Shown: one piece after another, positions 1 through 64,000 of the stretch
Position numbering within the stretch: position 1 is the stretch's first letter
Layout of the letters: each line of letters opens with the position of its first letter
Assembly: GCA_016793885.1 (NCBI GenBank)
Contig: JAEUHE010000035.1
Span: 1 to 64,000 of the forward strand
Direction: 5' to 3'
Length of the DNA stretch: 64,000 nucleotides
Source: Verrucomicrobiales bacterium
Lineage (GTDB): Bacteria; Verrucomicrobiota; Verrucomicrobiia; Limisphaerales; UBA11320
Program-made: the position numbers and the translations under genes
The notes under the pieces: model-generated
Told to the model about the DNA's origin: nothing
Databases searched by the model: none
What the model saw: the letters and a program-made list of their open reading frames with translations, nothing else

Positions 1-205
1 ATCCAATGGAGTTCAGAGTTCAGATCTCCTCCCATGTCCCACATCGCGTCCTTTGCGTCCTTTGCGTTTTAAAGTCCGGGCTCCCTCCCCCACGGCTGGA
101 GTTTTCCTCCGTGTGGTCTGCGTGGTCCGCGGGCAACAACCTCTGTCTCCCTTCCCTCCGGAAAGCTTCGTGAGCTTCGTGCCTTTGTGAGAGGCAATCG
201 GCCGT
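1..205 (-). repeat. Dispersed intergenic repeat, copy 1 (paired with 56090-56200)
   Basis: No credible gene lies here. Read on the minus strand, the stretch starts with CACAAAGGCACGAAG-type words, passes through GGAGGGAAGGGAGA and GTTGTTGCCCGCGGA, and continues with ACGCAGACCACA. The same words in the same order occur on the plus strand at 56090-56200, so this is a dispersed repeat rather than unique spacer. The far end carries short direct repeats of the word CGCAAAGGA. The window edge may cut the element. The 71-residue ORF across it is low-complexity Arg/Lys/Gly and is not considered real. Confidence 0.6.
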
Positions 206-228
206 TCGCTTCGCGGTGTCCCCGCCAC

Positions 229-546
229 CTAAAACTTCACGGCGGTTCCGCTCGTGGTCACCATGAGCATGCCGTTCTGGGCACCGAGCACCTCGTAATC
301 CAGGTCGATGCCCACCACGCCGTCAGCTCCCAGTTCCCGAGCCTGTCGTTCCATCTCTTCCATGGCAGCACGACGGGCGTCTCCCAACACCTTCTCGTAG
401 GAACCCGAACGACCGCCCACGAAATCGCGGATCCCGGCAAAAATGTCCCGGAACACGTTGGCGCCAATAATCGCCTCACCAGTCACAATGCCCAAGTACT
501 GGGTGACCGGTCGGCCTTCAATAGTCGGTGTCGTCGTTAATGTCAT
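229..546 (-). CDS. YbjQ/UPF0145 family protein (putative heavy-metal-binding domain)
   Basis: The 105-residue product matches the small YbjQ (UPF0145) family in length and pattern. Visible landmarks are the N-terminal [20 protein letters not shown] strand region, a central [13 protein letters not shown] segment, the helix with [24 protein letters not shown], and a final strand ending in TTSGTAVKF. The family forms small pentameric cytosolic proteins; it is annotated as heavy-metal binding, but its physiological role is not settled. I chose the ATG at 546 rather than the TTG at 585 because it matches the family N-terminus. It stands alone, with repeat DNA downstream and a 180-base spacer to the divergent secreted protein. 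Confidence 0.85.
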
Positions 547-726
547 CACGAAGTCACAACCCACGCCCAACGCTGAAGGTTTCAAAAATCAGCAGCAGCT
601 CGCCTCCTTGGTCGGAATGAAAATGTCGAGCCGTCGATTTTGGTGTAATGCCGGGGAGCGAATCTGTAGACACTCCATGTGGAAAGCTAGGTGGGTTCCA
701 TCACCCGGCCAATCCATCTCGAACCC

Positions 727-3378
727 ATGAACCATCACCCAACCATCGGCCTGGCCTGGCGAGTCGCCGTCGCCCTACTGTTTGCAAGCCTCCTTCCTTC
801 GAACGCGGCAGACCTGCCACCGTCAGGGACGAATCGCATCGACGGCTTCGTTCGCTTCACCAACGCCGACAGCGAAATCCGCGAACGCCTCGGCCCTCCC
901 GGAAATGAAGGCATGTCCGACCTGGTCATCTTTGCCTACACCGAAGCGCCTCAGGCGTTGACGTCCACGAAATACTTCAGCAACACGGATCCGCTGAGCG
1001 AGCCCTACAGCCTGACCATCGCTGCCAACGATGTCCCACTCACCTACCAAGTCTATGCCGCACTCTCGCTCGACTCACAGACCGAGGAATACTGGACGTC
1101 ACCCCGACCCAGCAGCCCGCTGATGAGCAATTCTCCTCCCGCAACGGTCGATCTCGACGAGTGCGTTGCCTTACTCGAAATCCGCTATGTCGACGCTGCG
1201 GGCACGCCAGTGGCCGCCCTCGGTGGTCGCGCCTTGGTCGTGGAAACCGGGCCGCCTTACTCCTGGCGCGCCCGCTATCTCTCCCAGCCGCCGGGACGAA
1301 CCAGCAACTTTCTCGTGGTTCCCAGCGGGGTCGAACTGGAGGTGGCGGTGGAGGTCGATCTCGGCACTGACCTCTATCTCGACCGGATCACCTACTCCGA
1401 ACGTCACGTGGTCACGTATGCGTGCGATGAGAAACCAGTGCTGACCATGACGCTCCCCGACACCGGTGCGTTAGGAAAACTGGTGGGCAACGTCAATATG
1501 GTGGGCGAAATCGAGCTACCCACCGATGGCTATGAAGAGCTGCTCGGGCGCCCCGTGGTCAAAGGCGCCGGTCCATCCGGCAACCAGCGCTATGCCAGCC
1601 TGAGTGCCGAATATCCGGGTCCCGACAGCACCCGAGCTTTTAGCCTGGAAAACCTCGTGCCCTCCGCCGTTGGCAAGAATTGGAACCTCTGGACTGAAAT
1701 GCACCTTGGACAAGGCTATCGCTTTGAATCGTTCCGTTCCCCCGGCCTCGGGGAAGGAGAATCCAACGCAGGCGCAGTGGTGGATCCGGGAGCAACCACC
1801 GACATCGGTGATGCCTTTGTCATGACTCCAGCTTGGTTGACCGGAACCATCACACTGACCGGACCGCCCGAGCTGCCAGGCATCCAGTCGGGACTACGCG
1901 GACTGGTGCGTTCCTCCGACTACGACGCCGACACTGACAACATTCCCGATGCCGTCGGCGCGACCGGCATCAACGGCAGCTATGTGGTGGTCAAGGGGGT
2001 GGATGAACTGGCCCGCGGCTCGACTTACACCACCGCCGGAGGCCAAGCTGCTGCATCCTTCGAAGGTGCCTTCAACCCTCTGACGTCGACGTTCGAGGGA
2101 GACTACGAAGCCATCGTGGGCATGATTTATGATCAGCCAGGAATTTGGGCCATGGAGGGAATCAACCTTCGAATCGCTCACCCAGGCACCAACGGTGCTC
2201 CTTTCGTAGAACAGTTGCTCTACATCACGGAAGCCGATCCGTGGCGTGGCCTTCTGACACCCGGTGATCGTCAGGTTAATCCTCTGAACTACAACCTGGC
2301 GGAAGTCTGCCTGCGCATCCAATCGCCCGTGAAGTTCTACTATCCCCGGGTGATCAACAGCTACGGGGGCATCACCAATCTCGACTCTCACAACGTCTTC
2401 CGGTCTTACCAAGCAATCCTCAGCAATGCGTCGGGACAACCCTACTACGCCAGCGAAGCCACGAATGAAGCCGTGATCACCTTCTACGTGCCTGAAGGAA
2501 GCTACACGCTGCAGCCAGCGATCACGACTGTGGACCCCGATGGCAACGTGTCGGAAGTCGCGCTTCCGCATCTGGCAATTTCCGTGATCGCTGGCGAGCG
2601 CTACTGCCTGGTCGATTGTCTCACCCTCGCGATCACCCCGCCGATGTGCACCACCAACTTTGGATTCCTCGCTTCGGCTGAGGCGCAATCCTGTGATGGC
2701 ACGCTGACCAACTTGAGTCTCACCGCCACTTCCCTTAAGGATCCAACCGTTCGGCTGGGCTATTCCGACATACGGATTTTGGTCGGATCCCGAACCAACC
2801 TCCAAACTGCCAACGGCCTCTTCCCCGAATTTGATGGATTCGACAAGAGCCTCTACGAGGATATTCTCTACACTGCGGTGGCTATGGATGCCAACGGCCG
2901 CACGGCGACGCGTCAAATCGTAGCCCACTATGACTTCACCGCTCCGACGATTGTCTGTCCCGCGGATATCGACGTCACTTCTCCCGATGGAGCGGGTGTG
3001 GTTGTGAATTTCGAAACTACGGCAACAGACGACCGTCCCGAACCAGTTCTCATCCGCTGCGATCCGCCCAGTGGCAGCGTGTTTCCGTTGGGAACCACGC
3101 TCGTGACCTGCTACGCCAGCGACCTCTGTCAGAACACCAACACGTGCAGCTTCCAAGTCACCGTGTCTCCACCCGGAGGCGAAACCTGTTTGCTGAGGAT
3201 TGAGTCCGTCGACGGCTCTCCCACTCAACTGCAGATCACTTGGGATTGCACGGGGGTCCTGCAGTCGTCGCTCAGTGTGGATGGCCCCTGGACGGATGTA
3301 ATAGATTCCGTGAGCCCGCATCTGGTGGATGCGACTGAGCCAGAACGGTACTACCGTGTGGTCGCCCCCACGCCTTGA
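727..3378 (+). CDS. Secreted HYR-domain protein
   Basis: The 883-residue product begins with a clear Sec signal peptide (hydrophobic run VAVALLFASLL, then SNAAD near residue 27), so it is exported. Most of the chain (about 30-735) is beta-rich and Gly/Thr/Pro-rich, and I do not recognise a family in it. Residues about 738-815 look like a HYR (hyalin repeat) domain: TAPTIVCPADIDVTSPDGAG followed by ATDDRP, FPLGTTLVTCYASD and CSFQVTV. The last 60 residues resemble the C-terminal module of the LamG proteins in this window (VxW, a gap, then PW.DV and YYRV). The ATG at 727 is preferred over a GTG at 691 because the signal peptide starts there. Extracellular adhesion or matrix binding is an inference from the HYR domain. 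Confidence 0.8.
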   Translation: MNHHPTIGLAWRVAVALLFASLLPSNAADLPPSGTNRIDGFVRFTNADSEIRERLGPPGNEGMSDLVIFAYTEAPQALTSTKYFSNTDPLSEPYSLTIAANDVPLTYQVYAALSLDSQTEEYWTSPRPSSPLMSNSPPATVDLDECVALLEIRYVDAAGTPVAALGGRALVVETGPPYSWRARYLSQPPGRTSNFLVVPSGVELEVAVEVDLGTDLYLDRITYSERHVVTYACDEKPVLTMTLPDTGALGKLVGNVNMVGEIELPTDGYEELLGRPVVKGAGPSGNQRYASLSAEYPGPDSTRAFSLENLVPSAVGKNWNLWTEMHLGQGYRFESFRSPGLGEGESNAGAVVDPGATTDIGDAFVMTPAWLTGTITLTGPPELPGIQSGLRGLVRSSDYDADTDNIPDAVGATGINGSYVVVKGVDELARGSTYTTAGGQAAASFEGAFNPLTSTFEGDYEAIVGMIYDQPGIWAMEGINLRIAHPGTNGAPFVEQLLYITEADPWRGLLTPGDRQVNPLNYNLAEVCLRIQSPVKFYYPRVINSYGGITNLDSHNVFRSYQAILSNASGQPYYASEATNEAVITFYVPEGSYTLQPAITTVDPDGNVSEVALPHLAISVIAGERYCLVDCLTLAITPPMCTTNFGFLASAEAQSCDGTLTNLSLTATSLKDPTVRLGYSDIRILVGSRTNLQTANGLFPEFDGFDKSLYEDILYTAVAMDANGRTATRQIVAHYDFTAPTIVCPADIDVTSPDGAGVVVNFETTATDDRPEPVLIRCDPPSGSVFPLGTTLVTCYASDLCQNTNTCSFQVTVSPPGGETCLLRIESVDGSPTQLQITWDCTGVLQSSLSVDGPWTDVIDSVSPHLVDATEPERYYRVVAPTP

Positions 3379-3409
3379 ACCGGGGATGACGACCTTCCGG
3401 ATTGGGCTG

Positions 3410-3475
3410 CCGAAGCCTCGTGACCTCGTCTCCTACAAGATGAGGACTGTAGCAGCCGAGGTCACGAGGCCTCGG
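3410..3475. terminator. Long hairpin between convergent genes
   Basis: Two 19-base arms (3410-3428 and 3457-3475) are inverted copies with 18 of 19 positions matching, separated by 28 bases. The hairpin sits between the stops of the convergent HYR and epimerase genes, where it could stop transcription from both sides. There is no T run, so a REP-like element is an equally good reading. Confidence 0.5.
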
Positions 3476-3485
3476 CTCGCAGGCT

Positions 3486-4439
3486 TCAACGGCTCATGCC
3501 CAAGCCGCCACGGCGATAAAACTTTAGCGTCTTCCTCATCCCCTCGAGCAGCGACGTCGTTTGCCAATCGGGGTAGAGCTCGGAAATGAATCGTGGTTGC
3601 GGAGGGGCGTGCGATGGGATCGTCCCTCCGCTCACCAAAATCCCTGCCCCCGCCTTCGGATCAATCTCCCGCAGCACCTCGATTATCTCCTCCACCGTAA
3701 CGATCGGACCAGCCAGATCCACCACCGGGGCACCCCGAGGAGTCTCCAAGGCGCCGCGAACGAATGCCTCCGCCACGTCCTCCACGTAGTCGTATCCGAC
3801 TCGACCCCGATATCCGATGGTGAACGGTTCGCCATGGGCCAACGCCCGAGCTGCCAACGAGGGCCCGGCGGTCAATCCCACATCGCGTTCCGGCCCGTAG
3901 GCGACTTGGGGACGGATGCCCACGGAGGCGATGTTGAAATGACGCCAATACTGCGCCGCGATGAGTTCCACCGACTTCTTGAACGCCCCGTAGAATGTCA
4001 GCGGCTGAAGCAACCCACCCGTCTCCCCCGAAGCATGATCCGGCTCATCGCCAAACACCGCCACGGAGCTTGCGTAGGAGAACCCAGCGATCCGGCCGGA
4101 GTGCTTTCGGATCGCCTCCAAAATCGCCATCGTACCCAAGATGTTTACCTGGCAGCCCTCCCAAGGATCGGATTGGCAAGCGGGCGTCAGGAGCGCGGCC
4201 AGATGAATGACGTGAGTGATGCCATGGGTGGCAAAGATGTGGTCCAGCCGACCGCGATCGAGCAATGACCCCTGCTCCAGCACCACGGGATCGGCGTCCT
4301 TACCGAGCACCCGGTCCCAGCGCGCCGGCCTGCTTCCCGGATCCAGAACCACGACCTTCAGTGATCGGTGCAGCGCTTCGCGTACCACCCAGGTGCCGAT
4401 GAACCCGCATCCGCCCGTAATCAATACTGTGGATCTCAC
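3486..4439 (-). CDS. NAD-dependent epimerase/dehydratase (extended SDR)
   Basis: This is a 317-residue extended SDR. The N-terminal GGCGFIG (about residues 9-15) binds NAD(P), and YGAFK supplies the catalytic Tyr-x-x-x-Lys pair. DVAEAFVRGA and a late PHAPPQPRFIS segment fit sugar-nucleotide or sugar-acid epimerases and dehydrogenases. The GTG at 4439 is chosen because AAGGAG lies five bases before it; the ATG at 4469 has no such site and would overlap the upstream gene. It is the last gene of a three-gene minus-strand operon behind a 2-hydroxyacid dehydrogenase and an ACS-type MFS carrier, which suggests conversion of a sugar acid or its lactone. The exact substrate cannot be read from the sequence. 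Confidence 0.88.
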   Translation of the reverse strand: MRSTVLITGGCGFIGTWVVREALHRSLKVVVLDPGSRPARWDRVLGKDADPVVLEQGSLLDRGRLDHIFATHGITHVIHLAALLTPACQSDPWEGCQVNILGTMAILEAIRKHSGRIAGFSYASSVAVFGDEPDHASGETGGLLQPLTFYGAFKKSVELIAAQYWRHFNIASVGIRPQVAYGPERDVGLTAGPSLAARALAHGEPFTIGYRGRVGYDYVEDVAEAFVRGALETPRGAPVVDLAGPIVTVEEIIEVLREIDPKAGAGILVSGGTIPSHAPPQPRFISELYPDWQTTSLLEGMRKTLKFYRRGGLGMSR

Positions 4440-4444
4440 CCGAT

Positions 4445-4450
4445 CTCCTT
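4445..4450 (-). promoter_or_regulatory. Shine-Dalgarno site selecting the GTG start of the epimerase gene
   Basis: The minus strand reads AAGGAG, then ATCGG, then GTG. It is one of few strong ribosome binding sites in the window and lies in the 13-base gap after the stop of the dehydrogenase gene, so it decides in favour of the start at 4439. Confidence 0.6.
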
Positions 4451-4452
4451 GG

Positions 4453-5424
4453 CTAGGGACGAACGCCATTCACCACGGTGGTCAACGCCTCACCACGAAC
4501 CGCTGCCAGGGCAATGGTCGCAGCGGACTCGCGCAGCTTCTTCACGGCAGGCGTGCTGCACGACGCAATATGCGGAGCCAGAATCACATTCCCCAAGCTG
4601 CGCACCGGATGATCCACCGGGATCGGCTCCGGATCGAAGACATCCAGGGCTACCGCCCCCAGATGTCCGCTCTTTAAGGCTCGAGTCAATGCTTCGCTGT
4701 CGACCAGATCTCCTCGGCCGACGTTCACGAAGATCGCTCCGGGTCGGAGCAATGAAAACGTACGCTCGTTCATCAGCTGTCGCGTCTGCGCCATCGAGGG
4801 ACAATGCAAGGTCAATACATCCGACGCCTGCAGCACTTCATCTAGCGTTCCCGCCCGCGCTCCCGCCTTCTCGATCTCCGAGGCTGGGACCATCGGATCG
4901 AACACCCGAACAGCGCACTTGAAGGCCAACAGCCGCCTCACCACCTCGCGGCCAATCCGGCCAAACCCGACGACCCCCACCGTGAGATCACGAAGAGCCT
5001 TCATGCCGGCGATCGGAGTCGCCAGACCCCACTGTCCCGCGCGCAAGTGCACCGCATGGCTGACCACCTGACGCGTGCAGGCCAGAATGAAGGCCAGAGT
5101 TTGGTCCGCGACTTCGTCGATGCAGTAGTCGGGGATATTGCAGACCGGGATGGAGCGGGCTTTGGCGGCGTCCAAGTCTACGTTGTCTACCCCGATCCCA
5201 TAGCGAACGATCGCCTTGGCCTGCCGCATCTCTCCGATCACCGCCGCGTTGACCCGTGCGAACTGGGTGATGACGGCGTCGGCATAGCGGGACAGCTCGA
5301 TGAGCTCGGCCTCAGTTTTGCATTGGTGTCCGATCAGTTCAACTCCCTGCGCGCGCAGCAGCTCTTGCTCAATCGAGAGGTCGGGGAAGGTCCAATCAGT
5401 GACGACGACAGTGGGAGTTTTCAC
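4453..5424 (-). CDS. D-2-hydroxyacid dehydrogenase family (PGDH/CtBP-like)
   Basis: This 323-residue protein has the full layout of D-isomer-specific 2-hydroxyacid dehydrogenases: an outer domain with IVRYGIGVDNVDLDAA, then a Rossmann domain with GFGRIG at residues 153-158. The catalytic trio is visible as Arg237 (VNVGRGDLVD), Glu266 (DVFDPEP) and His285 (APHIAS). Such enzymes interconvert 2-hydroxyacids and 2-ketoacids with NAD(P)H in the cytosol. No C-terminal ACT domain is present, so it is unlikely to be the serine-pathway SerA. The start overlaps the upstream MFS gene by four bases and the epimerase follows 13 bases on, which indicates cotranscription and probably oxidation of a sugar-derived hydroxyacid. 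Confidence 0.92.
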   Translation of the reverse strand: MKTPTVVVTDWTFPDLSIEQELLRAQGVELIGHQCKTEAELIELSRYADAVITQFARVNAAVIGEMRQAKAIVRYGIGVDNVDLDAAKARSIPVCNIPDYCIDEVADQTLAFILACTRQVVSHAVHLRAGQWGLATPIAGMKALRDLTVGVVGFGRIGREVVRRLLAFKCAVRVFDPMVPASEIEKAGARAGTLDEVLQASDVLTLHCPSMAQTRQLMNERTFSLLRPGAIFVNVGRGDLVDSEALTRALKSGHLGAVALDVFDPEPIPVDHPVRSLGNVILAPHIASCSTPAVKKLRESAATIALAAVRGEALTTVVNGVRP

Positions 5425-6746
5425 GTGGTGGATGAAGGTGGGTTGATGGAATGGGGGCTAGTAGGCGGAGCGACCCGCTCCTGGGTGACAAAGCTGATTA
5501 GAATCCCGCCCAGCAAATAGCAGCCCGCCAGGAACAGCAGGCAGGTGCTCTCGCTGGCTTGATGGCCGCGCAGCCAGCCATTGATATGATTGCCCAGGTA
5601 TCCGGCCAGGTTGGCACACATGTTGATGAAACCGATGGAAACCGCTGCTGCCGATGAGGTCAGAGTCAGCGTGGGCAAAGTCCAGAACGGCGAAGGCCAA
5701 TAGTAAGCCGCGAGCCCAGTCAGGCAAAGCCAACCCATGATGAGCGGAAACGACTGGCCGGGTAGGGTGCTGCCAACCAGAAAGAAGGCAGTCGCCACCT
5801 GGCCGCCCACGCAATGCCACTTGTGCTGACCGCTGCGGTCCGACGACTGCCCCGAGACAAACACGCTCACCAGGCCACACGCGTAAAACAAGCAGCTATA
5901 CCACAACGCCGACTGGTCGGATCCTCCCGAAAGGTTCTTCACCGTGGTTGGCAGCCAAAACGCCAGCGCATACCCGCCGGTGTTCGTTGCGAAGATCCCC
6001 AGGGCCAGCAGCCAGACATTGCGCAGACGAAGCGCCTGCCAAACCGTCGAGCGACCTTTCGCCTCTTTCACCCGGGCCTCTTCCGCCAATACCGCCTCCA
6101 GGTGATCTCGCTCCGCCGCCGTCAACCAGGCTGCATGACGGGGCCGGTCCGTCATGTAAAACAAGGTCACGAACCCCAGCACGACCGCGGGAAGCCCCTC
6201 GAGCAGAAACATCCACTTCCATCCGGCTAAGCCGAACCAGCTGACATCCAGCAGGAGCGCGGAGATGGGGGCGCCCAACGCCAGGCTGAAAGGAACCGCC
6301 ATGACCAAACCCGAAAGTGCCCGCCCCCGATCCGCACTGGTGAACCAGTGGGTAAAATACACGATAATGCCTGGAAAGAAGCCAGCCTCCGCCACCCCGA
6401 GGACAAACCTCGCCACATAGAACTGCATGGGGGTCTCCACGAAGGCCGTCGCTGCGGAAACAAACCCCCACGAGATCAGAATTCGGGCGAACCACTTGCG
6501 GGCGCTCCAGCGCTCCACCAGCAGCGCCCCGGGAATCTCCAGCAACAAATACCCGATAAAGAAAATGCCGATGCCCAAGCCGAAAACCTCTTCCGAGAAC
6601 TTCAGGTCACTGGCCATCCGCAGTTTGGCAAAGCCCACGTTGGCACGATCCAGGTAGGCGACGATATAGACCACAAAGACCAACGGGAGAACTCGCCAGG
6701 CGACTTTGCGTCGCAGCGCGGCCATGTCTATCGCTGTCTCGCTCAC
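5421..6746 (-). CDS. MFS transporter, anion:cation symporter (ACS) family
   Basis: The 441-residue protein has about 12 predicted membrane segments and the ACS-family N-terminus: a VVYIVAYLDRANVGFAKLRM stretch, followed by FFIGYLLLEIPGALLVERW and RKWFAR. Relatives import organic anions such as tartrate, glucarate, phthalate or hexuronates with protons. The start is a GTG at 6746 with a weak AAAGG upstream; an ATG at 6725 is an alternative. It is the first gene of the three-gene operon and overlaps the dehydrogenase gene by four bases, so translational coupling is likely. The substrate is inferred to be an acidic sugar derivative. Confidence 0.9.
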   Translation of the reverse strand: MSETAIDMAALRRKVAWRVLPLVFVVYIVAYLDRANVGFAKLRMASDLKFSEEVFGLGIGIFFIGYLLLEIPGALLVERWSARKWFARILISWGFVSAATAFVETPMQFYVARFVLGVAEAGFFPGIIVYFTHWFTSADRGRALSGLVMAVPFSLALGAPISALLLDVSWFGLAGWKWMFLLEGLPAVVLGFVTLFYMTDRPRHAAWLTAAERDHLEAVLAEEARVKEAKGRSTVWQALRLRNVWLLALGIFATNTGGYALAFWLPTTVKNLSGGSDQSALWYSCLFYACGLVSVFVSGQSSDRSGQHKWHCVGGQVATAFFLVGSTLPGQSFPLIMGWLCLTGLAAYYWPSPFWTLPTLTLTSSAAAVSIGFINMCANLAGYLGNHINGWLRGHQASESTCLLFLAGCYLLGGILISFVTQERVAPPTSPHSINPPSSTT

Positions 6747-6943
6747 CGCTGGCCTTTCGGCCAGAGCTTAAAGCGCGTCCAATGTGGGCATAGGAGGGCC
6801 ATGCAGGTTTTCAGTTGACGGTCTACCGTCGACTTTTAGGCTCTAGGCCATCCTAATGGCAAGCACCGTTCCTTGACCTGCGGATGTTCGGGCCTGATTT
6901 GAAGTCGGTGAGCATGGATCCCAGCTCCGCCGGGGGGACAAAA

Positions 6944-7028
6944 GCGGCAAAGGTCTGCCGCACTCCAAAACGTGAAGCAATATGGACTGCTGTAGCCCTC
7001 TACAGCTTTTCGGCACCGACGGAGTCGG
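6944..7028 (+). repeat. Paired-hairpin REP-like repeat (related to 46585-46690)
   Basis: The 355-base gap 6747-7101 holds no gene. Inside it are two dyads: GCGGCA/TGCCGC (6944-6961) and CTGTAG/CTACAG (6990-7005), followed by AGCTTTTC and CGACGGAGTCG. The second dyad and its tail recur at 46650-46690. The rest of the gap shows nothing recognisable, although it must hold the start regions of both the MFS operon and the PSD1 gene. Confidence 0.65.
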
Positions 7029-7101
7029 AAATTCCTACCGGCTCGGAACCGCAGTCGAATAACCCGACCGGCTCCAGAGTCCATTTATTTATCTCTCATC
7101 G

Positions 7102-10100
7102 ATGAACCTTTCTTTCATGACTGATCGCATCGTCGTCCCCATCGCCTTCCTCGCTTCCGCTTGGGTCGCCGTCGGCGCGGCCACGGACTCACCCAGCCTC
7201 CAAAAGCTAGACCAAGAATACGGTGCCGCCACCCATCCCATTCTCAAGCAGTTCTGTCTGGACTGCCATTCCACCGAGAAGCACAAGGGCGACCTCGATC
7301 TGGAGCGATTCAAGAGCTTCAACGACATTCTCAAGGATCCCAAGGTCTGGCAGGGAGTCATCGAGCAGATCTCTTTGAACGAGATGCCTCCCAAGGAAAA
7401 ACCACAGCCCACCCCCGCTCAGCGAGAGCAGCTGCTCCGCTGGATCGGCGACGCATTGGATGAGGCGGCCAAGGCTCGGGCGGGGGATCCCGGACCGGTG
7501 GTGCTGCGTCGGCTCTCCAATGCCGAATACACCTACACGCTGCGCGATTTGACAGGGGTGAACTCTCTGGACCCAGCGAAGGAGTTTCCCGGCGACTCGG
7601 CCTCCGGCGAAGGGTTCATGAACGTCGGCAACTCCCTGGTGATGTCCCCCTCTCTGGTCACCAAATACCTGGATGCCGCCAAGGAGGTGGCTCGCCATGC
7701 GGTGCTGCTGCCCGACGGACTGCGATTCTCCCCCAGCACTTCCCAACGCGATTGGTCGGAGGAAGCCTTGGCGGCCATCCGCGCCTTTTATGCGCGGTTC
7801 TCGGATTCGGGGGGGGCCACCTCGGTCAACCTGCAGGGCATTCAATTCGACACGAACGCCGGTGGACGCCTGCCCTTGGAGAAGTATTTGCTCGCCACCT
7901 TGGCCGAGCGCGAGGCCCTGCGCAGTGGAAAGAAGACCCTGGCCCAAGTGGCAGCCGAACGGGGATTGGTAACGAAGTATCTCTCGCTGCTTTGGCAAGC
8001 GTTGGAGGGCACCGAAAGTTCCCTCCTGCTGGATGTCGTCCGCAGCCAGTGGAAAACCGGCGTCCCGGGCGATGCCGCTGCAATCACCAAGTCGATTGGG
8101 GAATGGCAGCAGGCGCTCTGGCGCTTTACCACTGTCGGCCATATTGGCAAGCGAGATGGTCCCAAAGCGTGGCAGATTCCGGTATCTCCGCTCTCCACCG
8201 GAAGGGAGATCCGACTCAAGCTGAACGCGCCAGCGGACCAAAAGGAGATCACCCTGTACCTCAGCACCTCCGATGCCGGCGATGGCAGCCAACACGACTA
8301 CGCCGTCTGGGAAAACCCCCGGCTCTCGGTTCCAGGTCGCCCCGATCTCGCCTTGCGCGACCTGCGCGCAGCCACTCAAGTGCTGACTCGCGATCGCGAG
8401 CAGTTCTTCTCGAATGTTTCCCGCTGCCTGGCGGCGGCGGCCGATTGGGATGCGTCACCCAACAAGCTGCCCCTCGAGCAACAGGCGGCTAAGCATGGTG
8501 TCGATCCATCCCTGCTGGGGGCCTGGCTGGATGCGCTCGGAATCGGCAGCGCCGAGGCGACGATCGACAGCCATCTCAAATCCAAGATGGAGAGCGCCCA
8601 GGGTTACGACTTCATCAAAGGCTGGACCGGGGCGGATGCCCTCAGCGTGCTCGCCAACTCGTCCAGCCAACATGTGCGCGTTCCCGGCAACATGAAGCCG
8701 CACAGTGTAGTGGTCCATCCCTCTCCGAAACTTCGCGTCGCCGTGGGGTGGCGCAGCCCGGTGGCGGGCAAAGTCCACATCGAAGGACAGGTTCAACATG
8801 CTCATCCCGAGTGTGGCAACGGCGTGGCCTGGTCGCTCGAACTGCGACGTGGCCAAACCCGCCAACGCCTGGCCGTCGGCACGGCCCAAGGAGCCAAGGA
8901 AGTTAAGGTCGGTCCCATCGATGCCCTGCAGGTTCAACCTGGCGATCTGCTGTCCATGATCATCTCGCCGCGTGATGGCAATCATTCCTGCGACACGACG
9001 GCGGTTGACTTCACGATACGGGATGGGTCCAAAACCTGGGATCTGGGCCAGGAGGTGTCACCGAACATCCTCGCCGGAAATCCGCACTCGGACAGTCATG
9101 GTCATGATGCGGTCTGGCACTTCTACAGCGAGCCTGACAACGGCAAAGGGGCTGACTCCGTGCTGCCAACCGGCTCGCTGCTCGCCCGATGGCAGACGGC
9201 CCCCGACACCCTCACCAAAAACCAACTGGCTGCCGAAGTGCAAACTCTTCTGCAGAGCGGCGGAGCCGGCGTTGCGAAGGATTCGCCCGACAGCCAACTT
9301 TACCGCCAGCTGACCTCGCTCAGTGGCCCGCTGATCTCAGTGGCCCGCAAAGCCCTCATCACCCAGAATTCTGATCCCAGCCCGCTCACCGCGGGCTACG
9401 GACTTGATCCGAACCTGTTCGGAAAACATCCCACGGGTGGAACCCTCAAGCCGACCAGCCTCAGCGTAAAAGCTCCTTCGGTGCTGGAAGTTAAGCTGCC
9501 CGCCGATCTGGTGGCTGGATGCGAGTTCGTAGCGACCGGCACACTGGACCCGGTGGCGGGAATCGATGGCAGCGTCCAGATGCAAGCCTCTCTCACCAAA
9601 CCCAGCCTGCGCGCCGGCCCGGCGGCCAGCTCCGCGAAGGAGCAAGGCGCCAAGAGCACCTGGTCGGAAGGCGATCGTCCGCTGGTCTTCGACTCCCCCA
9701 TCTTGGTCGCCGAAGGCGGCCAGGCCAGAGAAAGGATCGAACGAGACTTCAGTTCGTTCCGCGACCTCTTCCCCATTGCGCTGTGCTACACCAAAATCGT
9801 GCCGGTGGATGAGGTGGTCACCCTGACCCTCTATTATCGGGAGGATGAAGCCTTGCGCCGTCTTCTGCTCGACGACCAGCAAGCGGCGGAACTGGATCGC
9901 CTGTGGGACGAGCTGCACTATGTCAGTCATGATGCCCTCAAGCTGGTCGATGCCTTCGAGCAGCTCTGGCAATTCGCCACCCAGGACGCTGATCCGAGCG
10001 CCTTCACACCCATGCGTGAGCCCATCCAGAAGCGGGCGGCCGAATTTAAAAAGCGGCTCGTCGAAACCGAGCCAAAACATCTCGAGGCGGTCGTCCGCTT

Positions 10101-11337
10101 CGCCGAATCAGCCTATCGCCGACCCCTGGCCGAAGCGGAGGGTCAAGAGCTGCGGGAGCTGTATGGAAAGCTCCGTCAGCAAGAGCTGCCCCACGATGAG
10201 GCCGTGCGCTTCACGCTGGCCCGCCTGCTCGTATCACCCGCCTTTCTCTATCGCACCGAGAAGCCAGGGCCCGGAACCGAGCCGGGTCCCGTCGGGAATG
10301 ACGAGCTGGCGACGCGGTTGAGCTACTTTTTGTGGGCCTCGGCCCCGGATGCGACCCTACGCGAGGCGGCCGCCCGGAAGCGGCTGCAATCCCCCGAAGC
10401 GCTCGTCGCCGAAATGCGGCGCATGATAAAGGATCCGCGGGTGCGTCGGCTGGCCACCGAGTTCGCTTGCGCGTGGCTGCACGTGTATGACTTCGACCAA
10501 TTGAGCGAGAAGAGCGAGCGGCACTTCCCCACCTTCAACGGGCTGCGGGGAGCCATGTACGAGGAGACGATTCGTTTCTTCACGGACCTGTTTCAGCGGG
10601 GAGGATCGGTCCTGGAAATCCTGGATGCTGATCACGCCTTTCTCAATGGTGAACTCGCGAAACATTACGGGGTTCCGGCCGACAAGTTTGGATCGGGCAG
10701 CGACTGGCGCCGGGTCGACGGCATGAAGGCGTACGCCCGGGGAGGTATTCTCGGACAAGCCACCACGCTGGCCAAGATGTCGGGCGCCTCCCGTACGAGC
10801 CCGATTCTGCGCGGGAACTGGGTTGCCGAGGTGCTGCTGGGCGACAAGCTACCCAAACCTCCCAAGAATGTGCCACAGCTACCCGAGGACGAAGCTACGG
10901 AGACACTGACCATGCGCCAGCTGACAGAAAAGCATAGCAGCGATCCGAAGTGCATCGGCTGTCACCGTCGCATCGATCCCTACGGCTACTCGTTGGAAGG
11001 CTTTGACACCATCGGCCGCCATCGCGACCGTGATCTCGGCGGCCGGGCGCTGGATACTTCCGTCAAAACCATGGAGGGTGCCGCCTTTGAAGGCGTGGAG
11101 GGACTCCGGTCCTACCTGCTGAACCAGCGTCGGGACGGGTTCCTTAAACAGTTTTGCCGCAAGCTCCTGGGCTATTCTCTCGGGCGCAGCGTGATGCTGT
11201 CGGACACCCCCTTGATCAATGAGATGCGGCAGCAGTTGAAGGCCAATGATTACCGCGTTAGCGCCGCGCTGGAAACGATCGTCAAGAGCCGGCAGTTCCG
11301 TGAAATCCGGGGTCGGGAAGCGGCTTATGAAGAGTGA
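7102..11337 (+). CDS. PSD1-type cytochrome c / DUF1587-DUF1592-DUF1588-DUF1585 protein
   Basis: This 1411-residue exported protein has a signal peptide (VVPIAFLASAWVAVGAA) and a CLDCH haem motif at residues 52-56. A DUF1587-like segment (LSNAEYTYTLRDLTG, about 133-147) follows. The C-terminal half shows DUF1595 (AYRRPLAEAEGQELRELY), DUF1592 (TLARLLVSPAFLYR, LATRLSYFLWASAPD), DUF1588 (LAKMSGASRTSPILRGNWV), a second CxxCH (CIGCHRRIDPYGYSLEGFD, Cys1284) and DUF1585 (FCRKLLGYSLGRSV). The order is typical of planctomycete and verrucomicrobial surface cytochromes, whose reaction is unproven. It is longer than most members because of a large middle insert (about 200-990) that includes a carbohydrate-binding-like beta module. 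A DUF1552 gene follows 39 bases on, the usual partner. An ATG at 7117 is an alternative start. Confidence 0.92.
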   Translation: MNLSFMTDRIVVPIAFLASAWVAVGAATDSPSLQKLDQEYGAATHPILKQFCLDCHSTEKHKGDLDLERFKSFNDILKDPKVWQGVIEQISLNEMPPKEKPQPTPAQREQLLRWIGDALDEAAKARAGDPGPVVLRRLSNAEYTYTLRDLTGVNSLDPAKEFPGDSASGEGFMNVGNSLVMSPSLVTKYLDAAKEVARHAVLLPDGLRFSPSTSQRDWSEEALAAIRAFYARFSDSGGATSVNLQGIQFDTNAGGRLPLEKYLLATLAEREALRSGKKTLAQVAAERGLVTKYLSLLWQALEGTESSLLLDVVRSQWKTGVPGDAAAITKSIGEWQQALWRFTTVGHIGKRDGPKAWQIPVSPLSTGREIRLKLNAPADQKEITLYLSTSDAGDGSQHDYAVWENPRLSVPGRPDLALRDLRAATQVLTRDREQFFSNVSRCLAAAADWDASPNKLPLEQQAAKHGVDPSLLGAWLDALGIGSAEATIDSHLKSKMESAQGYDFIKGWTGADALSVLANSSSQHVRVPGNMKPHSVVVHPSPKLRVAVGWRSPVAGKVHIEGQVQHAHPECGNGVAWSLELRRGQTRQRLAVGTAQGAKEVKVGPIDALQVQPGDLLSMIISPRDGNHSCDTTAVDFTIRDGSKTWDLGQEVSPNILAGNPHSDSHGHDAVWHFYSEPDNGKGADSVLPTGSLLARWQTAPDTLTKNQLAAEVQTLLQSGGAGVAKDSPDSQLYRQLTSLSGPLISVARKALITQNSDPSPLTAGYGLDPNLFGKHPTGGTLKPTSLSVKAPSVLEVKLPADLVAGCEFVATGTLDPVAGIDGSVQMQASLTKPSLRAGPAASSAKEQGAKSTWSEGDRPLVFDSPILVAEGGQARERIERDFSSFRDLFPIALCYTKIVPVDEVVTLTLYYREDEALRRLLLDDQQAAELDRLWDELHYVSHDALKLVDAFEQLWQFATQDADPSAFTPMREPIQKRAAEFKKRLVETEPKHLEAVVRFAESAYRRPLAEAEGQELRELYGKLRQQELPHDEAVRFTLARLLVSPAFLYRTEKPGPGTEPGPVGNDELATRLSYFLWASAPDATLREAAARKRLQSPEALVAEMRRMIKDPRVRRLATEFACAWLHVYDFDQLSEKSERHFPTFNGLRGAMYEETIRFFTDLFQRGGSVLEILDADHAFLNGELAKHYGVPADKFGSGSDWRRVDGMKAYARGGILGQATTLAKMSGASRTSPILRGNWVAEVLLGDKLPKPPKNVPQLPEDEATETLTMRQLTEKHSSDPKCIGCHRRIDPYGYSLEGFDTIGRHRDRDLGGRALDTSVKTMEGAAFEGVEGLRSYLLNQRRDGFLKQFCRKLLGYSLGRSVMLSDTPLINEMRQQLKANDYRVSAALETIVKSRQFREIRGREAAYEE

Positions 11338-11376
11338 CAAATCCGCCGAATTCGCTATTATTGGGGTTAACCATCT

Positions 11377-12681
11377 ATGAGCACACATTCCTTTTCACGA
11401 CGGACCTTCCTTCGCGGCGTCGGCGTTACCATGGCGCTCCCCTGGATGGAATCCCTGACGGTCTGGGGCGACACTCCCACGCAGTCCAAGCCTTCTAGCG
11501 AAGCGCCGGTGCGACTCGCCGTGCTCTTCTCCGGGAATGGGTTTCATTCCAAGGAATGGTGGGCTCGGGGCGAAGGCAAACAGATGGAGCTCGGCAAGGT
11601 GCTGGCGCCGCTGCAGGACTTTCGCGAAAAGATGATTCTGGTCCGCGGCCTCTACAACGAGGAAGCGCTCAAGGGGAACATTCACAGTTCCCAGACGGGG
11701 AATCTGCTCTCCGGCGCGCCGCTCGCTTCCGGTGGTGAAATCCGTTCCGGAACCAGCATCGACCAGCTCCTGGCCCAGCGCTATGGGCACTCCACCAAGG
11801 TGCCCAGCCTCGTGCTGGGCTGCGAGAAGTCCAATCCCTCGGTGCATAAGAATTACTCGATGCTTTATAGCTCCCACATTTCCTGGAGCTCCCCCACCAC
11901 TCCCACACCGCTGGAAGTGTACCCGGCCCTCGCGTTCGACCGCCTGTTCAAGGATGAGGTGAGCAAAGGCGACAAGAGCGTGCTCGATGCCGTAATCTCG
12001 GATGCCAAGGACCTGCGACGGCAGATCAGCGTCAACGACCAGCGCAAACTCGACGAGTATTTGGATTCCGTTCGCGACGTCGAACAACGTATCGAGAACG
12101 CCGGCAAGAAGGGCGAGCTGCAAGGCTGGCGCCCCACTCTCAGCGCTCCCAACATGGCTCGCCCGGCCGATGGTATTCCGCAGGACATCGGCGAGCACAT
12201 GCGCTTGATGTGCGACATCATGGTTCTGGGTTTCCAGACCGACACGACTCGAATCTGCACCCTCAAGCTCAACAACGACCACAGCTCGTTGCGCTTCCCG
12301 AACTTGGGGGTTGATTACATGATTCACCATCTGCTGTCGCACTCCGACACTGCCGACTGGCTGAAGGTGAACCAGTTCTTTCTCCAGCAGCTGGGTTACA
12401 TCGCGGGGAAACTCGACGCGATTCAAGAGGGCTCGCGTACAGCGCTGGATAACACCATGTTGATGTACTGCTCGTCCATGATGACCGGTGGGCACGACGC
12501 CACCCAGTTGCCCGTGGTTCTGTTGGGTGGGGCCGGCGGCCGGCTCAAAGGCGGCCGCGTTTTGGACTACAAAGAGAAGCCCGAGCGGCAGATGTGCCGA
12601 TTGTATCTCTCCATGATGGACAAGATGAACGTCCGCCTGCCGAAGTTCGGCGACGCCACCAAGCCTCTGGAAGAGGTTTAA
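11377..12681 (+). CDS. DUF1552 domain protein, Tat-exported
   Basis: The 434-residue product opens with a twin-arginine signal (RRTFLRGVGVTMALPWMESL), so it is exported folded. The body has the DUF1552 pattern: VRLAVLFSGNGFHSKEWW, IHSSQTGNLLSG, TSIDQLLAQRYG, and YCSSMMTGGHDATQLPVVLLGGAGG near the C-terminus. The fold is alkaline-phosphatase/sulfatase-like by family knowledge, but the activity is not established. It almost always follows a PSD1-type cytochrome gene, as here, and the two products probably act together in the periplasm or at the surface. Confidence 0.93.
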   Translation: MSTHSFSRRTFLRGVGVTMALPWMESLTVWGDTPTQSKPSSEAPVRLAVLFSGNGFHSKEWWARGEGKQMELGKVLAPLQDFREKMILVRGLYNEEALKGNIHSSQTGNLLSGAPLASGGEIRSGTSIDQLLAQRYGHSTKVPSLVLGCEKSNPSVHKNYSMLYSSHISWSSPTTPTPLEVYPALAFDRLFKDEVSKGDKSVLDAVISDAKDLRRQISVNDQRKLDEYLDSVRDVEQRIENAGKKGELQGWRPTLSAPNMARPADGIPQDIGEHMRLMCDIMVLGFQTDTTRICTLKLNNDHSSLRFPNLGVDYMIHHLLSHSDTADWLKVNQFFLQQLGYIAGKLDAIQEGSRTALDNTMLMYCSSMMTGGHDATQLPVVLLGGAGGRLKGGRVLDYKEKPERQMCRLYLSMMDKMNVRLPKFGDATKPLEEV

Positions 12682-12996
12682 GGTGTGGTCGGAATCGGAG
12701 TCGTAAGCGATTTCAAACCCCATGGGCCGAGACGGCCCACGCTCCTTTCTAACGGACATTGATTTACAATGCCTTAGCACTCAAATCGGCTTGTAAAATC
12801 AGGTTTTGATGAGCCGTCAGCAAGAACAATTCGCTATTACTCGCTAGCCACTGAGACCAACTCCCGGACTGCGCTGTTGCTGGCAAAACCGCTGGCACAT
12901 CTGAACGCAGGTGAGATACCTCCGGGTGGCTAACAGCATATGGTTCGATTCCAACAGTTAGCACAAGCCAGCCAACACCTGATCTCTAGCTGGCAG
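12682..12996. other. Gene-free spacer with one partial tri-hairpin repeat
   Basis: The 315 bases after the DUF1552 gene have no credible ORF. Only one arm of the tri-hairpin repeat is present (GGGCCGAGACGGCCC, 12724-12738). A small imperfect dyad, GATTTACAA with TTGTAAAATC (12761-12800), follows. Base composition becomes visibly more AT-rich from here to about 14.03 kb, which fits the edge of an acquired segment. Confidence 0.5.
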
Positions 12997-13494
12997 TCAT
13001 TCTCGACTTGGCACTATCCACAAGATGTCACCTGCTTCTAACCGGGTTTCGAATAGTTCTCGCGCCGCTGGACCAGGATCACTTCGGTCGATGTATAAAG
13101 GGCCCTGAATTATCTTGAACCTCTTAAATACACGCACCTGAAAACGATTTAGTTTAGATCGTCCAATTCCATGCTGTGTCAGGATTCCCAAAACTGTGTT
13201 AGTGTTAATATTAGAGGAAAGTGTCACCTCACCTTGCATGGCGGAAAGCGTGGACATTATGTGAACGCTATTTTGCTTTATCCCCTTGATCACCTCTAAG
13301 TATGCACCACTTACGTCGCGCAAATCATTAATACGCTCTCTGAGGATTTGAGGAGCGAGGGCATTAACTGCGGCCACAGCATCATTGGAGGAGGGTGGAT
13401 TTGCTCCGTCTCTTTCGGCCGCGGAAGACTCGGTGTAGAGCAAGGAGCAAAGCAGCGAATACAACACGATCTTTATTGCAGTGCGTTTTAACAT
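12997..13494 (-). CDS. Small exported protein next to the Rhs tip; possible immunity or partner protein
   Basis: The 165-residue product starts with a signal peptide or membrane anchor (KIVLYSLLCSLLYTESSAAERD). The remainder is predicted mixed alpha/beta with NALAPQILRERINDLRD and a C-terminal DILWIVPSRE. I do not recognise a family. It lies 24 bases after the Rhs-tip fragment on the same strand, which is where an immunity gene would sit in a polymorphic-toxin module. Export to the periplasm would suit protection against a toxin acting there, but this is inference only. Base composition matches the AT-richer island rather than the flanking genes. Confidence 0.6.
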   Translation of the reverse strand: MLKRTAIKIVLYSLLCSLLYTESSAAERDGANPPSSNDAVAAVNALAPQILRERINDLRDVSGAYLEVIKGIKQNSVHIMSTLSAMQGEVTLSSNINTNTVLGILTQHGIGRSKLNRFQVRVFKRFKIIQGPLYIDRSDPGPAARELFETRLEAGDILWIVPSRE

Positions 13495-13518
13495 GTGAAT
13501 TGTTCGGCTTTTTGAGGT

Positions 13519-14049
13519 TTAATGGACCGTTGGAAACACTGGCACTTGTTCCCCATGATAATAGCTCCGTGGTGGAAGACCCAAATCCCAACGGATAGGG
13601 TTCTCGGTATAAAAAACGTTTTCTGGATCATCATAGTCTGGTGCGGCGTGCCCCAGTTCGTGCCCAATCAAGACAGCTGCGCCATCATCGCCGTCCGGTG
13701 GACTTTCCAACAACACATCCGTTTCACTTCTTTCCTCGGGCCCGAGCCCGTGCGGATTGTTCGCATTTAGCTGCACCGAACCGGGACATTCATCGCATAA
13801 AGTTCCTCCACCCGCGCTGCTGCCAGGCTTTATCGTGATTACCTTTCCAGGACACTTTCTTATCAGATTAGCTCCAGCGGGAGTTTGCAGTAATGCCATC
13901 AACGCTCTTCGCCAGCGCTCTATAAAATCCATAGAAGAATCAGCGTCAAACTGTATACTGAATAGATCCAACAAATCGATTTTATTGATGGGACTGTTTT
14001 TAAAGGATTGGTATAAATTATCACCTCCCTTAGGGCCGAGACGGCCCAC
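13519..14049 (-). CDS. Orphan Rhs/YD-repeat C-terminal tip with M91-like zinc metalloprotease motif
   Basis: The 176-residue frame begins with an Rhs core boundary: GGDNLYQSFKNSPINKIDLL is the usual NLY.F..N.P.N..D..GL signature found where the core hands over to the toxin domain. Residues about 35-176 form the tip. HELGH at 130-134, then ENPIRWDLGLPPRSYYHG, match the zinc-binding and downstream pattern of M91 (NleD-like) peptidase tips. The rest of a normal Rhs protein (over 1000 residues) is absent. The only upstream start, a GTG at 14049, lies inside a tri-hairpin repeat, so the 5' part seems replaced by repeat DNA. It may be a silent cassette or a relic rather than an expressed gene. Confidence 0.65.
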   Translation of the reverse strand: MGRLGPKGGDNLYQSFKNSPINKIDLLDLFSIQFDADSSMDFIERWRRALMALLQTPAGANLIRKCPGKVITIKPGSSAGGGTLCDECPGSVQLNANNPHGLGPEERSETDVLLESPPDGDDGAAVLIGHELGHAAPDYDDPENVFYTENPIRWDLGLPPRSYYHGEQVPVFPTVH

Positions 14050-14082
14050 ACTACACTGTAGCGTCGTCCATGCTGGACGATT
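14033..14082 (+). repeat. Tri-hairpin intergenic repeat, full copy
   Basis: Three adjacent dyads are present: GGGCCGAGACGGCCC (14033-14047), CTACACTGTAG (14051-14061) and TCGTCCATGCTGGACGA (14064-14080). The same order and spacing recur at 14145, 32404 and, inverted, 56003. Its left edge coincides with the truncated start of the Rhs-tip frame. Confidence 0.8.
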
Positions 14083-14144
14083 CCCCGGCCCCCCGAGCGC
14101 AGCGGGCTTAGACCTTCACCCTTTCCCTCCTCCCGACACCCCGT

Positions 14145-14194
14145 GGGCCGAGACGGCCCACACTACCTGTAGCGTCGTCCATGCTGGGCGATTC
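14145..14194 (+). repeat. Tri-hairpin intergenic repeat, full copy
   Basis: The second copy lies 112 bases after the first, in the same orientation. GGGCCGAGACGGCCC (14145-14159) is intact, the central dyad is one base shorter (CTACCTGTAG), and the third carries one substitution (GGGCGA for GGACGA). About 25 bases to its left (CTTTCCCTCCTCCC and CACCCC) are shared with the left flank of the copy at 32404, so the element may be nearer 80 bases. No gene lies between 14050 and 14320. Confidence 0.8.
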
Positions 14195-14320
14195 GCTTGC
14201 CCGGCGTCTCCACCCTTGACTCCAGCGTTCCTTCCTCCAAGACTTGAGGCGTACCCCAACGCAACGCTGCTGAGCAGCGACTGTGTTTTGCTCCCATTCA
14301 AATCAAGACCTCACAAACCT

Positions 14321-16975
14321 ATGAAGAAGGCTACCTTCCTCCTCATGACGGCCGGTCTGTGTTCGCTCGCGAACCCAGCCGGAGCAGCCATCACCGATAC
14401 ACTAGTCGGCCATTGGCGTTTCGATGAAACAGGCGACAGCACGGCTAAAGACTCCTCGAGTAGCGCCAACGATGGCGCGGTGGGAAACGCGCTGGGCGAC
14501 TCGCCCCTGTGGGGACCCGGCAAGATCGGCAATGCGCTGACCTTCCGCGGACCCATTGAAGGGAATGACTATGTGTCCGTGCCTAACTTTCCACGCTTTC
14601 TCTCCGTGTTCTCCGCGTCGGCCTGGGTGTGGGCTGACCCTCGGGATGGTACCTGGCCCCAAAGCACGATTCTCGAGAACGGCCTCGGCAGCGGCGGCCC
14701 GCTCGGCTTGGTCATCCGCAGCAAGAATCGGGATCAACAGTTCGGTCCCCTGGGCAATACCAGCTCCGACGGCGCGGGCCGTGTGGTCGTGAACGAAGCC
14801 GTTGGGTTCCCTACCGACAGCTGGCAACACGTCGGCGTGACCGCTGACGGCACAAAGATCCGTGTCTACCGCAACGGCATTGAGATAGCCTCGGCGGACT
14901 ATGATGGAACCCTGCTCGAATCATCCGCCGCTGCCCTCGGCATCGGGGCGACCCTGGACGATTCCGGGGCACCGAACGGAGCCTATTGGCAGGGCAAAAT
15001 CGACGACGTCGGGGTGTGGAGCGAGGCGCTCAGCGCCAGCCAAATGGCGGCGGTCTATAGTGCAGGCCTGACCGGCAAGGACCTCACGCAAGCCGATGGG
15101 TTCCTGAACCTGCCACCCACCATCGCCACCCAGCCGCAGGGCGTGACCCGCTTCGTCGGGGAATCCGTCTCGTTCTCGGTCAAAGCGGCCGGCAATGAGC
15201 CGCTCACGTACCAATGGATGCTCAACTCCAAACCGATCCCGGGAGCCACTGCGGCCACCTACACCATCGCCAGCGTGCGAAGTTCCGACGCTGGTCAATA
15301 CATTGTCGTCGTCTCAAACCCGGGCGGTAACGTCGACAGCCTTCCCGCCAGCCTCACCGTAAACGCGGCCGGGCTCAATACCGGCCTCATCGGGTATTGG
15401 AAGTTTGATGAAACAACGGGCGACAGCGCAGCCGACTCCTCCTCAGGAAACCATGCCGGCACTCTAGGGAATTCCGCCGGCGATGATTCTCAATGGGTCG
15501 AAGGTCAAATCGGCGGCGCTCTGCAGTTGGGCGGGCCGTCCACGCGCCAATATGTGCTGGTGAACGACTACGCCAAACCGGCCTCGACCCTCACCGTCTC
15601 TGCCTGGGTTTTCGCCGATGCCTTGGGCAGCTGGGCGTCGTTTGTGAAGAACTGGGGTGGCTCGGATGCCGGCCAGTTTCACTTCGGCATCTTCGCAGAC
15701 GGACAACATCAGAACATTTACATCAAGCAAACCGACGGAAAGACTCCGAACGTCAGCGACCCGGATCCATTCCCCATCGGCGAGTGGCAACACGTGGCGG
15801 TCGTGTGCGATGGCTCCAAGGTTAGGCTGTATCGCGGCGGGATCGAAGTCGCCTCCACCGATTACGACGGTACCTTGGTGATGCCCCCGATGAACTGCAT
15901 CGGCATCGGCTCCAAGCTGAGCAATGATTGCAGTGGTGCCGACACCGGAGCCCCGGGATTCTGGCAAGGCAAGATGGACGACGTGGGGATCTGGAATCGT
16001 GGGCTGAGCCCGCAAGAGATTCAGGCCATCTTCAAGCGCGGCCAAGCCGGCAAAGCCTTGGATGACATCGTCATCACGGACGGTCTGATCGGATACTTCC
16101 CTCTCGACGAGACCACCGGGCTCACCGCCGCCGACTCCTCGCCGGACAATCACCCCGGCACCCTGGGCGGCTTCGGCGAAGACGACTCGCAATGGGTCGA
16201 GGGACGGATCGGCGGCTCGCTCCAGTTCGGCGGACCTTCTTCAAAGCAGTTCGTGCAGGTCGAAGATTATGCCAAACCGACCTCCACCCTGACCGTTTCC
16301 CTCTGGGCCTTTGCCGATCAGCTGGGCAGCTGGGCATCGTTTGTAAAAAACTGGGGCGGTTCCGATGCGGGCCAGTTTCACTTCGGGATTTTCGCCGACG
16401 GCCAGCATCAGAACATTTATATCAAGCAGGCCGACGGGAAGACACCCAACGTCAGTGATCCAGACCCGTTCCCGATCGGAGAATGGCAGCATGCTGCCGT
16501 TGTTTGCGACGGCTCGAAGGTCCGACTCTATCGCAACGGTATCGAGGTCGCGTCCACCGACTATGATGGCACGCTGGTCTTGCCGCCCATGAACTGCATC
16601 GGCATCGGAGCCAAACTCAACAACGGATGCACAGGAGCGGACACCGGAGCCCCCGGATTCTGGCACGGCAAGATGGACGATATCGGTATCTGGAATCGTG
16701 GGCTCTCACCGGCTGAGATCCAGGCCATCTACGAGGCCGGCCAAGCAGGTAGCCCACTGGTGCAAGCTGTCGTTGTGAGCCGCGCCCGGCTGGCATTCAC
16801 CCGCGCCGCCAACGATTTGGTGCTGTCCTGGGCTCAAGCCGGCTATGTGCTCCAGGAGAATACCGACATCAGCAAAGCCGATGGCTGGACCGACACCCAA
16901 GGCGGTGGTGCCAGCCCGGTGACCGTGCCGATCGCGAACGCCGGTGGTAAATTCTACCGGCTACACAAACCCTGA
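14321..16975 (+). CDS. Secreted protein with three LamG domains and one Ig-like domain
   Basis: The 884-residue product starts with a signal peptide (MKKATFLLMTAGLCSLANPAGA). LamG/concanavalin-like domain 1 spans about 25-245 (LVGHWRFDETGD to IDDVGVWSEALSASQ). An Ig-like domain follows at about 262-350 (PPTIATQPQGVTRFVGESVS, YQWMLNSKPIPGA, SSDAGQYIVVVSN). LamG domains 2 (353-582) and 3 (587-815) are near-identical in sequence. The end carries the common C-terminal module (LVLSWAQAGYVLQE to FYRLHKP). The open frame runs back to 13757, but that part is a translation of repeats, and the signal peptide fixes the ATG at 14321. Binding of extracellular glycans is the likely role (inference). Confidence 0.9.
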   Translation: MKKATFLLMTAGLCSLANPAGAAITDTLVGHWRFDETGDSTAKDSSSSANDGAVGNALGDSPLWGPGKIGNALTFRGPIEGNDYVSVPNFPRFLSVFSASAWVWADPRDGTWPQSTILENGLGSGGPLGLVIRSKNRDQQFGPLGNTSSDGAGRVVVNEAVGFPTDSWQHVGVTADGTKIRVYRNGIEIASADYDGTLLESSAAALGIGATLDDSGAPNGAYWQGKIDDVGVWSEALSASQMAAVYSAGLTGKDLTQADGFLNLPPTIATQPQGVTRFVGESVSFSVKAAGNEPLTYQWMLNSKPIPGATAATYTIASVRSSDAGQYIVVVSNPGGNVDSLPASLTVNAAGLNTGLIGYWKFDETTGDSAADSSSGNHAGTLGNSAGDDSQWVEGQIGGALQLGGPSTRQYVLVNDYAKPASTLTVSAWVFADALGSWASFVKNWGGSDAGQFHFGIFADGQHQNIYIKQTDGKTPNVSDPDPFPIGEWQHVAVVCDGSKVRLYRGGIEVASTDYDGTLVMPPMNCIGIGSKLSNDCSGADTGAPGFWQGKMDDVGIWNRGLSPQEIQAIFKRGQAGKALDDIVITDGLIGYFPLDETTGLTAADSSPDNHPGTLGGFGEDDSQWVEGRIGGSLQFGGPSSKQFVQVEDYAKPTSTLTVSLWAFADQLGSWASFVKNWGGSDAGQFHFGIFADGQHQNIYIKQADGKTPNVSDPDPFPIGEWQHAAVVCDGSKVRLYRNGIEVASTDYDGTLVLPPMNCIGIGAKLNNGCTGADTGAPGFWHGKMDDIGIWNRGLSPAEIQAIYEAGQAGSPLVQAVVVSRARLAFTRAANDLVLSWAQAGYVLQENTDISKADGWTDTQGGGASPVTVPIANAGGKFYRLHKP

Positions 16976-17009
16976 GCACAAGCTCCTCGGTTAACTCCTC
17001 CTAGATCAA

Positions 17010-17040
17010 GAGGCGACCAGGTGAAACCCCTGGCCGCCTC
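17010..17040. terminator. Bidirectional terminator between the two LamG genes
   Basis: A 12-base stem (GAGGCGACCAGG with CCTGGCCGCCTC, one mismatch) and a short loop lie between the convergent LamG genes. TTTCATTT follows on the plus side. It is placed to end both transcripts. Confidence 0.7.
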
Positions 17041-17094
17041 TTTCATTTGTGGGCATTCCGCCCAGTGGGTGAAACCACCCTGAAGGTTCGGATG

Positions 17095-19704
17095 CTATTT
17101 TCGGAGGCGAAAGAATCGGCTGCCCGTGGTCGGGGCCAAGGACATCGAGCGAGTCTGACCGGAGGTGGTCACCGTCCCGGCTACGGGTTGCCAATCGGGA
17201 CCGGACAGCGAGCCCGTGGCCTCCAGCACGAAGCCTTGTGCGGCGAGCGGCCACGAGACCACGAGCGATCCCTCCAAACGGACAATCTCAAGCGACGGGT
17301 TTTCGACCGACAGCACCGCGCCTTGATAGTGTCGCAGAACCAATTCTTCCGCCTTGGCGGCGACGGCCACGAAGCTAGTCAAACCGCTGAAGTCGTAGAT
17401 CGCCAACTCGTCAATGCGTCCCTCGAACCCATCCCCCGCGGCAAATTGGGGTGCTGAAGTACCTACGACCAGCCGGGAGTCGAGGACAAGGGAGGAAGCA
17501 AAACCGGCCCGAACGCTCGAGCTGGTCTTCACCCCGTCGAGGAACACGTCCAAGCCGTCCCCCACGCCCGCAGCCCCGTTGCCGTAATACACGAAAGCGA
17601 CGTGGTGCCACGCCGCGTCGGCCACCACGGGACCTGCACCCGACCGTGGACCCGCAAAGACTTCCAAGCCGTTCCGCGGTTGCGCCGCCCCTACATAATC
17701 GTAAAGGAAGGCTGGCTGATTGCCTCCGCCTCCCCCGAAGTTGATCAGATAGTCATTGCGCAACGTGGTCAGCGAGCCCTGGACCTGAACCCAAAACTCT
17801 ACCATCCAAGGAGCGTTCAGTGATGCTGAGGAGGCGTTCAAATCCTGCGCCACAAAGTAGCTCGAGCCGTTGAAATTCGCCGCGCTACCCAAATCGAGCC
17901 CACTTCCCATCTCAGCATGGCTCACGCGATCCGCGCCCACGGAGATCAGGTCGTTGTCCACCAAACGATCGACCGACGGCTTGATCTGCTGCAGGGCATT
18001 GCCGTCGGCCTCATCGAAATTCCAATACAACAAGGGCGCATCCGCCTGAACAACTGCCCCATAATTCCCTGCTGGATTTGATGCGGCGGCGAAGTGGGTC
18101 GCGGCTAACGTTGTCGCCCTAGCCTCAACGGCAGCCTCGGTGGTCGACGAAGCGAAGTCGTAGATGGCCACCTCGTCCATCCGACCGGTAAATGCGTCAG
18201 CAACCACCGGCGACGAGCCCACAATGAACTGGCTGGAGAGGTTCAAGCTTTGACGGTACGTGTTGCGAAACGACTGATGGTCGCTCACGCCATCGACATA
18301 CATCTCGAGCCGGTCGGAAACCCCATTGGTTTCGGTACCGTAAAAGACGACCAGGATGTGGTGCCAGCCCTCGTCGTTCACGGTGGACCCGGGAAGGGAG
18401 CGCCCCGCGTTGGCTCCGCAGCATTGGAAAAGCTCAAACTGCTCCGAGGCCCCATTTCCGACGTAGTCATAGATGAGGGCGGGCTCGTTGCCTCCGCTCT
18501 CTCCCATGCTGAGGACATACTCGTTCCGCAGGATGCCCTCGTTCTCGCCGAGGACTTGGATCCAGAACTCAATCGCATAGGGGGGCGGCAGCGAGTTGGT
18601 CGGAATGTTAAGATCGGCAGCACGCATGTAGGAAGCTCCATCCAACTCAATCGCATTCCCCAGCTTGAGTCCGCTGCTAATCAGATCGTGCCCCACTCGC
18701 GTCACATTCCCCCGCGGGATCAGATCGTTCTCCTCACCCGTGGTTTGACTGCCAGCCCCCCGGCCCGTTTGTTCCAAGGCCGGACCTTCCGCCTCGTCGA
18801 AGGTCCAATACACAAAGGGCCCATCCGCTTTGACGACATCCGCATAGGCGGCACCTCCCGCCGAGGCGGCGGTGAAGTGAGACGCAATTTGTTCGGCTTT
18901 GGAGGTGACCTCGGATTCATCGGTGAGGGATTCCAGATGATAAATCGCCAGCTCATCGATACGGCCTTCGAAGCTATCACCGCCAGCAAACTGCGGAGCG
19001 GAAGATCCCACCACAAACCGGCTGTCGACCGTCAGAGAAGCGCTGAAGCCACCACGAATTCCGCCGGCTGCCAAGGATCCGTCCACATAAATGTCCGCCC
19101 GGTCGGCGACTCCCGTGAGGCCGTCGCCATAATAGACGATCACGACATGATGCCAGAGCTCATCCGCTAGCTCGGGTCCCACATCCGTTCGCGGCCCCGC
19201 GAAGAGTTCCAGGCCGTTGTCAGGTGTGGCACTGCCCACATAGTCATACAGCACAGCGGGTTGATTCCCCGGTCCTCCCCCGAAATTGAGCAAGTAGTCA
19301 TTTCTCCGACCCTCGTTGGCTCCCAGGACCTGGATCCAGAACTCGATGATATACGGTCCCGCCAGGAGGTTGGTTCCCGTCTGCAGAGAGCTTGCCATGA
19401 AGTAAGCGCTGCCGTTCAACCCCGCGGCATTTCCCAGCTTCAACCCGGAGCCGAGAATGTCGTGACTGACCCGCTCGGCACCGAACGGGACGAGATCGTT
19501 CGAGGTGAAGACGGTTGGAGGGGCAGTGTCGATCTGTTGCAGCGCGGGAGTGGTGGAAGCCTCGTCAAAGTTCCAATACAGGACCGGCTGATCCTGCTTG
19601 ATCAGGTCGGAATAACGTGTGGCCGCCGGCAGCGCCGCGGCGAATGCCCACAGTAGCAGAGCTACCAGGGAGAGAGGTTGGGTGGTGAGAGTCGTTGGTT
19701 TCAT
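17095..19704 (-). CDS. Secreted protein with three LamG domains
   Basis: The 869-residue product has a signal peptide (LSLVALLLWAFAAALPAATR). Three LamG domains of about 260 residues each follow, every one opening with YWNFDEA or YWTFDEA and carrying HHVVIVYYGDG- or WHHILVVFYG-type strands and a terminal GRIDELAIYDF or equivalent. The last 70 residues are the common C-terminal module (LVVSWPLAAQGFVLEATGSL, WQPVAG, FFRLRK). The ATG at 19704 begins the signal peptide; the frame extends to 19779 without support. It converges on the LamG/Ig gene and diverges from the CotH gene across a spacer with a 16-base palindrome. Confidence 0.9.
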   Translation of the reverse strand: MKPTTLTTQPLSLVALLLWAFAAALPAATRYSDLIKQDQPVLYWNFDEASTTPALQQIDTAPPTVFTSNDLVPFGAERVSHDILGSGLKLGNAAGLNGSAYFMASSLQTGTNLLAGPYIIEFWIQVLGANEGRRNDYLLNFGGGPGNQPAVLYDYVGSATPDNGLELFAGPRTDVGPELADELWHHVVIVYYGDGLTGVADRADIYVDGSLAAGGIRGGFSASLTVDSRFVVGSSAPQFAGGDSFEGRIDELAIYHLESLTDESEVTSKAEQIASHFTAASAGGAAYADVVKADGPFVYWTFDEAEGPALEQTGRGAGSQTTGEENDLIPRGNVTRVGHDLISSGLKLGNAIELDGASYMRAADLNIPTNSLPPPYAIEFWIQVLGENEGILRNEYVLSMGESGGNEPALIYDYVGNGASEQFELFQCCGANAGRSLPGSTVNDEGWHHILVVFYGTETNGVSDRLEMYVDGVSDHQSFRNTYRQSLNLSSQFIVGSSPVVADAFTGRMDEVAIYDFASSTTEAAVEARATTLAATHFAAASNPAGNYGAVVQADAPLLYWNFDEADGNALQQIKPSVDRLVDNDLISVGADRVSHAEMGSGLDLGSAANFNGSSYFVAQDLNASSASLNAPWMVEFWVQVQGSLTTLRNDYLINFGGGGGNQPAFLYDYVGAAQPRNGLEVFAGPRSGAGPVVADAAWHHVAFVYYGNGAAGVGDGLDVFLDGVKTSSSVRAGFASSLVLDSRLVVGTSAPQFAAGDGFEGRIDELAIYDFSGLTSFVAVAAKAEELVLRHYQGAVLSVENPSLEIVRLEGSLVVSWPLAAQGFVLEATGSLSGPDWQPVAGTVTTSGQTRSMSLAPTTGSRFFRLRK

Positions 19705-19762
19705 AAGGTGAATACTCTGAAAGATGGTCCGCAAATTATGATACCCACGAAACGATCTCAAG

Positions 19763-19778
19763 TGACGCATCTGCGTCA
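19763..19778. promoter_or_regulatory. Palindromic operator-like site between divergent secreted-protein genes
   Basis: TGACGCATCTGCGTCA is a perfect palindrome of two 7-base arms with a two-base centre. It sits between the LamG gene (19704, minus) and the CotH gene (19835, plus). A site of the same design, TGACG-N6-CGTCA, precedes the LuxR-type gene at 25554. Binding by that regulator is inference. Confidence 0.45.
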
Positions 19779-19834
19779 TGCGGGCCGCCTTTACTTATGC
19801 GCGAAGGCCTCTAGTCTTAGCCAAGACTTGTGTT

Positions 19835-22800
19835 ATGCGAACCCTGCGTTGCATCCTCTGCGCTATCGTCTCACGCTTTTCGCTCCGCTTTCCAGATTCC
19901 CAGTCAACCTGTCTCGCCCTGCTCGGGATCTTCGCACTTTTGCCCCTTCCATCCCCCGCGCAGGACATAGTGATCAGCGAAGTCATGGCGGAGAACCGGC
20001 ACGGCCTCATCGATGGATCAGGTCTCAGACAGGATTGGCTGGAGCTGGAAAATCGGTCGGGTACCGATTTGAACCTGACCGGCTGGCATTTGACCGACGA
20101 CCCTCGACAGTTGGACAAATGGACCTTTCCGCCTCGCACGCTGCGGGCCAAGGAGCGGCTCGTTGTCTTTGCATCGGGCCGGAACCAGACGGACGCAGCC
20201 GGACATTTACACACCAACTTTCGCCTGAGCAGCTCCGGCGAATACCTCGCCCTGACACGGCCCGATCGCAGCATCGCGAGCGAGTTTAGCCCCAGTTTTC
20301 CGGAGCAGTTGCCGGATGTTGCATTCGGGCTCGGCCCGACTGTCTCCACTCGAACCGTGGTATCCGCTGGCTCGTCGGCCCTGGCACTCGTGCACGCCCA
20401 AGGCGTCCTACCCCCGGATTGGACACAACCAAACTACGATGCCTCCGCCTGGAATGCCAACCTGGCCCGCGCCGGCAGCGGACAGATCGTCATCAGCGAA
20501 CTGGCGTTGGATTCGCCTCGCTTCGTGGAGATCCAGAATGTCTCAGCCGCATCGGTAAACTTGGAAGGATGGCGCCTGATCATCAACGAGTCCGCCACGG
20601 GAGATATCGACGAAGTCTCTACGTCCCGCTGGATTCTCTCGGGTGTCTTGGCTCCGGGCGGTACGGACTATCGCGGCGACTTTCCTGTCCCGCGAGCCTG
20701 GGGCGCTCCGCTGGGATGGTCCTCGGAGGGTCCGGGCTGGGTCATGCTCCTAGGCCCGGAGCATCAGGTAGTGGATTTTGTGAGCTGGGGATACTCGACA
20801 GCACAGCTCCAGGCGTTCGGGATTCTCATCGAAGGACAGCCGATTGGGGGAGGACGTCTGGTGGACTCATTCGACTACCGCGACAGCGCCGGGCTGACGT
20901 CGGTTTGGACGGGCCCAGTCCTGGGCGGGCTCCGGGCCACCAACATCACCTTCGGAATCACCGAAGGCGAACTCCAAATCCGGGATATTAGGGACGCATC
21001 GGCTTCGAGCGGCACGGCAATGACGGTCTTCACACGAATGCTTCCCACGCCTCTCACCGGGGACTTCAGAGCGACCTTGTCGTTCAGCTGGGATTGCCCC
21101 GATCCAGGGTTCTTGGGTGGGCTCTTTCTAGAAGCCTGGCGCACCGGAGGCATTCTCGCGTCGGGCGGTTGGCAGGATGACAACGCCGCCGGTCCGGCCG
21201 GATTTGGTTTTCGCTATGGTCAAATTGGGGGGCGCAGCACGTTTGTCTCCGCCACCGGTTCTTCCGATCCCAACCTGAGCCCCGAAACCATGACGGGAGC
21301 CCAGGCCTCGAGCCATCGAGGAAACACTCTCGCGAGCAGCGGAGCCCTGTCGATCCTGACTGCAAGCGCCACCCCGGCCAAAGGCAGTGCCATTCTCGAG
21401 CTTTCCCGAAGGGGCCGGATTTCCCGAGTTCGTTGGATGGAGCCGGACCGTGTCTGGGACCTGGTGGAACTCCAAAACTCGAATACCAATCCCCTCACCT
21501 CCCTCCGAATAGCAGCCAATCACTGGCGCTATCAAGGCGCTCCTTTCCCAGTCCTCTCGATCGATGAGGTCATTGTGGAATCGGACGCGCGCGGAGCCAG
21601 CGTGCCGTGGAAGGGCCCGTCGCTCGCTCACTCCTTGGCCAATTCAGGGTTGAGCTGGCAACGAGTGGGTGATCGCGACCAAGACGGCGCCGAGGATTTC
21701 GTCGCTCAGGTTCGCAGCCCTGGCTCGCTCAATCAGAACCTTCAATCCAAGTTCGCAGTTCCACCGGTCCGCCTCCCCTTGGGATACGACCGGAGCCTGG
21801 GCGGCGCGCCTGCACCCGGCACTGATGTCGAACCAGCCCTGTGGAATCGCAATGCTTCACTGCTGGTGCGCATCCCTTTTGAAGTGACCGAGGACGGTAT
21901 GCTCGCCTCGCTCCTCAAGGTGACCCACGATGCCGGATTCGTGGCCTATATCAACGGCCGCGAGATGGCGCGTCAAAATGCCCCAGACTTACTGAATTGG
22001 AACTCCACCGCCAGCGGCCCGGCGGAGATGTCCCGCGGACTTCTTTCGTTTGAGTCGGACCTCTTTGGCCAACAGCTGGCTCTGCCCAAAGGGACGAATG
22101 TTCTCGCCATTCATGTTTTGAACGAGACCGCTCGCGATAGCACTCTCTGGATCTCGGCCGAACTGGAAGTGGCTCGGCCTACCGGAGGTGCAAGCGCGCT
22201 CCGATACCTGCCCTACCCCACCCCGGGTAGTCCCAACTCGGTCGGGTCACCCGGTGTGTCCGCTGAACCTTCGACCTCGATTCCGAGCGGCGCCTACCAG
22301 GATCCCCTGAGCGTCGCCCTCTCCATACCGGCTGACGGTGAGATCCGCTACACGCTCGATGGATCCGCCCCAACCCCGCGCTCTGCTCTGTACCGTCAAC
22401 CACTCCTCATCACCGACACCACGCTGCTTCGGGCACGCACCTTTACGCCCGGATTGCTTCCCAGCCGGGGAATCGAACGTACGTATGTCTTTGTCGATTC
22501 CTCCATGGATTCACGGGAATCGAATGTGCCCTTGCTTCTCCTCTCGACCGGTGGCCGTCAGATTGCCGGCACCGCAGATGCCCAGCTCACTCGTATCCAT
22601 GCGGTAGGCATCGACGTGCAGGGAACCAACCGCGCCACCTGGCGCAGCTCTCCCGATTTCATCGGCCGTGCTGGACTGCGCGTCCGGGGGTCGAGCTCCG
22701 CCAACTGGCCCAAGCAAAGTTACGCCTTCGAGACCCAAAACGCCGATGGAGAGGATGAATCCGTGGCGCTCTTCGGCCTGCCGGCGGATAGCGACTGGGT

Positions 22801-25531
22801 GCTCCACGCCTCTTACCTGGACCGCACCCTGCTCCGGGATTCACTTGCCTATGAACTCAGCCGGCAAATCGGACGCTATGCGGCCCGCACACGCCCCGTT
22901 GAAGTGTATCTCAACACCAACGGAAGGAAGGTTTCTGCGGCCGACTACCTGGGCGTCTACCTCCTAGTGGAGAGGATCAAGCGCAGCGAGGAGCGCATCC
23001 CTCTCCAGGAACTAGGCCCCCTCGACAATCAGGAACCCGAAGTGACCGGTGGCTATCTGGTGAAGAAGGATCGTCTGGATCCCGGGGACAATGGATTCCT
23101 CACACTCAGGGCCGACCGACTGGGCTTTGTCGATCCGGAAGAGAGCGCGCTGTCGGGAGCTCAACGAGCGTGGATCAGCAACTATTTCCGACAGTTTGAG
23201 ACGGTCTTGTACTCCGCCGCCTACACCAACGCCGAAACCGGCTATGCCCAGTTCATCGATGTCGATGCTTGGATCGACCATCACCTCTTGATCGAAATGA
23301 CGTTCAACATCGACGGGTTCTACCTCAGCACGCACCTCCAAAAGGAAAGGGGAGGCAAGCTGGTGATCGGGCCAGTTTGGGATTTCGATCGCTCGATGGG
23401 CAACACCACGCAAATCGGTGCGGACAAGCCGACTGGCTGGTATGTAGATGCCTTGAACGGATTCTTTGGTGTGGGCTCGACATTCTATCCCTGGTGGCCG
23501 CGTCTTTTCCAAGACCCCGCCTTCAAACAACGCTCGATCGACCGCTGGCAACAATTGCGCCACGGGCCCTTTGCCGACACCAACATCATCGCTTGGATCG
23601 ATCGGCTGGCCCAGGAGCGCCTCGAGGCTCAAGAGCGAAACTTTGCGAAATGGCCGGTGCTAGCCCAGCCACTCGATGTCAGCCCGTTGGGCTTTCCAAC
23701 CTATGCCCAACATGTCGCGCACCTCAAAAGTTGGATGGCCGCCCGGTTGGCTTGGATCGACAGCCAGTTTCTGCCCCTACCCCGGTTCGGCGCTGCCCGC
23801 CCTGATCCGGAGGGACGGATCACCGTTCGTCTCGATGTTCCAAATCTTCCCAGCCTGGACTCTTCCCTCCAGCTCTACTACACCACCAATGGCCTGGATC
23901 CACGATCTCCTGCCGGTGGCATCGAAGTCTCAGCGGTGGCCGCCCCCGCTCCGCCGTCAACGCCCGTGGTGCTGCCAGAGGCGCCACTGCGTTTTCTCAT
24001 ACCGACGACGACCAACGGCGGCAGCCTGCTTGGAACCAATTGGGTATGGCCTGGCTTTGACGATCAGAATTGGACGTCCGGAACGACCGGGGCGGGATAC
24101 GATCGTCTGGGCGTCTTCACACCCTTGATCCGAACCGATCTCAATGCCCAAATGTTCGGCGTCAATCGGAGCGCCTTCCTTCGCATCCCCTTTTCGGTTC
24201 CGTCTCCGATTCCCGCCGGACAGCTGTTCCTGCGGATGAAATACGATGACGGTTACGTTGCTTTTCTTAACGGTGGGAGAGTCTCGCTGCGATCCGCGCC
24301 CGCCACGGTAAATTGGAATTCCGGTGCCTCAGCGAATCGGCCGAAATCAGCTGCTACCGTGTATGAGGACACCAACCTGGGCTCCGCCGAAAGTTGGCTG
24401 CGCCCGGGCGAAAACCTCCTGGCCGTTCAAGGCCTGAACGACGCTGCCACCAGCACTGAGTTTCTGATACTTCCCGAACTCGGCATTGCCGCCGGACCCC
24501 AAAGCGTGATCACGTTCGAGGGTCCGACACGTTTGATGGCCAGAACCTACCAGTCCGGGCGATGGAGCGGGTTGGCGGAAATCGCGCTGGGCTTCGCGGT
24601 GCCGCGACTACGCATCACCGAGGTCATGTATCACCCCGCCAATCCTCCTTCCGGTTCCCCCTACCTCGAGGAGGATTTCGAGTTCATCGAGATTCAAAAC
24701 GCGACCGAAGTCTGTCTGCCGCTGCGCGACGTTCGGGTTACCGGCGGAATTGATTTCACCTTTTCAAGCCGGGAGACCTACCTGGCACCGGGGGAATACG
24801 TGGTGCTGGCAAAGAATCGTACCGCCTTCGTCTCCCGCTACGGCGACTTGAAACTGCGCATGGCGAGTGGGTTTGAAGGCAAGCTCTCCAATGGCAGTGA
24901 CAGCCTGACGTTACAGGACTCCACCGGCATCGTCCGGCACTCATTCACTTATGACGATGCCTGGCAGCCAACCACTGATGGCGGGGGCTACTCCCTGACG
25001 CTCCAGGATCCGTTCGCCGATCGGGTTGAGTGGTCCGATCCCAAGTATTGGAAGGCGAGTTCTTCCCGCGGAGGATCGCCGGGGCGGGATGATTCTGGAA
25101 TCCTCCCTACCTGGGATGCGGACCGAGACACGCTTCCCGACCGCTGGGAGCAGGACTTCCTGGGCGGCTCGGTCGCTGAGGAGGACGACTCTGATGGTGA
25201 TGGTTTCTCCAACCTGCACGAATATATCGTGGGGACCGATCCTGCGGATCCCGGTGAGCGCTTCCGGATCACCGTCGAGGCGGACCAGGGGATCGTGTGG
25301 GTCCACATCCCAACTCGACTCGCGAGCTCCAGATACCATCCCGGTCTCGTGCGCTTCTATGCCTTGGAAGAGCGTCAGGATCTTGAGGAATCGCAGTCCT
25401 CGTGGATGATCTCGTCGCAAATGGCGAAACAGCCGGCCACCGGAGGAATTCTCCAGCTCCAGATTCCCGGAGGGCTTGCTTCCAGTCGGTTTTTTCGCGC
25501 TCGGGTATGGCTGGACTGCCCGAATCCCTAG
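19835..25531 (+). CDS. Giant secreted CotH-kinase / lamin-tail-domain protein
   Basis: The product has about 1898 residues with an N-terminal signal region (CLALLGIFALLPLPSPAQD). Lamin-tail domains lie at about 45-155 (DIVISEVMAENRHGL, DWLELENRSG, LNLTGWHLTDD), 219-320 and 1588-1712 (LRITEVMYHPANPPSGSPYL). A chitobiase/hexosaminidase C-terminal-like Ig module (EIRYTLDGSAPTPRSALYR) is near 807-887 and a CotH kinase-like domain near 908-1315 (GLRVRGSSSANWPKQSYAFE, LLRDSLAYELSRQIGRYA, WDFDRSMG). Two repeated galactose-binding-like segments (FVAYINGREM, YVAFLNGGRV) flank it. A Ca-binding type-3-like run (DADRDTLPDRW, DSDGDGFSNLHEY) precedes the end. CotH domains phosphorylate protein in spore formers; here it is probably a surface protein. 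An ATG at 19778 is an alternative start. Confidence 0.9.
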   Translation: MRTLRCILCAIVSRFSLRFPDSQSTCLALLGIFALLPLPSPAQDIVISEVMAENRHGLIDGSGLRQDWLELENRSGTDLNLTGWHLTDDPRQLDKWTFPPRTLRAKERLVVFASGRNQTDAAGHLHTNFRLSSSGEYLALTRPDRSIASEFSPSFPEQLPDVAFGLGPTVSTRTVVSAGSSALALVHAQGVLPPDWTQPNYDASAWNANLARAGSGQIVISELALDSPRFVEIQNVSAASVNLEGWRLIINESATGDIDEVSTSRWILSGVLAPGGTDYRGDFPVPRAWGAPLGWSSEGPGWVMLLGPEHQVVDFVSWGYSTAQLQAFGILIEGQPIGGGRLVDSFDYRDSAGLTSVWTGPVLGGLRATNITFGITEGELQIRDIRDASASSGTAMTVFTRMLPTPLTGDFRATLSFSWDCPDPGFLGGLFLEAWRTGGILASGGWQDDNAAGPAGFGFRYGQIGGRSTFVSATGSSDPNLSPETMTGAQASSHRGNTLASSGALSILTASATPAKGSAILELSRRGRISRVRWMEPDRVWDLVELQNSNTNPLTSLRIAANHWRYQGAPFPVLSIDEVIVESDARGASVPWKGPSLAHSLANSGLSWQRVGDRDQDGAEDFVAQVRSPGSLNQNLQSKFAVPPVRLPLGYDRSLGGAPAPGTDVEPALWNRNASLLVRIPFEVTEDGMLASLLKVTHDAGFVAYINGREMARQNAPDLLNWNSTASGPAEMSRGLLSFESDLFGQQLALPKGTNVLAIHVLNETARDSTLWISAELEVARPTGGASALRYLPYPTPGSPNSVGSPGVSAEPSTSIPSGAYQDPLSVALSIPADGEIRYTLDGSAPTPRSALYRQPLLITDTTLLRARTFTPGLLPSRGIERTYVFVDSSMDSRESNVPLLLLSTGGRQIAGTADAQLTRIHAVGIDVQGTNRATWRSSPDFIGRAGLRVRGSSSANWPKQSYAFETQNADGEDESVALFGLPADSDWVLHASYLDRTLLRDSLAYELSRQIGRYAARTRPVEVYLNTNGRKVSAADYLGVYLLVERIKRSEERIPLQELGPLDNQEPEVTGGYLVKKDRLDPGDNGFLTLRADRLGFVDPEESALSGAQRAWISNYFRQFETVLYSAAYTNAETGYAQFIDVDAWIDHHLLIEMTFNIDGFYLSTHLQKERGGKLVIGPVWDFDRSMGNTTQIGADKPTGWYVDALNGFFGVGSTFYPWWPRLFQDPAFKQRSIDRWQQLRHGPFADTNIIAWIDRLAQERLEAQERNFAKWPVLAQPLDVSPLGFPTYAQHVAHLKSWMAARLAWIDSQFLPLPRFGAARPDPEGRITVRLDVPNLPSLDSSLQLYYTTNGLDPRSPAGGIEVSAVAAPAPPSTPVVLPEAPLRFLIPTTTNGGSLLGTNWVWPGFDDQNWTSGTTGAGYDRLGVFTPLIRTDLNAQMFGVNRSAFLRIPFSVPSPIPAGQLFLRMKYDDGYVAFLNGGRVSLRSAPATVNWNSGASANRPKSAATVYEDTNLGSAESWLRPGENLLAVQGLNDAATSTEFLILPELGIAAGPQSVITFEGPTRLMARTYQSGRWSGLAEIALGFAVPRLRITEVMYHPANPPSGSPYLEEDFEFIEIQNATEVCLPLRDVRVTGGIDFTFSSRETYLAPGEYVVLAKNRTAFVSRYGDLKLRMASGFEGKLSNGSDSLTLQDSTGIVRHSFTYDDAWQPTTDGGGYSLTLQDPFADRVEWSDPKYWKASSSRGGSPGRDDSGILPTWDADRDTLPDRWEQDFLGGSVAEEDDSDGDGFSNLHEYIVGTDPADPGERFRITVEADQGIVWVHIPTRLASSRYHPGLVRFYALEERQDLEESQSSWMISSQMAKQPATGGILQLQIPGGLASSRFFRARVWLDCPNP

Positions 25532-25553
25532 CGAAGTGTCTCACCCGATCGAT

Positions 25554-25569
25554 TGACGTGAATGCGTCA
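25554..25569. promoter_or_regulatory. Palindromic site before the LuxR-type regulator gene
   Basis: TGACGTGAATGCGTCA has the layout TGACG-N6-CGTCA seen at 19763 between two secreted-protein genes. It lies 70 bases before the regulator start, a position suited to autoregulation. Function is inferred from symmetry and placement only. Confidence 0.45.
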
Positions 25570-25638
25570 CTAGGATCGAGGCAGTGATCGACTACAGTGA
25601 ATCCGCGTGCTGAAACTACGGGTGCATGAACATTTGAG

Positions 25639-26163
25639 ATGATTTGGTTGATTGAACCCCCCTCGCCGAAACGCTCGAAGCGGCGCTCACTCCAGCGTGA
25701 GCCAATCCCCTGGCTAACCCGCTTCGAGAAGCTCGCCGAAGCCATCGAAGCCATCAGCCACGGCGAGATTCCCTCGCTCATCTTTCTGGCTCAGGCTCCG
25801 GCGCGGAGCGTTGCCACCGCGGTGCGCCGTTTACAAGCCGCAGCGCCGGGAGCATTCATCATCACATTGCGGGCGTGGGGCAAGGATGCAACCGTCAGCG
25901 CCTGCCTCCGGCGGCTTATTTTGGCGAGCACCATGCCCGTGGCTCCCACCACCCATCCGCCCGGGGACATCTACAAGATCTCGCACCGAGAACGGGAAGT
26001 CCTCCGGTGCATGGTGTCCGGCCTGATCAAGAAGGAGATCGCCGAGTTTCTATCCCTAAGTTATCACACCGTGGACAACCACGAGCGACACCTCTTTCAC
26101 AAACTCAAGGTTCATACCAGGACCGCGGCCGTGGCCAAAGCGGTCATGGAAAAGCTCTGTTAG
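25639..26163 (+). CDS. LuxR-family transcriptional regulator (degenerate N-terminal domain)
   Basis: The 174-residue product ends in a LuxR/GerE helix-turn-helix (about 112-170): ISHREREVLRCMVSGLIKKE then IAEFLSLSYHTVDNHERHLF, with the usual V-DNH recognition helix and KLKVHTRTAA. The N-terminal 100 residues look like the second half of a receiver domain (IPSLIFLAQAPARSVATAVR, GAFIITLRAWG) but lack the phospho-accepting Asp, so classical two-component phosphorylation is unlikely. The stop is 12 bases before the next gene and the protein probably controls that cluster. The upstream palindrome at 25554 could be its own operator. Confidence 0.85.
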   Translation: MIWLIEPPSPKRSKRRSLQREPIPWLTRFEKLAEAIEAISHGEIPSLIFLAQAPARSVATAVRRLQAAAPGAFIITLRAWGKDATVSACLRRLILASTMPVAPTTHPPGDIYKISHREREVLRCMVSGLIKKEIAEFLSLSYHTVDNHERHLFHKLKVHTRTAAVAKAVMEKLC

Positions 26164-26175
26164 AACAACCCCTCC

Positions 26176-28434
26176 ATGAAGCCTTCTTCGATAAGCTCCC
26201 CACCGACAACCAGCCTCTCGAACCGAGCAGCTGTCGCCCTGAACCGATCCGCCGTCCTCTTTGTGCTCGGAACACTAGCCTTGCTATGGCACGGCATACC
26301 GACAGCCGGGGCGGCCATCAGCCTGGCCTGCGCCAGGGACAATGACTTGTTCCGGACGCTCCGGGCCAGCGGGGCGTCCCCGACGCGCTACGATGACGCA
26401 GCCACGGCGGTCCGGAAGGCCCCGGTCGGCAGCGCCGTTCTGCTGCTGGCCGATAACTATCCGCGCGCGCCGCTGCAGGTAACCGAGGAGCTCTACGCGC
26501 AAGCCCGCCAGAAGCGGCTCCGCATGTTGGTGGAGTTCCCCTCGCTGATTCCGGGGATTCCTAGCACTAAGCCCCGCAAGACCGAGTGGGAACGTTTCGT
26601 CGTGAGTACGGATCAATGGGCTCCAGTGCTTCCCAAGCATCGCCTGTTGATGGCCCACGATTGCCACCTGGTTCCTGTCAGGGCGACGAACGCTTGGGTC
26701 GTCGTCGCCCGGGTTGCCGGTTACGATCAGGCCGTCTACGGCATCCCGCCACAGGCGGACCCCATCCTTTTTCCCATCGAGGACGGCTCCATCCTGATCG
26801 CCACCACAAAGCTCAGCAACTTCATTACCGGCCGGTACGCACCGACGCTGGAATGGACGGAGTTGTGGCACCGGATCCTCACCACTCTTACAAACGCGAA
26901 GATACCAAACCTTCGATGGCAACCGCTCGTCGCGGCCAGCTATGGTCCGACGGATCCGCTGCCATCACGGCTGGAGAAGGAGAGCTTCCGCCGCTCGGTG
27001 AGCTGGGTGGAGAACTCCCGTTTGCTGGTTTCTGAAGCTCGCTGGCCAGCGCTGTCCAACCTCATGATACGCGGGCTGGAACTGGGAGCGATGCCGGACT
27101 CGCCCGACCGCACCGCGGATGGGCGGCGTGGCATTCTCGAGGGGTATGGGTCGGCGATCGAGCATGACGGCGAGCAGCCTCAGCGGTTGCCGATTCGGGC
27201 TGATTGCCAGGCCGAATCGGCCATGGGATTGGCGCTCGACGGCCACCTCTATCGAAATCGTCGTCATTCCCAAATTGCATCGAACCTTCTCGATTTCCTG
27301 TACTTCACCTCCGATCTATGCGGCGGATCCCGCGGGGATCCTGAGCACCCGGCGTTTGGCCTGATCAGCTGGGGAAGCACCATGCCTACATGGATGGTTG
27401 CTAATTACGGGGACGATAACGCTCGGACGATGCTGGCCACGATTCTAACCGCGAGCGCGCTCAAGTCGAGCCGATGGGATGAGGCGCTGCTTCGCTCACT
27501 AGTAGCCAATGAGCGGACCACCGGAGAACTGGGCTTCCGGGGAGACCGGGTCGACATGGGCCCGCTCGAGGTCCACGGCTGGAGCCATTACCGAACCAGC
27601 CGGACCATCAACTACTCGCCGCATTTCGAAGCCTATAGCTGGGCCTGTTTCCTCTGGGCTTACGACCGCACCGGTGCCCGGGAGTTCCTCGATCGCACCA
27701 AGACCGCGATTCGTATGACCATGGAGGCTTTCCCGCACCAGTGGCGCTGGGATGACAATATGGAACGAGCCCACATGCTGCTGTGCTTGGCCTGGTTGGT
27801 ACGCATCGAGGACACCCCAGAGCATCGCGCGTGGCTTCGCCGCGTCAGCCTGGATCTGATCTCCGTCCAACAACCGAACGGTGCCTTGCTGGAGAGGTTC
27901 CGAGCGACGAAGGGCAGCCACTACCAGATTCCGGCCTCCAACGAGGCTTACGGAACCGGCGAGACGCCGCTGCTTCACCATCCGGGCGATCCAGTGACGG
28001 ATCAGCTTTACGTTGGAGGGTTCGCTCTCCTGGGACTACATGAGGCGGTGGCGGTTCTCCAGGACCCGGAGCTCCAGGCAGCCGAGGATCGGCTGGCGAC
28101 TTTCCTGTGTCGGATCCAGATTCGGTCCCCGAAGCTCCCTTACCTGGATGGCACGTGGTTCCGCGCTTTCGATATCCAGCGCTGGGAAGCCTGGGCTAGT
28201 TCAGGCGATGCTGGATGGGGGGCGTGGTCGATCGAAGCCGGTTGGGCGCAAGCATGGACCACCGCGGTGCTGGGACTTCGATCCATGCAGACCACGCTGT
28301 GGGACCTTTCCCGCGACACTCGGATCAAGGACTGCCTGCCACGGGTGCGGGAGCAGATGTCCAGAAACCAAGGGGGACCTTGGAAGCCCCCGACCCCCGC
28401 ACACACGGGGTCCGTGCCGCCCTCACAACCATGA
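26176..28434 (+). CDS. Exported six-hairpin glycosidase-like protein with GATase-like N-terminal domain
   Basis: The 752-residue product has an N-terminal membrane or signal segment (AVLFVLGTLALLWHGIPTAGA). Residues about 48-260 resemble a Rossmann-like or GATase-like fold (VGSAVLLLADNYPRAPL and later SILIATTKLSNFITGRYAP). Residues about 290-735 look like an (alpha/alpha)6 toroid: FEAYSWACFLWAYDRTGARE, MTMEAFPHQWRWDDNMERAH, QPNGALLERF. These are features of glycoside hydrolases or lyases, but I cannot name a family or catalytic pair. It lies 12 bases after the LuxR-type gene and overlaps the SSS symporter start by four bases (ATGA), so extracytoplasmic breakdown followed by uptake is a fair inference. 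Confidence 0.7.
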   Translation: MKPSSISSPPTTSLSNRAAVALNRSAVLFVLGTLALLWHGIPTAGAAISLACARDNDLFRTLRASGASPTRYDDAATAVRKAPVGSAVLLLADNYPRAPLQVTEELYAQARQKRLRMLVEFPSLIPGIPSTKPRKTEWERFVVSTDQWAPVLPKHRLLMAHDCHLVPVRATNAWVVVARVAGYDQAVYGIPPQADPILFPIEDGSILIATTKLSNFITGRYAPTLEWTELWHRILTTLTNAKIPNLRWQPLVAASYGPTDPLPSRLEKESFRRSVSWVENSRLLVSEARWPALSNLMIRGLELGAMPDSPDRTADGRRGILEGYGSAIEHDGEQPQRLPIRADCQAESAMGLALDGHLYRNRRHSQIASNLLDFLYFTSDLCGGSRGDPEHPAFGLISWGSTMPTWMVANYGDDNARTMLATILTASALKSSRWDEALLRSLVANERTTGELGFRGDRVDMGPLEVHGWSHYRTSRTINYSPHFEAYSWACFLWAYDRTGAREFLDRTKTAIRMTMEAFPHQWRWDDNMERAHMLLCLAWLVRIEDTPEHRAWLRRVSLDLISVQQPNGALLERFRATKGSHYQIPASNEAYGTGETPLLHHPGDPVTDQLYVGGFALLGLHEAVAVLQDPELQAAEDRLATFLCRIQIRSPKLPYLDGTWFRAFDIQRWEAWASSGDAGWGAWSIEAGWAQAWTTAVLGLRSMQTTLWDLSRDTRIKDCLPRVREQMSRNQGGPWKPPTPAHTGSVPPSQP

Positions 28435-30272
28435 GTTGGCAACAGCTCGATCTTTTCGTGGTGGTGGGTTACCTCGCGCTCATGCTGGGAATCGCACTCC
28501 GCTATCGCAAGTTCGCCAGCCAAAGCTTGGATAACTTTTTTCTCGGCGGGCGCAAGGTACGCGGGTGGATGAATGGGGTCTCCTATACCGCTGCTCTGAT
28601 CAGCCCCGATGCCGCGACGGCTTACGGTGGGCTGGCCGCAACCACCGGCATCTTCATCTGTTGGTGGTATCTGAGCCGCTTCGGCCTCGCTCTCTTTATT
28701 GGGGCCATTCTCTTCGCCGTCTTCTGGCGTCGATTGAACTTGTTTACGAGCCTGGAGTTCTACGACCACCGATTTACGCCGCGAGTCGCCAACGCCATGC
28801 GCTTATGGATAGGCCTCCGGACCTCATTGATCGCTATGCCTGCCTGGACGGGCATCACGCTGCTGGCCTCCTACAAGATTCTCCAGCCGGCACTGGACCT
28901 CACCAAAACCCAGACGCTGGCCTTGCTTCTCCCGGTGTCGTTTCTCTACGTCCTCTTCGCGGGTTATCGCGGGGTGGTGCTGTCGAACCTCATTCAAATG
29001 GCGGTGTTCTTGGTTGGCACCCTGACTTTGGCCCTGCTAACCCAAATTCACTTGGGTGGCCCAACCGCCCTGGCAGCCGCACTCGAGCAATCGGGCGCGG
29101 CGGGCGCAGGAATGCTCCGGAGCCTGCCGCCGACGGAACACGCGGTCTTCCCGATGGCCGCAGCCCTGGCCTGGCTGATCGGACAAAGTATTGGGTACGG
29201 CGGAGATGCGGCGCCGATGGGCGGCGCGATGGAAGGACAGCGTATCCTCTCGACCCGCAGTCCTCGCGAGGCAGTCACCATGTATATCGTGACAGCCATC
29301 ACCACCTTCCTGCTGCTTCTCGTGGTGACATTGCCCTGCATCAGCTCCTCGCTCCTATGGACAGACCTCGGGGCCGATCGAGAACTCGTTTATGGGCGCC
29401 TCATGAAGCTCTTGCTGCCCGCCGGTGCTATGGGGCTCATGGTCGCCGCGATGCTCGCCGCCGCCATGTCAACCATCGCCGACAACCTGAATTTTGGGAG
29501 CCAGATTCTGGTGAGCGACTTTTATCGCCGTTGGATGGTGCGGGGTGCGAGCGAGCAGCACTACCTCATCGCCGGAAAAGTGGCAATGGCCCTGGTGCTC
29601 GCCCTGGCTCTGGTGATTATGTTTCACGTCCAAATCATCTTCGAGGTTGCTGTCTTCATGCTCCAGCTGAGTGCAGCGGAGCTTCCCGCCAATTGGGCTC
29701 AATGGTGGTGGTGGCGGTTCAACGGGCCCGCGCGGTTGGCCGCCTCGTTCGGAGGCGCAGCCGTTTTCTGCCTGGTGGTGCTGGTGCCGAAGGGACTGGT
29801 CGCCCTCGGCTTCACCTGGGCAACTGCTCTTGTGCTCCCGTGGTGGTGGCAGACCTTCGCCGTCATGGGGTTGACCACGGTGCTTTGGGTGGCCGTCGCA
29901 TTGCTAACCCCACCCGATCCTCAGCAGCTGCTCCGATCGTTTCATCATCGGGCAGCGCCCTTGGGATGGTGGGGTCCATTCCAATCGGAAGGCCAAGGAC
30001 ACTTCCAATCCACCCACCCGATCATGCCACTGCTGCGAGGCGGCGGAGTGGCATTGCTGGGAGCCATCGCGACAAGTCTGCTCATCCTGGGCCTCTCCCA
30101 CGCCTGGTTCGGCCGCTTTGCGCTCTCGGGGTTGGAGCTGGCCGCCAGCGCAGTCACTTTTTGGGGGTTCCGTCGAGCAACGAACTCTTTCGTGGATGGA
30201 CTCAAACCGGGCTCATCGGAACCCGATTCAGCCTCCAGCCTACCTACTGGCCCTTCGCAACTTGAAACCTAA
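28431..30272 (+). CDS. Sodium:solute symporter (SSS family)
   Basis: The 613-residue membrane protein has the SSS pattern of about 13-14 helices: LDLFVVVGYLALMLGIALRY, LDNFFLGGRKVRGWMNGVSY then TAALISPDAATAYGG (first core helix region), and AAMLAAAMSTIADNLNFGSQ followed by ILVSDFYRRWM, a strongly conserved SSS segment. It should import a neutral sugar, polyol or organic acid with sodium. The ATG at 28431 overlaps the stop of the upstream gene (ATGA), so the earlier in-frame start at 28215 is rejected. The next gene begins seven bases after its stop. Confidence 0.92.
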   Translation: MSWQQLDLFVVVGYLALMLGIALRYRKFASQSLDNFFLGGRKVRGWMNGVSYTAALISPDAATAYGGLAATTGIFICWWYLSRFGLALFIGAILFAVFWRRLNLFTSLEFYDHRFTPRVANAMRLWIGLRTSLIAMPAWTGITLLASYKILQPALDLTKTQTLALLLPVSFLYVLFAGYRGVVLSNLIQMAVFLVGTLTLALLTQIHLGGPTALAAALEQSGAAGAGMLRSLPPTEHAVFPMAAALAWLIGQSIGYGGDAAPMGGAMEGQRILSTRSPREAVTMYIVTAITTFLLLLVVTLPCISSSLLWTDLGADRELVYGRLMKLLLPAGAMGLMVAAMLAAAMSTIADNLNFGSQILVSDFYRRWMVRGASEQHYLIAGKVAMALVLALALVIMFHVQIIFEVAVFMLQLSAAELPANWAQWWWWRFNGPARLAASFGGAAVFCLVVLVPKGLVALGFTWATALVLPWWWQTFAVMGLTTVLWVAVALLTPPDPQQLLRSFHHRAAPLGWWGPFQSEGQGHFQSTHPIMPLLRGGGVALLGAIATSLLILGLSHAWFGRFALSGLELAASAVTFWGFRRATNSFVDGLKPGSSEPDSASSLPTGPSQLET

Positions 30273-30279
30273 ACTCATT

Positions 30280-31098
30280 ATGAAACGAACCACAGCACGC
30301 AAGCGGGACCATGTCCTCTACCTCGGGGATTGGGTATTCCACGTCGGCCCGATTTTTATCGAAACACCCTTCGGGACGGAAACAAAAGACGCAGACCTGC
30401 ATTTCTACGGATCCAAACTGGTGGAAGCGATCGACCGCATCGTCGAAACGACCTCCATGGCCAATTGGGAGCTGTACCGGATGAACCCAGGAAGGCTCGA
30501 ACAAATCCTCTCTCGATCGGAAGCTCTCATCATCAGCGATGTCGAAGCCCGATGCTTCCACCTCTACCCCAGCTTTTTTGATCGGTCACGACGAGAGAAT
30601 CAGGTGGTCTCCTTCCCGGACCGCCTGGATAGTGTCCGCCACTGGATTGCCAATGGAGGTGGTCTTATGATGCTCGGAGGTTGGCTCTCCTTTACGGGCG
30701 TTCAAGGGCGCGGAGGATGGGGCCGAAGCCGACTGGCTAAGATTCTCCCAGTGAACTGCCTTCCTTATGAGGATTTGGTCGAATCGTCGGAGGGCTTTCA
30801 TGTGGAAGTGATGCAGCCCAAGCATCCGGTCGTCAAAGGCCTGCCCTGGAAATCCTTTCCCCCGATTCTTGGCTACAATGAAGTAGCAGCGACGGATGAG
30901 TCTCAGGTCCTTGTGCGGGTCAAGGAAACCGGTCATCCCTTGGTCGTGGTGGGCACCCACGGCAAAGGCAGGATTCTCACTTATATGTCGGATCCCGCGC
31001 CGCACTGGGGACTTAACTTCGAGCTCTGGGAGGGGTATGGCGCGTTCTGGCGGCAGGCTCTGACCTGGGTGAAGGCAGGGGGGAAGGGCAAGGGTTAA
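30280..31098 (+). CDS. Glutamine amidotransferase-like protein (GATase1_like/DUF1355-type)
   Basis: The 272-residue protein resembles the PF07090-type class I GATase-like family: VLYLGDWVFHVGPIFIETPF at the start, EALIISDVEARCFHL in the middle, GGGLMMLGGWLSFTGVQGRG, and PLVVVGTHGKGRILTYMSDP with HWG near the end. The family has the GATase fold but no proven glutaminase activity; no clear nucleophile-elbow Cys is visible. It lies seven bases after the symporter and one base before the ceramidase-like gene, so it belongs to the same transcript. It may process the imported compound or act as a sensor. The ATG at 30280 follows the symporter stop; a longer frame starts within that gene. Confidence 0.8.
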   Translation: MKRTTARKRDHVLYLGDWVFHVGPIFIETPFGTETKDADLHFYGSKLVEAIDRIVETTSMANWELYRMNPGRLEQILSRSEALIISDVEARCFHLYPSFFDRSRRENQVVSFPDRLDSVRHWIANGGGLMMLGGWLSFTGVQGRGGWGRSRLAKILPVNCLPYEDLVESSEGFHVEVMQPKHPVVKGLPWKSFPPILGYNEVAATDESQVLVRVKETGHPLVVVGTHGKGRILTYMSDPAPHWGLNFELWEGYGAFWRQALTWVKAGGKGKG

Positions 31099-31099
31099 G

Positions 31100-32377
31100 G
31101 TGAGCCGACAAACCCATGGCGTGGAGGTGCCGAAGCTTCGAGTAGGCACGGCCCAGCTGGACATCTCCCCCCCGCTGGAGGTGGGACTCCTGATGTCTTC
31201 GGTCGAATGCCGCTGGGCGCCCTTCGTAGGGCGTCGCGCTCCCCTACGCGCTCGAGCCCTGGTTCTGGAACAAGGGGGCCAACGCTGGGCGCTGCTCTCG
31301 CTGGACCTGCTGGGCCTGAGCAGCAAGGCCGTGGGAGGATGGGCCAAGTTCAAGCGAACAATCGGGCGGAAAGCGGGTGCCGGATGGTCATCGGATCGCT
31401 TCGTCATCACCTGCACTCACACGCACTCCGCGCCAGATTCTTTGGCTCTCAGCACGCTTTATCAGCAACGTGCCTTCAAGCAATGGATCCATAGCTTGTC
31501 GGACAAACTTGCCACGGTGTTGAGGGGCGCCTCAGCCGTCAATCGTCCCTGCACTCTCGAGTTCGCGTCGACAACCCTGCCGGGCTATTGGATGCAACGG
31601 CGTATTCCGACCGCCACGGGCATCGCTCTTTCCGATCAGTTTCAGCCAATTCCTCCCTCCTGGCTGGATCGAAAGCCGGTCGACCGAAGAGTCCGTACTC
31701 TAAGGTTTCGCGAAAGTTCCGGTGAGATCCTGGCAACCGTGGTTCATGCGGCCTGTCATCCCGTGAACGAAATGTGCCTGCCCTATATCTCCCCAGACTA
31801 TCCAGGAACCCTCTGTGACGCCTTATCGAGCGAAGACAATCATGGCTTGGTCATGTTCCTAAATGGTGCCTCGGCCGATCTCAACCCGCTGACGGTGTCC
31901 GAGGGTCGTGGAGGATCGGTTCGGCAAGGCAGCGCGCTCGCCGCCGCCGTCCGCGATTCCCTGTCCCGAGCACAAGCGATCCCCAACCGGGCCGCAAGCT
32001 GGGGACAGATGGCGAGGCTGCTTCCGACGAGAACACTGGCCGGAGCCGCCTCTCAGCGTCCGTGTCGCGCCCGGCTCAACGTATGGGCCATGGGGTCCGT
32101 AGCGCTCCTGTTCCTACCGGGCGAGATCTTCGTCGAGACCGGACGATCGATCGAAGAGCGCTCGCCCTTCGAACAGACCCTCGTTGTCAGTTATGCCGAG
32201 GACAGCGTGGGATACGTGTGCCCTCCACACGTGCTGCGCGAAGGAGGCTACGAAGCAGGGCCGGGTCGATGGGCCTACCTCGCAAAGGATGCGGAGCCTC
32301 AGCTCCGAAAGGCGGCACGCAAAATCCTGGAGCAGGCAAGCCGAGGACCCGGAGCGCGCTCGACAAGGCGCACTTGA
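31100..32377 (+). CDS. Neutral/alkaline ceramidase-like hydrolase (PF04734-type)
   Basis: The 425-residue product shows the N-terminal neutral ceramidase pattern: LRVGTAQLDISPPLEVGLL, then ARALVLEQGGQRWALLSLDL and CTHTHSAPDSL, whose His residues are typical zinc ligands. HAACHPVNE and VMFLNGASADLNPL also fit the family. Many bacterial members are not true ceramidases and sit in carbohydrate clusters, so lipid amide cleavage should not be assumed. There is no clear signal peptide, unlike most family members, which suggests a cytosolic role. The start is a GTG one base after the upstream stop, with AAGGG just before. Confidence 0.8.
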   Translation: MSRQTHGVEVPKLRVGTAQLDISPPLEVGLLMSSVECRWAPFVGRRAPLRARALVLEQGGQRWALLSLDLLGLSSKAVGGWAKFKRTIGRKAGAGWSSDRFVITCTHTHSAPDSLALSTLYQQRAFKQWIHSLSDKLATVLRGASAVNRPCTLEFASTTLPGYWMQRRIPTATGIALSDQFQPIPPSWLDRKPVDRRVRTLRFRESSGEILATVVHAACHPVNEMCLPYISPDYPGTLCDALSSEDNHGLVMFLNGASADLNPLTVSEGRGGSVRQGSALAAAVRDSLSRAQAIPNRAASWGQMARLLPTRTLAGAASQRPCRARLNVWAMGSVALLFLPGEIFVETGRSIEERSPFEQTLVVSYAEDSVGYVCPPHVLREGGYEAGPGRWAYLAKDAEPQLRKAARKILEQASRGPGARSTRRT

Positions 32378-32403
32378 ACCCCTTCCCTCCTGCCACACCC
32401 CCT

Positions 32404-32455
32404 GGGCCGAGACGGCCCACACTACATTGTAGCGTCGTCCATGCTGGACGATTCC
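32404..32455 (+). repeat. Tri-hairpin intergenic repeat, full copy
   Basis: GGGCCGAGACGGCCC (32404-32418), CTACATTGTAG and TCGTCCATGCTGGACGA follow each other exactly as at 14033. The copy lies in the 122-base gap between the ceramidase-like and TIM-barrel genes, where it could shape the mRNA end or weaken read-through. Confidence 0.85.
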
Positions 32456-32499
32456 ACTTCCCACTTGTTCTCGAGTTCGTGACCAGGGAAACTTCGGGC

Positions 32500-33318
32500 A
32501 TGCAATTCGGCATCTGCAGCGAAATCTTCCAGGGCTGGAAACTCGACGAGGCCATGCGCTTCGCCGCCCAAACGGGCTATGACGTCATCGAAATCGCCCC
32601 GTTCACTCTGGCCAAATATGTGACCGAACTGTCAGCCTCCGACCGCCAACGCATTCGGGAGGACGCCCAGAAGACAGGGATCAAGATCTCAGGAATCCAT
32701 TGGGTTCTCGCCCACACCGAGGGGCTCCACGTCAACCATCCCGATGCCGAGATCCGTTCGCGGACCGCACGATACTTTTGCGACCTCGTTGATTTCTGCG
32801 CCGATATCGGAGGCCAGAGCATGGTGATTGGCTCCCCCAAACAACGGCAGATCCTCGACGGCGTCACCCCTCAACAGGCGTGGGCCTGGGCTCGCGAAAC
32901 CTTTCGCGATGCCGTTAAGCGCGCGGAGTCGCGCGCGGTCACCCTCTGTTTCGAACCACTGGCTCCGAGCGAAACGAATTTCATCAACACTGCCGCCGAG
33001 GCCATCCGGTTTGTGAAGGAGATCCCGAGCCCGAATTTCAAAATTATCTTGGACGTGAAGGCCATGAGCTCGGAAACCAAGACGATCCCGGAGATCATTC
33101 GCGAATCAGCCAACCAGTTCGGGTATTTCCACGCCAACGATCGCAATCTCAAGGGACCCGGATTTGGTGATGTTGATTTTGTTCCGATCGCCAGCGCTCT
33201 GCGCGAGGTCGATTACCAGGGTGTAGTCTCCGTGGAAGTCTTCTCATTCGAGGAAGGCCCGGAGGTCATCGCGAAGCAGAGCCTGGCCTACCTGCACAAG
33301 TGCTTCCGACGCAGCTGA
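32500..33318 (+). CDS. Sugar phosphate isomerase/epimerase family (AP endonuclease 2-type TIM barrel)
   Basis: The 272-residue protein is a TIM barrel of the xylose-isomerase-like family: FGICSEIFQGWKLDEAMRFA, GYDVIEIAPFTLAKYVTE, LCFEPLAPSETNFINTAAEA, IILDVKAMSS, FGYFHANDRNLKGPGFGDVD and VVSVEVFSFEEGPE supply the usual metal-binding Glu, Asp, His and Glu positions. Relatives isomerise or epimerise free sugars and keto-sugars (hydroxypyruvate isomerase, tagatose or myo-inosose types). The ATG at 32500 removes the upstream frame, which is only a translation of a repeat. It closes the cluster begun by the LuxR-type gene, though a repeat separates it from its neighbour. Confidence 0.9.
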   Translation: MQFGICSEIFQGWKLDEAMRFAAQTGYDVIEIAPFTLAKYVTELSASDRQRIREDAQKTGIKISGIHWVLAHTEGLHVNHPDAEIRSRTARYFCDLVDFCADIGGQSMVIGSPKQRQILDGVTPQQAWAWARETFRDAVKRAESRAVTLCFEPLAPSETNFINTAAEAIRFVKEIPSPNFKIILDVKAMSSETKTIPEIIRESANQFGYFHANDRNLKGPGFGDVDFVPIASALREVDYQGVVSVEVFSFEEGPEVIAKQSLAYLHKCFRRS

Positions 33319-33325
33319 GCAAAGT

Positions 33326-34528
33326 TTACCCGGGGAAGCTCGCCGGGATTTGATCCGCGATGTAGCGCCCGATTTCAATCGAGGCGGTGGCGGCAGGTGA
33401 GGGAGCGTTGCAGACATGCAGTGAGTTGCGCCCCTGCACCACCAGGAAATCGTCAACCAGCTGGCCGCTCGGCAAGAGGGCCTGAGCACGAACCCCCGCC
33501 GCGCAGGGCCGCAGATCCGCGTCTTGAACCTCCGGTATCAGCTCCTGGAGGCTGCGCAAAAAGGCCGCGCGACTCCACGATCGCCACATCTCGCGACTTC
33601 CCTCCCGCCAGTGCTTGGCTGCCATCCTCCAGAACCCGCCAAACGTCAACGTGTCCGCCAGATCCCCGAAGTTGAGGTCCGTCTTGTGATAGCCTTCACG
33701 TCGAAACGCTAACACCGCGTTAGGGCCGGCGTGCACCGAGCCGTCGATCATGCGCGTGAAGTGCACCCCCAGAAATGGAAAGTCTGGGTTCGGCACTGGA
33801 TAGATGAGCCCTTTCACCAGCGACCGACGTTCCGGAACCAGCTCATAATACTCCCCGCGAAACGGCACGATCCTCGCCGGAGCACGCTCCCCGGCTCGCT
33901 CAGTGATCCGATCACTGTGAAGCCCGGCGCAATTGATGAGAAAGCGGGCATCAACAGTCGCCGATGCGGTTTCGATCCGATGCCGTCCGCCCTCGTCACG
34001 GATGCCATTGACCCCAGCCCCGAAGCAGATCTCTCCCCCCTGGGCGCGTATCAGCTCAGCATACTTTAGGCTCACCTGCCGATAGTTGACGATGCCGGTG
34101 GCGCGCACCTGGAGAGCCGCCACACAGCGCACATGCGGTTCAATCTCCCGCACCGCCTCGGGTGAAACGCGCTCGACTTCGAGTTCGTTCTGACGGCCTC
34201 GCTGGAGCAGCGCCTCGAGCCCTGGCACCTCGGTCTCGCGGGTGGCGACAATCAGCTTGCCGCAAACCTCGTGAGCAATTCCATGCTCACGGCAGAAGTG
34301 CACCATGGATTGGCTCCCCGCCCGGGCAAAGCGGGCTTTAAAGCTGCCTGGCTTGTAGTAGATACCGGAATGAATGACCCCGCTGTTGCGGCCGGTTTGA
34401 TGGAGAGCCAGGTCGGCTTCCTTTTCGAGCACGGCAACCGAGGCTTTCTGAAAACGGCGCCCAATCGACAGGGCAGTGGCCAGCCCGACAATACCGCCAC
34501 CGATCACGGCGAAATCAACACGCGTCAT
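33326..34528 (-). CDS. lhgO: L-2-hydroxyglutarate oxidase
   Basis: The 400-residue FAD enzyme has the N-terminal dinucleotide fold GGGIVG (10-15) and the LhgO signature run LALHQTGRNSGVIHSGIYYK followed by PGSFKARFARAGS. Later segments also fit the family: FLGVHFTRMIDGSVHAGPNA, RAAFLRSLQELIPE, GVRAQALL and LHVCNAPSPAATASIEIG. It oxidises L-2-hydroxyglutarate to 2-oxoglutarate, passing electrons to the quinone pool at the membrane in E. coli; the same role is likely here. Its length (about 400 residues) is normal. It converges on the TIM-barrel gene with a 7-base gap. A short hairpin lies before its start, so it may have its own promoter. Confidence 0.95.
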   Translation of the reverse strand: MTRVDFAVIGGGIVGLATALSIGRRFQKASVAVLEKEADLALHQTGRNSGVIHSGIYYKPGSFKARFARAGSQSMVHFCREHGIAHEVCGKLIVATRETEVPGLEALLQRGRQNELEVERVSPEAVREIEPHVRCVAALQVRATGIVNYRQVSLKYAELIRAQGGEICFGAGVNGIRDEGGRHRIETASATVDARFLINCAGLHSDRITERAGERAPARIVPFRGEYYELVPERRSLVKGLIYPVPNPDFPFLGVHFTRMIDGSVHAGPNAVLAFRREGYHKTDLNFGDLADTLTFGGFWRMAAKHWREGSREMWRSWSRAAFLRSLQELIPEVQDADLRPCAAGVRAQALLPSGQLVDDFLVVQGRNSLHVCNAPSPAATASIEIGRYIADQIPASFPG

Positions 34529-34536
34529 TGAGATGA

Positions 34537-34562
34537 GCCGATCCGCAGAGAAGCGGATCGGC
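34537..34562. terminator. Perfect 10-base hairpin between LRR gene and lhgO
   Basis: GCCGATCCGC and GCGGATCGGC form a perfect 10-base stem with a 6-base loop. It follows the stop of the cytochrome/LRR gene on the minus strand but lacks a T run. It could stop that transcript or act in the lhgO leader. Confidence 0.45.
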
Positions 34563-34626
34563 AGGGCACGGCCGGGGCGACCAAAGCAGGAGGAAGAGCC
34601 AGATCAGCGGCATCAGGCCGCCTCCT

Positions 34627-35610
34627 TTACTTCTTCTCCTCTTTCTTTTCGTCCTTTTTCTCTTCTTTTTTCTCTTCCTTCTTGGCGAGCACAGTCATGT
34701 CGATACCCCGGTTCGGCTTGAGACCAGGCAAAGATTTCTGCAGCTCGGCCACCCCCGCGTCGGTGGCTTTGCTTTGCCACAGGTAGAGCGCCTTCAGGTT
34801 CTTCAATTCCTTGAGGTTCGCCAACCCCGCATCACCCACGGCGGTGTTATAGAGATTCAGGTACTCCAACTTGGCCAGGCCTTTCAAGTGGGCCAATCCG
34901 GCGTCGGTCACTGCCGTCCCGGACAGGTTCAGCGAGATGAGATTGCCCAGGCCTTTCAGGTTTGCCAGACCGGCGTCGGTGATCTTGGTGTTCCTCAGGT
35001 TCAGATGGACGAGTCCCTTGATGTCCTTGAACTGCGCTAAGGTGGAATCGGTGACATTGGTGCCCAAGAGGCTGAGATTCGCGTCACGCCAGTTCTGATT
35101 CATGGCGACAGGCATCACGGTGATTCCAGCCGCCTGCAATTTCTCAATCGCCTGGAGTTCCGCCGGCTCTGGTTTGTGCTCACCCAATGCCTCAACCCCG
35201 GTCTTGGGCTTGGCCGGCGCAGTTGCGCCGCCGCCGATGGTGACGCCAGCAGGCCATTCGGCACCCTCGGTCAACCAGGCACGCAGCACGTCGACCTGCG
35301 CCTTGGGCAACGGGTCGCCTTCCGGCGGCATGGCGTCATCATGACCTTTCGGGAGGGTCACGCGGTGCAGTAGATCGCTCTTGTCCGCGTTGCCCGGAAC
35401 AATGATGCCCTCTTTCTTGAAAGCAGCTTCCTTCGAATCCAAACGAAGCTTGCCCTTCTGCTTCTCGGCCCCGTGGCACTTCACGCAGGACTGCTCGAGA
35501 ATCGGCTTCACCTCCTTGGTGAAGTCCACTTTGGCCTGAACCTGTTGGAAAGGAACAAGGCCGCTCAAACCAAGAACCAGCGTCAGCGATGAGAGAGCAG
35601 AGGATTTCAT
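34627..35610 (-). CDS. Exported cytochrome c-domain / leucine-rich-repeat protein with Lys-Glu tail
   Basis: The 327-residue product has a signal peptide (SLTLVLGLSGLVPFQQVQA) and a planctomycete-type cytochrome c domain with CVKCH at residues 42-46, DSKEAAFKKEGIIVPGNADK and MPPEGDPLPKAQVDVLRAWL. Five or six leucine-rich repeats of about 24 residues follow (165-300), each with LNL, then TAVTDAGLAHLKGL-type cores. The last 20 residues are almost only Lys and Glu. Cytochrome-LRR fusions are known in planctomycetes and Verrucomicrobia, where function is not established; haem binding plus protein contact is a fair inference. The ATG at 35610 starts the signal peptide. Confidence 0.88.
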   Translation of the reverse strand: MKSSALSSLTLVLGLSGLVPFQQVQAKVDFTKEVKPILEQSCVKCHGAEKQKGKLRLDSKEAAFKKEGIIVPGNADKSDLLHRVTLPKGHDDAMPPEGDPLPKAQVDVLRAWLTEGAEWPAGVTIGGGATAPAKPKTGVEALGEHKPEPAELQAIEKLQAAGITVMPVAMNQNWRDANLSLLGTNVTDSTLAQFKDIKGLVHLNLRNTKITDAGLANLKGLGNLISLNLSGTAVTDAGLAHLKGLAKLEYLNLYNTAVGDAGLANLKELKNLKALYLWQSKATDAGVAELQKSLPGLKPNRGIDMTVLAKKEEKKEEKKDEKKEEKK

Positions 35611-35708
35611 AGGGCAATTAGTGTCGGCATTTCGCCAGGTCATCAATGATTATGCAAGAGACAGACGTAAGAAACTGCAATTCCTTCGGAGAAAATTCAG
35701 GGAATCAT

Positions 35709-37166
35709 TCATTCCTCAGAACCTGACGAAGCCTTGGGTTCCGGTAGCCAATGGGTGATGATGGCACCCACGACCGCAAACAGGCCGGCCACCACGGCCG
35801 CGGTCAACGCAATTTTGGCCGGACTAGGCGGGCTGGCTGCCGAGAAGGTGAAAGTGAACCAGGCGGCGGAGGTGCCTAGCACACGGCCCCCGATGTTCGC
35901 CGCAAAACTTTCCCCGGTGCCGCGCAGGTGGACTGGATACACGAGCGGAAGGTAGTTGCCCCAGAAACTAAAGGTGCCCACCACCAGGAAGCCCGCCACG
36001 GCAACCAACCACTTCACGGTCTCCAAATTTCCCTCAGTGCCGAGATTCTTGCTGATGTAGTAGAAGAACAGGGGCACAAAGAAGAGCGCCGGGAGGTGGA
36101 ACAAACGGAGGAGCGTCCGACGGCTAAGAATCCTGACCGCCAGGACCGCCAGCGCGAAACGTCCTAACAAGCCCCCAACCTCCTGCCACTTCTGGACTTT
36201 GGCCGCCACCCCCTCCTCCACCGCCTTGCCTGCCCCGATCAACGCCTTCGGGGCGGGCTTGGCCTTACCCTCCGTCTCGGCTTTCTTCACAAGGTCATCC
36301 TGCCGCTGCTTGACCATGGCTTTCACGTCCGCCATACCCGGGACAATCTGCGGAAGATGCTGAATGGCACCAAAGGCCAGACCATAGCAGGAAGCGAAGA
36401 GCACCGTGGATACCACGGTCGCCCGGCGCAGCTCGGGAGTGAACAGCTCCGCGAAGGTGGGCCGGCGCAATTGGCCGGCCGCCTTTTTCTTGAGCCAAGC
36501 CGGCGACTCCGGAAGAAATGGACGAATCAGAATCAGGGGGATCGCCGGGATGAGCCCGGAGATGAGGGTGTAGCGCCAAGCCTCATGCGCGCCATGGATG
36601 GCCGGAAGCGACGCGGAAAACGACACCGCCAGCTCATTCGCACCGGCCACCAGCAGCCCGCCAATGGACGAAAAAGCCTGCGTGTAACCCAACACCTTTT
36701 CACGGCGGTGCGGATCCGGAAACAGCTCGGCCAGCCACGCCACCGCCGCCACAAACTCAACGCAGACTCCGATGAACACCAGGCAGCGCAACACCAGCAA
36801 TTGCGTCAGCGTCGTGGCATAGCCGGCGGCAAAGGCCGAGCCCGCATAGAGCAGGATACTGGCAGTCAGCACTCGTCGGCGCCCCAGCACATCGGTCAAA
36901 TATCCCCCAATGAGCCCAAACACGCCGCCCGCAATCGCCGGAATGAAAAACAATGCGCGCGCCCAACTGATATAGGCCTCGGTGCCCGGCACCAAAAGCG
37001 GCACCCCTTCCGCCGACATGCCGCCCAAGGAGGCGAGTGCTGGCTTCACAATCAGGGGGAGCATCAGCAGCTCGTAGATATCAAAGGCAAACCCAATCGA
37101 AGCGATGATGCAGATCAGCCACTGGGTACGCGTAAGGGGGATCTTGGCCCCGGCCGGAGAATTCAT
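35709..37166 (-). CDS. MFS transporter (sugar-porter-like) with enlarged loop
   Basis: The 485-residue membrane protein has the MFS hallmarks GGYLTDVLGRRRVLTASILL (loop 2-3) and RPFLPESPAWLKKKAAGQL (cytosolic central loop), with about 12 helices. The C-terminal half is unusual: between helices 7 and 8 there is an insert of some 60-70 residues, mostly charged (QRQDDLVKKAETEGKAKPAP and AAKVQKWQEVG). Substrate is unknown; sugars or organic acids are typical for relatives. It stands alone on the minus strand, divergent from the sulfite-oxidase-fold gene. Confidence 0.88.
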   Translation of the reverse strand: MNSPAGAKIPLTRTQWLICIIASIGFAFDIYELLMLPLIVKPALASLGGMSAEGVPLLVPGTEAYISWARALFFIPAIAGGVFGLIGGYLTDVLGRRRVLTASILLYAGSAFAAGYATTLTQLLVLRCLVFIGVCVEFVAAVAWLAELFPDPHRREKVLGYTQAFSSIGGLLVAGANELAVSFSASLPAIHGAHEAWRYTLISGLIPAIPLILIRPFLPESPAWLKKKAAGQLRRPTFAELFTPELRRATVVSTVLFASCYGLAFGAIQHLPQIVPGMADVKAMVKQRQDDLVKKAETEGKAKPAPKALIGAGKAVEEGVAAKVQKWQEVGGLLGRFALAVLAVRILSRRTLLRLFHLPALFFVPLFFYYISKNLGTEGNLETVKWLVAVAGFLVVGTFSFWGNYLPLVYPVHLRGTGESFAANIGGRVLGTSAAWFTFTFSAASPPSPAKIALTAAVVAGLFAVVGAIITHWLPEPKASSGSEE

Positions 37167-37270
37167 ACAACTACCTATGACATTGACCCGAAAGCGCCCA
37201 CAATAGGAAAATCAACGAAACGATTTGGGAGTTTGCGGCCAGGCCGCGTTCGACTACCTTTCAAAGGACC

Positions 37271-37921
37271 ATGATGAAGGATGACTACATCGCCCGAAAA
37301 GAGCGGTGGGCGAGAAAACAGGCCGGCCAGGCCCCGCCTACAGAGCGCTCGGTCGAACGGCTCCCGCCCGGCCAACGCCAGGTCCATAATTTTCCCACGC
37401 TCGACCTCGGCATCCAACCCGAGATCCCTCCGGAGAAGTGGGAGCTCAAAATCCATGGCCAAGTCGAAAACCCCGTCACACTGAGCTGGCAGGACTTCCT
37501 GGCGTTGCCCCAGTTTGCCGATGTGAGCGACTTTCACTGCGTTACTACCTGGAGCCAATTCGACATGGCCTGGAAAGGGGTCGCCTTTTTTACCCTGGCA
37601 GACCTCGTGCGGCCCAAACCCGCCGCAACTCACGTCTTTTTCAAAAGCTACGATGGCTACTCCACCAACAACCCGCTCGAAGCCTGCCTCGATGACGATG
37701 TGCTGGTCGCTCATACATGGAATGACCGTCCTCTGTCCAAGGAGCATGGGGGTCCCGCCCGGGTCATCCTGCCGAAAAGATATGCCTGGAAAGGCGCAAA
37801 ATGGGTGCGGGAGATCACCTTCTTAGACCGCGACATCCTCGGGTTCTGGGAACTGCGCGGCTACTCCAACACTGCTGATCCCTGGACCGATGATCGCTTC
37901 TCCGCACCCCCGACCGAATAA
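37271..37921 (+). CDS. Cytosolic sulfite-oxidase-fold molybdopterin protein
   Basis: The 216-residue protein is a stand-alone oxidoreductase molybdopterin-binding domain. WELKIHGQVENPVTLSWQDF and VSDFHCVTTWSQFDMAWKGV are visible, with Cys90 in the place of the Mo-coordinating Cys. FFKSYDGYSTN and PKRYAWKGAKWVREITFLDR complete the pattern. There is no Tat or Sec signal, so it should work in the cytosol, unlike periplasmic YedY/MsrP. AAAGGA lies just before the ATG. A cysteine desulfurase gene follows 38 bases on, which may only be chance, although molybdenum-enzyme maturation can need sulfur. The substrate is unknown. Confidence 0.87.
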   Translation: MMKDDYIARKERWARKQAGQAPPTERSVERLPPGQRQVHNFPTLDLGIQPEIPPEKWELKIHGQVENPVTLSWQDFLALPQFADVSDFHCVTTWSQFDMAWKGVAFFTLADLVRPKPAATHVFFKSYDGYSTNNPLEACLDDDVLVAHTWNDRPLSKEHGGPARVILPKRYAWKGAKWVREITFLDRDILGFWELRGYSNTADPWTDDRFSAPPTE

Positions 37922-37959
37922 GTTCCCCACCGTCATCAAAACCTCAAGATCGAATACAA

Positions 37960-39123
37960 ATGGGGTCGCTGCGCACTATTTATCTCGATTATAACGCCAC
38001 TACTCCGCTCGACCCGGGTGTGCGCGACGCCATGCTTCCCTTCCTGGACTCGGTGTTCGGGAACCCGTCCAGCGTGCATCACGTCGGCCGACAAGCCCGC
38101 TCCGTACTGGATGACTCGCGCGATCGCCTTGCCAAACTGTTCTCCTGCAAGCCCAGTGAAATCGTCTTCACGAGCGGTGGAACTGAGAGCAACAACCTGG
38201 CAATTCTCGGCACGGCTCGACTCCTGAAATCAAAAGGCCGCCATCTCATCACTTCCCAAGTCGAGCACCATGCGGTACTCCATCCCATGGACTATCTCGA
38301 ACGGCATGAGGGATTCGAGATCACCCGGCTTCAGGTGGACTCCGAAGGTCGCGTGGACCCTGAGCGACTCGCGGCGTCCATTCGATCCGATACCATCCTG
38401 GTCTCCATCCAGGCCGCCAATAACGAGATCGGCACCCTTCAACCGGTCGCGGCTCTCGGGACCCTTTGTCGCGGGAAAGGTGTTCTTTTCCATACCGATG
38501 CCGTCCAGTGGATGGGCAAATGTCCCTTTTCCTCCATCGCAGACTTCGGGGCCGACCTGGTTTCCGTCTGTTCCCACAAGTTCCATGGCCCCAAGGGAGT
38601 AGGACTCCTTTACATCCGCTCACCGCTCCTGCCCGACCCCATCCTCTTCGGTGGAGCGCACGAGAATGAGCGCCGAGCGGGAACGGAAAACCTGCCCGGG
38701 ATAGTTGGCTTGGTGCAGGCACTGGAGCAGTTTGTGCCGGTTCCGGTATTCGATCCTGCACGTTTGTGCCCGTTGACCGACCGCTTGCGGACCACCGTCG
38801 CCGAGCTTGGTCACCTCGGAGTCGTGCTGCGCAGCCCACGAACCGGTTGTCTGCCCAATACAGTGGCCTTCACCGTCCCGCAGGCCGATAGCATGACTTT
38901 GATGGCCAATTTGGATTTAGAAGGCATTTGCGCGTCGAGCGGGTCAGCCTGTTCCGCTGGTTCCTTGGAGCCATCACATGTGATTCGTGCCATCGCCGAC
39001 CCAGGATCGCTCCAGGACGGTCTCGTCCGGTTCTCACTTGGCCGTGAAACTGCTAGCTCTGACATCGACTGGGTGACCGAGCGTCTTTCCAGCCTAATCG
39101 AACGTTCACAACTCTCTGAGTAG
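37960..39123 (+). CDS. Cysteine desulfurase (NifS/IscS family)
   Basis: The 387-residue PLP enzyme starts with IYLDYNATTPLDPGVRDAML and contains FTSGGTESNNLAI, EHHAVLHP, the lysine region VCSHKFHGPKGVG (Lys207 as the Schiff base) and the active-site loop SSGSACSAGS with Cys331. It would take sulfur from cysteine for Fe-S clusters, thiolated tRNA or cofactors. No IscU, SufE or Fe-S assembly gene lies next to it, so its acceptor is unknown. It is followed by the AT-rich spacer before dnaN. Confidence 0.93.
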   Translation: MGSLRTIYLDYNATTPLDPGVRDAMLPFLDSVFGNPSSVHHVGRQARSVLDDSRDRLAKLFSCKPSEIVFTSGGTESNNLAILGTARLLKSKGRHLITSQVEHHAVLHPMDYLERHEGFEITRLQVDSEGRVDPERLAASIRSDTILVSIQAANNEIGTLQPVAALGTLCRGKGVLFHTDAVQWMGKCPFSSIADFGADLVSVCSHKFHGPKGVGLLYIRSPLLPDPILFGGAHENERRAGTENLPGIVGLVQALEQFVPVPVFDPARLCPLTDRLRTTVAELGHLGVVLRSPRTGCLPNTVAFTVPQADSMTLMANLDLEGICASSGSACSAGSLEPSHVIRAIADPGSLQDGLVRFSLGRETASSDIDWVTERLSSLIERSQLSE

Positions 39124-39333
39124 CCTCTGAGTTAGTCGTGAATAACTTGATTATTTCCTCCGGGAGCCTACCAATCGGACGGTCATTGGGATCGTCACAG
39201 CAGGTTGTTCACACGATTACTTTTTTCGCAAGTGGTTGTGGCGACCTTGACAGGGTTCGGGATAATCCCTTATTCACACCCCTTAATACTGTGAGATTCT
39301 TTGATCTAAAGGATCTATTCACTAAAGACTCTA
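39124..39333. other. AT-rich spacer with DnaA-box-like sites before dnaN (possible oriC)
   Basis: The 210-base spacer is clearly AT-richer than its flanks. It carries TTATTCACG (minus, 39137-39145), TTGTTCACA (39205-39213) and TTATTCACA (39270-39278), which match or nearly match the TTATNCACA DnaA box. A weaker CTATTCACT follows near the dnaN start. dnaN directly downstream and mnmG 17 kb away are typical origin-region genes, but dnaA is not in this window. Confidence 0.45.
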
Positions 39334-40443
39334 ATGAATCTGTCCATCGCGAAGGATCAGTTGCTCGCTGGCCTGCAGTCGGTCCAGAACATCGTGAGCA
39401 CCCGCACCACGTTGCCGGTGCTCTCTAACGTCCTGCTCCGTGCGGAGCAAGATCGGCTGGCTCTCACCGCTACCGATCTGGACGTCACGATCTCTTGTGC
39501 CGTTGCCGCCACCGTGAAAGTCCCCGGCTCCACCACAGTGCCGGTGAAGAAGCTTTTCACCATCGTCCGCGAGCTCAGTGCATCTGAGATCGAGCTTGAG
39601 ACCGACGATAAGCACACGACCAGCGTTCGTTCAGGGGCTTCTTTCTTCAAGATCCGTGGACTGGGTGCCGAAGAGTTCCCCGCCATGCCGAAATTCCAGG
39701 AGGATCGCAAAGTCGAAATCGCTCAGGACAAGCTGCGCACGATGCTGAAGCGAACCTCCTTTGCCACCTCCTCGGATGAAAGCCGCTACGTCCTCAACGG
39801 AATCTTCTTCAGTCTCAAGGAGCAGAAGCTGACGTTGGTCGCTACAGATGGACGCCGCTTGGCCATGGCCGAGGAAGAGGCCGAGGTCGGCGAACGCAGC
39901 CAGGGTGACTTCATCGTGCCTAGCAAAGCCGTCAATGAGCTGGGCCGGTTGCTCCAGGAGCAGGGACAGGTGGTCCTGTTCATCGGAGAAAATCAGGCCT
40001 GCTTCACCTTGAAGGATGACAAGGGCTCCAGCGCCACCATCATCACCAAGCTGATCGAAGGCAACTACCCGAACTATCGCCAAGTGATCCCCGGCGAGGC
40101 CAAGGAGCGAATCGCACTCGGACGAGAAGACTTCCTGCATGCGTTGCGTCGCGCGGAGATCATGACGAGCGAGAAGCAGAACTCCGTGAAGCTGGCCTTC
40201 ACCAAGAACAACCTCGCCATCAGTGCCAATTCTCCGGACATCGGCGAAGCCCAAGAATCGATGGCCATCAACTACAAAGGTCGCGATATCAGCATCGCGT
40301 TCAATCCAGGCTATCTCATCGATCCCCTGAATGCCTTGAACAACGACGAGGTCTTTTTGGATCTGATCGATGAACTCAGCCCTGGAGTGGTCAAAATCAA
40401 CGGGCCGTTTCTCTATGTGGTGATGCCCATGCGGCTCAGCTGA
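39334..40443 (+). CDS. dnaN: DNA polymerase III subunit beta (sliding clamp)
   Basis: The 369-residue product has the length and three-domain layout of the bacterial clamp: NLSIAKDQLLAGLQSVQNIV at the start, LPVLSNVLLRAEQDRLALTA, PVKKLFTIVREL, then FATSSDESRYVLNGIFF and LVATDGRRLAMAE in domain 2, and GNYPNYRQVIP before domain 3. The C-terminus FLYVVMPMRLS is the typical end and partner-binding region. It forms a dimeric ring that holds polymerase III on DNA. dnaA and recF are not adjacent; the AT-rich spacer with DnaA-box-like sites lies directly upstream. Confidence 0.98.
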   Translation: MNLSIAKDQLLAGLQSVQNIVSTRTTLPVLSNVLLRAEQDRLALTATDLDVTISCAVAATVKVPGSTTVPVKKLFTIVRELSASEIELETDDKHTTSVRSGASFFKIRGLGAEEFPAMPKFQEDRKVEIAQDKLRTMLKRTSFATSSDESRYVLNGIFFSLKEQKLTLVATDGRRLAMAEEEAEVGERSQGDFIVPSKAVNELGRLLQEQGQVVLFIGENQACFTLKDDKGSSATIITKLIEGNYPNYRQVIPGEAKERIALGREDFLHALRRAEIMTSEKQNSVKLAFTKNNLAISANSPDIGEAQESMAINYKGRDISIAFNPGYLIDPLNALNNDEVFLDLIDELSPGVVKINGPFLYVVMPMRLS

Positions 40444-40612
40444 TCGGCTGGGGAAGGGTCAGTCGGTCTGGTCGGTTCTGCCAGTCGCTCGATGCGACGC
40501 CGGACATCGCGACGGCAGGAGCCCTGGATTCGAGCTGGGTGCCTGGTACCTGCGGCAACGGCAGCCCAGGGGATACCAGGGTAGCCGGGAGCAGGTGCGG
40601 GGCCGTTAGCGG

Positions 40613-41218
40613 CTACTCACGATCGACGGTCAACTGCGGGAGCCCTAGCGAATCGGCTGGCACGAGGAGCAAGGCGGTGCAGCCGCTCAACGACAGGGTT
40701 TCCTCGTGGTGGCTATCGCGGTCCGCGTGATGGAAGTCACCCGCTTGCAACGTAACTCCATTAACCCGCAGATCGCCGGTCAGCACATAGATCTCCTCAC
40801 CCGCAGAATGATGATGAGATGGGTAGCCGACTCCAGCCTCGATCTCAGCGTAGAGCAGGGCGTAATTGCGAGCCGGATCCAGCGAGAGAAGCTTTATTCG
40901 CAATCCCGGGGCCGGCGTGGGAAGCCAGGCGCCTTCGCCCTTCCGCAGGTATCGCAACGATGGGCGGATGTCGCGCTCTGGGGGGTGAGCCTCAGCCCCG
41001 GCCCGGGCGAGTATCCGGTCCTTCAGCGTGGCCGCGGGCGATCGGGGTGGGCATTGGGCGATCGCCAAGGCGGCCAGAGTCTGGCGATTGGCTGCCAACT
41101 CCCGCCAGGCAATCGGGTTGCCTTCCTCCAGCAGCCGAGCCCACAACATGGCGTCAGGGCACTCGAGCGACCCCGTGGCGCTGAGGGCGGCAAGTTCTTG
41201 AATGCGTTCTGGCATCAT
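40613..41218 (-). CDS. ChrR-like cupin anti-sigma factor
   Basis: The 201-residue product has an N-terminal helical anti-sigma-type region (PERIQELAALSATGSLECPD, ELAANRQTLAALAI) and a C-terminal cupin (about 90-190) with YPSHHHSAGEEIYVLTGDLR, GDFHHADRDSHHEE, the probable metal-binding His and Glu residues. It lacks the N-terminal His/Cys zinc motif of Rhodobacter ChrR, so sensing may rest on the cupin. It begins nine bases after the sigma gene stop, the usual arrangement for a sigma/anti-sigma pair. It would hold the ECF sigma factor inactive until a stress signal, perhaps oxidative, alters it (inference from the family). Confidence 0.8.
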   Translation of the reverse strand: MMPERIQELAALSATGSLECPDAMLWARLLEEGNPIAWRELAANRQTLAALAIAQCPPRSPAATLKDRILARAGAEAHPPERDIRPSLRYLRKGEGAWLPTPAPGLRIKLLSLDPARNYALLYAEIEAGVGYPSHHHSAGEEIYVLTGDLRVNGVTLQAGDFHHADRDSHHEETLSLSGCTALLLVPADSLGLPQLTVDRE

Positions 41219-41227
41219 GGCTTGGTT

Positions 41228-41920
41228 CTACTTGGTTTGGTCGAGCCCGCTCGGCTGAGATTCTGCCCCCATTCCCCAGTTCTGCTCCGTGGCTTGCCAT
41301 TCCGGCGGCAGATGGTGGCGCAGGCTCAACATCCCGCGTCGAATCCGCGCCTTGATGGTTCCCAGCGGCTCGTTGAGCTCCGCTGCAATTTCCGACTGCG
41401 ACAGCCCTCCGAGGAAGGCCATCTCTATCGCCTGGCGCTGGTCCTGGGGAAGCCGCTTCAAAGCCTCTTGCATCGCCAGCGCCGTCTCCTGCGTAATGGC
41501 TGATCGCGAGGGGGAGGGTGCCTCTGTCCGATGGATCGCCTCGTCATCCAGGCGGAGCAGCTCCAGAATCCGACTCCGACGCGTCACGCTCCGCAGCCGG
41601 TCAGCCGCTCGGTTGCGGGTCAGCGTGATTAACCAGGCGACCGGGGTCCCCAGTCGCGCATCATAAACCACGGCTTTCTCCCACACTTTCAGGAAAACAT
41701 CCTGCAACACGTCCTCCGCCTCCGCTTCCTCGTTGAGCATTCGATACGCCAGACCGAACAAAATGGGTGCGAAGCGATCATACAGCTCCGCCAGCGCATC
41801 GCTATCTTGGCGACCGATGCGCTCCAGCAGGATAATTTCGCGTTGGACGGTTTCGGACACGGTGGCTGCCAACGAAGCCGGCTTTGGTTCGCCAGGTTTA
41901 GCCTCAGACCGGCATCGCAT
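41228..41920 (-). CDS. ECF RNA polymerase sigma factor
   Basis: The 230-residue product has sigma region 2 (LAELYDRFAPILFGLAYRML then EDVLQDVFLKVWEKAVVYD, GTPVAWLITLTRNRAADRLR) and region 4 (LKRLPQDQRQAIEMAFLGGL, SQSEIAAELNEPLGTIKARI). It directs core polymerase to stress promoters. The ATG at 41920 is chosen because the longer frame to 42184 would run through a predicted promoter of the gene itself (42026-42051) and adds nonconserved sequence. It is followed by the cupin anti-sigma gene and diverges from the DUF4331 gene, with matching promoter elements on both sides of the spacer. Confidence 0.93.
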   Translation of the reverse strand: MRCRSEAKPGEPKPASLAATVSETVQREIILLERIGRQDSDALAELYDRFAPILFGLAYRMLNEEAEAEDVLQDVFLKVWEKAVVYDARLGTPVAWLITLTRNRAADRLRSVTRRSRILELLRLDDEAIHRTEAPSPSRSAITQETALAMQEALKRLPQDQRQAIEMAFLGGLSQSEIAAELNEPLGTIKARIRRGMLSLRHHLPPEWQATEQNWGMGAESQPSGLDQTK

Positions 41921-42025
41921 GACGTGAGTACCTGGTTTTCTCTGCAGCCGCAAGGAGGTTTCGTTTACCGGCGGGGTCCCGCACGGCCCCCACCACTTGA
42001 TGCGTATCGTTGCCACCTCTTCCCT

Positions 42026-42051
42026 TACGCCTGGGCGAGCCGATCGGATGC
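42026..42051 (-). promoter_or_regulatory. Predicted ECF promoter of the sigma/anti-sigma pair
   Basis: On the minus strand, GCATCC (-35-like, plus positions 42046-42051) is followed after exactly 16 bases by CGTA (-10-like, 42026-42029), about 105 bases before the sigma gene start. The same pair and spacing occur on the plus strand at 42145, before the DUF4331 gene. The extended -35 word GATGCATCC is identical in both. Confidence 0.55.
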
Positions 42052-42144
42052 ATCGTTGTGTTTGAAATATACCCGCCACCGCGTCCTTCAGCCCTCCCCG
42101 GTGGCCAGGTTCATGCACGTGGATCACCACCAAAAAACTGGGAT

Positions 42145-42170
42145 GCATCCAAGCCCCTGTCTCATGCGTA
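42145..42170 (+). promoter_or_regulatory. Predicted ECF promoter of the DUF4331 gene
   Basis: GATGCATCC, then 16 bases after its last C, then CGTATAG: the -35-like GCATCC is at 42145-42150 and the -10-like CGTA at 42167-42170, 78 bases before the DUF4331 start. The spacing matches the opposite-facing copy at 42026 exactly. Confidence 0.55.
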
Positions 42171-42247
42171 TAGCCAATGTTCATGCCGCTTCAGGATGGA
42201 AAATCTCTGATCTGGGCCGGCCAAACGAACCACATCTACACAAGACC

Positions 42248-43864
42248 ATGAAACCAACCACACTACCGCTACTGCTCACTTCGGCCGGACTCAGTCTGGC
42301 TGCCGTCTCGAGTTCGGTTCTCGCGTCGAGCCATCGCGAAGCGCCGACGATCACGAGCACCCCCAAAATGGATTGCACCGATTTCTACGCCTTCAACAGC
42401 TATGAAGCGGGACGTTCCAACTACGTCACCCTGATCGCCAATTACATCCCCTTGCAAGATGCCTATGGCGGGCCCAACTACTTCAGCATGGCCACCAACG
42501 CCATCTACGAGATCCATATCGACAACACTGGCGACGCCGTTGAGGACATCACCTTCCAGTTTAGCTTCAATCAGCGATACAACGCCATCAGCCTGCCGAT
42601 CGGCCCTGAAGGAAATCGCCGCACCAATGCCATCCCATTGATCATCGCCGGCCAAGTGACCAAGGACAGTCTCGGCGCCATCAACGTTCAGGAGCAGTAC
42701 ACCATGGTTCTGGTGCGCGGCCCTCGGCGCGAGCCGGTTTCCTGGTTCCCGGTGTTCAACCCGCGCACCGGGCGGCTCGATTTCGACAAGCCTCTCGACA
42801 ATATCGGAAATAAAACCCTCCCCGATTATGACAGCTACGCCAACCAATACATCTATGAGTTCGCGATCCCCGGCTGCCCCGACAAGGGCCGGGTGTTCGT
42901 TGGACAGCGCAAGGATCCCTTCGTGGTCAACCTGGGAGAGACCTTCGATTTGATCAATATCTCGACGAGCCCGCTTGGCCCGGTCGACGCCAATAAGGAC
43001 AGTCTCGCCGACAAGAATGTCACGTCCATCTGCCTCGAGATTCCCAAGAGCTGCCTCGTCGTGGGCGACAAGCCCACCATCGGAGCTTGGACCACTTCCA
43101 GCTTCATTACCACGGGCGGAAAATTTACTCAGGTCTCCCGCCTGGGCATGCCCCTCGTGAATGAGGTCGTCATCGGGCTGCCCGATAAGGATCGCTTCAA
43201 CACGAGTGAGCCCAAAAATGATCTCCAATTCATCGATTACGTGACCCACCCAACCCTCCCCGCCCTGATCGAGCTGCTCTATGGCGCAGCGGGAGCGAAG
43301 GCCCCGGCCGTGCCTCGCACCGATCTGGTTGCGGCCTTCGCGACGGGCTTGGACGGCCTGAACGCCAATGGGAGTGTTGGCGAGATGCAGCGACTCAACA
43401 CCTCGGTGCCGGCAAAGCCGGCAGCTGAGCAGAAGAACTTGGCGGCCCTCGCCGGAGACATCGCCGGTTTCCCCAACGGCCGTCGCCCGGGTGATGATGT
43501 CGTTGATATCGCGCTGCGCGTCGTCATGGGCGCTCTCGTTCCGGATGCTCCCAACCAGGCCGTTCCCTTCACCGATGGAGCCTATGTGGACGCCACGTTC
43601 TTCGACGAGAAGTTCCCTTACCTGCGCACTCCGCTCAAGGGCTCGCCGAATGACCCGACCATCAACATTCTTCTCAAGGCCGCGGCAAAAGTGAACGGCC
43701 CGTTTGAGAACGCCAAGGGTGCCAAGTGGGATGAGGCCAGCCAAACCTTGTCTGCCGACAAACTCCCCACCGCCGAGGGTTTTTACAAACTCCAAGCGGA
43801 CGGTAAGGTTAGCGTTGGAACCGTCGAGGTCGATGGTGACAAGGTTAAGCTCGGTCTGAAATGA
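42248..43864 (+). CDS. DUF4331 domain exported protein
   Basis: The 538-residue product starts with a signal peptide (LPLLLTSAGLSLAAVSSSVL, then ASSHREAPTI). The mature start and MDCTDFYAFNSYEAGRSNYV with LIANYIPLQDAYGGPNYFSM are typical of DUF4331, as is the late GRRPGDDVVDIALRVVMGAL segment. No function is established; members are secreted and often sit with TPR and HupE genes under ECF control. The frame continues upstream to 41807, but that is the antisense of the sigma gene. Its start lies 78 bases after a predicted ECF promoter that matches the sigma gene's own, so it is probably the main regulon output. Confidence 0.9.
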   Translation: MKPTTLPLLLTSAGLSLAAVSSSVLASSHREAPTITSTPKMDCTDFYAFNSYEAGRSNYVTLIANYIPLQDAYGGPNYFSMATNAIYEIHIDNTGDAVEDITFQFSFNQRYNAISLPIGPEGNRRTNAIPLIIAGQVTKDSLGAINVQEQYTMVLVRGPRREPVSWFPVFNPRTGRLDFDKPLDNIGNKTLPDYDSYANQYIYEFAIPGCPDKGRVFVGQRKDPFVVNLGETFDLINISTSPLGPVDANKDSLADKNVTSICLEIPKSCLVVGDKPTIGAWTTSSFITTGGKFTQVSRLGMPLVNEVVIGLPDKDRFNTSEPKNDLQFIDYVTHPTLPALIELLYGAAGAKAPAVPRTDLVAAFATGLDGLNANGSVGEMQRLNTSVPAKPAAEQKNLAALAGDIAGFPNGRRPGDDVVDIALRVVMGALVPDAPNQAVPFTDGAYVDATFFDEKFPYLRTPLKGSPNDPTINILLKAAAKVNGPFENAKGAKWDEASQTLSADKLPTAEGFYKLQADGKVSVGTVEVDGDKVKLGLK

Positions 43865-43909
43865 CAAGTAGCGTTCGGTGACTATGAGCTAAGTCAATAT
43901 TCCCAATCC

Positions 43910-43967
43910 GGCGGACTCCGGTCTCCCGCTTCCCGCTATAGAAGCCATCCACAGACCGGGGTCCGCC
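43910..43967. terminator. Long intergenic hairpin between DUF4331 and TPR genes
   Basis: Two 15-base arms (43910-43924 and 43953-43967) are inverted copies with one G-U compatible difference and a 28-base loop. There is no T run. It could be a partial terminator or an mRNA-stabilising stem between the two genes. Confidence 0.45.
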
Positions 43968-43995
43968 TCCTGGATCCGACCTAACAGCTCCTGCC

Positions 43996-45285
43996 ATGAA
44001 CCCTCCTCGAACTGGTCCCTGCCGCGGCCTCCTTCGTTCCGTTGTAGCGCACGCCGTCCCGGCGTGTTCCCGTTCCCTCGTCCTTCTCTTTCCCCGATCG
44101 TTCTTCCGCTCCGGCACTTGGATTGCCGCCTCGATGGGGTGCCTGCTCCTGTCTGACGGCCCGGTCGATGCGGTTCCGCGCATACCCCGTCACAACGATG
44201 AGGTCTTGGAGAAGCTTCCCACTACCCAGAATTACCTCCGTCGACGCTCCCCGGATCCAAGCCAATCCCCGTCGACGCTCCCCCTTGGCGAAGCCGTCGG
44301 CGAAGCCAGACGACTGGTGGATCTGGCGCGCACCGAATCCGACCCGCGCTACCTAGGTCGAGCCCAGGCGGTATTGGCCCCCTGGTATCAACTTTCCGAC
44401 CCCCCATCCGAGGTTCGACTGCTCCGGGCGATTGTCCGTCAGAGTAACCATGATTTTGAAGGTGCTCTTCGTGACCTCCAAGTCTGCCTCGAAGAGTCGC
44501 CATCGAATGCCCAGGCTTGGTTGGTTAAAGCCACCATCCATACCGTTCGCGGTGAATGGCAGGCTGCCCGTGATGCTGCCCTGGCGTTGACCCCCTTGAC
44601 GGAGCGACTGGTCAGCGCGTCACTGGCCGCTTCCATCGCCTCTCTGAACGGCCAAGCCGAAGAAGCCTGCCGGCTGCTGGAGAGCACCTTGTCGGGAGAC
44701 CGTGTCAAATCCCCTAGCCTGCGGCTCTGGGCTCACACTCTTCTTGCTGAAACCTATTCCCGACGCGGCCAATCCGCCGTTGCTGAGTCTCACTTTAAAG
44801 CGGCGATGCGCCTCGGGATTCGGGACGCCTACCTGCGTGGGGCGTATGCTGATTTCTTGCTGGCCGAAGGACGCCCTGCCGAGGTGCTTTCCCTCTTGAA
44901 CGAGACGACCCCGCCTGACGGATTGTTGCTTCGCCTGGCGTTGGCTGAGCACCGGATCCATCCGGGTTCTGCCTCCGTAGCCGCTCGCATCACCTCCCTC
45001 GCCCAACGATTCGAAGCGGCCCACCGACGGGGAGAGGCGGTCCATCAGCGAGAGGAAGCCATGTTTGAACTGCATCTCCGTAATCGTCCTCAGCGCGCCT
45101 GGGAACTGGCCAAGGCCAATTGGGCGGTGCAGCGGGAACCGGCCGATGTCAAAATCTTCCTCGAATCCGCTCTCGCCGTCGGACATAGTCCTACCGTGAA
45201 TCATTTGCGACACTGGCTGGCGGAGAGTGGATTGGAGGACGTCCATATCAGCCGACTGCTCACTCGGGAACAAGCCCGGCCATGA
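43996..45285 (+). CDS. TPR-repeat protein
   Basis: The 429-residue product has an N-terminal signal-like stretch (GTWIAASMGCLLLSDGPVDA) and tetratricopeptide-like repeats from about 110 to 300: DFEGALRDLQVCLEESPSNA, AWLVKATIHTVRGEWQAARD, HTLLAETYSRRGQSAVAESH and DAYLRGAYADFLLAEGRPAE. It likely scaffolds other proteins on the periplasmic side. The start is uncertain: bases 44042-44066 (TTGTAGCG and a CACGCCG/CGGCGTG dyad) look like repeat DNA, so the true ATG may be at 44134. The HupE/UreJ gene overlaps its stop by four bases, so they are probably coupled. Confidence 0.82.
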   Translation: MNPPRTGPCRGLLRSVVAHAVPACSRSLVLLFPRSFFRSGTWIAASMGCLLLSDGPVDAVPRIPRHNDEVLEKLPTTQNYLRRRSPDPSQSPSTLPLGEAVGEARRLVDLARTESDPRYLGRAQAVLAPWYQLSDPPSEVRLLRAIVRQSNHDFEGALRDLQVCLEESPSNAQAWLVKATIHTVRGEWQAARDAALALTPLTERLVSASLAASIASLNGQAEEACRLLESTLSGDRVKSPSLRLWAHTLLAETYSRRGQSAVAESHFKAAMRLGIRDAYLRGAYADFLLAEGRPAEVLSLLNETTPPDGLLLRLALAEHRIHPGSASVAARITSLAQRFEAAHRRGEAVHQREEAMFELHLRNRPQRAWELAKANWAVQREPADVKIFLESALAVGHSPTVNHLRHWLAESGLEDVHISRLLTREQARP

Positions 45286-46463
45286 GGCGGCACTCACTGG
45301 CAATTCTCCGGCCCGGGCGAACTCATTCATTCGGGTGGATGTGGCTTTGGGCTCTGCTGAGCTGGGTCTGCTCCGTCCCTTCCGCGGTCGCCCATCAGGC
45401 CAGCGACTCGTACCTGAGCCTCACCTGGACCAATCAAACCTGGGTCGGTCGCCTCGATCTCGCCATCCGGGACCTCGACGCCGTCTTCGGTCTCGATCTG
45501 GACGTCAATGGCTCGGTCACGTGGGGTGAGCTGAAAGCCGGCGAACCGGACCTTGCCGACTATGTGCTCACCAATGTGACCTTCGTCGCCGACGGCCGAA
45601 GCCTCGTGCCGCCGGCTTTGGAACTGATGGTCGATGACCACGATGGCGCGGGATTCGCCGTGTGGAGCTTTGTCCTGCCGTTAAAGGAAGTGCCCAAGAA
45701 CCTCGACGTGCGTTACGTTTGCATTTTTGAGGTCGACGCCCTCCATCGGGCCTTTGTGAAGGTCGACCGCGAGGGAACCATCTCGACCGCGATGCTGAGC
45801 CCGGCCGAGAACACCCACCGATTCGAGTTCCCTGCTGGGGCCGGCAGTGAGGCGGGGGTGAGTGACCGGTCCGCAGGCTTTGTTCGCGAGGGTGTGTTCC
45901 ACATCTGGACGGGATATGACCATGTTCTCTTCCTTCTCGCGCTGCTGATTCCTGCCGTGTTGCAGCGTTCGGACGGCCGGTGGCAGCCCGTGCCTGCCTT
46001 GCGGCCTGCCTTCTGGAGCGTGTTCAAAACCGTGACCGCCTTCACCGTGGCTCACTCGATCACTCTCACCCTGGCGGCCTTCGGTCTGATTCATTTGTCC
46101 CCCCGACTGGTGGAGCCCATCATCGCCGCGAGCGTGGTTTTGGCCGCGGCCAATAATCTTTATCCGGTGTTCCATGAACGGGGGTGGATCGTGGCCTTTG
46201 CGTTCGGTTTGATCCACGGTTTTGGCTTTGCGGGTGTCTTGGAAGGATTAGACCTTTCAGGAATGTCGCTGGCCTGGCCTTTGCTCGGGTTCAATCTCGG
46301 CGTGGAGCTGGGTCAGGCTGCCATTGTGCTCTTGTTCGTTCCCCTGGCGTTTGCTCTGCGGCACACCGGCTGGTACCGCTGGATAGGTCTACGCCTCGGA
46401 TCCGCTGCGATCGTTTTGTTGGCTTCGATCTGGTTCGTGCAACGGGTGACCGGGGGTCCTTAG
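45282..46463 (+). CDS. HupE/UreJ family membrane protein
   Basis: The 393-residue product has a signal peptide (MWLWALLSWVCSVPSAVAHQ), a periplasmic beta-rich domain (about 40-205) and a C-terminal HupE/UreJ-type membrane domain with six or seven helices: GVFHIWTGYDHVLFLLALLI, FTVAHSITLTLAAFGLI, VVLAAANNLYPVF, FGLIHGFGFAGVLEGL and FNLGVELGQAAIVLLFVPL. The conserved His and Asp residues suggest metal (nickel or cobalt) movement in the family, but this long extracytoplasmic form is not characterised. It overlaps the TPR gene by four bases and should be cotranscribed. The gene set DUF4331-TPR-HupE under an ECF factor suggests a common envelope task. Confidence 0.9.
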   Translation: MRRHSLAILRPGRTHSFGWMWLWALLSWVCSVPSAVAHQASDSYLSLTWTNQTWVGRLDLAIRDLDAVFGLDLDVNGSVTWGELKAGEPDLADYVLTNVTFVADGRSLVPPALELMVDDHDGAGFAVWSFVLPLKEVPKNLDVRYVCIFEVDALHRAFVKVDREGTISTAMLSPAENTHRFEFPAGAGSEAGVSDRSAGFVREGVFHIWTGYDHVLFLLALLIPAVLQRSDGRWQPVPALRPAFWSVFKTVTAFTVAHSITLTLAAFGLIHLSPRLVEPIIAASVVLAAANNLYPVFHERGWIVAFAFGLIHGFGFAGVLEGLDLSGMSLAWPLLGFNLGVELGQAAIVLLFVPLAFALRHTGWYRWIGLRLGSAAIVLLASIWFVQRVTGGP

Positions 46464-46489
46464 CTGGGCCGCAGTTCCCTCCCAACCTC

Positions 46490-46516
46490 CATTGTAGCGT
46501 GGGCCGTGTCGGCCCC
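46490..46516 (-). repeat. Partial tri-hairpin repeat (two of three dyads)
   Basis: The minus strand holds the GGGCCGACACGGCCC dyad (46502-46516) and the remnant of the central one (CATTGTAG on plus), but not the third hairpin. It lies just after the HupE stop. No gene is seen between 46464 and 46811. Confidence 0.65.
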
Positions 46517-46584
46517 TTGGGGCGACGCAACGGGACAGGATGAATAAGGTGGGTCGCGTTTTCACGTCTCGGCCGGGATGCCCC

Positions 46585-46672
46585 GAAAAGCTGTAGAGAG
46601 GGCTACAGCACTCCAAAAGGCATGCCTGCCTCGCGAAGCGTCTTGGAGTGCTGTAGCCCTCTACAGCTTTTC
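46585..46672. repeat. Large inverted REP-like repeat
   Basis: About 33 bases at 46585-46617 (AAAAGCTGTAGAG, GGCTACAGCACTCCAA) recur inverted at 46642-46672, with a two-base insertion as the only difference. The right arm and its tail CCGACGGAGTCG also match 6987-7026. It occupies the space before the Wadjet operon, and any promoter must lie within or after it (46673-46811). Confidence 0.75.
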
Positions 46673-46811
46673 CCTGCCGACGGAGTCGCCGAATCTCCGC
46701 CAGCACGGAAACGCCCTCACCAGGGTTGGTTCACCCGCCCCCCTCCCTGCTCCAAGCTTGCCTCCTCCCGCTCAATCAGGTAACGCAAAGGAGTATCGAT
46801 CGCCCGTTTTG

Positions 46812-48038
46812 ATGAAAGTTCCGCCGCAGACATTTTTTACCTTTTGCTCGAATCATGTCGCCCTCCTGCGCGCCTTGGCGGACAAGGGTGGCGAGATCTC
46901 GGAAGCGGAGGCTCTGCGCTGCATCCGTACCTGTCCCGGCCTGGCTGACGAACTTCCCGAGACGCCCTGGCGACGGCTTCGCGAGCTGCAAATCCTGGTT
47001 CCCACCGAACCGGGTAGCGATCTCTACCTGATGGCCGAGCCGGTCTCCCGCCTGCTCACCTATCTGTTCAACGAGGCCAATCCCGCCACACCGGAGATGA
47101 TCCGTGGGTACGTGCTGTCATTGGAAACCTGCGGACGCCAGCTTTCCCGCGCGCTCGAGGGTGAGGATGTCCCGGGAGTTGGGCTCGCGTTCGCCGAGAT
47201 CACCCAAACCTTGCGCCGCGTCTACGCCGATCTCGAGGAAACTCATCATGCCATCTTGCTCGAGGTCGCGCGCTACAAGTCAGAGCGCGAGCGCGTTTCC
47301 ATTCGCGACAAGTTCCGCCGCATCGTTCACTGGATGGAGCGCTACGTGGAACCCATGATCGAAATCGTGCGCGCGGACGGATCGCTCCGGGCGGTCTTCG
47401 ATGACACCGAGCGTCTCTTGTGTCTGGCTCGCGACAACGCGCTCTTCCACGACCATCCGGCGCTCCTGCGCAATCTTCGCTACCTGCGTCTCCTGGGGGC
47501 TCATGCGTTGCGAATCTTTGTGCAGTGTCGCAAAGAGATTCAGCCGTTGTACGATTCGCTCCGCCGTTCCAGCTTGATTGCCGAGGGTGCTGCTCGCGCT
47601 CTGGAAGCCCTGCAGAACGAGGGGCTGGAGGCGTGGGGCACTGCCCCCATGGTGGGCGTTTGTTCCCTGCGATTTCAGAGCGTTCCGGGCGATGCCGCGT
47701 TGGAGCATTCCGTCCGACGCGTGTTTCAGCATCCACCCGAACCTGCGCCGATCCTGGAGTTCTCCACCGAAGAATCGGCTCCTGCCGGCTTGATTCGCCG
47801 CTACTGGCTCAACTCCCTCCCCGGGCGCATTCGTCCGGCCATGCCGGTGAATGATCTGCTGGGTTGGATTGTCCAGGAACACCCGGACAAAGAAATCGGC
47901 GACGTGCTCGCCGGGTTCACCGAGCTTCTCTTTCACGAAGGATTCACCGCCCGATTTGTCGATGCCGACCCCCGTGAGTATCAGGCCAATGGCGGGGTCC
48001 TGGCCGGCACCCCGGTCGAGCTTGCTGTCTTGCGCTGA
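46812..48038 (+). CDS. jetA: Wadjet-like JetA (kleisin-type subunit)
   Basis: The 408-residue product is the first of four packed genes laid out like JetABCD. It begins with an N-terminal winged-helix-like part (FFTFCSNHVALLRALADKGG, EAEALRCIRTCPGL), followed by a long helical middle (about 90-250: EITQTLRRVYADLEETHHAI, SIRDKFRRIVHWMERYVEPM, LRNLRYLRLLGAHALRIFVQ) and a C-terminal domain near 285-400. This fits a kleisin of SMC complexes such as MksF, MukF and JetA. It would bridge the SMC heads of JetC and bind JetB in the cytosol. I assign the name mainly from gene order and neighbours. The ATG at 46812 is chosen because the upstream frame is repeat DNA. Confidence 0.75.
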   Translation: MKVPPQTFFTFCSNHVALLRALADKGGEISEAEALRCIRTCPGLADELPETPWRRLRELQILVPTEPGSDLYLMAEPVSRLLTYLFNEANPATPEMIRGYVLSLETCGRQLSRALEGEDVPGVGLAFAEITQTLRRVYADLEETHHAILLEVARYKSERERVSIRDKFRRIVHWMERYVEPMIEIVRADGSLRAVFDDTERLLCLARDNALFHDHPALLRNLRYLRLLGAHALRIFVQCRKEIQPLYDSLRRSSLIAEGAARALEALQNEGLEAWGTAPMVGVCSLRFQSVPGDAALEHSVRRVFQHPPEPAPILEFSTEESAPAGLIRRYWLNSLPGRIRPAMPVNDLLGWIVQEHPDKEIGDVLAGFTELLFHEGFTARFVDADPREYQANGGVLAGTPVELAVLR

Positions 48039-48062
48039 CCCTCCATTTTCTTATCGCCTATC

Positions 48063-48626
48063 ATGCTTCCTCACCTTGCTGACATTTTCGACCACTTGAA
48101 ACGAGGCTGCCACCTGGGGCCCGATGATGAGCCCGCCTTCTCCGCTCTGTGCGCCCGCTACGAGGAATATGCGGCTTACTTCGCTCCGCTGGGACTGCGG
48201 CTCGTCCGACATGATCGCGAGTTCTTTTACTTCGAGCCTGATAACCCCGAGAGCGTCCCGGATACGCTGCCTCGGATCGCGGTGTTCTCCTTCATACTGA
48301 TCGATCATGCCGCCAACCAAGGTCGACCCATTGAGGAGTTCATTTTCGGTCAGAATTTTCTGATGAGCAGCCTGCCGCATTTTACGCTCGATCGATACAC
48401 GGCTCTTTTGCGCCAGGTCGAAGTCCACGACGCTAAAGGATTGGAGTCCGTTCTGAAACACATGGAGCGCATCGGCTGGGTCAAATCCGTGGGACCCGAG
48501 GAGTTCCGCTTTCTTCGCCCGTTCCACCGAATCTTTTCCAAGTGTCTGGAGCTGGCTCAGAATCCTCCGTCACCTCCCGCACCCAACCCCGCTCAGACCC
48601 AGGACACTGCCGCCTCCGCCTCCTGA
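48063..48626 (+). CDS. jetB: Wadjet-like JetB (MukE/MksE-type subunit)
   Basis: The 187-residue product is mostly helical with a winged-helix look: LPHLADIFDHLKRGCHLGPD, FSALCARYEEYAAYFAPLGL, LVRHDREFFYFEPDN, VFSFILIDHAANQG and LESVLKHMERIGWVKSVGPE then EFRFLRPFHRIF. Size, order and the short FYFEP strand fit JetB/MksE (DUF4194-like) partners of the kleisin. The last 22 residues are a Pro/Ala/Ser-rich tail. The start is 24 bases after jetA and the stop is three bases before jetC, so stoichiometric production is likely. Confidence 0.75.
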   Translation: MLPHLADIFDHLKRGCHLGPDDEPAFSALCARYEEYAAYFAPLGLRLVRHDREFFYFEPDNPESVPDTLPRIAVFSFILIDHAANQGRPIEEFIFGQNFLMSSLPHFTLDRYTALLRQVEVHDAKGLESVLKHMERIGWVKSVGPEEFRFLRPFHRIFSKCLELAQNPPSPPAPNPAQTQDTAASAS

Positions 48627-48629
48627 CCT

Positions 48630-51326
48630 ATGCCTACTGGCCCCCAGAAAATCATCCTGATTGGCTCCGGTCGCTATATGTACGCGGAGGTCGAGTTGAC
48701 CGGCGCTTTGCAGATCGTCGGCCCTAACAACACCGGCAAGACGACGCTGATCAACACGCTCCAGTTCCTGTATCTGGATGATCGGCGGAATATGGATTTC
48801 GGCTCCTACACCCCGGAGCAAACGCGGGACTTTTACTTTCCTTCGCAATACAGCTACGTCCTGTTTGAATGCCTGGGTGCTCAAGGGGTCTGCGTGATTG
48901 GATGGCGTGGACAGAGTAAAACGCATGGCGGAGATCCCGAACGATTCTGCTATCTCGGGGCTTATGAGGAATCCGACTTTCTGGACGAGAAACGGCAGGT
49001 GCGTGAACCTCAAGACGTTAATGCTCGCCTCGCATTCAAGCAGTTCAAATCGATCCGCAGTGCTCAGGAACATCGGGAGCTGCTGTTGTCTTCCACGGGT
49101 GCCGGCACGCGCGGCCTAGGAATTGTCAGCCTCCGTGATCCTGACAAGTATCCCCAGTTTCGGGAGACGCTCAAGAATCTGCTCACCCTCAATGCCATCA
49201 CTCAGGAGCAAATGCGGGATCGCCTGCTGATGCTGGCGGACATCCCGCCGGATCGAACCGCTCTCGATGCCCGGGAACTGTTTGGCGAGGATTACGACCG
49301 CATTCGCGAGCGACGTGAACGTCTGCTGCGGTTCAAAAAGCACCAAGGCCTCGTCGAACGGCTGGTGGAACAATCCACGGCGCGAGACCTCTGCCGCGGC
49401 GAGCTGATGTATCGTTGGACCGACCTGCGTGGGAAGCGGCAGGAATTTGAGAAGGAACACGAGAAACAGTTGGCCGGGCTGCGGGAGACTCAGACGCGGC
49501 ATGAACATCGCCTTCGCGAGATGGACGCCGAATTGCTCGATCGACGTACCGACGTCAATCGGTTCTCCGAACAGAAGGGCGGGTTCCAGGTTCAGCTGGA
49601 GCAGCTAGCGCGGCTCGACAAGGAATTCTCCGACTATGTCCAGGAGCTCGAACATGCGGCGATCGCCAATTTGGGGGAATCCATTCGTCTGCTCACCAAC
49701 CAGCTTGCGGATGCTCAGGGTGAATCCCGCGAGAAGGCGCGGCAGAAGCTCGACTTCTTTTCCGAGCAAGTTCGACACAAGGAGCAGACGATCCAAAGCT
49801 TCCACAACGTCGCGGTTACTGCGCTGCGCAAGCACTTCACCGACGATGAGCTGAATCGTCTCTTCCGACTCTTCAACCGGAACCTCCTCGAATACCCGAT
49901 GGGACCCGAGGGCATCAACGTGGTGCGCGAGAAGGAGGTCCTGCGGATGCTCCGAGCTTTGCTCGAACAGCTTTCCGATGACGGACTCCAAGATCCGGCC
50001 TTTGCCATCCGATTCCGCGGCAGTGAACTTCCATTGGCCGGGCTCGAGAACATCGAGGCGGTGCAGGAGCGGCTGGAGGAGGATCGGGACAAATTGGCAT
50101 ATTGGCAGAATGTTCTCCGCGCGATCGAAGAGCGCGAGAAGCTGGAGCAAGAGCTTCAAGCGCGGCGTCACGAACTCACTCTCAAGAACACTCGCCAGGT
50201 GCGGTACGAAGAGTATCAGAAGGCCAAGGCTAACGAGCCGCGCTGGTCTTCCGAACTCAAGGCCATCACCGACGGGATCACAGCCGCTCAGAACCGGATC
50301 GCCAAATTGGTGAAAGAGCAGACCGTGGCGCTGCGGTCACGGGAGGAGGCCGAGGATCTGATCCGCAAAACGGAAGACACCTTCAATCGGGTGATGGGTA
50401 ACTTCGGCCTGTGTGTGTTCCCTGAGTTCGAAGTAGGTCCGCGGGTCGTGACCGATACCCCTAACGACTTTGATGCCGCCATTGCACTGTTCTTGCGTCA
50501 GCAGGACCAGCAGAACCGCGCGAGCGATGAAATCCGAAGGATCCTGGTGGATGTTGAGCGCTGGTTCGGTGAGGAGTTTCGTGGCGATACGGAGGATCAA
50601 ACGGTCCAGCGATTACGTGAAGAATTGGAAGCGCTCGGTGAGCGGGAGGAGGCGTTGACTCGCGATTGGAACGCGCATCTCCACGCCATCCGTGCCACCT
50701 TCGACCGGATCCTAAAGGAGCTTGGCCATGTCTATAGCGCGCGTGATGATCTGAACCGCGCGTTCGCTAAAGTTCAGGTCTCCAATCTGAAATCGCTCCG
50801 CATGGATGTGAAGGAGCAGAGCGATCTGGTGGCTTGGATTCGCAGCCTGGCCGACGCCGAGCAGCCTGGACTTTTCGACGACGACACCAGCCTGTCCTCC
50901 ACCATGAAGAACTTCCGGCACAAGCTGGAAGGTAATCCGGTGGTGCGCTTCGCCGATCTCTTCACTCTCGGTTTCACTGTCGTCGGTGCCGACGATCGCA
51001 AACACAGTTATCACGATCTGCGCCAGATCGAATCCCATGGCACCACCATCACCATCAAGGTGCTGTTCAATCTGTTGCTCCTGAAGAGCCAACTGCGGCG
51101 TGAGGACTGTCAGGTGCCGTTCTTCTTGGACGAGATTCAGATTCTGGATCCTGCCAACCGGCACGCGATTCTGGCAACGGCCCGCAAACTCGGTTTCCTC
51201 GCCATCACCGCAGCTCCGGAAGCTGTCAGCGAAGTGGATGCCCTGTATTTCCTGCAAGCGAACAAAGGCTGGATCGTGTTGCGGCAGAAGCATCGGATTG
51301 GAGTCAAAGGGCGAGCGGCCTCCTGA
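48630..51326 (+). CDS. jetC: Wadjet-like JetC (SMC/MukB-type ATPase)
   Basis: This 898-residue protein has a Walker A motif near the start (IVGPNNTGKTTLINTLQFLY, residues 29-48), long coiled-coil arms (about 220-350 and 490-720, rich in Glu, Arg, Leu and Gln), and a C-terminal half-head with a signature-like SHGTT at 802-806 and Walker B PFFLDEIQILD (Asp834, Glu835). It would be the loop-extruding motor of the complex. The key ATPase residues are intact, so it is probably active. It is shorter than typical JetC proteins (usually about 1100 residues), so the arms are compact. It ends one base before jetD. Confidence 0.9.
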   Translation: MPTGPQKIILIGSGRYMYAEVELTGALQIVGPNNTGKTTLINTLQFLYLDDRRNMDFGSYTPEQTRDFYFPSQYSYVLFECLGAQGVCVIGWRGQSKTHGGDPERFCYLGAYEESDFLDEKRQVREPQDVNARLAFKQFKSIRSAQEHRELLLSSTGAGTRGLGIVSLRDPDKYPQFRETLKNLLTLNAITQEQMRDRLLMLADIPPDRTALDARELFGEDYDRIRERRERLLRFKKHQGLVERLVEQSTARDLCRGELMYRWTDLRGKRQEFEKEHEKQLAGLRETQTRHEHRLREMDAELLDRRTDVNRFSEQKGGFQVQLEQLARLDKEFSDYVQELEHAAIANLGESIRLLTNQLADAQGESREKARQKLDFFSEQVRHKEQTIQSFHNVAVTALRKHFTDDELNRLFRLFNRNLLEYPMGPEGINVVREKEVLRMLRALLEQLSDDGLQDPAFAIRFRGSELPLAGLENIEAVQERLEEDRDKLAYWQNVLRAIEEREKLEQELQARRHELTLKNTRQVRYEEYQKAKANEPRWSSELKAITDGITAAQNRIAKLVKEQTVALRSREEAEDLIRKTEDTFNRVMGNFGLCVFPEFEVGPRVVTDTPNDFDAAIALFLRQQDQQNRASDEIRRILVDVERWFGEEFRGDTEDQTVQRLREELEALGEREEALTRDWNAHLHAIRATFDRILKELGHVYSARDDLNRAFAKVQVSNLKSLRMDVKEQSDLVAWIRSLADAEQPGLFDDDTSLSSTMKNFRHKLEGNPVVRFADLFTLGFTVVGADDRKHSYHDLRQIESHGTTITIKVLFNLLLLKSQLRREDCQVPFFLDEIQILDPANRHAILATARKLGFLAITAAPEAVSEVDALYFLQANKGWIVLRQKHRIGVKGRAAS

Positions 51327-51327
51327 C

Positions 51328-52176
51328 ATGGCTCGAGACGAACAGATCCGGAAATTGCTCTTTACTCTGCAGGAGCAGGGATTTCTTCCGGGATCCAGGT
51401 GCAGCCAGTCCTTTCGCGAATGCGTTCAACCTTTGATCGACTCCGAGATCCTGGTCGAGGAGCGTAGCGGGAGCGGCCGCCGCTGGGTGGTCCGGGATAA
51501 AGGCGCGCTTGCCAGCTTCGTGACCAGCCTGTTTCCAGCAACCTCGGTGGCCGACGATGCTTCAGCGCGCGTGAACAGCGTGGCTCAGTTTCGTCGCAGC
51601 AAGGCGCTGGCGAATGATTTGCCCGAGATCGTAACGCTCCGTGCTTGGGAGCCTGGCGCTACGCTTCTCGTCGATGGGGTTCAGACCTCCGCTTCCGAAT
51701 GCACACGGGAGCATGGCGCCTTCTCCTGCGTTCTCTCCAAACCCTCTCGCTATTCGCTGCGCGGGCCTTGTGCGCTGGTGGAGAACCCGGCAGTGTTCCT
51801 GCAGTTCGAGCGGCTAGCGTTGCCGGTGGGTCTCGCTGTGTATGCGCGCGGCATCTGTTCCGATCGGCTGCTAAGCTGGATCGCGGATCAGACGGCCGAT
51901 GACTTTCGTCTGCTCCACCTCCCCGATTACGATCCCATTGGCTTGAGCGAGTACCTGAGGCTAAAAGACCGATTGGGAGATCGGTTGGAGCTGTATCGTC
52001 CCTCCCGACTCCCTGAGCTGTTCGCCCGGTTTTCGGATCGAGGTCTGCTTGAAAATCCGGTGGCTATCGCTTCCCTTGCGCGGCTGCGGGGCAGCTCGAG
52101 GCCGGAGGTGCGCGAGATCGTCGCTTTGATCGACGCGCATAACGCCGGCCTCGAGCAAGAGGCCCTGCTGTTGTAG
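51328..52176 (+). CDS. jetD: Wadjet-like JetD (Toprim nuclease subunit)
   Basis: The 282-residue product has a short winged-helix-like N-terminal part (about 1-65) and a C-terminal Toprim domain. LVENPAVFLQFERL holds the catalytic Glu152, and LPDYDPIGLSEYLRL supplies Asp200 and Asp202. The end, ALIDAHNAGLEQEALLL, matches the C-terminal helix of JetD/DUF2220 proteins. In Wadjet this topo VI-like subunit cuts circular plasmid DNA that the SMC motor has reeled in. It lacks most of the larger N-terminal region of common JetD proteins (about 380-400 residues). The gene ends one base before the stop of the convergent Gfo/Idh gene. Confidence 0.87.
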   Translation: MARDEQIRKLLFTLQEQGFLPGSRCSQSFRECVQPLIDSEILVEERSGSGRRWVVRDKGALASFVTSLFPATSVADDASARVNSVAQFRRSKALANDLPEIVTLRAWEPGATLLVDGVQTSASECTREHGAFSCVLSKPSRYSLRGPCALVENPAVFLQFERLALPVGLAVYARGICSDRLLSWIADQTADDFRLLHLPDYDPIGLSEYLRLKDRLGDRLELYRPSRLPELFARFSDRGLLENPVAIASLARLRGSSRPEVREIVALIDAHNAGLEQEALLL

Positions 52177-52177
52177 G

Positions 52178-53359
52178 CTACACTTTTACCCAGCTCTTCG
52201 CGCGACTGCTGCGCAGGATGGCTTCGCAGAGGCGAACCTCGTGATGGCCATCCGCTGCAGTAGCGAACAGGACCGGGGTCTTGCGTCCGCTGGCGATGTG
52301 CTCATACACCGCGCGGTAGTGCATCTTGTGACTGTCCGGAAACCCTTCCGGATGCCCGCCTGGATAATCGGTGAATCCGGCCACGTCTTCGCTGAATCCG
52401 GCGGTGCCCCGCTGCAGGATCTGATTAGGCTCGTCACGACGGCCAACGACCATTTCGTTCGGCTGCTGGAGATCCCAACGCAGACTCCCCTTAGTCCCAT
52501 AAATCCCGAACGCCAGGCTGCACTTCCAGCCTGCGGCCACTTGGGAGATCGACGCGTTCGCGTGCACACCATCCGCAAAGCCGTGCTTCGCCCGCCCGAA
52601 CTTCAACAGCAAGCTGCCGAAATCTTCGGTGTCCACTTTGTAGGATACCATGGTCTTGGGATCGACCTTGGCGAAGGTCTTCACCTCGCCCTTGGGACGA
52701 AGTCGGGTTTTGTGGAAGGTTTCCAAATGAGCGAAGGTCGACTCGACCTTGGCGCCCAAGATGAACGAGACGGCGTCGATCCAATGCGTGCCGATGTCAC
52801 CTACCGCTCGTAGCTTGCCGCCTTCACTGGCGAGCAGCCGCCAGTTGTAATCGGTCTCCTGCAGCAGCCAGTCTTGGAAGAAATGCCCTTGCACATGGAT
52901 GATCTTCCCCAAGTCGCCGCGCTGAACCATCGCTCGCGCCTGCAGGACTGCAGGAAAGAAACGGCACATGTAATTGACGGCAAACACCGGTCCGCGCTTG
53001 CCCGCCTTCTCCACCACCTCTACGAGCTTCCCGGTTTCCCGAGTGTTCATGCCCAGGGGCTTCTCGCAGACCACATGTTTGCCGGCGGCAAGTGCGGCCA
53101 GAGATTGTTTCACGTGCACTTTGTTCGGCGAGGTAATGTGAACTACATCCACATTGGGCGACCGATACATCGCCCGATAGTCGTAATCACCATAGACTTC
53201 CGGTATTCCCCACCTCTTGGCCGTGGCAGTGGCCGAGGCAGTGGAGCCGCAGATGGCCGTCACCTGGACCCCGAGGCGTTTAAGGGCTTCGATGTGGACT
53301 GGGCCGATAAACCCAGTGCCGATGACTCCGGCACGCAGGGTGTGTAGCGAGTTGCTCAT
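52178..53359 (-). CDS. Gfo/Idh/MocA family oxidoreductase
   Basis: The 393-residue NAD(P)-dependent dehydrogenase opens with LRAGVIGTGFIGPVHIEALK (GTGFIG nucleotide motif) and contains HITSPNKVHVKQSLAALAAG and KHVVCEKPLGMN, whose EKP lysine is the family's catalytic residue. GDIGTHWIDAVSFILGAKVE provides the second conserved His region. It probably oxidises a sugar, inositol or derivative in the cytosol. The ATG at 53359 is chosen over one at 53395 because it places the nucleotide motif at the usual distance. It lies downstream of the SSS symporter on the same strand, with a MITE-like repeat between them. Confidence 0.92.
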   Translation of the reverse strand: MSNSLHTLRAGVIGTGFIGPVHIEALKRLGVQVTAICGSTASATATAKRWGIPEVYGDYDYRAMYRSPNVDVVHITSPNKVHVKQSLAALAAGKHVVCEKPLGMNTRETGKLVEVVEKAGKRGPVFAVNYMCRFFPAVLQARAMVQRGDLGKIIHVQGHFFQDWLLQETDYNWRLLASEGGKLRAVGDIGTHWIDAVSFILGAKVESTFAHLETFHKTRLRPKGEVKTFAKVDPKTMVSYKVDTEDFGSLLLKFGRAKHGFADGVHANASISQVAAGWKCSLAFGIYGTKGSLRWDLQQPNEMVVGRRDEPNQILQRGTAGFSEDVAGFTDYPGGHPEGFPDSHKMHYRAVYEHIASGRKTPVLFATAADGHHEVRLCEAILRSSRAKSWVKV

Positions 53360-53487
53360 GCCCCGCAGCATGCCGCCGGATGTATCCCGACTCAAACCGA
53401 AAGTCGGTGCCGAGGAAAGACGGGTGTGATTAAACGTGGGTGAGGCGGGGAACTATCTAACTTGGGAACCAACGATCCTTTTGCGCA

Positions 53488-53770
53488 TGGAGTTCCGCCT
53501 TCAGGCGGAAAAGGCGTAAATATTGGCCCACCAGTATAGGATTTAGCGTTTCCATGATTATCAAGCCCCTGGGGACCGCCTTTAGCCCAATCCATGCAGT
53601 CGTTCAGCACGCGTTTGCTTGATCTTTTTGCGAAATCCTTCGTTGTTCGTCGCTTACGTATTTCGCTCAACACACTCGCTCCTCACGCCTCGGTTTTCGC
53701 AAAAACCTGTTGCGCAACCGCATGCCGCCCTACTGCATGGATTGGGCTAAAGGCGGAACTACGTACAAAA
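53488..53770. mobile_element. MITE-like element with 24-base perfect inverted repeats
   Basis: Bases 53576-53599 and 53733-53756 are perfect inverted copies of 24 bases (AGTTCCGCC and CCCAATCCATGCAG type words) with 133 bases between. A shorter related palindrome (GGAGTTCCGCCTTCAGGCGG) stands at about 53489-53508. There is no ORF for a transposase, so it is probably non-autonomous. The gap 53360-53811 holds nothing else recognisable. Confidence 0.55.
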
Positions 53771-53811
53771 ACCAAGCCTCACCCAGACACAATCGCGCCC
53801 GGGAAGACTCG

Positions 53812-55650
53812 CTACTGTTTCTGGCGCGCTTCCGCCCCCTCCTCCCTCGCCCACAATCGATTCACCACCCACAACAATAGCGAACCTGTGACTAAGAACA
53901 CCGCTGTCAATGTCCAGGCCAGGAGCATTCTTCCGTATAAAAAATTCCCGACTGCAAACAGCGACGACCAAATCATGGCACACCCGGCCGAGCAGCCCAA
54001 CAGCGCCAGAGGAATGTTCTCGCCGCGCGCGGCGCCCTCGGCTTCGGTCATACCAGCCTCACGGCGAATCGTATTCCACCCCGGACCCGCCGGCCGGACC
54101 TTGCGGTAGAACTTGACCAACGTTTCTCGATCCGTCTTGGGCCCGACATAGGCCGTCAGCACCCAGCAGAACGTGGTGATCACGATCGTGGCGATCAGCG
54201 CTCCGTGAGTGCTCATTTCCCACTGATACTGCTTCTTGAGAATCAGCAGCGCGACGGAGGTGCCGAAGGAGCTGATCATGGCCACCACCTCACACCAGGC
54301 GGTGATTCGCCACCAAAACCAGCGCAACAAATAGAGCAACCCCGTCCCCGCACCGATTTGCAACATGATGTCGAAGGAGTCCTTGGCGGAATCGAGCAGG
54401 TAGACCACCGCTGAGGATGCCAGGAATAGCCCAAGGGTGGTGATGCGTCCGATCAGCACATAGTGGCCCTCAGTGCCATCCCGTTTCATGAAGCGTCGGT
54501 AGAAGTCATGGACCAGGTAGGAGCCTCCCCAGTTGAGGTGGGTCAGAATGGTGGACGAGTTGGCGGCAATCAGGCCTCCCACCATCAAGCCGATGAAGCC
54601 AGCGGGTAAGAGGGTCAACATGGCCGGGTAGGCGATGTCGTGTCCCAGTAGCGATGGGTCCAGGTTCGGGAACGCCTTTTGAATGTCGGACAGTTGGGGA
54701 TAGACAATCAGGGAGCAGAGCCCAACCAGAATCCAGGGCCAGGGCCTCAACACATAGTGCGCGAGATTGAAAAACAGCACAGATCCCAGCGAATCCTTTT
54801 CCGACTTGGATGCCAGCATGCGCTGAGCCATGTAGCTGCCGCCTCCCGGCTCCGCGCCGGGATACCAGGTCGCCCACCATTGGATCGCGATCGGCATGAT
54901 AAAGATCGCCAAAGCCAGATCTGCGTTGTTGGTGAAATCCGGGAGCACGTTGAGGTACTCGAGGGTGGTCTTGCCGTCCGGAGCTAGCATCGGGGCCGAC
55001 AGCTTCTGCACCATGACGTCCAGCCCGCCGACGTGCTTAACTGCGAAATACGCTGCTGCGATCACCGCCGTCATCTTGATGAAGAACTGGATCATATCGA
55101 TGACCAGCACCCCCCAGAGGCCAGAGTGGGCTGCGAAAGCCACGTTCAAGACCCCACAGGCCAGCAGCGTTTGCCAGCGTGGCATCCCGAACAACAGATT
55201 CGCGATCTTACAGGCCGCCAAGTTCACCGACGCCATGATCATGCAGTTGAAGAACAGCCCGAGATAAATGGACCGGAAACCTCGCACCACACTCGCCGCC
55301 TTACCCGAGTAACGGAGTTCGTAAAACTCCAGATCCGTCATCACTTCCGACCGCCGCCACAGCCGAGCGTAGAGAAATACCGTCGCCATCCCCGTCAGGA
55401 CATATGCCCACCAAACCCAGTTTCCAGCGACCCCCTGACGCCGAACGATGTCCGTGACCAAGTTGGGAGTGTCACTGCTGAATGTCGTGGCGACCATCGA
55501 CAGACCAGCCAGCCACCAGGGCACGGATCGCCCCGACGCGAAAAACTCTGAGGTGCTTTTGCCGGCGCGTTTGCCGAAGAACAGAGCGGGAACGAAGCAG
55601 ATCAGTAGGGACCCCGCCACTATCAGCCAGTCGATCAATTGTAGTTTCAT
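53812..55650 (-). CDS. Sodium:solute symporter (SSS family)
   Basis: The 612-residue membrane protein has an SSS core: WLIVAGSLLICFVPALFFGK, STSEFFASGRSVPWWLAGLS then MVATTFSSDTPNLVTDIVRR (the unwound helix region), and AGFIGLMVGGLIAANSSTIL, THLNWGGSYLVHDFYRRFMK. About 14 helices are likely. The C-terminal end is extended with a soluble segment (TDRETLVKFYRKVRPAGPGW) and two further helices. The ATG at 55650 is used; the longer frame to 55701 has no support. It precedes the Gfo/Idh gene on the same strand, which could use the imported solute. Confidence 0.92.
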   Translation of the reverse strand: MKLQLIDWLIVAGSLLICFVPALFFGKRAGKSTSEFFASGRSVPWWLAGLSMVATTFSSDTPNLVTDIVRRQGVAGNWVWWAYVLTGMATVFLYARLWRRSEVMTDLEFYELRYSGKAASVVRGFRSIYLGLFFNCMIMASVNLAACKIANLLFGMPRWQTLLACGVLNVAFAAHSGLWGVLVIDMIQFFIKMTAVIAAAYFAVKHVGGLDVMVQKLSAPMLAPDGKTTLEYLNVLPDFTNNADLALAIFIMPIAIQWWATWYPGAEPGGGSYMAQRMLASKSEKDSLGSVLFFNLAHYVLRPWPWILVGLCSLIVYPQLSDIQKAFPNLDPSLLGHDIAYPAMLTLLPAGFIGLMVGGLIAANSSTILTHLNWGGSYLVHDFYRRFMKRDGTEGHYVLIGRITTLGLFLASSAVVYLLDSAKDSFDIMLQIGAGTGLLYLLRWFWWRITAWCEVVAMISSFGTSVALLILKKQYQWEMSTHGALIATIVITTFCWVLTAYVGPKTDRETLVKFYRKVRPAGPGWNTIRREAGMTEAEGAARGENIPLALLGCSAGCAMIWSSLFAVGNFLYGRMLLAWTLTAVFLVTGSLLLWVVNRLWAREEGAEARQKQ

Positions 55651-56002
55651 GCCGTGATCGCAACCCGGCCAAGCGCGCAGGAACCTGAACAAGGGAACCA
55701 CTGTCCGGATCGACCGGGAGGTGCGTGGCCGCAGACCTTAGCGATGTCGATCTAGATTGGCTACCAATTGTCACTCATCGACCAAACCTACCTCACCCCC
55801 CGGTGGTGCACCTATTCACCGCCAAGCGAGGTCTGTCCCCATCTGCGGCAGCGTGGCCTGTCCCCTTTTCGGTTTCGCGGTCCTTACCCAAACCGTAGCC
55901 GCCAAAAATATCATAAAAGACTGATGTACAACGTGTTATGATCTACTGATTGCTGCTTAGACAGTTGTGCAGGCAAAACTCTCCCTATGCATTGTGGGCG
56001 AG
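55651..56002. other. Gene-free spacer upstream of the SSS symporter
   Basis: The 352 bases before the symporter start hold no credible ORF. Two short words built around CTGTCCCC (about 55834-55878: GTCTGTCCCCATCTG and GGCCTGTCCCCTTTT) resemble REP-type spacers, and a related GGGGACAGGTCC occurs near the right end of the window. Nothing else is clear. Confidence 0.4.
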
Positions 56003-56054
56003 GGAATCGTCCAACACGGACGATGCTACATTGTAGCGTGGGCCGTCTCGGCCC
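56003..56054 (-). repeat. Tri-hairpin intergenic repeat, full inverted copy
   Basis: The three dyads of the repeat at 14033 appear here on the minus strand: TCGTCC and GGACGA (56007-56023), CTACATTGTAG (56026-56036) and GGGCCGTCTCGGCCC (56040-56054). The first dyad has a slightly different loop. Confidence 0.8.
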
Positions 56055-56089
56055 ATTGGGGGCGTGGGAGGGGACGGCCGAATGCATCA

Positions 56090-56283
56090 CACAAAGCCAC
56101 GAAGCCACAAAGCTCTCGGAGGGAGGGGAGAAAGACGTTGAGACGTTGTTGCCCGCGGATGACGCAGACCACACTGAGGAAGCAGTCGGATCAGACGGGG
56201 AAGGGAACTGGGTTTGTTTTTTCCTCCCTTACGGCCCGGACCTAGGTTCATAGGCTCGGGAATCTTCGTGGCTTTGTGGCTTA
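56090..56283 (+). repeat. Dispersed repeat copy 2, with inverted ends
   Basis: Bases 56090-56200 share the order of words seen on the minus strand at 1-205 (CACAAAGCCACGAAG, GGAGGGAGGGGAGA, GTTGTTGCCCGCGGA, ACGCAGACCACA). The right end, CTTCGTGGCTTTGTGGCT (56264-56281), is the inverse of the left end, so the unit looks like a short MITE. No gene is present between 56055 and 56363. Confidence 0.6.
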
Positions 56284-56363
56284 GTGCGAGACCCTCGGGT
56301 CCCGCTGCGCTTGGGGAATTGTCCGTGGACGGACAACACTAAACACCCCCCCCTGCCCCTCCA

Positions 56364-58385
56364 TCAAAGGTCCCCGCAGCAACTATTGTGGGCGCTCGGC
56401 TCATCGCCATGCTCCTCCGCCCCACAGTGGCGTTCTTCTGCGTTGGCAACTTCGGATGACGTCTTCACATCGGCCGTTGCCGGCTCCGCCTGTGCCCGCG
56501 GCACCCCCTTCTTGAGATGCACCAGCAACAGACTCATATCCGCCGGACTTACACCGCTGATCCGACTCGCCTGGCCGATGGTTTGCGGACGAATCTTGGC
56601 GAGCTTCTGCCGAGCCTCCTTGCGCAAGCTGTGCACCTTATCGTAATCGATACACTCCGGAATCTGCTTATCCTCCAACGTTCGGAATCGCTCCACTTCC
56701 GCCTCCTGGCGATCAATGTAGGACTCGTACTTCAGGGCGATTTGAACTTGCTCCACCACCTCTTGAGGCAAATCACTGCGCCGCTGCGGCAGGTCAGCGT
56801 AGGTCATCTCTGGCCGCCGGAGTAACTTCGCCAAAGTGTCGTGACCTTCCCTTGTCGACTCCAACCTTTCTGTTTCCAACCGGATCAACTCGCGCTTGTG
56901 GTAAAACTGTCGGTAGTTTCGTTCCGGAAGCAGCCCAATCTCCCAGGCCACATCACAGAGCCGAGCATCCGCGTTGTCCTGTCGCAACAGCAGCCGGTAC
57001 TCGGCCCGACTCGTAAACATCCGGTAGGGCTCCGTCGTTCCTTTGGTCACTAAGTCATCGATCAGCACCCCGATGTAGGCCTGATCCCTCCCTAACACCA
57101 CCGGTGCCTTCTGCTGGACTCTCCTGGCTGCGTTGATGCCCGCCATTAAACCCTGAGCCCCTGCTTCCTCATAACCCGACGTCCCGTTGATCTGTCCGGC
57201 CAGGAATAGGTTCGCGCATGCCTTCGTCTCTAAGGAAGGCTGCAACTGCGTGGGGAATGCGAAGTCATACTCCACGGCATAGGCCGGACGCATAATCTCA
57301 GCGTTCTCACACCCTATCACCGTGCGCACCATTTCGATCTGCACCTCGAACGGAAGACTCGTCGAAAACCCATTTACATAGATCTCATCCGTCGTCGTCC
57401 CCTCCGGCTCCAGAAAGATCTGGTGACGCTCCTTCTCCGCGAACTTCACAATCTTATCCTCAATCGATGGACAATACCGCGGCCCAATCCCCTCGATCAC
57501 CCCCGAATACATCGGCGAGAGATGGAGATTCGCCCGGATGATCTCCGCCGTCCGATGCGTCGTATAGGTTATATAACAGTCCATCTGGCCGTTCAGCCGA
57601 TCCAGCATCGAGCCAGGTGGGTACTTTCCCGCTGAATGCCCTAGCTCCGATGGCGATATCCCGGATTGTTCCACGTGGAACAAATCTTCTTTCCAGTAGC
57701 TAAAGTAAGGGACTGGTTCGTCTCCGGGCTGGCTTTCGGTTTTGGAGAAGTCAATGGATCGCTTCAGTAGTCGCGGTGGGGTGCCGGTTTTCAGGCGGCC
57801 AAGTTCGAGGCCTAACTCCTTCAGGCTGTCGCTGAGACTCATGGCGGCGGCTTCCCCTGCCCGGCCGCCTGACTGCTGGGTGGCGCCGATATGCATGAGT
57901 CCACGGAGGAAGGTGCCGGTGGTAACAATGACACAGGTTCCGTGGTATTGGACGCCTAGGGTGGTTTCGACACCGTAGGCCTTCTGCTCCCGGAAAAGGA
58001 GTTTGGCGCTCTGGCCTTGCTTGCAGTCCAGATTCTCTTGGCGTTCGCAAATCCACTTAAGTCGAAACTGATAGGCTTTCTTATCGCACTGAGCGCGCGG
58101 AGCCCACACCGACGGGCCCTTTTTGGTGTTCAACATCCGGAACTGGATTCCGGTCATGTCGGTCGCTTTGCCCATCTCTCCGCCTAAAGCGTCGATCTCC
58201 CGCGTGAGATGACCCTTAGCGAGGCCCCCGATGGCGGGGTTGCAAGACATCTGGCCAATGGTGTCGAGGTTAATGGAGAGGAGCAGGGTGGTGCAGCCCA
58301 TGCGCGCCGAGGCCAAAGCCGCCTCAACGCCAGCATGTCCCGCACCGATAACGATAACGTCGTATTTCTTAGGATAAACGAACAT
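56364..58385 (-). CDS. mnmG: tRNA uridine-5-carboxymethylaminomethyl modification enzyme MnmG (GidA)
   Basis: The 673-residue product has the FAD-binding GAGHAG (14-19) and the MnmG signature CNPAIGGLAKGHLTREIDAL, with GIQFRMLNTKKGPSVWAPRA and FLRGLMHIG. AGQINGTSGYEEAGAQGLMA and RAEYRLLLRQDNADARL are also typical. The C-terminal region has the partner-binding helices (PQTIGQASRISGVSPADMSL). With MnmE it adds the xm5 group to the wobble uridine of several tRNAs. A 50-residue tail beyond the usual end (from about residue 625, with paired Cys near the stop) is an oddity. MnmG genes often sit near replication origins. Confidence 0.97.
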   Translation of the reverse strand: MFVYPKKYDVIVIGAGHAGVEAALASARMGCTTLLLSINLDTIGQMSCNPAIGGLAKGHLTREIDALGGEMGKATDMTGIQFRMLNTKKGPSVWAPRAQCDKKAYQFRLKWICERQENLDCKQGQSAKLLFREQKAYGVETTLGVQYHGTCVIVTTGTFLRGLMHIGATQQSGGRAGEAAAMSLSDSLKELGLELGRLKTGTPPRLLKRSIDFSKTESQPGDEPVPYFSYWKEDLFHVEQSGISPSELGHSAGKYPPGSMLDRLNGQMDCYITYTTHRTAEIIRANLHLSPMYSGVIEGIGPRYCPSIEDKIVKFAEKERHQIFLEPEGTTTDEIYVNGFSTSLPFEVQIEMVRTVIGCENAEIMRPAYAVEYDFAFPTQLQPSLETKACANLFLAGQINGTSGYEEAGAQGLMAGINAARRVQQKAPVVLGRDQAYIGVLIDDLVTKGTTEPYRMFTSRAEYRLLLRQDNADARLCDVAWEIGLLPERNYRQFYHKRELIRLETERLESTREGHDTLAKLLRRPEMTYADLPQRRSDLPQEVVEQVQIALKYESYIDRQEAEVERFRTLEDKQIPECIDYDKVHSLRKEARQKLAKIRPQTIGQASRISGVSPADMSLLLVHLKKGVPRAQAEPATADVKTSSEVANAEERHCGAEEHGDEPSAHNSCCGDL

Positions 58386-58579
58386 GAATGAGTCCCGTAC
58401 CGACCGGGACGCTAGCTTGCGCCAGCGATTCGATAAGATCAACCTTGGAACGGTGATTGTAATACGTGTACGTATAATCGGGAAATCGTCTGCGATGGCA
58501 CCTCAGGATTGCATTCCCAGGGACCAGGAGAAACGCTGGGCGGCGTGAGCACGAACCCAATTCAGTTGTCCCACCTGGG

Positions 58580-61006
58580 ATGATCGTGGCGTCTCTGGCC
58601 AACAGTCTCGTGGTGGGGGTGGGAACCGTTCTGGTTTCCTTGGGCGCTGGCGTGGTGGTGGCGTTGTGGGCTCGGACTCTCTCTCGACTCGGCCAACAGC
58701 TGGTCTGGCTGGCCTCGATGATCACTCTCATGCTTCCGTCCTTCTTGGTAACGAATACCTGGCTGGATCTGGTGGGCACGCCGGCGAGCCCGTGGGAGGG
58801 AGCGCCCCCTCTGCTTTTCACGATCGGCGGGGTGATTGGGCTGCTGTCTCTGCAATACTGGGCCTTGCCTGCGCTGGCATTAACCGCGTGTTGGTCGGCG
58901 ATGCCTCGATGCTGGCTGGAGATCGAGCCGGAGTTGCGCGGCTTCCGGCTCTTCCGACGTCTGCTCGCTCCGACCAGTCGTGACGCCTTGCTGCTCTCAG
59001 GTTTCCTAGTCTTCGCCTTGAGCATCAATCAGGTGAGCGTGCCGACCTTGCTGCAAGTGAAGGTTCTGGCCGCGGAAGTCTGGACGCGGTACTCCACGGA
59101 TCTCGATGCCTGGGCCGCTCTGCGCACCGCTTGGCCGCTCTGGGTTGTGCCGCTTGGCGTAGTGCTGGGATGCCGCACTCGCTGGCTGGGGACGCCGTCC
59201 TGGAATGGCTGGGTCGCGTCCACGGTTTGGAAGCAGCAGCTGGGCCGAGGGCCTGTGCGAGCCTTGGGCCTCGGGGCAGGGCTGCTTTTGGCTTTGGCCC
59301 TGGGTCTTCCGCTTCTCCAGTTGGTGATCAGCCGACGGACCTGGGCGGAGCTGCCTTCGGCCTTTGCAGCCGGATTTCCCGCCATGATCACCTCGATTCG
59401 CTATGGGGCGATCGTGGCCACGATTGGCCTGCTGGCCGGACTCTGGGCCTTTCGCCACCGGGCTTTCTCGGACCGGCGGTCGGGGTTCGATTCTGAGGCG
59501 AAGGATCGACGCGACTCCGTCGTGACCGGAGCTTTGGCCCTCGTCTTCCTCGTTCCTGGAATGCTGCTTGCCATCGTCGCCATCGCTTGGGCCGGAGCGG
59601 TGCCAGTGTTTCCGCTCTACGGGACCTCGAGCTTGGCGATCGCCACTCTCACCGTGCATGTGGCGGTCATCGGATGGCTCGGAGCCAAGATGGCTTTGAG
59701 TCGGGTTGATCCAGGTTTGCGGGATGCCTTGGCCTTGATGCCTCTCTCCCGACGCGACGCGGGTCTGCGGGTGGTGTGGCCTCAAGTGAGCTCTGGTTGC
59801 GCTGCGGCCTGGTATATTTTGTATTTGATCGTACTCTGGGACGTGGAAGTGATGACCTTGCTGCAGGTCCCCGGTGGGGAAACGCTTGCGCTCAGAATCT
59901 TCAACCTGCTCCATTACGGGCACAACGACCAAGTGAACGCCCTGTGTCTTCAACTGATTCTTGCCGCCGCTTTGCCCTGGATTTTGTGGCGACTTGGATC
60001 TGGCACGCTTCGGCGCCTTTCTGGTGTTTCACGGGCGGGTCATTTGGGCCTGGGCAGAGCAGGGGAGCTGGGCTTGCTCGCGTCTCCATTCTTCCTCAGC
60101 GGCTGCACCCCCTCTTCCCCCACCTCCGCTCCGCTTGCCTCGGCCCCACTTCCCAGTGCGCTGTTTGAGCGTGTTGAAATTCTCGGCCAGCGGGGGACGG
60201 CCGCCGGCCAGTTTAACAAGCCGCGCTCGCTTACGGTGGATCGAGAGGACAATCTCTATGTCGTCGACCTGACGGCTCGGGTGCAGAAGTTTTCCCCCGA
60301 CGGTCGATTCCTCCTCATGTGGCAGCTGGCGCAGACCGACTTGGGAAAGCCCAAAGGGATGGCTTGTGACCAGGAGGGAAACATTGTGGTGGTGGAGCCG
60401 CACTACCAGCGGGTGAATCATTTCACCACCGATGGACGCCTGGTTCGCCGCTGGGGAACCGCGGGCACCAATGCGGGCCAGCTCACTCTTCCGCGTTCAG
60501 TAGCCGTGAACGCTCAGGGACGCCTGTGGCTGACGGAGTACACGCTTGTCGACCGGGTACAGTCGTTCCGACTCCCTGAGCCTACCTGGATTAGCGTTTT
60601 CGGGCGGCCGGGTCTCGGCAATGGAGAGTTCAATCGGGCGGAGGGTATCGATGTGGACGCCTCCGGCCGTTTGTTCATTGCTGATTCCTGCAATCATCGC
60701 ATCCAAGTCTTTTCATCCGAGGGCGAGTGGCTGCGGGCCTACGGTCGCGCCGGGGCAGGGCAGGGCGAGCTGAGTTATCCGTACGATGTTAAAGTGGATG
60801 GCCAAGGCCGGCAATTCGTGTGCGAGTTTGGGAATAGCCGTATCCAGGTCTTCGACGCCGCGGACCGATCCCTGGAGGTGGTCGGGGGCTATGGGTCTGC
60901 TCCCGGACAATTTGGCAACCCCTGGAGCATTGCGCTCGACTCCCGCGGCAATCTATATGTAGCGGATTCCGGCAACCACCGGGTGCAAAAGTTGATTCGA
61001 CGCTAA
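58580..61006 (+). CDS. ABC permease (double FbpB/ThiP-like) fused to a lipobox and NHL beta-propeller
   Basis: The 808-residue frame has two parts. Residues 1-485 are about 12 helices with two EAA-type cytosolic loops (ELRGFRLFRRLLAPTSRDAL and KMALSRVDPGLRDALALMPL), as in double permeases for iron or thiamine. Then LLASPFFLSGC places a lipobox-like Cys at 509, followed by a Ser/Pro linker and six NHL-type repeats (about 525-808: QFNKPRSLTVDREDNLYVVD, EFNRAEGIDVDASGRLFIAD, QFGNPWSIALDSRGNLYVAD). Whether it is one chain or a permease plus a lipoprotein started inside is open. No ATPase or binding protein is adjacent. It precedes the VWA gene by six bases. Confidence 0.75.
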   Translation: MIVASLANSLVVGVGTVLVSLGAGVVVALWARTLSRLGQQLVWLASMITLMLPSFLVTNTWLDLVGTPASPWEGAPPLLFTIGGVIGLLSLQYWALPALALTACWSAMPRCWLEIEPELRGFRLFRRLLAPTSRDALLLSGFLVFALSINQVSVPTLLQVKVLAAEVWTRYSTDLDAWAALRTAWPLWVVPLGVVLGCRTRWLGTPSWNGWVASTVWKQQLGRGPVRALGLGAGLLLALALGLPLLQLVISRRTWAELPSAFAAGFPAMITSIRYGAIVATIGLLAGLWAFRHRAFSDRRSGFDSEAKDRRDSVVTGALALVFLVPGMLLAIVAIAWAGAVPVFPLYGTSSLAIATLTVHVAVIGWLGAKMALSRVDPGLRDALALMPLSRRDAGLRVVWPQVSSGCAAAWYILYLIVLWDVEVMTLLQVPGGETLALRIFNLLHYGHNDQVNALCLQLILAAALPWILWRLGSGTLRRLSGVSRAGHLGLGRAGELGLLASPFFLSGCTPSSPTSAPLASAPLPSALFERVEILGQRGTAAGQFNKPRSLTVDREDNLYVVDLTARVQKFSPDGRFLLMWQLAQTDLGKPKGMACDQEGNIVVVEPHYQRVNHFTTDGRLVRRWGTAGTNAGQLTLPRSVAVNAQGRLWLTEYTLVDRVQSFRLPEPTWISVFGRPGLGNGEFNRAEGIDVDASGRLFIADSCNHRIQVFSSEGEWLRAYGRAGAGQGELSYPYDVKVDGQGRQFVCEFGNSRIQVFDAADRSLEVVGGYGSAPGQFGNPWSIALDSRGNLYVADSGNHRVQKLIRR

Positions 61007-61012
61007 CCAGGT

Positions 61013-63889
61013 ATGCTTTTTCAATTCACCCATCCGCTCTGGTTGCTGGCGCTCGTGCCTGCCCTGGGATGGGTTTTATGGGTGGCCTGGTTCTCGGATA
61101 CCTCGCTGACGCGCTGGAAAAGGAATACCACGCTGGCGATTCGGATACTGCTGGTGCTCCTGGTCGTCGCGGCGCTGGCTGGGCTGCAGCGACGCGAGCC
61201 GGTGGATTCCATGAACGTCTTCTTCCTCCTGGATCGGTCGGACAGCATTCCCTCGCCGCAACAGGAGGCCGGCCTGCGCTATGTCAATGAGGCGGTGCGA
61301 CAGAAGGAGCTTCGGGACAAGGCGGGCGTTTTGGTGTTTGCCGCCGATGCGGCGCTGGAGACAACGGCCAGTTCCATGCTCGATCTCCAGCGGATCAATG
61401 CGGTGATCTCCGCCGAGCGAACCGACATCGCAGCCGCCATCCGATTGGGCACTGCGGCTTTTCCGGAGGAAGGTCAGAAGCGGTTGGTGCTGGTGTCCGA
61501 CGGAAACGAAAACGTGGGTGATGCCATGGGCTCGCTGCTGGCGGCCCGGCCTCTGGGGGTCACCCTGGATGTGCTCCCTCGGGGGGTCGAGAGGGCAGGG
61601 GATGCATCGGTGGAAAAGGTGACGGTGCCGTCGCGTCTGAAGAAGGGTCAGGCCTTCGAACCCAAGGTGTTCATCGAGGCCAGTCAGAATCAGAATGGAG
61701 TGCTGCGCATCTATCGCAACGATCAGCTCTTGGGGGAGCAAAAGGTGGTCCTGACGCCCGGCAAGAATTTGTTCTCGTTCTCTCAGCAGCTGGATGACTC
61801 TGGATTCTATCGCTACGACGCCCAGCTGGAGGTCGGCGGCGACTCCTTGCCTCAAAACAATCGAGGCACCGCCTTTACCGGGGTGCGAGGCGAGCCACGC
61901 GTTCTGCTGGTTTCCTCGAACCCCTCACAAGACGCGCCCCTCCTGGCCGCGCTGCGCAGCGCTCGGCTTCAGGTAACGTCCGTGGATGTGCGAGCCATGC
62001 CCACATCGCTCGCCGAGCTCCAGAGTTACGAGGGAATCTTTCTCAGCAATGTGGCGGCGGGAGACTTTAGCAGCGGCATGCTCCGGACCATCGAAAGCCT
62101 GGTCCGGGATTTTGGGGTTGGCCTCGTTTGCATCGGGGGGGACCAGGCGTTCACTGCCGGTGGCTACCGCGGAACCCCGCTGGAGGCCGTGCTGCCAGTT
62201 GGCATGGAGCTGGACAGCAAAAAAGTCCTGCCCAAGGGCGCCGTTGCGATGGTGATGCACGGTATGGAATTCGCCAACGGCAACCAAGTGGCGCGCGATT
62301 GTGCGCTCGGGGTGCTCGAGGCTCTCAACGCTCAGGACGAAATGGGCGTGGTGCTGTGGGATGGGGTGGTTCGCTGGCTTTTCGAGTTGGCACCCGTCGG
62401 CGACAAGGAGGAGGCGGGAAAGCAGATCGCCGGCATGAACCAGGGCGATCTGCCCAGCTTTCAAGAAGTGATGGAGCGCGCCCACGCCTCGTTGGCCAAA
62501 TCAACGGCGAACCTCAAACACATGATCGTTTTCAGCGATGGCGATCCCGGGCCGCCTACCGATGCGCTCATGCAGGAGATTCGCGATGCCCGCATCACGG
62601 TCACCTCCGTGCTGATCTCGGGACATGCCGGTCCTGATACGATGATGGCCATCGCCGCGAAGGGAAATGGAAGATTCTACGATGTACGCTCTCCCGATGA
62701 GCTGCCCCAGATTTTTCTCAAGGAGGCGGCGGTCATTTTGAAGTCTGCCATCTTTGAGGACCCGTTCCAACCGAAGCTGGCCGCGGCGAGCGAATTGATC
62801 CGCGGCATCCCGCCGGCGGAGTATCCCACCCTGCGGGGCTATGTTTCGACCTCGCCCAAGGCCCGTGCCGAGACGCCATTGGTATCGGACAAGGGGGATC
62901 CCATCTTAGCCCATTGGCAATATGGGCTGGGACGGTCCGTAGCCTTCACTTCAGATGCGCAGGCCAAGTGGTCGGGCGCATGGTTGTCGTGGGATCGCTA
63001 CCAGCAGTTCTGGTCGCAGATCGCCCAGTGGTCGTTGCGTCGCTTGGACAATGCCGAGTTCAATACCGAGGTCAACATCGACAAGGGCGAAGGCCTGATC
63101 ACTCTGGAGGCCGTCGATGAACAAGGCAATTACCGCAACTTTCTCAACCTGCAAGCCGTGGTGGTCAGCCCGAAGGGAGAGCGGCAGACGGTGCGCTTGG
63201 AACAAAACGGGGCCGGACGTTATCAGGCGCGCTTTGCAACGCGCGAGGTGGGCGCGTATGTGCTCAATGTGATGGAGATGAAGGACGGGAAGGTGCGTGC
63301 CTCCCAAGTCCTCGGAGCGAGTGTGAACTTCTCTCCGGAGTTTGCGGCGCCCAGCCCAAACCTGAATTTGTTGCACCGTCTGGCCGAAGCGGGCGGAGGC
63401 AAGGTTTTGGATCCAGCCAATCCCCAGGATGTCCCTTTCCGGTTGAATCGAGAGAAGACATTTCAAGCTCACGATCTTTGGGAGTGGCTGCTCAAGCTGG
63501 CTGTGGTGCTATTTACCTTCGATGTGGGTCTGCGACGGGTGGATCTGGATCCGGAGGATGTTGCCAAGTTTGCCAACCGCTGGCGGCGACGATTGTTCTT
63601 TTGGAAACCATCCGTGCCGGAGGGGAAACCGGAGGAGTCGCTATCAGCCCTGCTCGCGCGTCGTGATCAGGTTCGCAGCCAGCAGCCGGCACCGACCGCC
63701 GATCCCGCTTTGTTCCGTCCCGCCCAGCCGGTGGTCGAAACGCCAATCCCAGCTTCGGCCACCGTGGGTTCAACACCAGCAGCGTCGCCCGAAGCACCGT
63801 CACCCGCATCGGCCGCGCAACCCACGCCTACGTCCACCACCAGTCGACTCCTGGAAGCCAAGCGCCGCGCCCAGAAAAAGCCCGACTAG
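61013..63889 (+). CDS. Large VWA / GATase1-like membrane protein (BatA-type N-terminus)
   Basis: The 958-residue product opens with two membrane helices of the BatA type (FTHPLWLLALVPALGWVLWV; TLAIRILLVLLVVAALAGL). A VWA domain follows with the MIDAS motif DRSDS (Asp74, Ser76, Ser78). A GATase1-like middle part (about 300-440: PRVLLVSSNPSQDAPLLAAL, SYEGIFLSNVAAGDF, LVCIGGDQAFTAGGYRGTPL) and a second VWA-like segment (HMIVFSDGDPGPPTDAL) come next. A late helix (LKLAVVLFTFDVGLR) and a Pro/Ala/Ser-rich cytosolic tail close the chain. Such proteins are common in planctomycetes and Verrucomicrobia, without an agreed function. It follows the permease-NHL gene by six bases. Confidence 0.85.
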   Translation: MLFQFTHPLWLLALVPALGWVLWVAWFSDTSLTRWKRNTTLAIRILLVLLVVAALAGLQRREPVDSMNVFFLLDRSDSIPSPQQEAGLRYVNEAVRQKELRDKAGVLVFAADAALETTASSMLDLQRINAVISAERTDIAAAIRLGTAAFPEEGQKRLVLVSDGNENVGDAMGSLLAARPLGVTLDVLPRGVERAGDASVEKVTVPSRLKKGQAFEPKVFIEASQNQNGVLRIYRNDQLLGEQKVVLTPGKNLFSFSQQLDDSGFYRYDAQLEVGGDSLPQNNRGTAFTGVRGEPRVLLVSSNPSQDAPLLAALRSARLQVTSVDVRAMPTSLAELQSYEGIFLSNVAAGDFSSGMLRTIESLVRDFGVGLVCIGGDQAFTAGGYRGTPLEAVLPVGMELDSKKVLPKGAVAMVMHGMEFANGNQVARDCALGVLEALNAQDEMGVVLWDGVVRWLFELAPVGDKEEAGKQIAGMNQGDLPSFQEVMERAHASLAKSTANLKHMIVFSDGDPGPPTDALMQEIRDARITVTSVLISGHAGPDTMMAIAAKGNGRFYDVRSPDELPQIFLKEAAVILKSAIFEDPFQPKLAAASELIRGIPPAEYPTLRGYVSTSPKARAETPLVSDKGDPILAHWQYGLGRSVAFTSDAQAKWSGAWLSWDRYQQFWSQIAQWSLRRLDNAEFNTEVNIDKGEGLITLEAVDEQGNYRNFLNLQAVVVSPKGERQTVRLEQNGAGRYQARFATREVGAYVLNVMEMKDGKVRASQVLGASVNFSPEFAAPSPNLNLLHRLAEAGGGKVLDPANPQDVPFRLNREKTFQAHDLWEWLLKLAVVLFTFDVGLRRVDLDPEDVAKFANRWRRRLFFWKPSVPEGKPEESLSALLARRDQVRSQQPAPTADPALFRPAQPVVETPIPASATVGSTPAASPEAPSPASAAQPTPTSTTSRLLEAKRRAQKKPD

Positions 63890-64000
63890 CAGGCCGTCGG
63901 ACTCGCGTCCGGTGGGGACAGGTCCGACAGCCTGACCCTATGGAGTGCGGTAGACCCCTCTAAGCATTACCCACAAGTTCCTCGACCATATGTTAGAATC
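63890..64000. other. Window end; short dyad, no gene
   Basis: The last 111 bases have no gene. CCGTCGGACTCGCGTCCGG and GGGGACAGGTCCGACAG hold short dyads, and the word GGGGACAGG relates to the spacer near 55840. The stretch is probably the 3' spacer of the VWA gene. Confidence 0.4.

What the first reader, a model, noticed from the sequence alone, without database searches (positions are those of the whole stretch)
46812..52176. Compact four-gene Wadjet-like SMC defence operon
Four packed genes (gaps of 24, 3 and 1 bases) encode a kleisin-like protein, a MukE-like protein, an SMC ATPase with intact Walker A and B (Asp834, Glu835), and a Toprim protein with Glu152 and Asp200/Asp202. This matches JetABCD, which cuts circular plasmids. 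Both JetC (898) and JetD (282) are clearly shorter than the forms I know (about 1100 and 380-400). It could be a distinct subtype with short arms and a reduced nuclease anchor. Inference: it protects this lineage against plasmids.
Basis: partly seen in the sequence, partly recalled or inferred. Interest (0 to 1): 0.8.

Follow-up and report, generated by a model that had tools for sequence, protein, structure and literature searches.

The report
Nuclease-bearing MksBEF-type SMC defence operon
A bacterium of the Verrucomicrobiota carries a compact DNA-reeling machine joined to a trimmed DNA-cutting enzyme, probably to destroy invading circular DNA; its nearest relatives include chromosome-folding machines that appear to have lost the cutter several separate times.

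Summary
In detail: four co-directional genes (gaps 24, 3 and 1 bases) encode a kleisin (408 aa), a MukE-like KITE (187), an SMC ATPase (898) and a Toprim protein (282), with all cited motifs present. The same order recurs in relatives from Verrucomicrobiota, Acidobacteriota and Chloroflexota and on six large plasmids. The interpretation needs correction. The operon is not a shortened JetABCD of Wadjet type I or II: sequence profiles, the ABC signature (SHGT instead of SGGE) and a head tree (100/100) put it in the MksBEF branch, beside Pseudomonas-type MksBEF and nearer to MukB. The fourth protein is a genuine but reduced JetD/MksG relative: winged helix plus Toprim, catalytic E152/D200/D202 invariant in 33 of 33, without the long N-terminal arm; Pfam files its Toprim as DUF7281. 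JetD and SMC trees agree (Mantel r 0.95). Nuclease-less MksBEF systems do not form one clade (p-AU 1.5e-9; five state changes), which fits repeated loss of an ancestral nuclease. Most likely it works like Wadjet: the SMC motor reels circular DNA and triggers JetD to cut. No activity has been shown for this branch. A new variant of a known kind.

The parts
46812..48038 (+). JetA/MksF-type kleisin, 408 aa
   Evidence: NCBIfam Mks kleisin model E 3.5e-18; profile-profile match to Pseudomonas-type MksF set E 2e-74 (one sequence, L115, is in both sets), none to type I JetA
48063..48626 (+). JetB/MksE-type KITE subunit, 187 aa
   Evidence: Pfam MksE PF21980, 98.6 bits against cut-off 27
48630..51326 (+). 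JetC/MksB-type SMC ATPase, 898 aa: head 1-220 and 715-888, arms about 239-392 and 475-712, hinge about 393-474
   Evidence: NCBIfam Mks SMC model E 9.8e-45; AF2 model pLDDT 78.8, best fold match MukB, Foldseek E 5.5e-24, Z 25.4; Walker A/B and SHGT signature
51328..52176 (+). Reduced JetD/MksG-type nuclease subunit, 282 aa: winged helix 1-74, Toprim 98-282
   Evidence: AF2 pLDDT 85.5; residues 98-282 match topoisomerase VI A Z 12.9, MksG 8b7f Z 12.4, JetD 7til Z 10.9; HHalign to type I JetD E 6e-9; E152, D200, D202 invariant in 33 of 33

Best explanation
The operon encodes a four-subunit SMC-nuclease complex of the MksBEF branch that works like Wadjet. Shown by sequence or model: an intact SMC ATPase with short arms, kleisin, KITE, and a reduced TopoVIA-like Toprim subunit with intact metal ligands, all co-inherited. 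Inferred: two SMC motors joined by the kleisin extrude DNA; on a small closed circle extrusion stalls, the stalled complex engages the JetD dimer and the Toprim centres (E152, D200, D202) cut both strands, clearing plasmids or circular replicative intermediates. The long N-terminal arm of JetD (DUF3322 region) is dispensable here. The MksBEF condensins of this branch are most simply read as descendants that lost the nuclease.
For: Conserved four-gene order and tight coupling, often a 4-base overlap. JetD fold, homology and catalytic conservation; a relative with 51% identity passes Pfam's cut-off for JetD_C. JetC fold nearest MukB, then Wadjet JetC. JetD and JetC trees congruent, Mantel r 0.95, 0 of 2000 permutations. 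Patchy: 4 of 54 genera among relatives. Cross-phylum placement, with Acidobacteriota inside the Verrucomicrobiota clade. No shared neighbours even within the genus. Present on plasmids. The host also has canonical SMC at 1042 bits, so this is accessory.
Against: No activity data for any member of this branch. Not in a visible defence island: the neighbours are HupE/UreJ, DUF4331, a Gfo/Idh/MocA oxidoreductase and a symporter. Sister systems without the nuclease (Pseudomonas-type MksBEF) act in chromosome organisation (PMC10586767, PMC7485682). GC content equals the genome's (0.593 against 0.600 for the window), so there is no sign of recent acquisition.
Confidence: 0.72

Rival explanations
1. 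An accessory condensin: MksBEF folds or segregates the chromosome (or a large replicon), and the Toprim subunit acts as a topoisomerase-like helper rather than a defence nuclease.
For: The SMC groups with MksBEF condensins. The JetD model resembles topoisomerase VI A most. Large plasmids of 76-972 kb carry it. No defence island nearby.
Against: No conserved catalytic tyrosine: the only near-invariant Tyr/Phe position is inside the Toprim DYD motif. Host already has SMC. Patchy distribution and no shared neighbours.
Confidence: 0.15
2. A divergent member of classical Wadjet type I, II or III that merely became shorter.
For: Toprim half matches PADLOC JetD1/JetD2 at E 4e-3 to 6e-3. Some relatives' JetDs match JetD1, 2 and 3 models; four relatives' SMCs match a JetC3 model weakly.
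Against: Type I/II JetC are not hit by the iterated profile, whereas MukB and Pseudomonas MksB are. Separate clade 100/100. Signature SxGT against SGGE/SGGQ. Kleisin has no match to type I JetA. Type III SMCs were not in the tree.
Confidence: 0.07
3. A defence system aimed at phage rather than plasmids.
For: Lamassu-type SMC defence shows the principle (PMC10586767); circular phage replication intermediates would be substrates.
Against: Known Wadjet systems act on plasmids. No phage in the collection carries a relative of the SMC, which does not bear on the target.
Confidence: 0.06

Closest known systems
MksBEF condensin (Pseudomonas type, NCBIfam NF040857/NF040858/NF040859)
   Same: Same kleisin, KITE and short SMC (898 aa against 926 model positions), same NNxGK Walker A and SxGT signature, same clade
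   Different: Pseudomonas-type locus L137 has three genes and no nuclease; window scores 65-153 bits, far below the curated equivalog cut-offs of 400-1900
Wadjet JetABCD types I and II
   Same: Four-gene logic; JetD Toprim homology (HHalign E 6e-9 type I, 3e-5 type II); SMC fold
   Different: JetC not recognised beyond the P-loop, shorter SMC (898 against 1120-1367 aa), different ABC signature, JetA unrelated by profile, JetD lacks the N-terminal arm
MksG / JetD nuclease (8b7f, 7til, 8q72)
   Same: TopoVIA-like Toprim, E-N...DxD...EQE motifs
   Different: 282 against about 390-400 aa; winged helix directly precedes the Toprim
E. coli MukBEF
   Same: Closest solved fold for the SMC (Z 25.4); MukB and MukE hit by the family profiles (E 5e-56, 1e-28)
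   Different: MukB is 1486 aa and there is no nuclease
Wadjet-group survey of Burmann et al. 2025 (PMC7617805)
   Same: Surveyed MksB over 890 aa with optional MksG, so this branch may be among its operons
   Different: The passages read do not describe a short-MksG branch or count losses; its Data S1 could not be read

Membership tests
Wadjet types I and II (JetABCD) | JetA, JetB and JetC recognised by PADLOC type models over most of their length | tested here: not met
   No JetA or JetB hit; JetC only residues 7-58, E 3.4e-3
Wadjet types I and II (JetABCD) | JetC groups with type I/II JetC in an SMC head tree | tested here: not met
   Window lies in a separate clade with 100/100 support
Wadjet type III | JetC groups with type III JetC | tested here: inconclusive
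   No type III reference was in the tree; a JetC3 model hits only 4 of 13 relatives, best E 2e-4
JetD/MksG nuclease family | Toprim fold with Glu and DxD metal ligands | tested here: met
   AF2 model and PDB matches Z 12.4 (MksG) and 10.9 (JetD); E152/D200/D202 invariant
JetD/MksG nuclease family | Sequence match to Pfam JetD_C at the curated cut-off | tested here: inconclusive
   Window protein itself below it; close relative L024 passes, 28.5 against 22 bits
JetD/MksG nuclease family | N-terminal arm domain (DUF3322) | tested here: not met
   Only a winged helix of about 74 residues precedes the Toprim
JetD/MksG nuclease family | Cleavage of circular DNA with JetABC and ATP | not testable with these tools
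   Needs biochemistry
MksBEF branch | MksE, MksB-type SMC and MksF-type kleisin by profile | tested here: met
   Pfam MksE above cut-off; iterated profiles and tree; kleisin HHalign E 2e-74
MksBEF condensin (three-gene) | No nuclease gene in the operon | tested here: not met
   Fourth gene is a conserved JetD homologue
Lamassu | LmuB SMC with LmuA/LmuC partners | tested here: not met
   LmuB hit E 8e-8 mostly over arm and head; none of the other three proteins matches a Lamassu model

The most novel reading that the evidence does not exclude
A fourth, unnamed Wadjet-like type: the nuclease-bearing stem of the MksBEF branch, with a minimal JetD. Nuclease-less MksBEF complexes (Pseudomonas type, Leucothrix, Flavobacteriales, some Verrucomicrobiota), among them chromosome-folding condensins, arose from it by at least four or five independent losses of the nuclease, so condensins were recruited repeatedly from a plasmid-defence machine.
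Probability: 0.55. Interest if true: 0.78.

Novelty: new variant of a known kind. Interest (0 to 1): 0.62.

Why it matters
[quoted passage not shown] This branch holds nuclease-bearing and nuclease-less sisters, many at 37-60% SMC identity, in hosts of which some are cultured, so the proposal becomes directly testable by swapping or deleting the nuclease. It also gives a minimal nuclease (winged helix plus Toprim) for asking how a stalled SMC motor triggers cutting, a system that the PADLOC defence library does not call, and a probable function for Pfam DUF7281.

Tried and rejected
Scans of genome contigs and viral contigs with the single SMC sequence found nothing; the alignment scan did. Sequence searches of the PDB with the window proteins and their alignments gave only chance matches; fold search was needed. 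Considered: nuclease-less MksBEF replaces SMC in Flavobacteriales. All 45 genomes of that order lack canonical SMC, but only 19 have this MksB and 18 have MksE, so absence of SMC is not tied to MksBEF; dropped. Considered: a decayed JetD downstream of the three-gene loci. tblastn found no remnant in seven loci. Considered: the inverted repeat before JetA as an operon element. It is a genome-wide repeat with 118 matches. A literature search for a fourth Wadjet type or DUF7281 found nothing relevant.

Full report
OBSERVATION. The four ORFs are at the stated coordinates, packed with gaps of 24, 3 and 1 bases. The window lies on a contig of a draft genome, 95.7% complete and 1.9% contaminated. The contigs of most of its relatives are titled Limisphaerales or Verrucomicrobia, so the host is inferred to be a member of Verrucomicrobiota.

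FAMILY BY PROFILE. Pfam recognises only MksE, above its cut-off. PADLOC sees no JetA or JetB, only the P-loop region of JetC (E 3.4e-3) and only the Toprim half of JetD (E 4e-3). NCBIfam's Pseudomonas-type Mks models match the first three proteins at E 3.5e-18, 1.2e-24 and 9.8e-45, far below the equivalog cut-offs. The library's names MksB and MksF are exchanged relative to the literature.

DISTRIBUTION. In 58 related genomes, six carry the SMC, from 4 of 54 genera, and all five besides the window's own have the same four genes. A scan with the SMC alignment gave 44 loci from Verrucomicrobiota, Acidobacteriota, Chloroflexota, Bacteroidota and Gammaproteobacteria. Plasmids of Salinibacter, Polaromonas, Pseudomonas, Neptuniibacter and Halioglobus, 76-972 kb, carry four-gene versions. 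No phage record matched.

TWO FORMS. Iterated profiles show two arrangements: four genes with a short JetD, and three genes without it. The latter occur in all Flavobacteriales loci in which the downstream region is present, in Leucothrix, in two Verrucomicrobiota (L037, L039), in L105 (where only about 140 bases lie downstream of the SMC and JetD absence is least sure) and in the Pseudomonas-type locus L137. Neighbouring genes of the three-gene loci are unrelated to each other, and no JetD remnant was found in seven tested. The profiles also hit E. coli MukB and MukE but no type I/II JetC.

TREE. A careful head tree of 64 SMCs puts the window in an Mks clade with 100/100 support, apart from Wadjet I/II and MukB. 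The window groups with Acidobacteriota and Verrucomicrobiota four-gene systems (99/91). The Flavobacteriales three-gene group is nested inside four-gene Verrucomicrobiota (91/98). The Pseudomonas-type MksB lies among four-gene systems of megaplasmids (100/92). Five changes of state are needed, one of them resting on L105. Holding all three-gene systems together is rejected, p-AU 1.5e-9; the group was defined by gene content, not from the tree, but several branches are long. The JetD tree agrees with the JetC tree over 31 shared rows (Spearman 0.90, Mantel r 0.95, 0 of 2000 permutations). So JetD was most likely present in the ancestor and lost repeatedly. That is an inference from congruence: parsimony alone does not fix direction.

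JETD. E152, D200, D202 and G205 are invariant in 33 proteins. HHalign to type I JetD: E 6e-9 over the E-N, DxD and EQE motifs. The type I profile itself finds MksG 8b7f, JetD 7til and JetD(E248A) 8q72; the window's E152 lies in the same E-N motif, and its equivalence to catalytic E248 is inferred from the motif, not from a direct alignment. The AF2 model (pLDDT 85.5) matches topoisomerase VI A, MksG and JetD over residues 98-282 (Z 12.9, 12.4, 10.9) and a winged helix over 1-74 (Z about 6.9, weak). The DUF3322 arm is absent. Pfam DUF7281, a family without known function, matches 18 of 21 family members over the Toprim.

JETC. AF2 pLDDT 78.8. Best fold: MukB (Foldseek E 5.5e-24, Z 25.4), then Wadjet I and II JetC. 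Predicted arms of roughly 150 residues on the N-terminal side. All 56 members of the clade in the tree carry SxGT or SxGS in place of the ABC signature SGGE/SGGQ, a handy diagnostic.

CONTEXT. The host has a canonical SMC, so the operon is accessory. Its neighbours are metabolic or envelope genes, not defence genes, and none is shared with nine relatives. GC content is that of the window around it.

MECHANISM. Shown: intact ATPase and nuclease motifs, folds, co-inheritance. Inferred from the Wadjet literature (PMC10586767, PMC10512200): circular DNA is recognised by loop extrusion to completion, after which JetD is activated and cuts. The short arms and the minimal nuclease suggest a stripped version of the same machine. 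Nothing here shows that it acts on plasmids.

NOVELTY. No paper found in the searches describes this form. The survey in PMC7617805 accepted MksB above 890 aa with or without MksG, so these operons may be listed in its Data S1, which could not be read. Hence: a new variant of a known kind, not categorically new.

Noticed in passing
window 46580-46680, second copy near 6987-7006: An inverted repeat upstream of JetA belongs to a dispersed family with 118 matches in the genome, some in arrays with about 123-base spacing near contig ends.
   Followed up: partly
window 46812-51326 (NCBIfam NF040857 and NF040859 matches): The library calls the 412-position kleisin model MksB and the 926-position SMC model MksF, the reverse of the literature.
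   Followed up: no
L101, L108, L109, L110: Relatives with a long SMC (about 1200 aa) but the same short JetD; L110 has an extra 272-aa ORF between JetB and JetC, and L109 has ORFs between JetC and JetD.
   Followed up: partly
L115 9703-10902, L117 9667-10869: Pseudomonas megaplasmid versions have a fifth gene of about 400 aa overlapping the JetD end.
   Followed up: no
order of G510 (Flavobacteriales), 45 genomes: None has canonical SMC by TIGR02168 at E 1e-30; 26 also lack this MksB, so their condensin is unknown.
   Followed up: partly
L102 1-6900: Repeated peptide LQWGRALSSADT in several ORFs looks like a translated CRISPR array next to a type I JetC.
   Followed up: no
L055 1578-4299: The Anaerolineae SMC is split over two frames, a frameshift or assembly error.
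   Followed up: no
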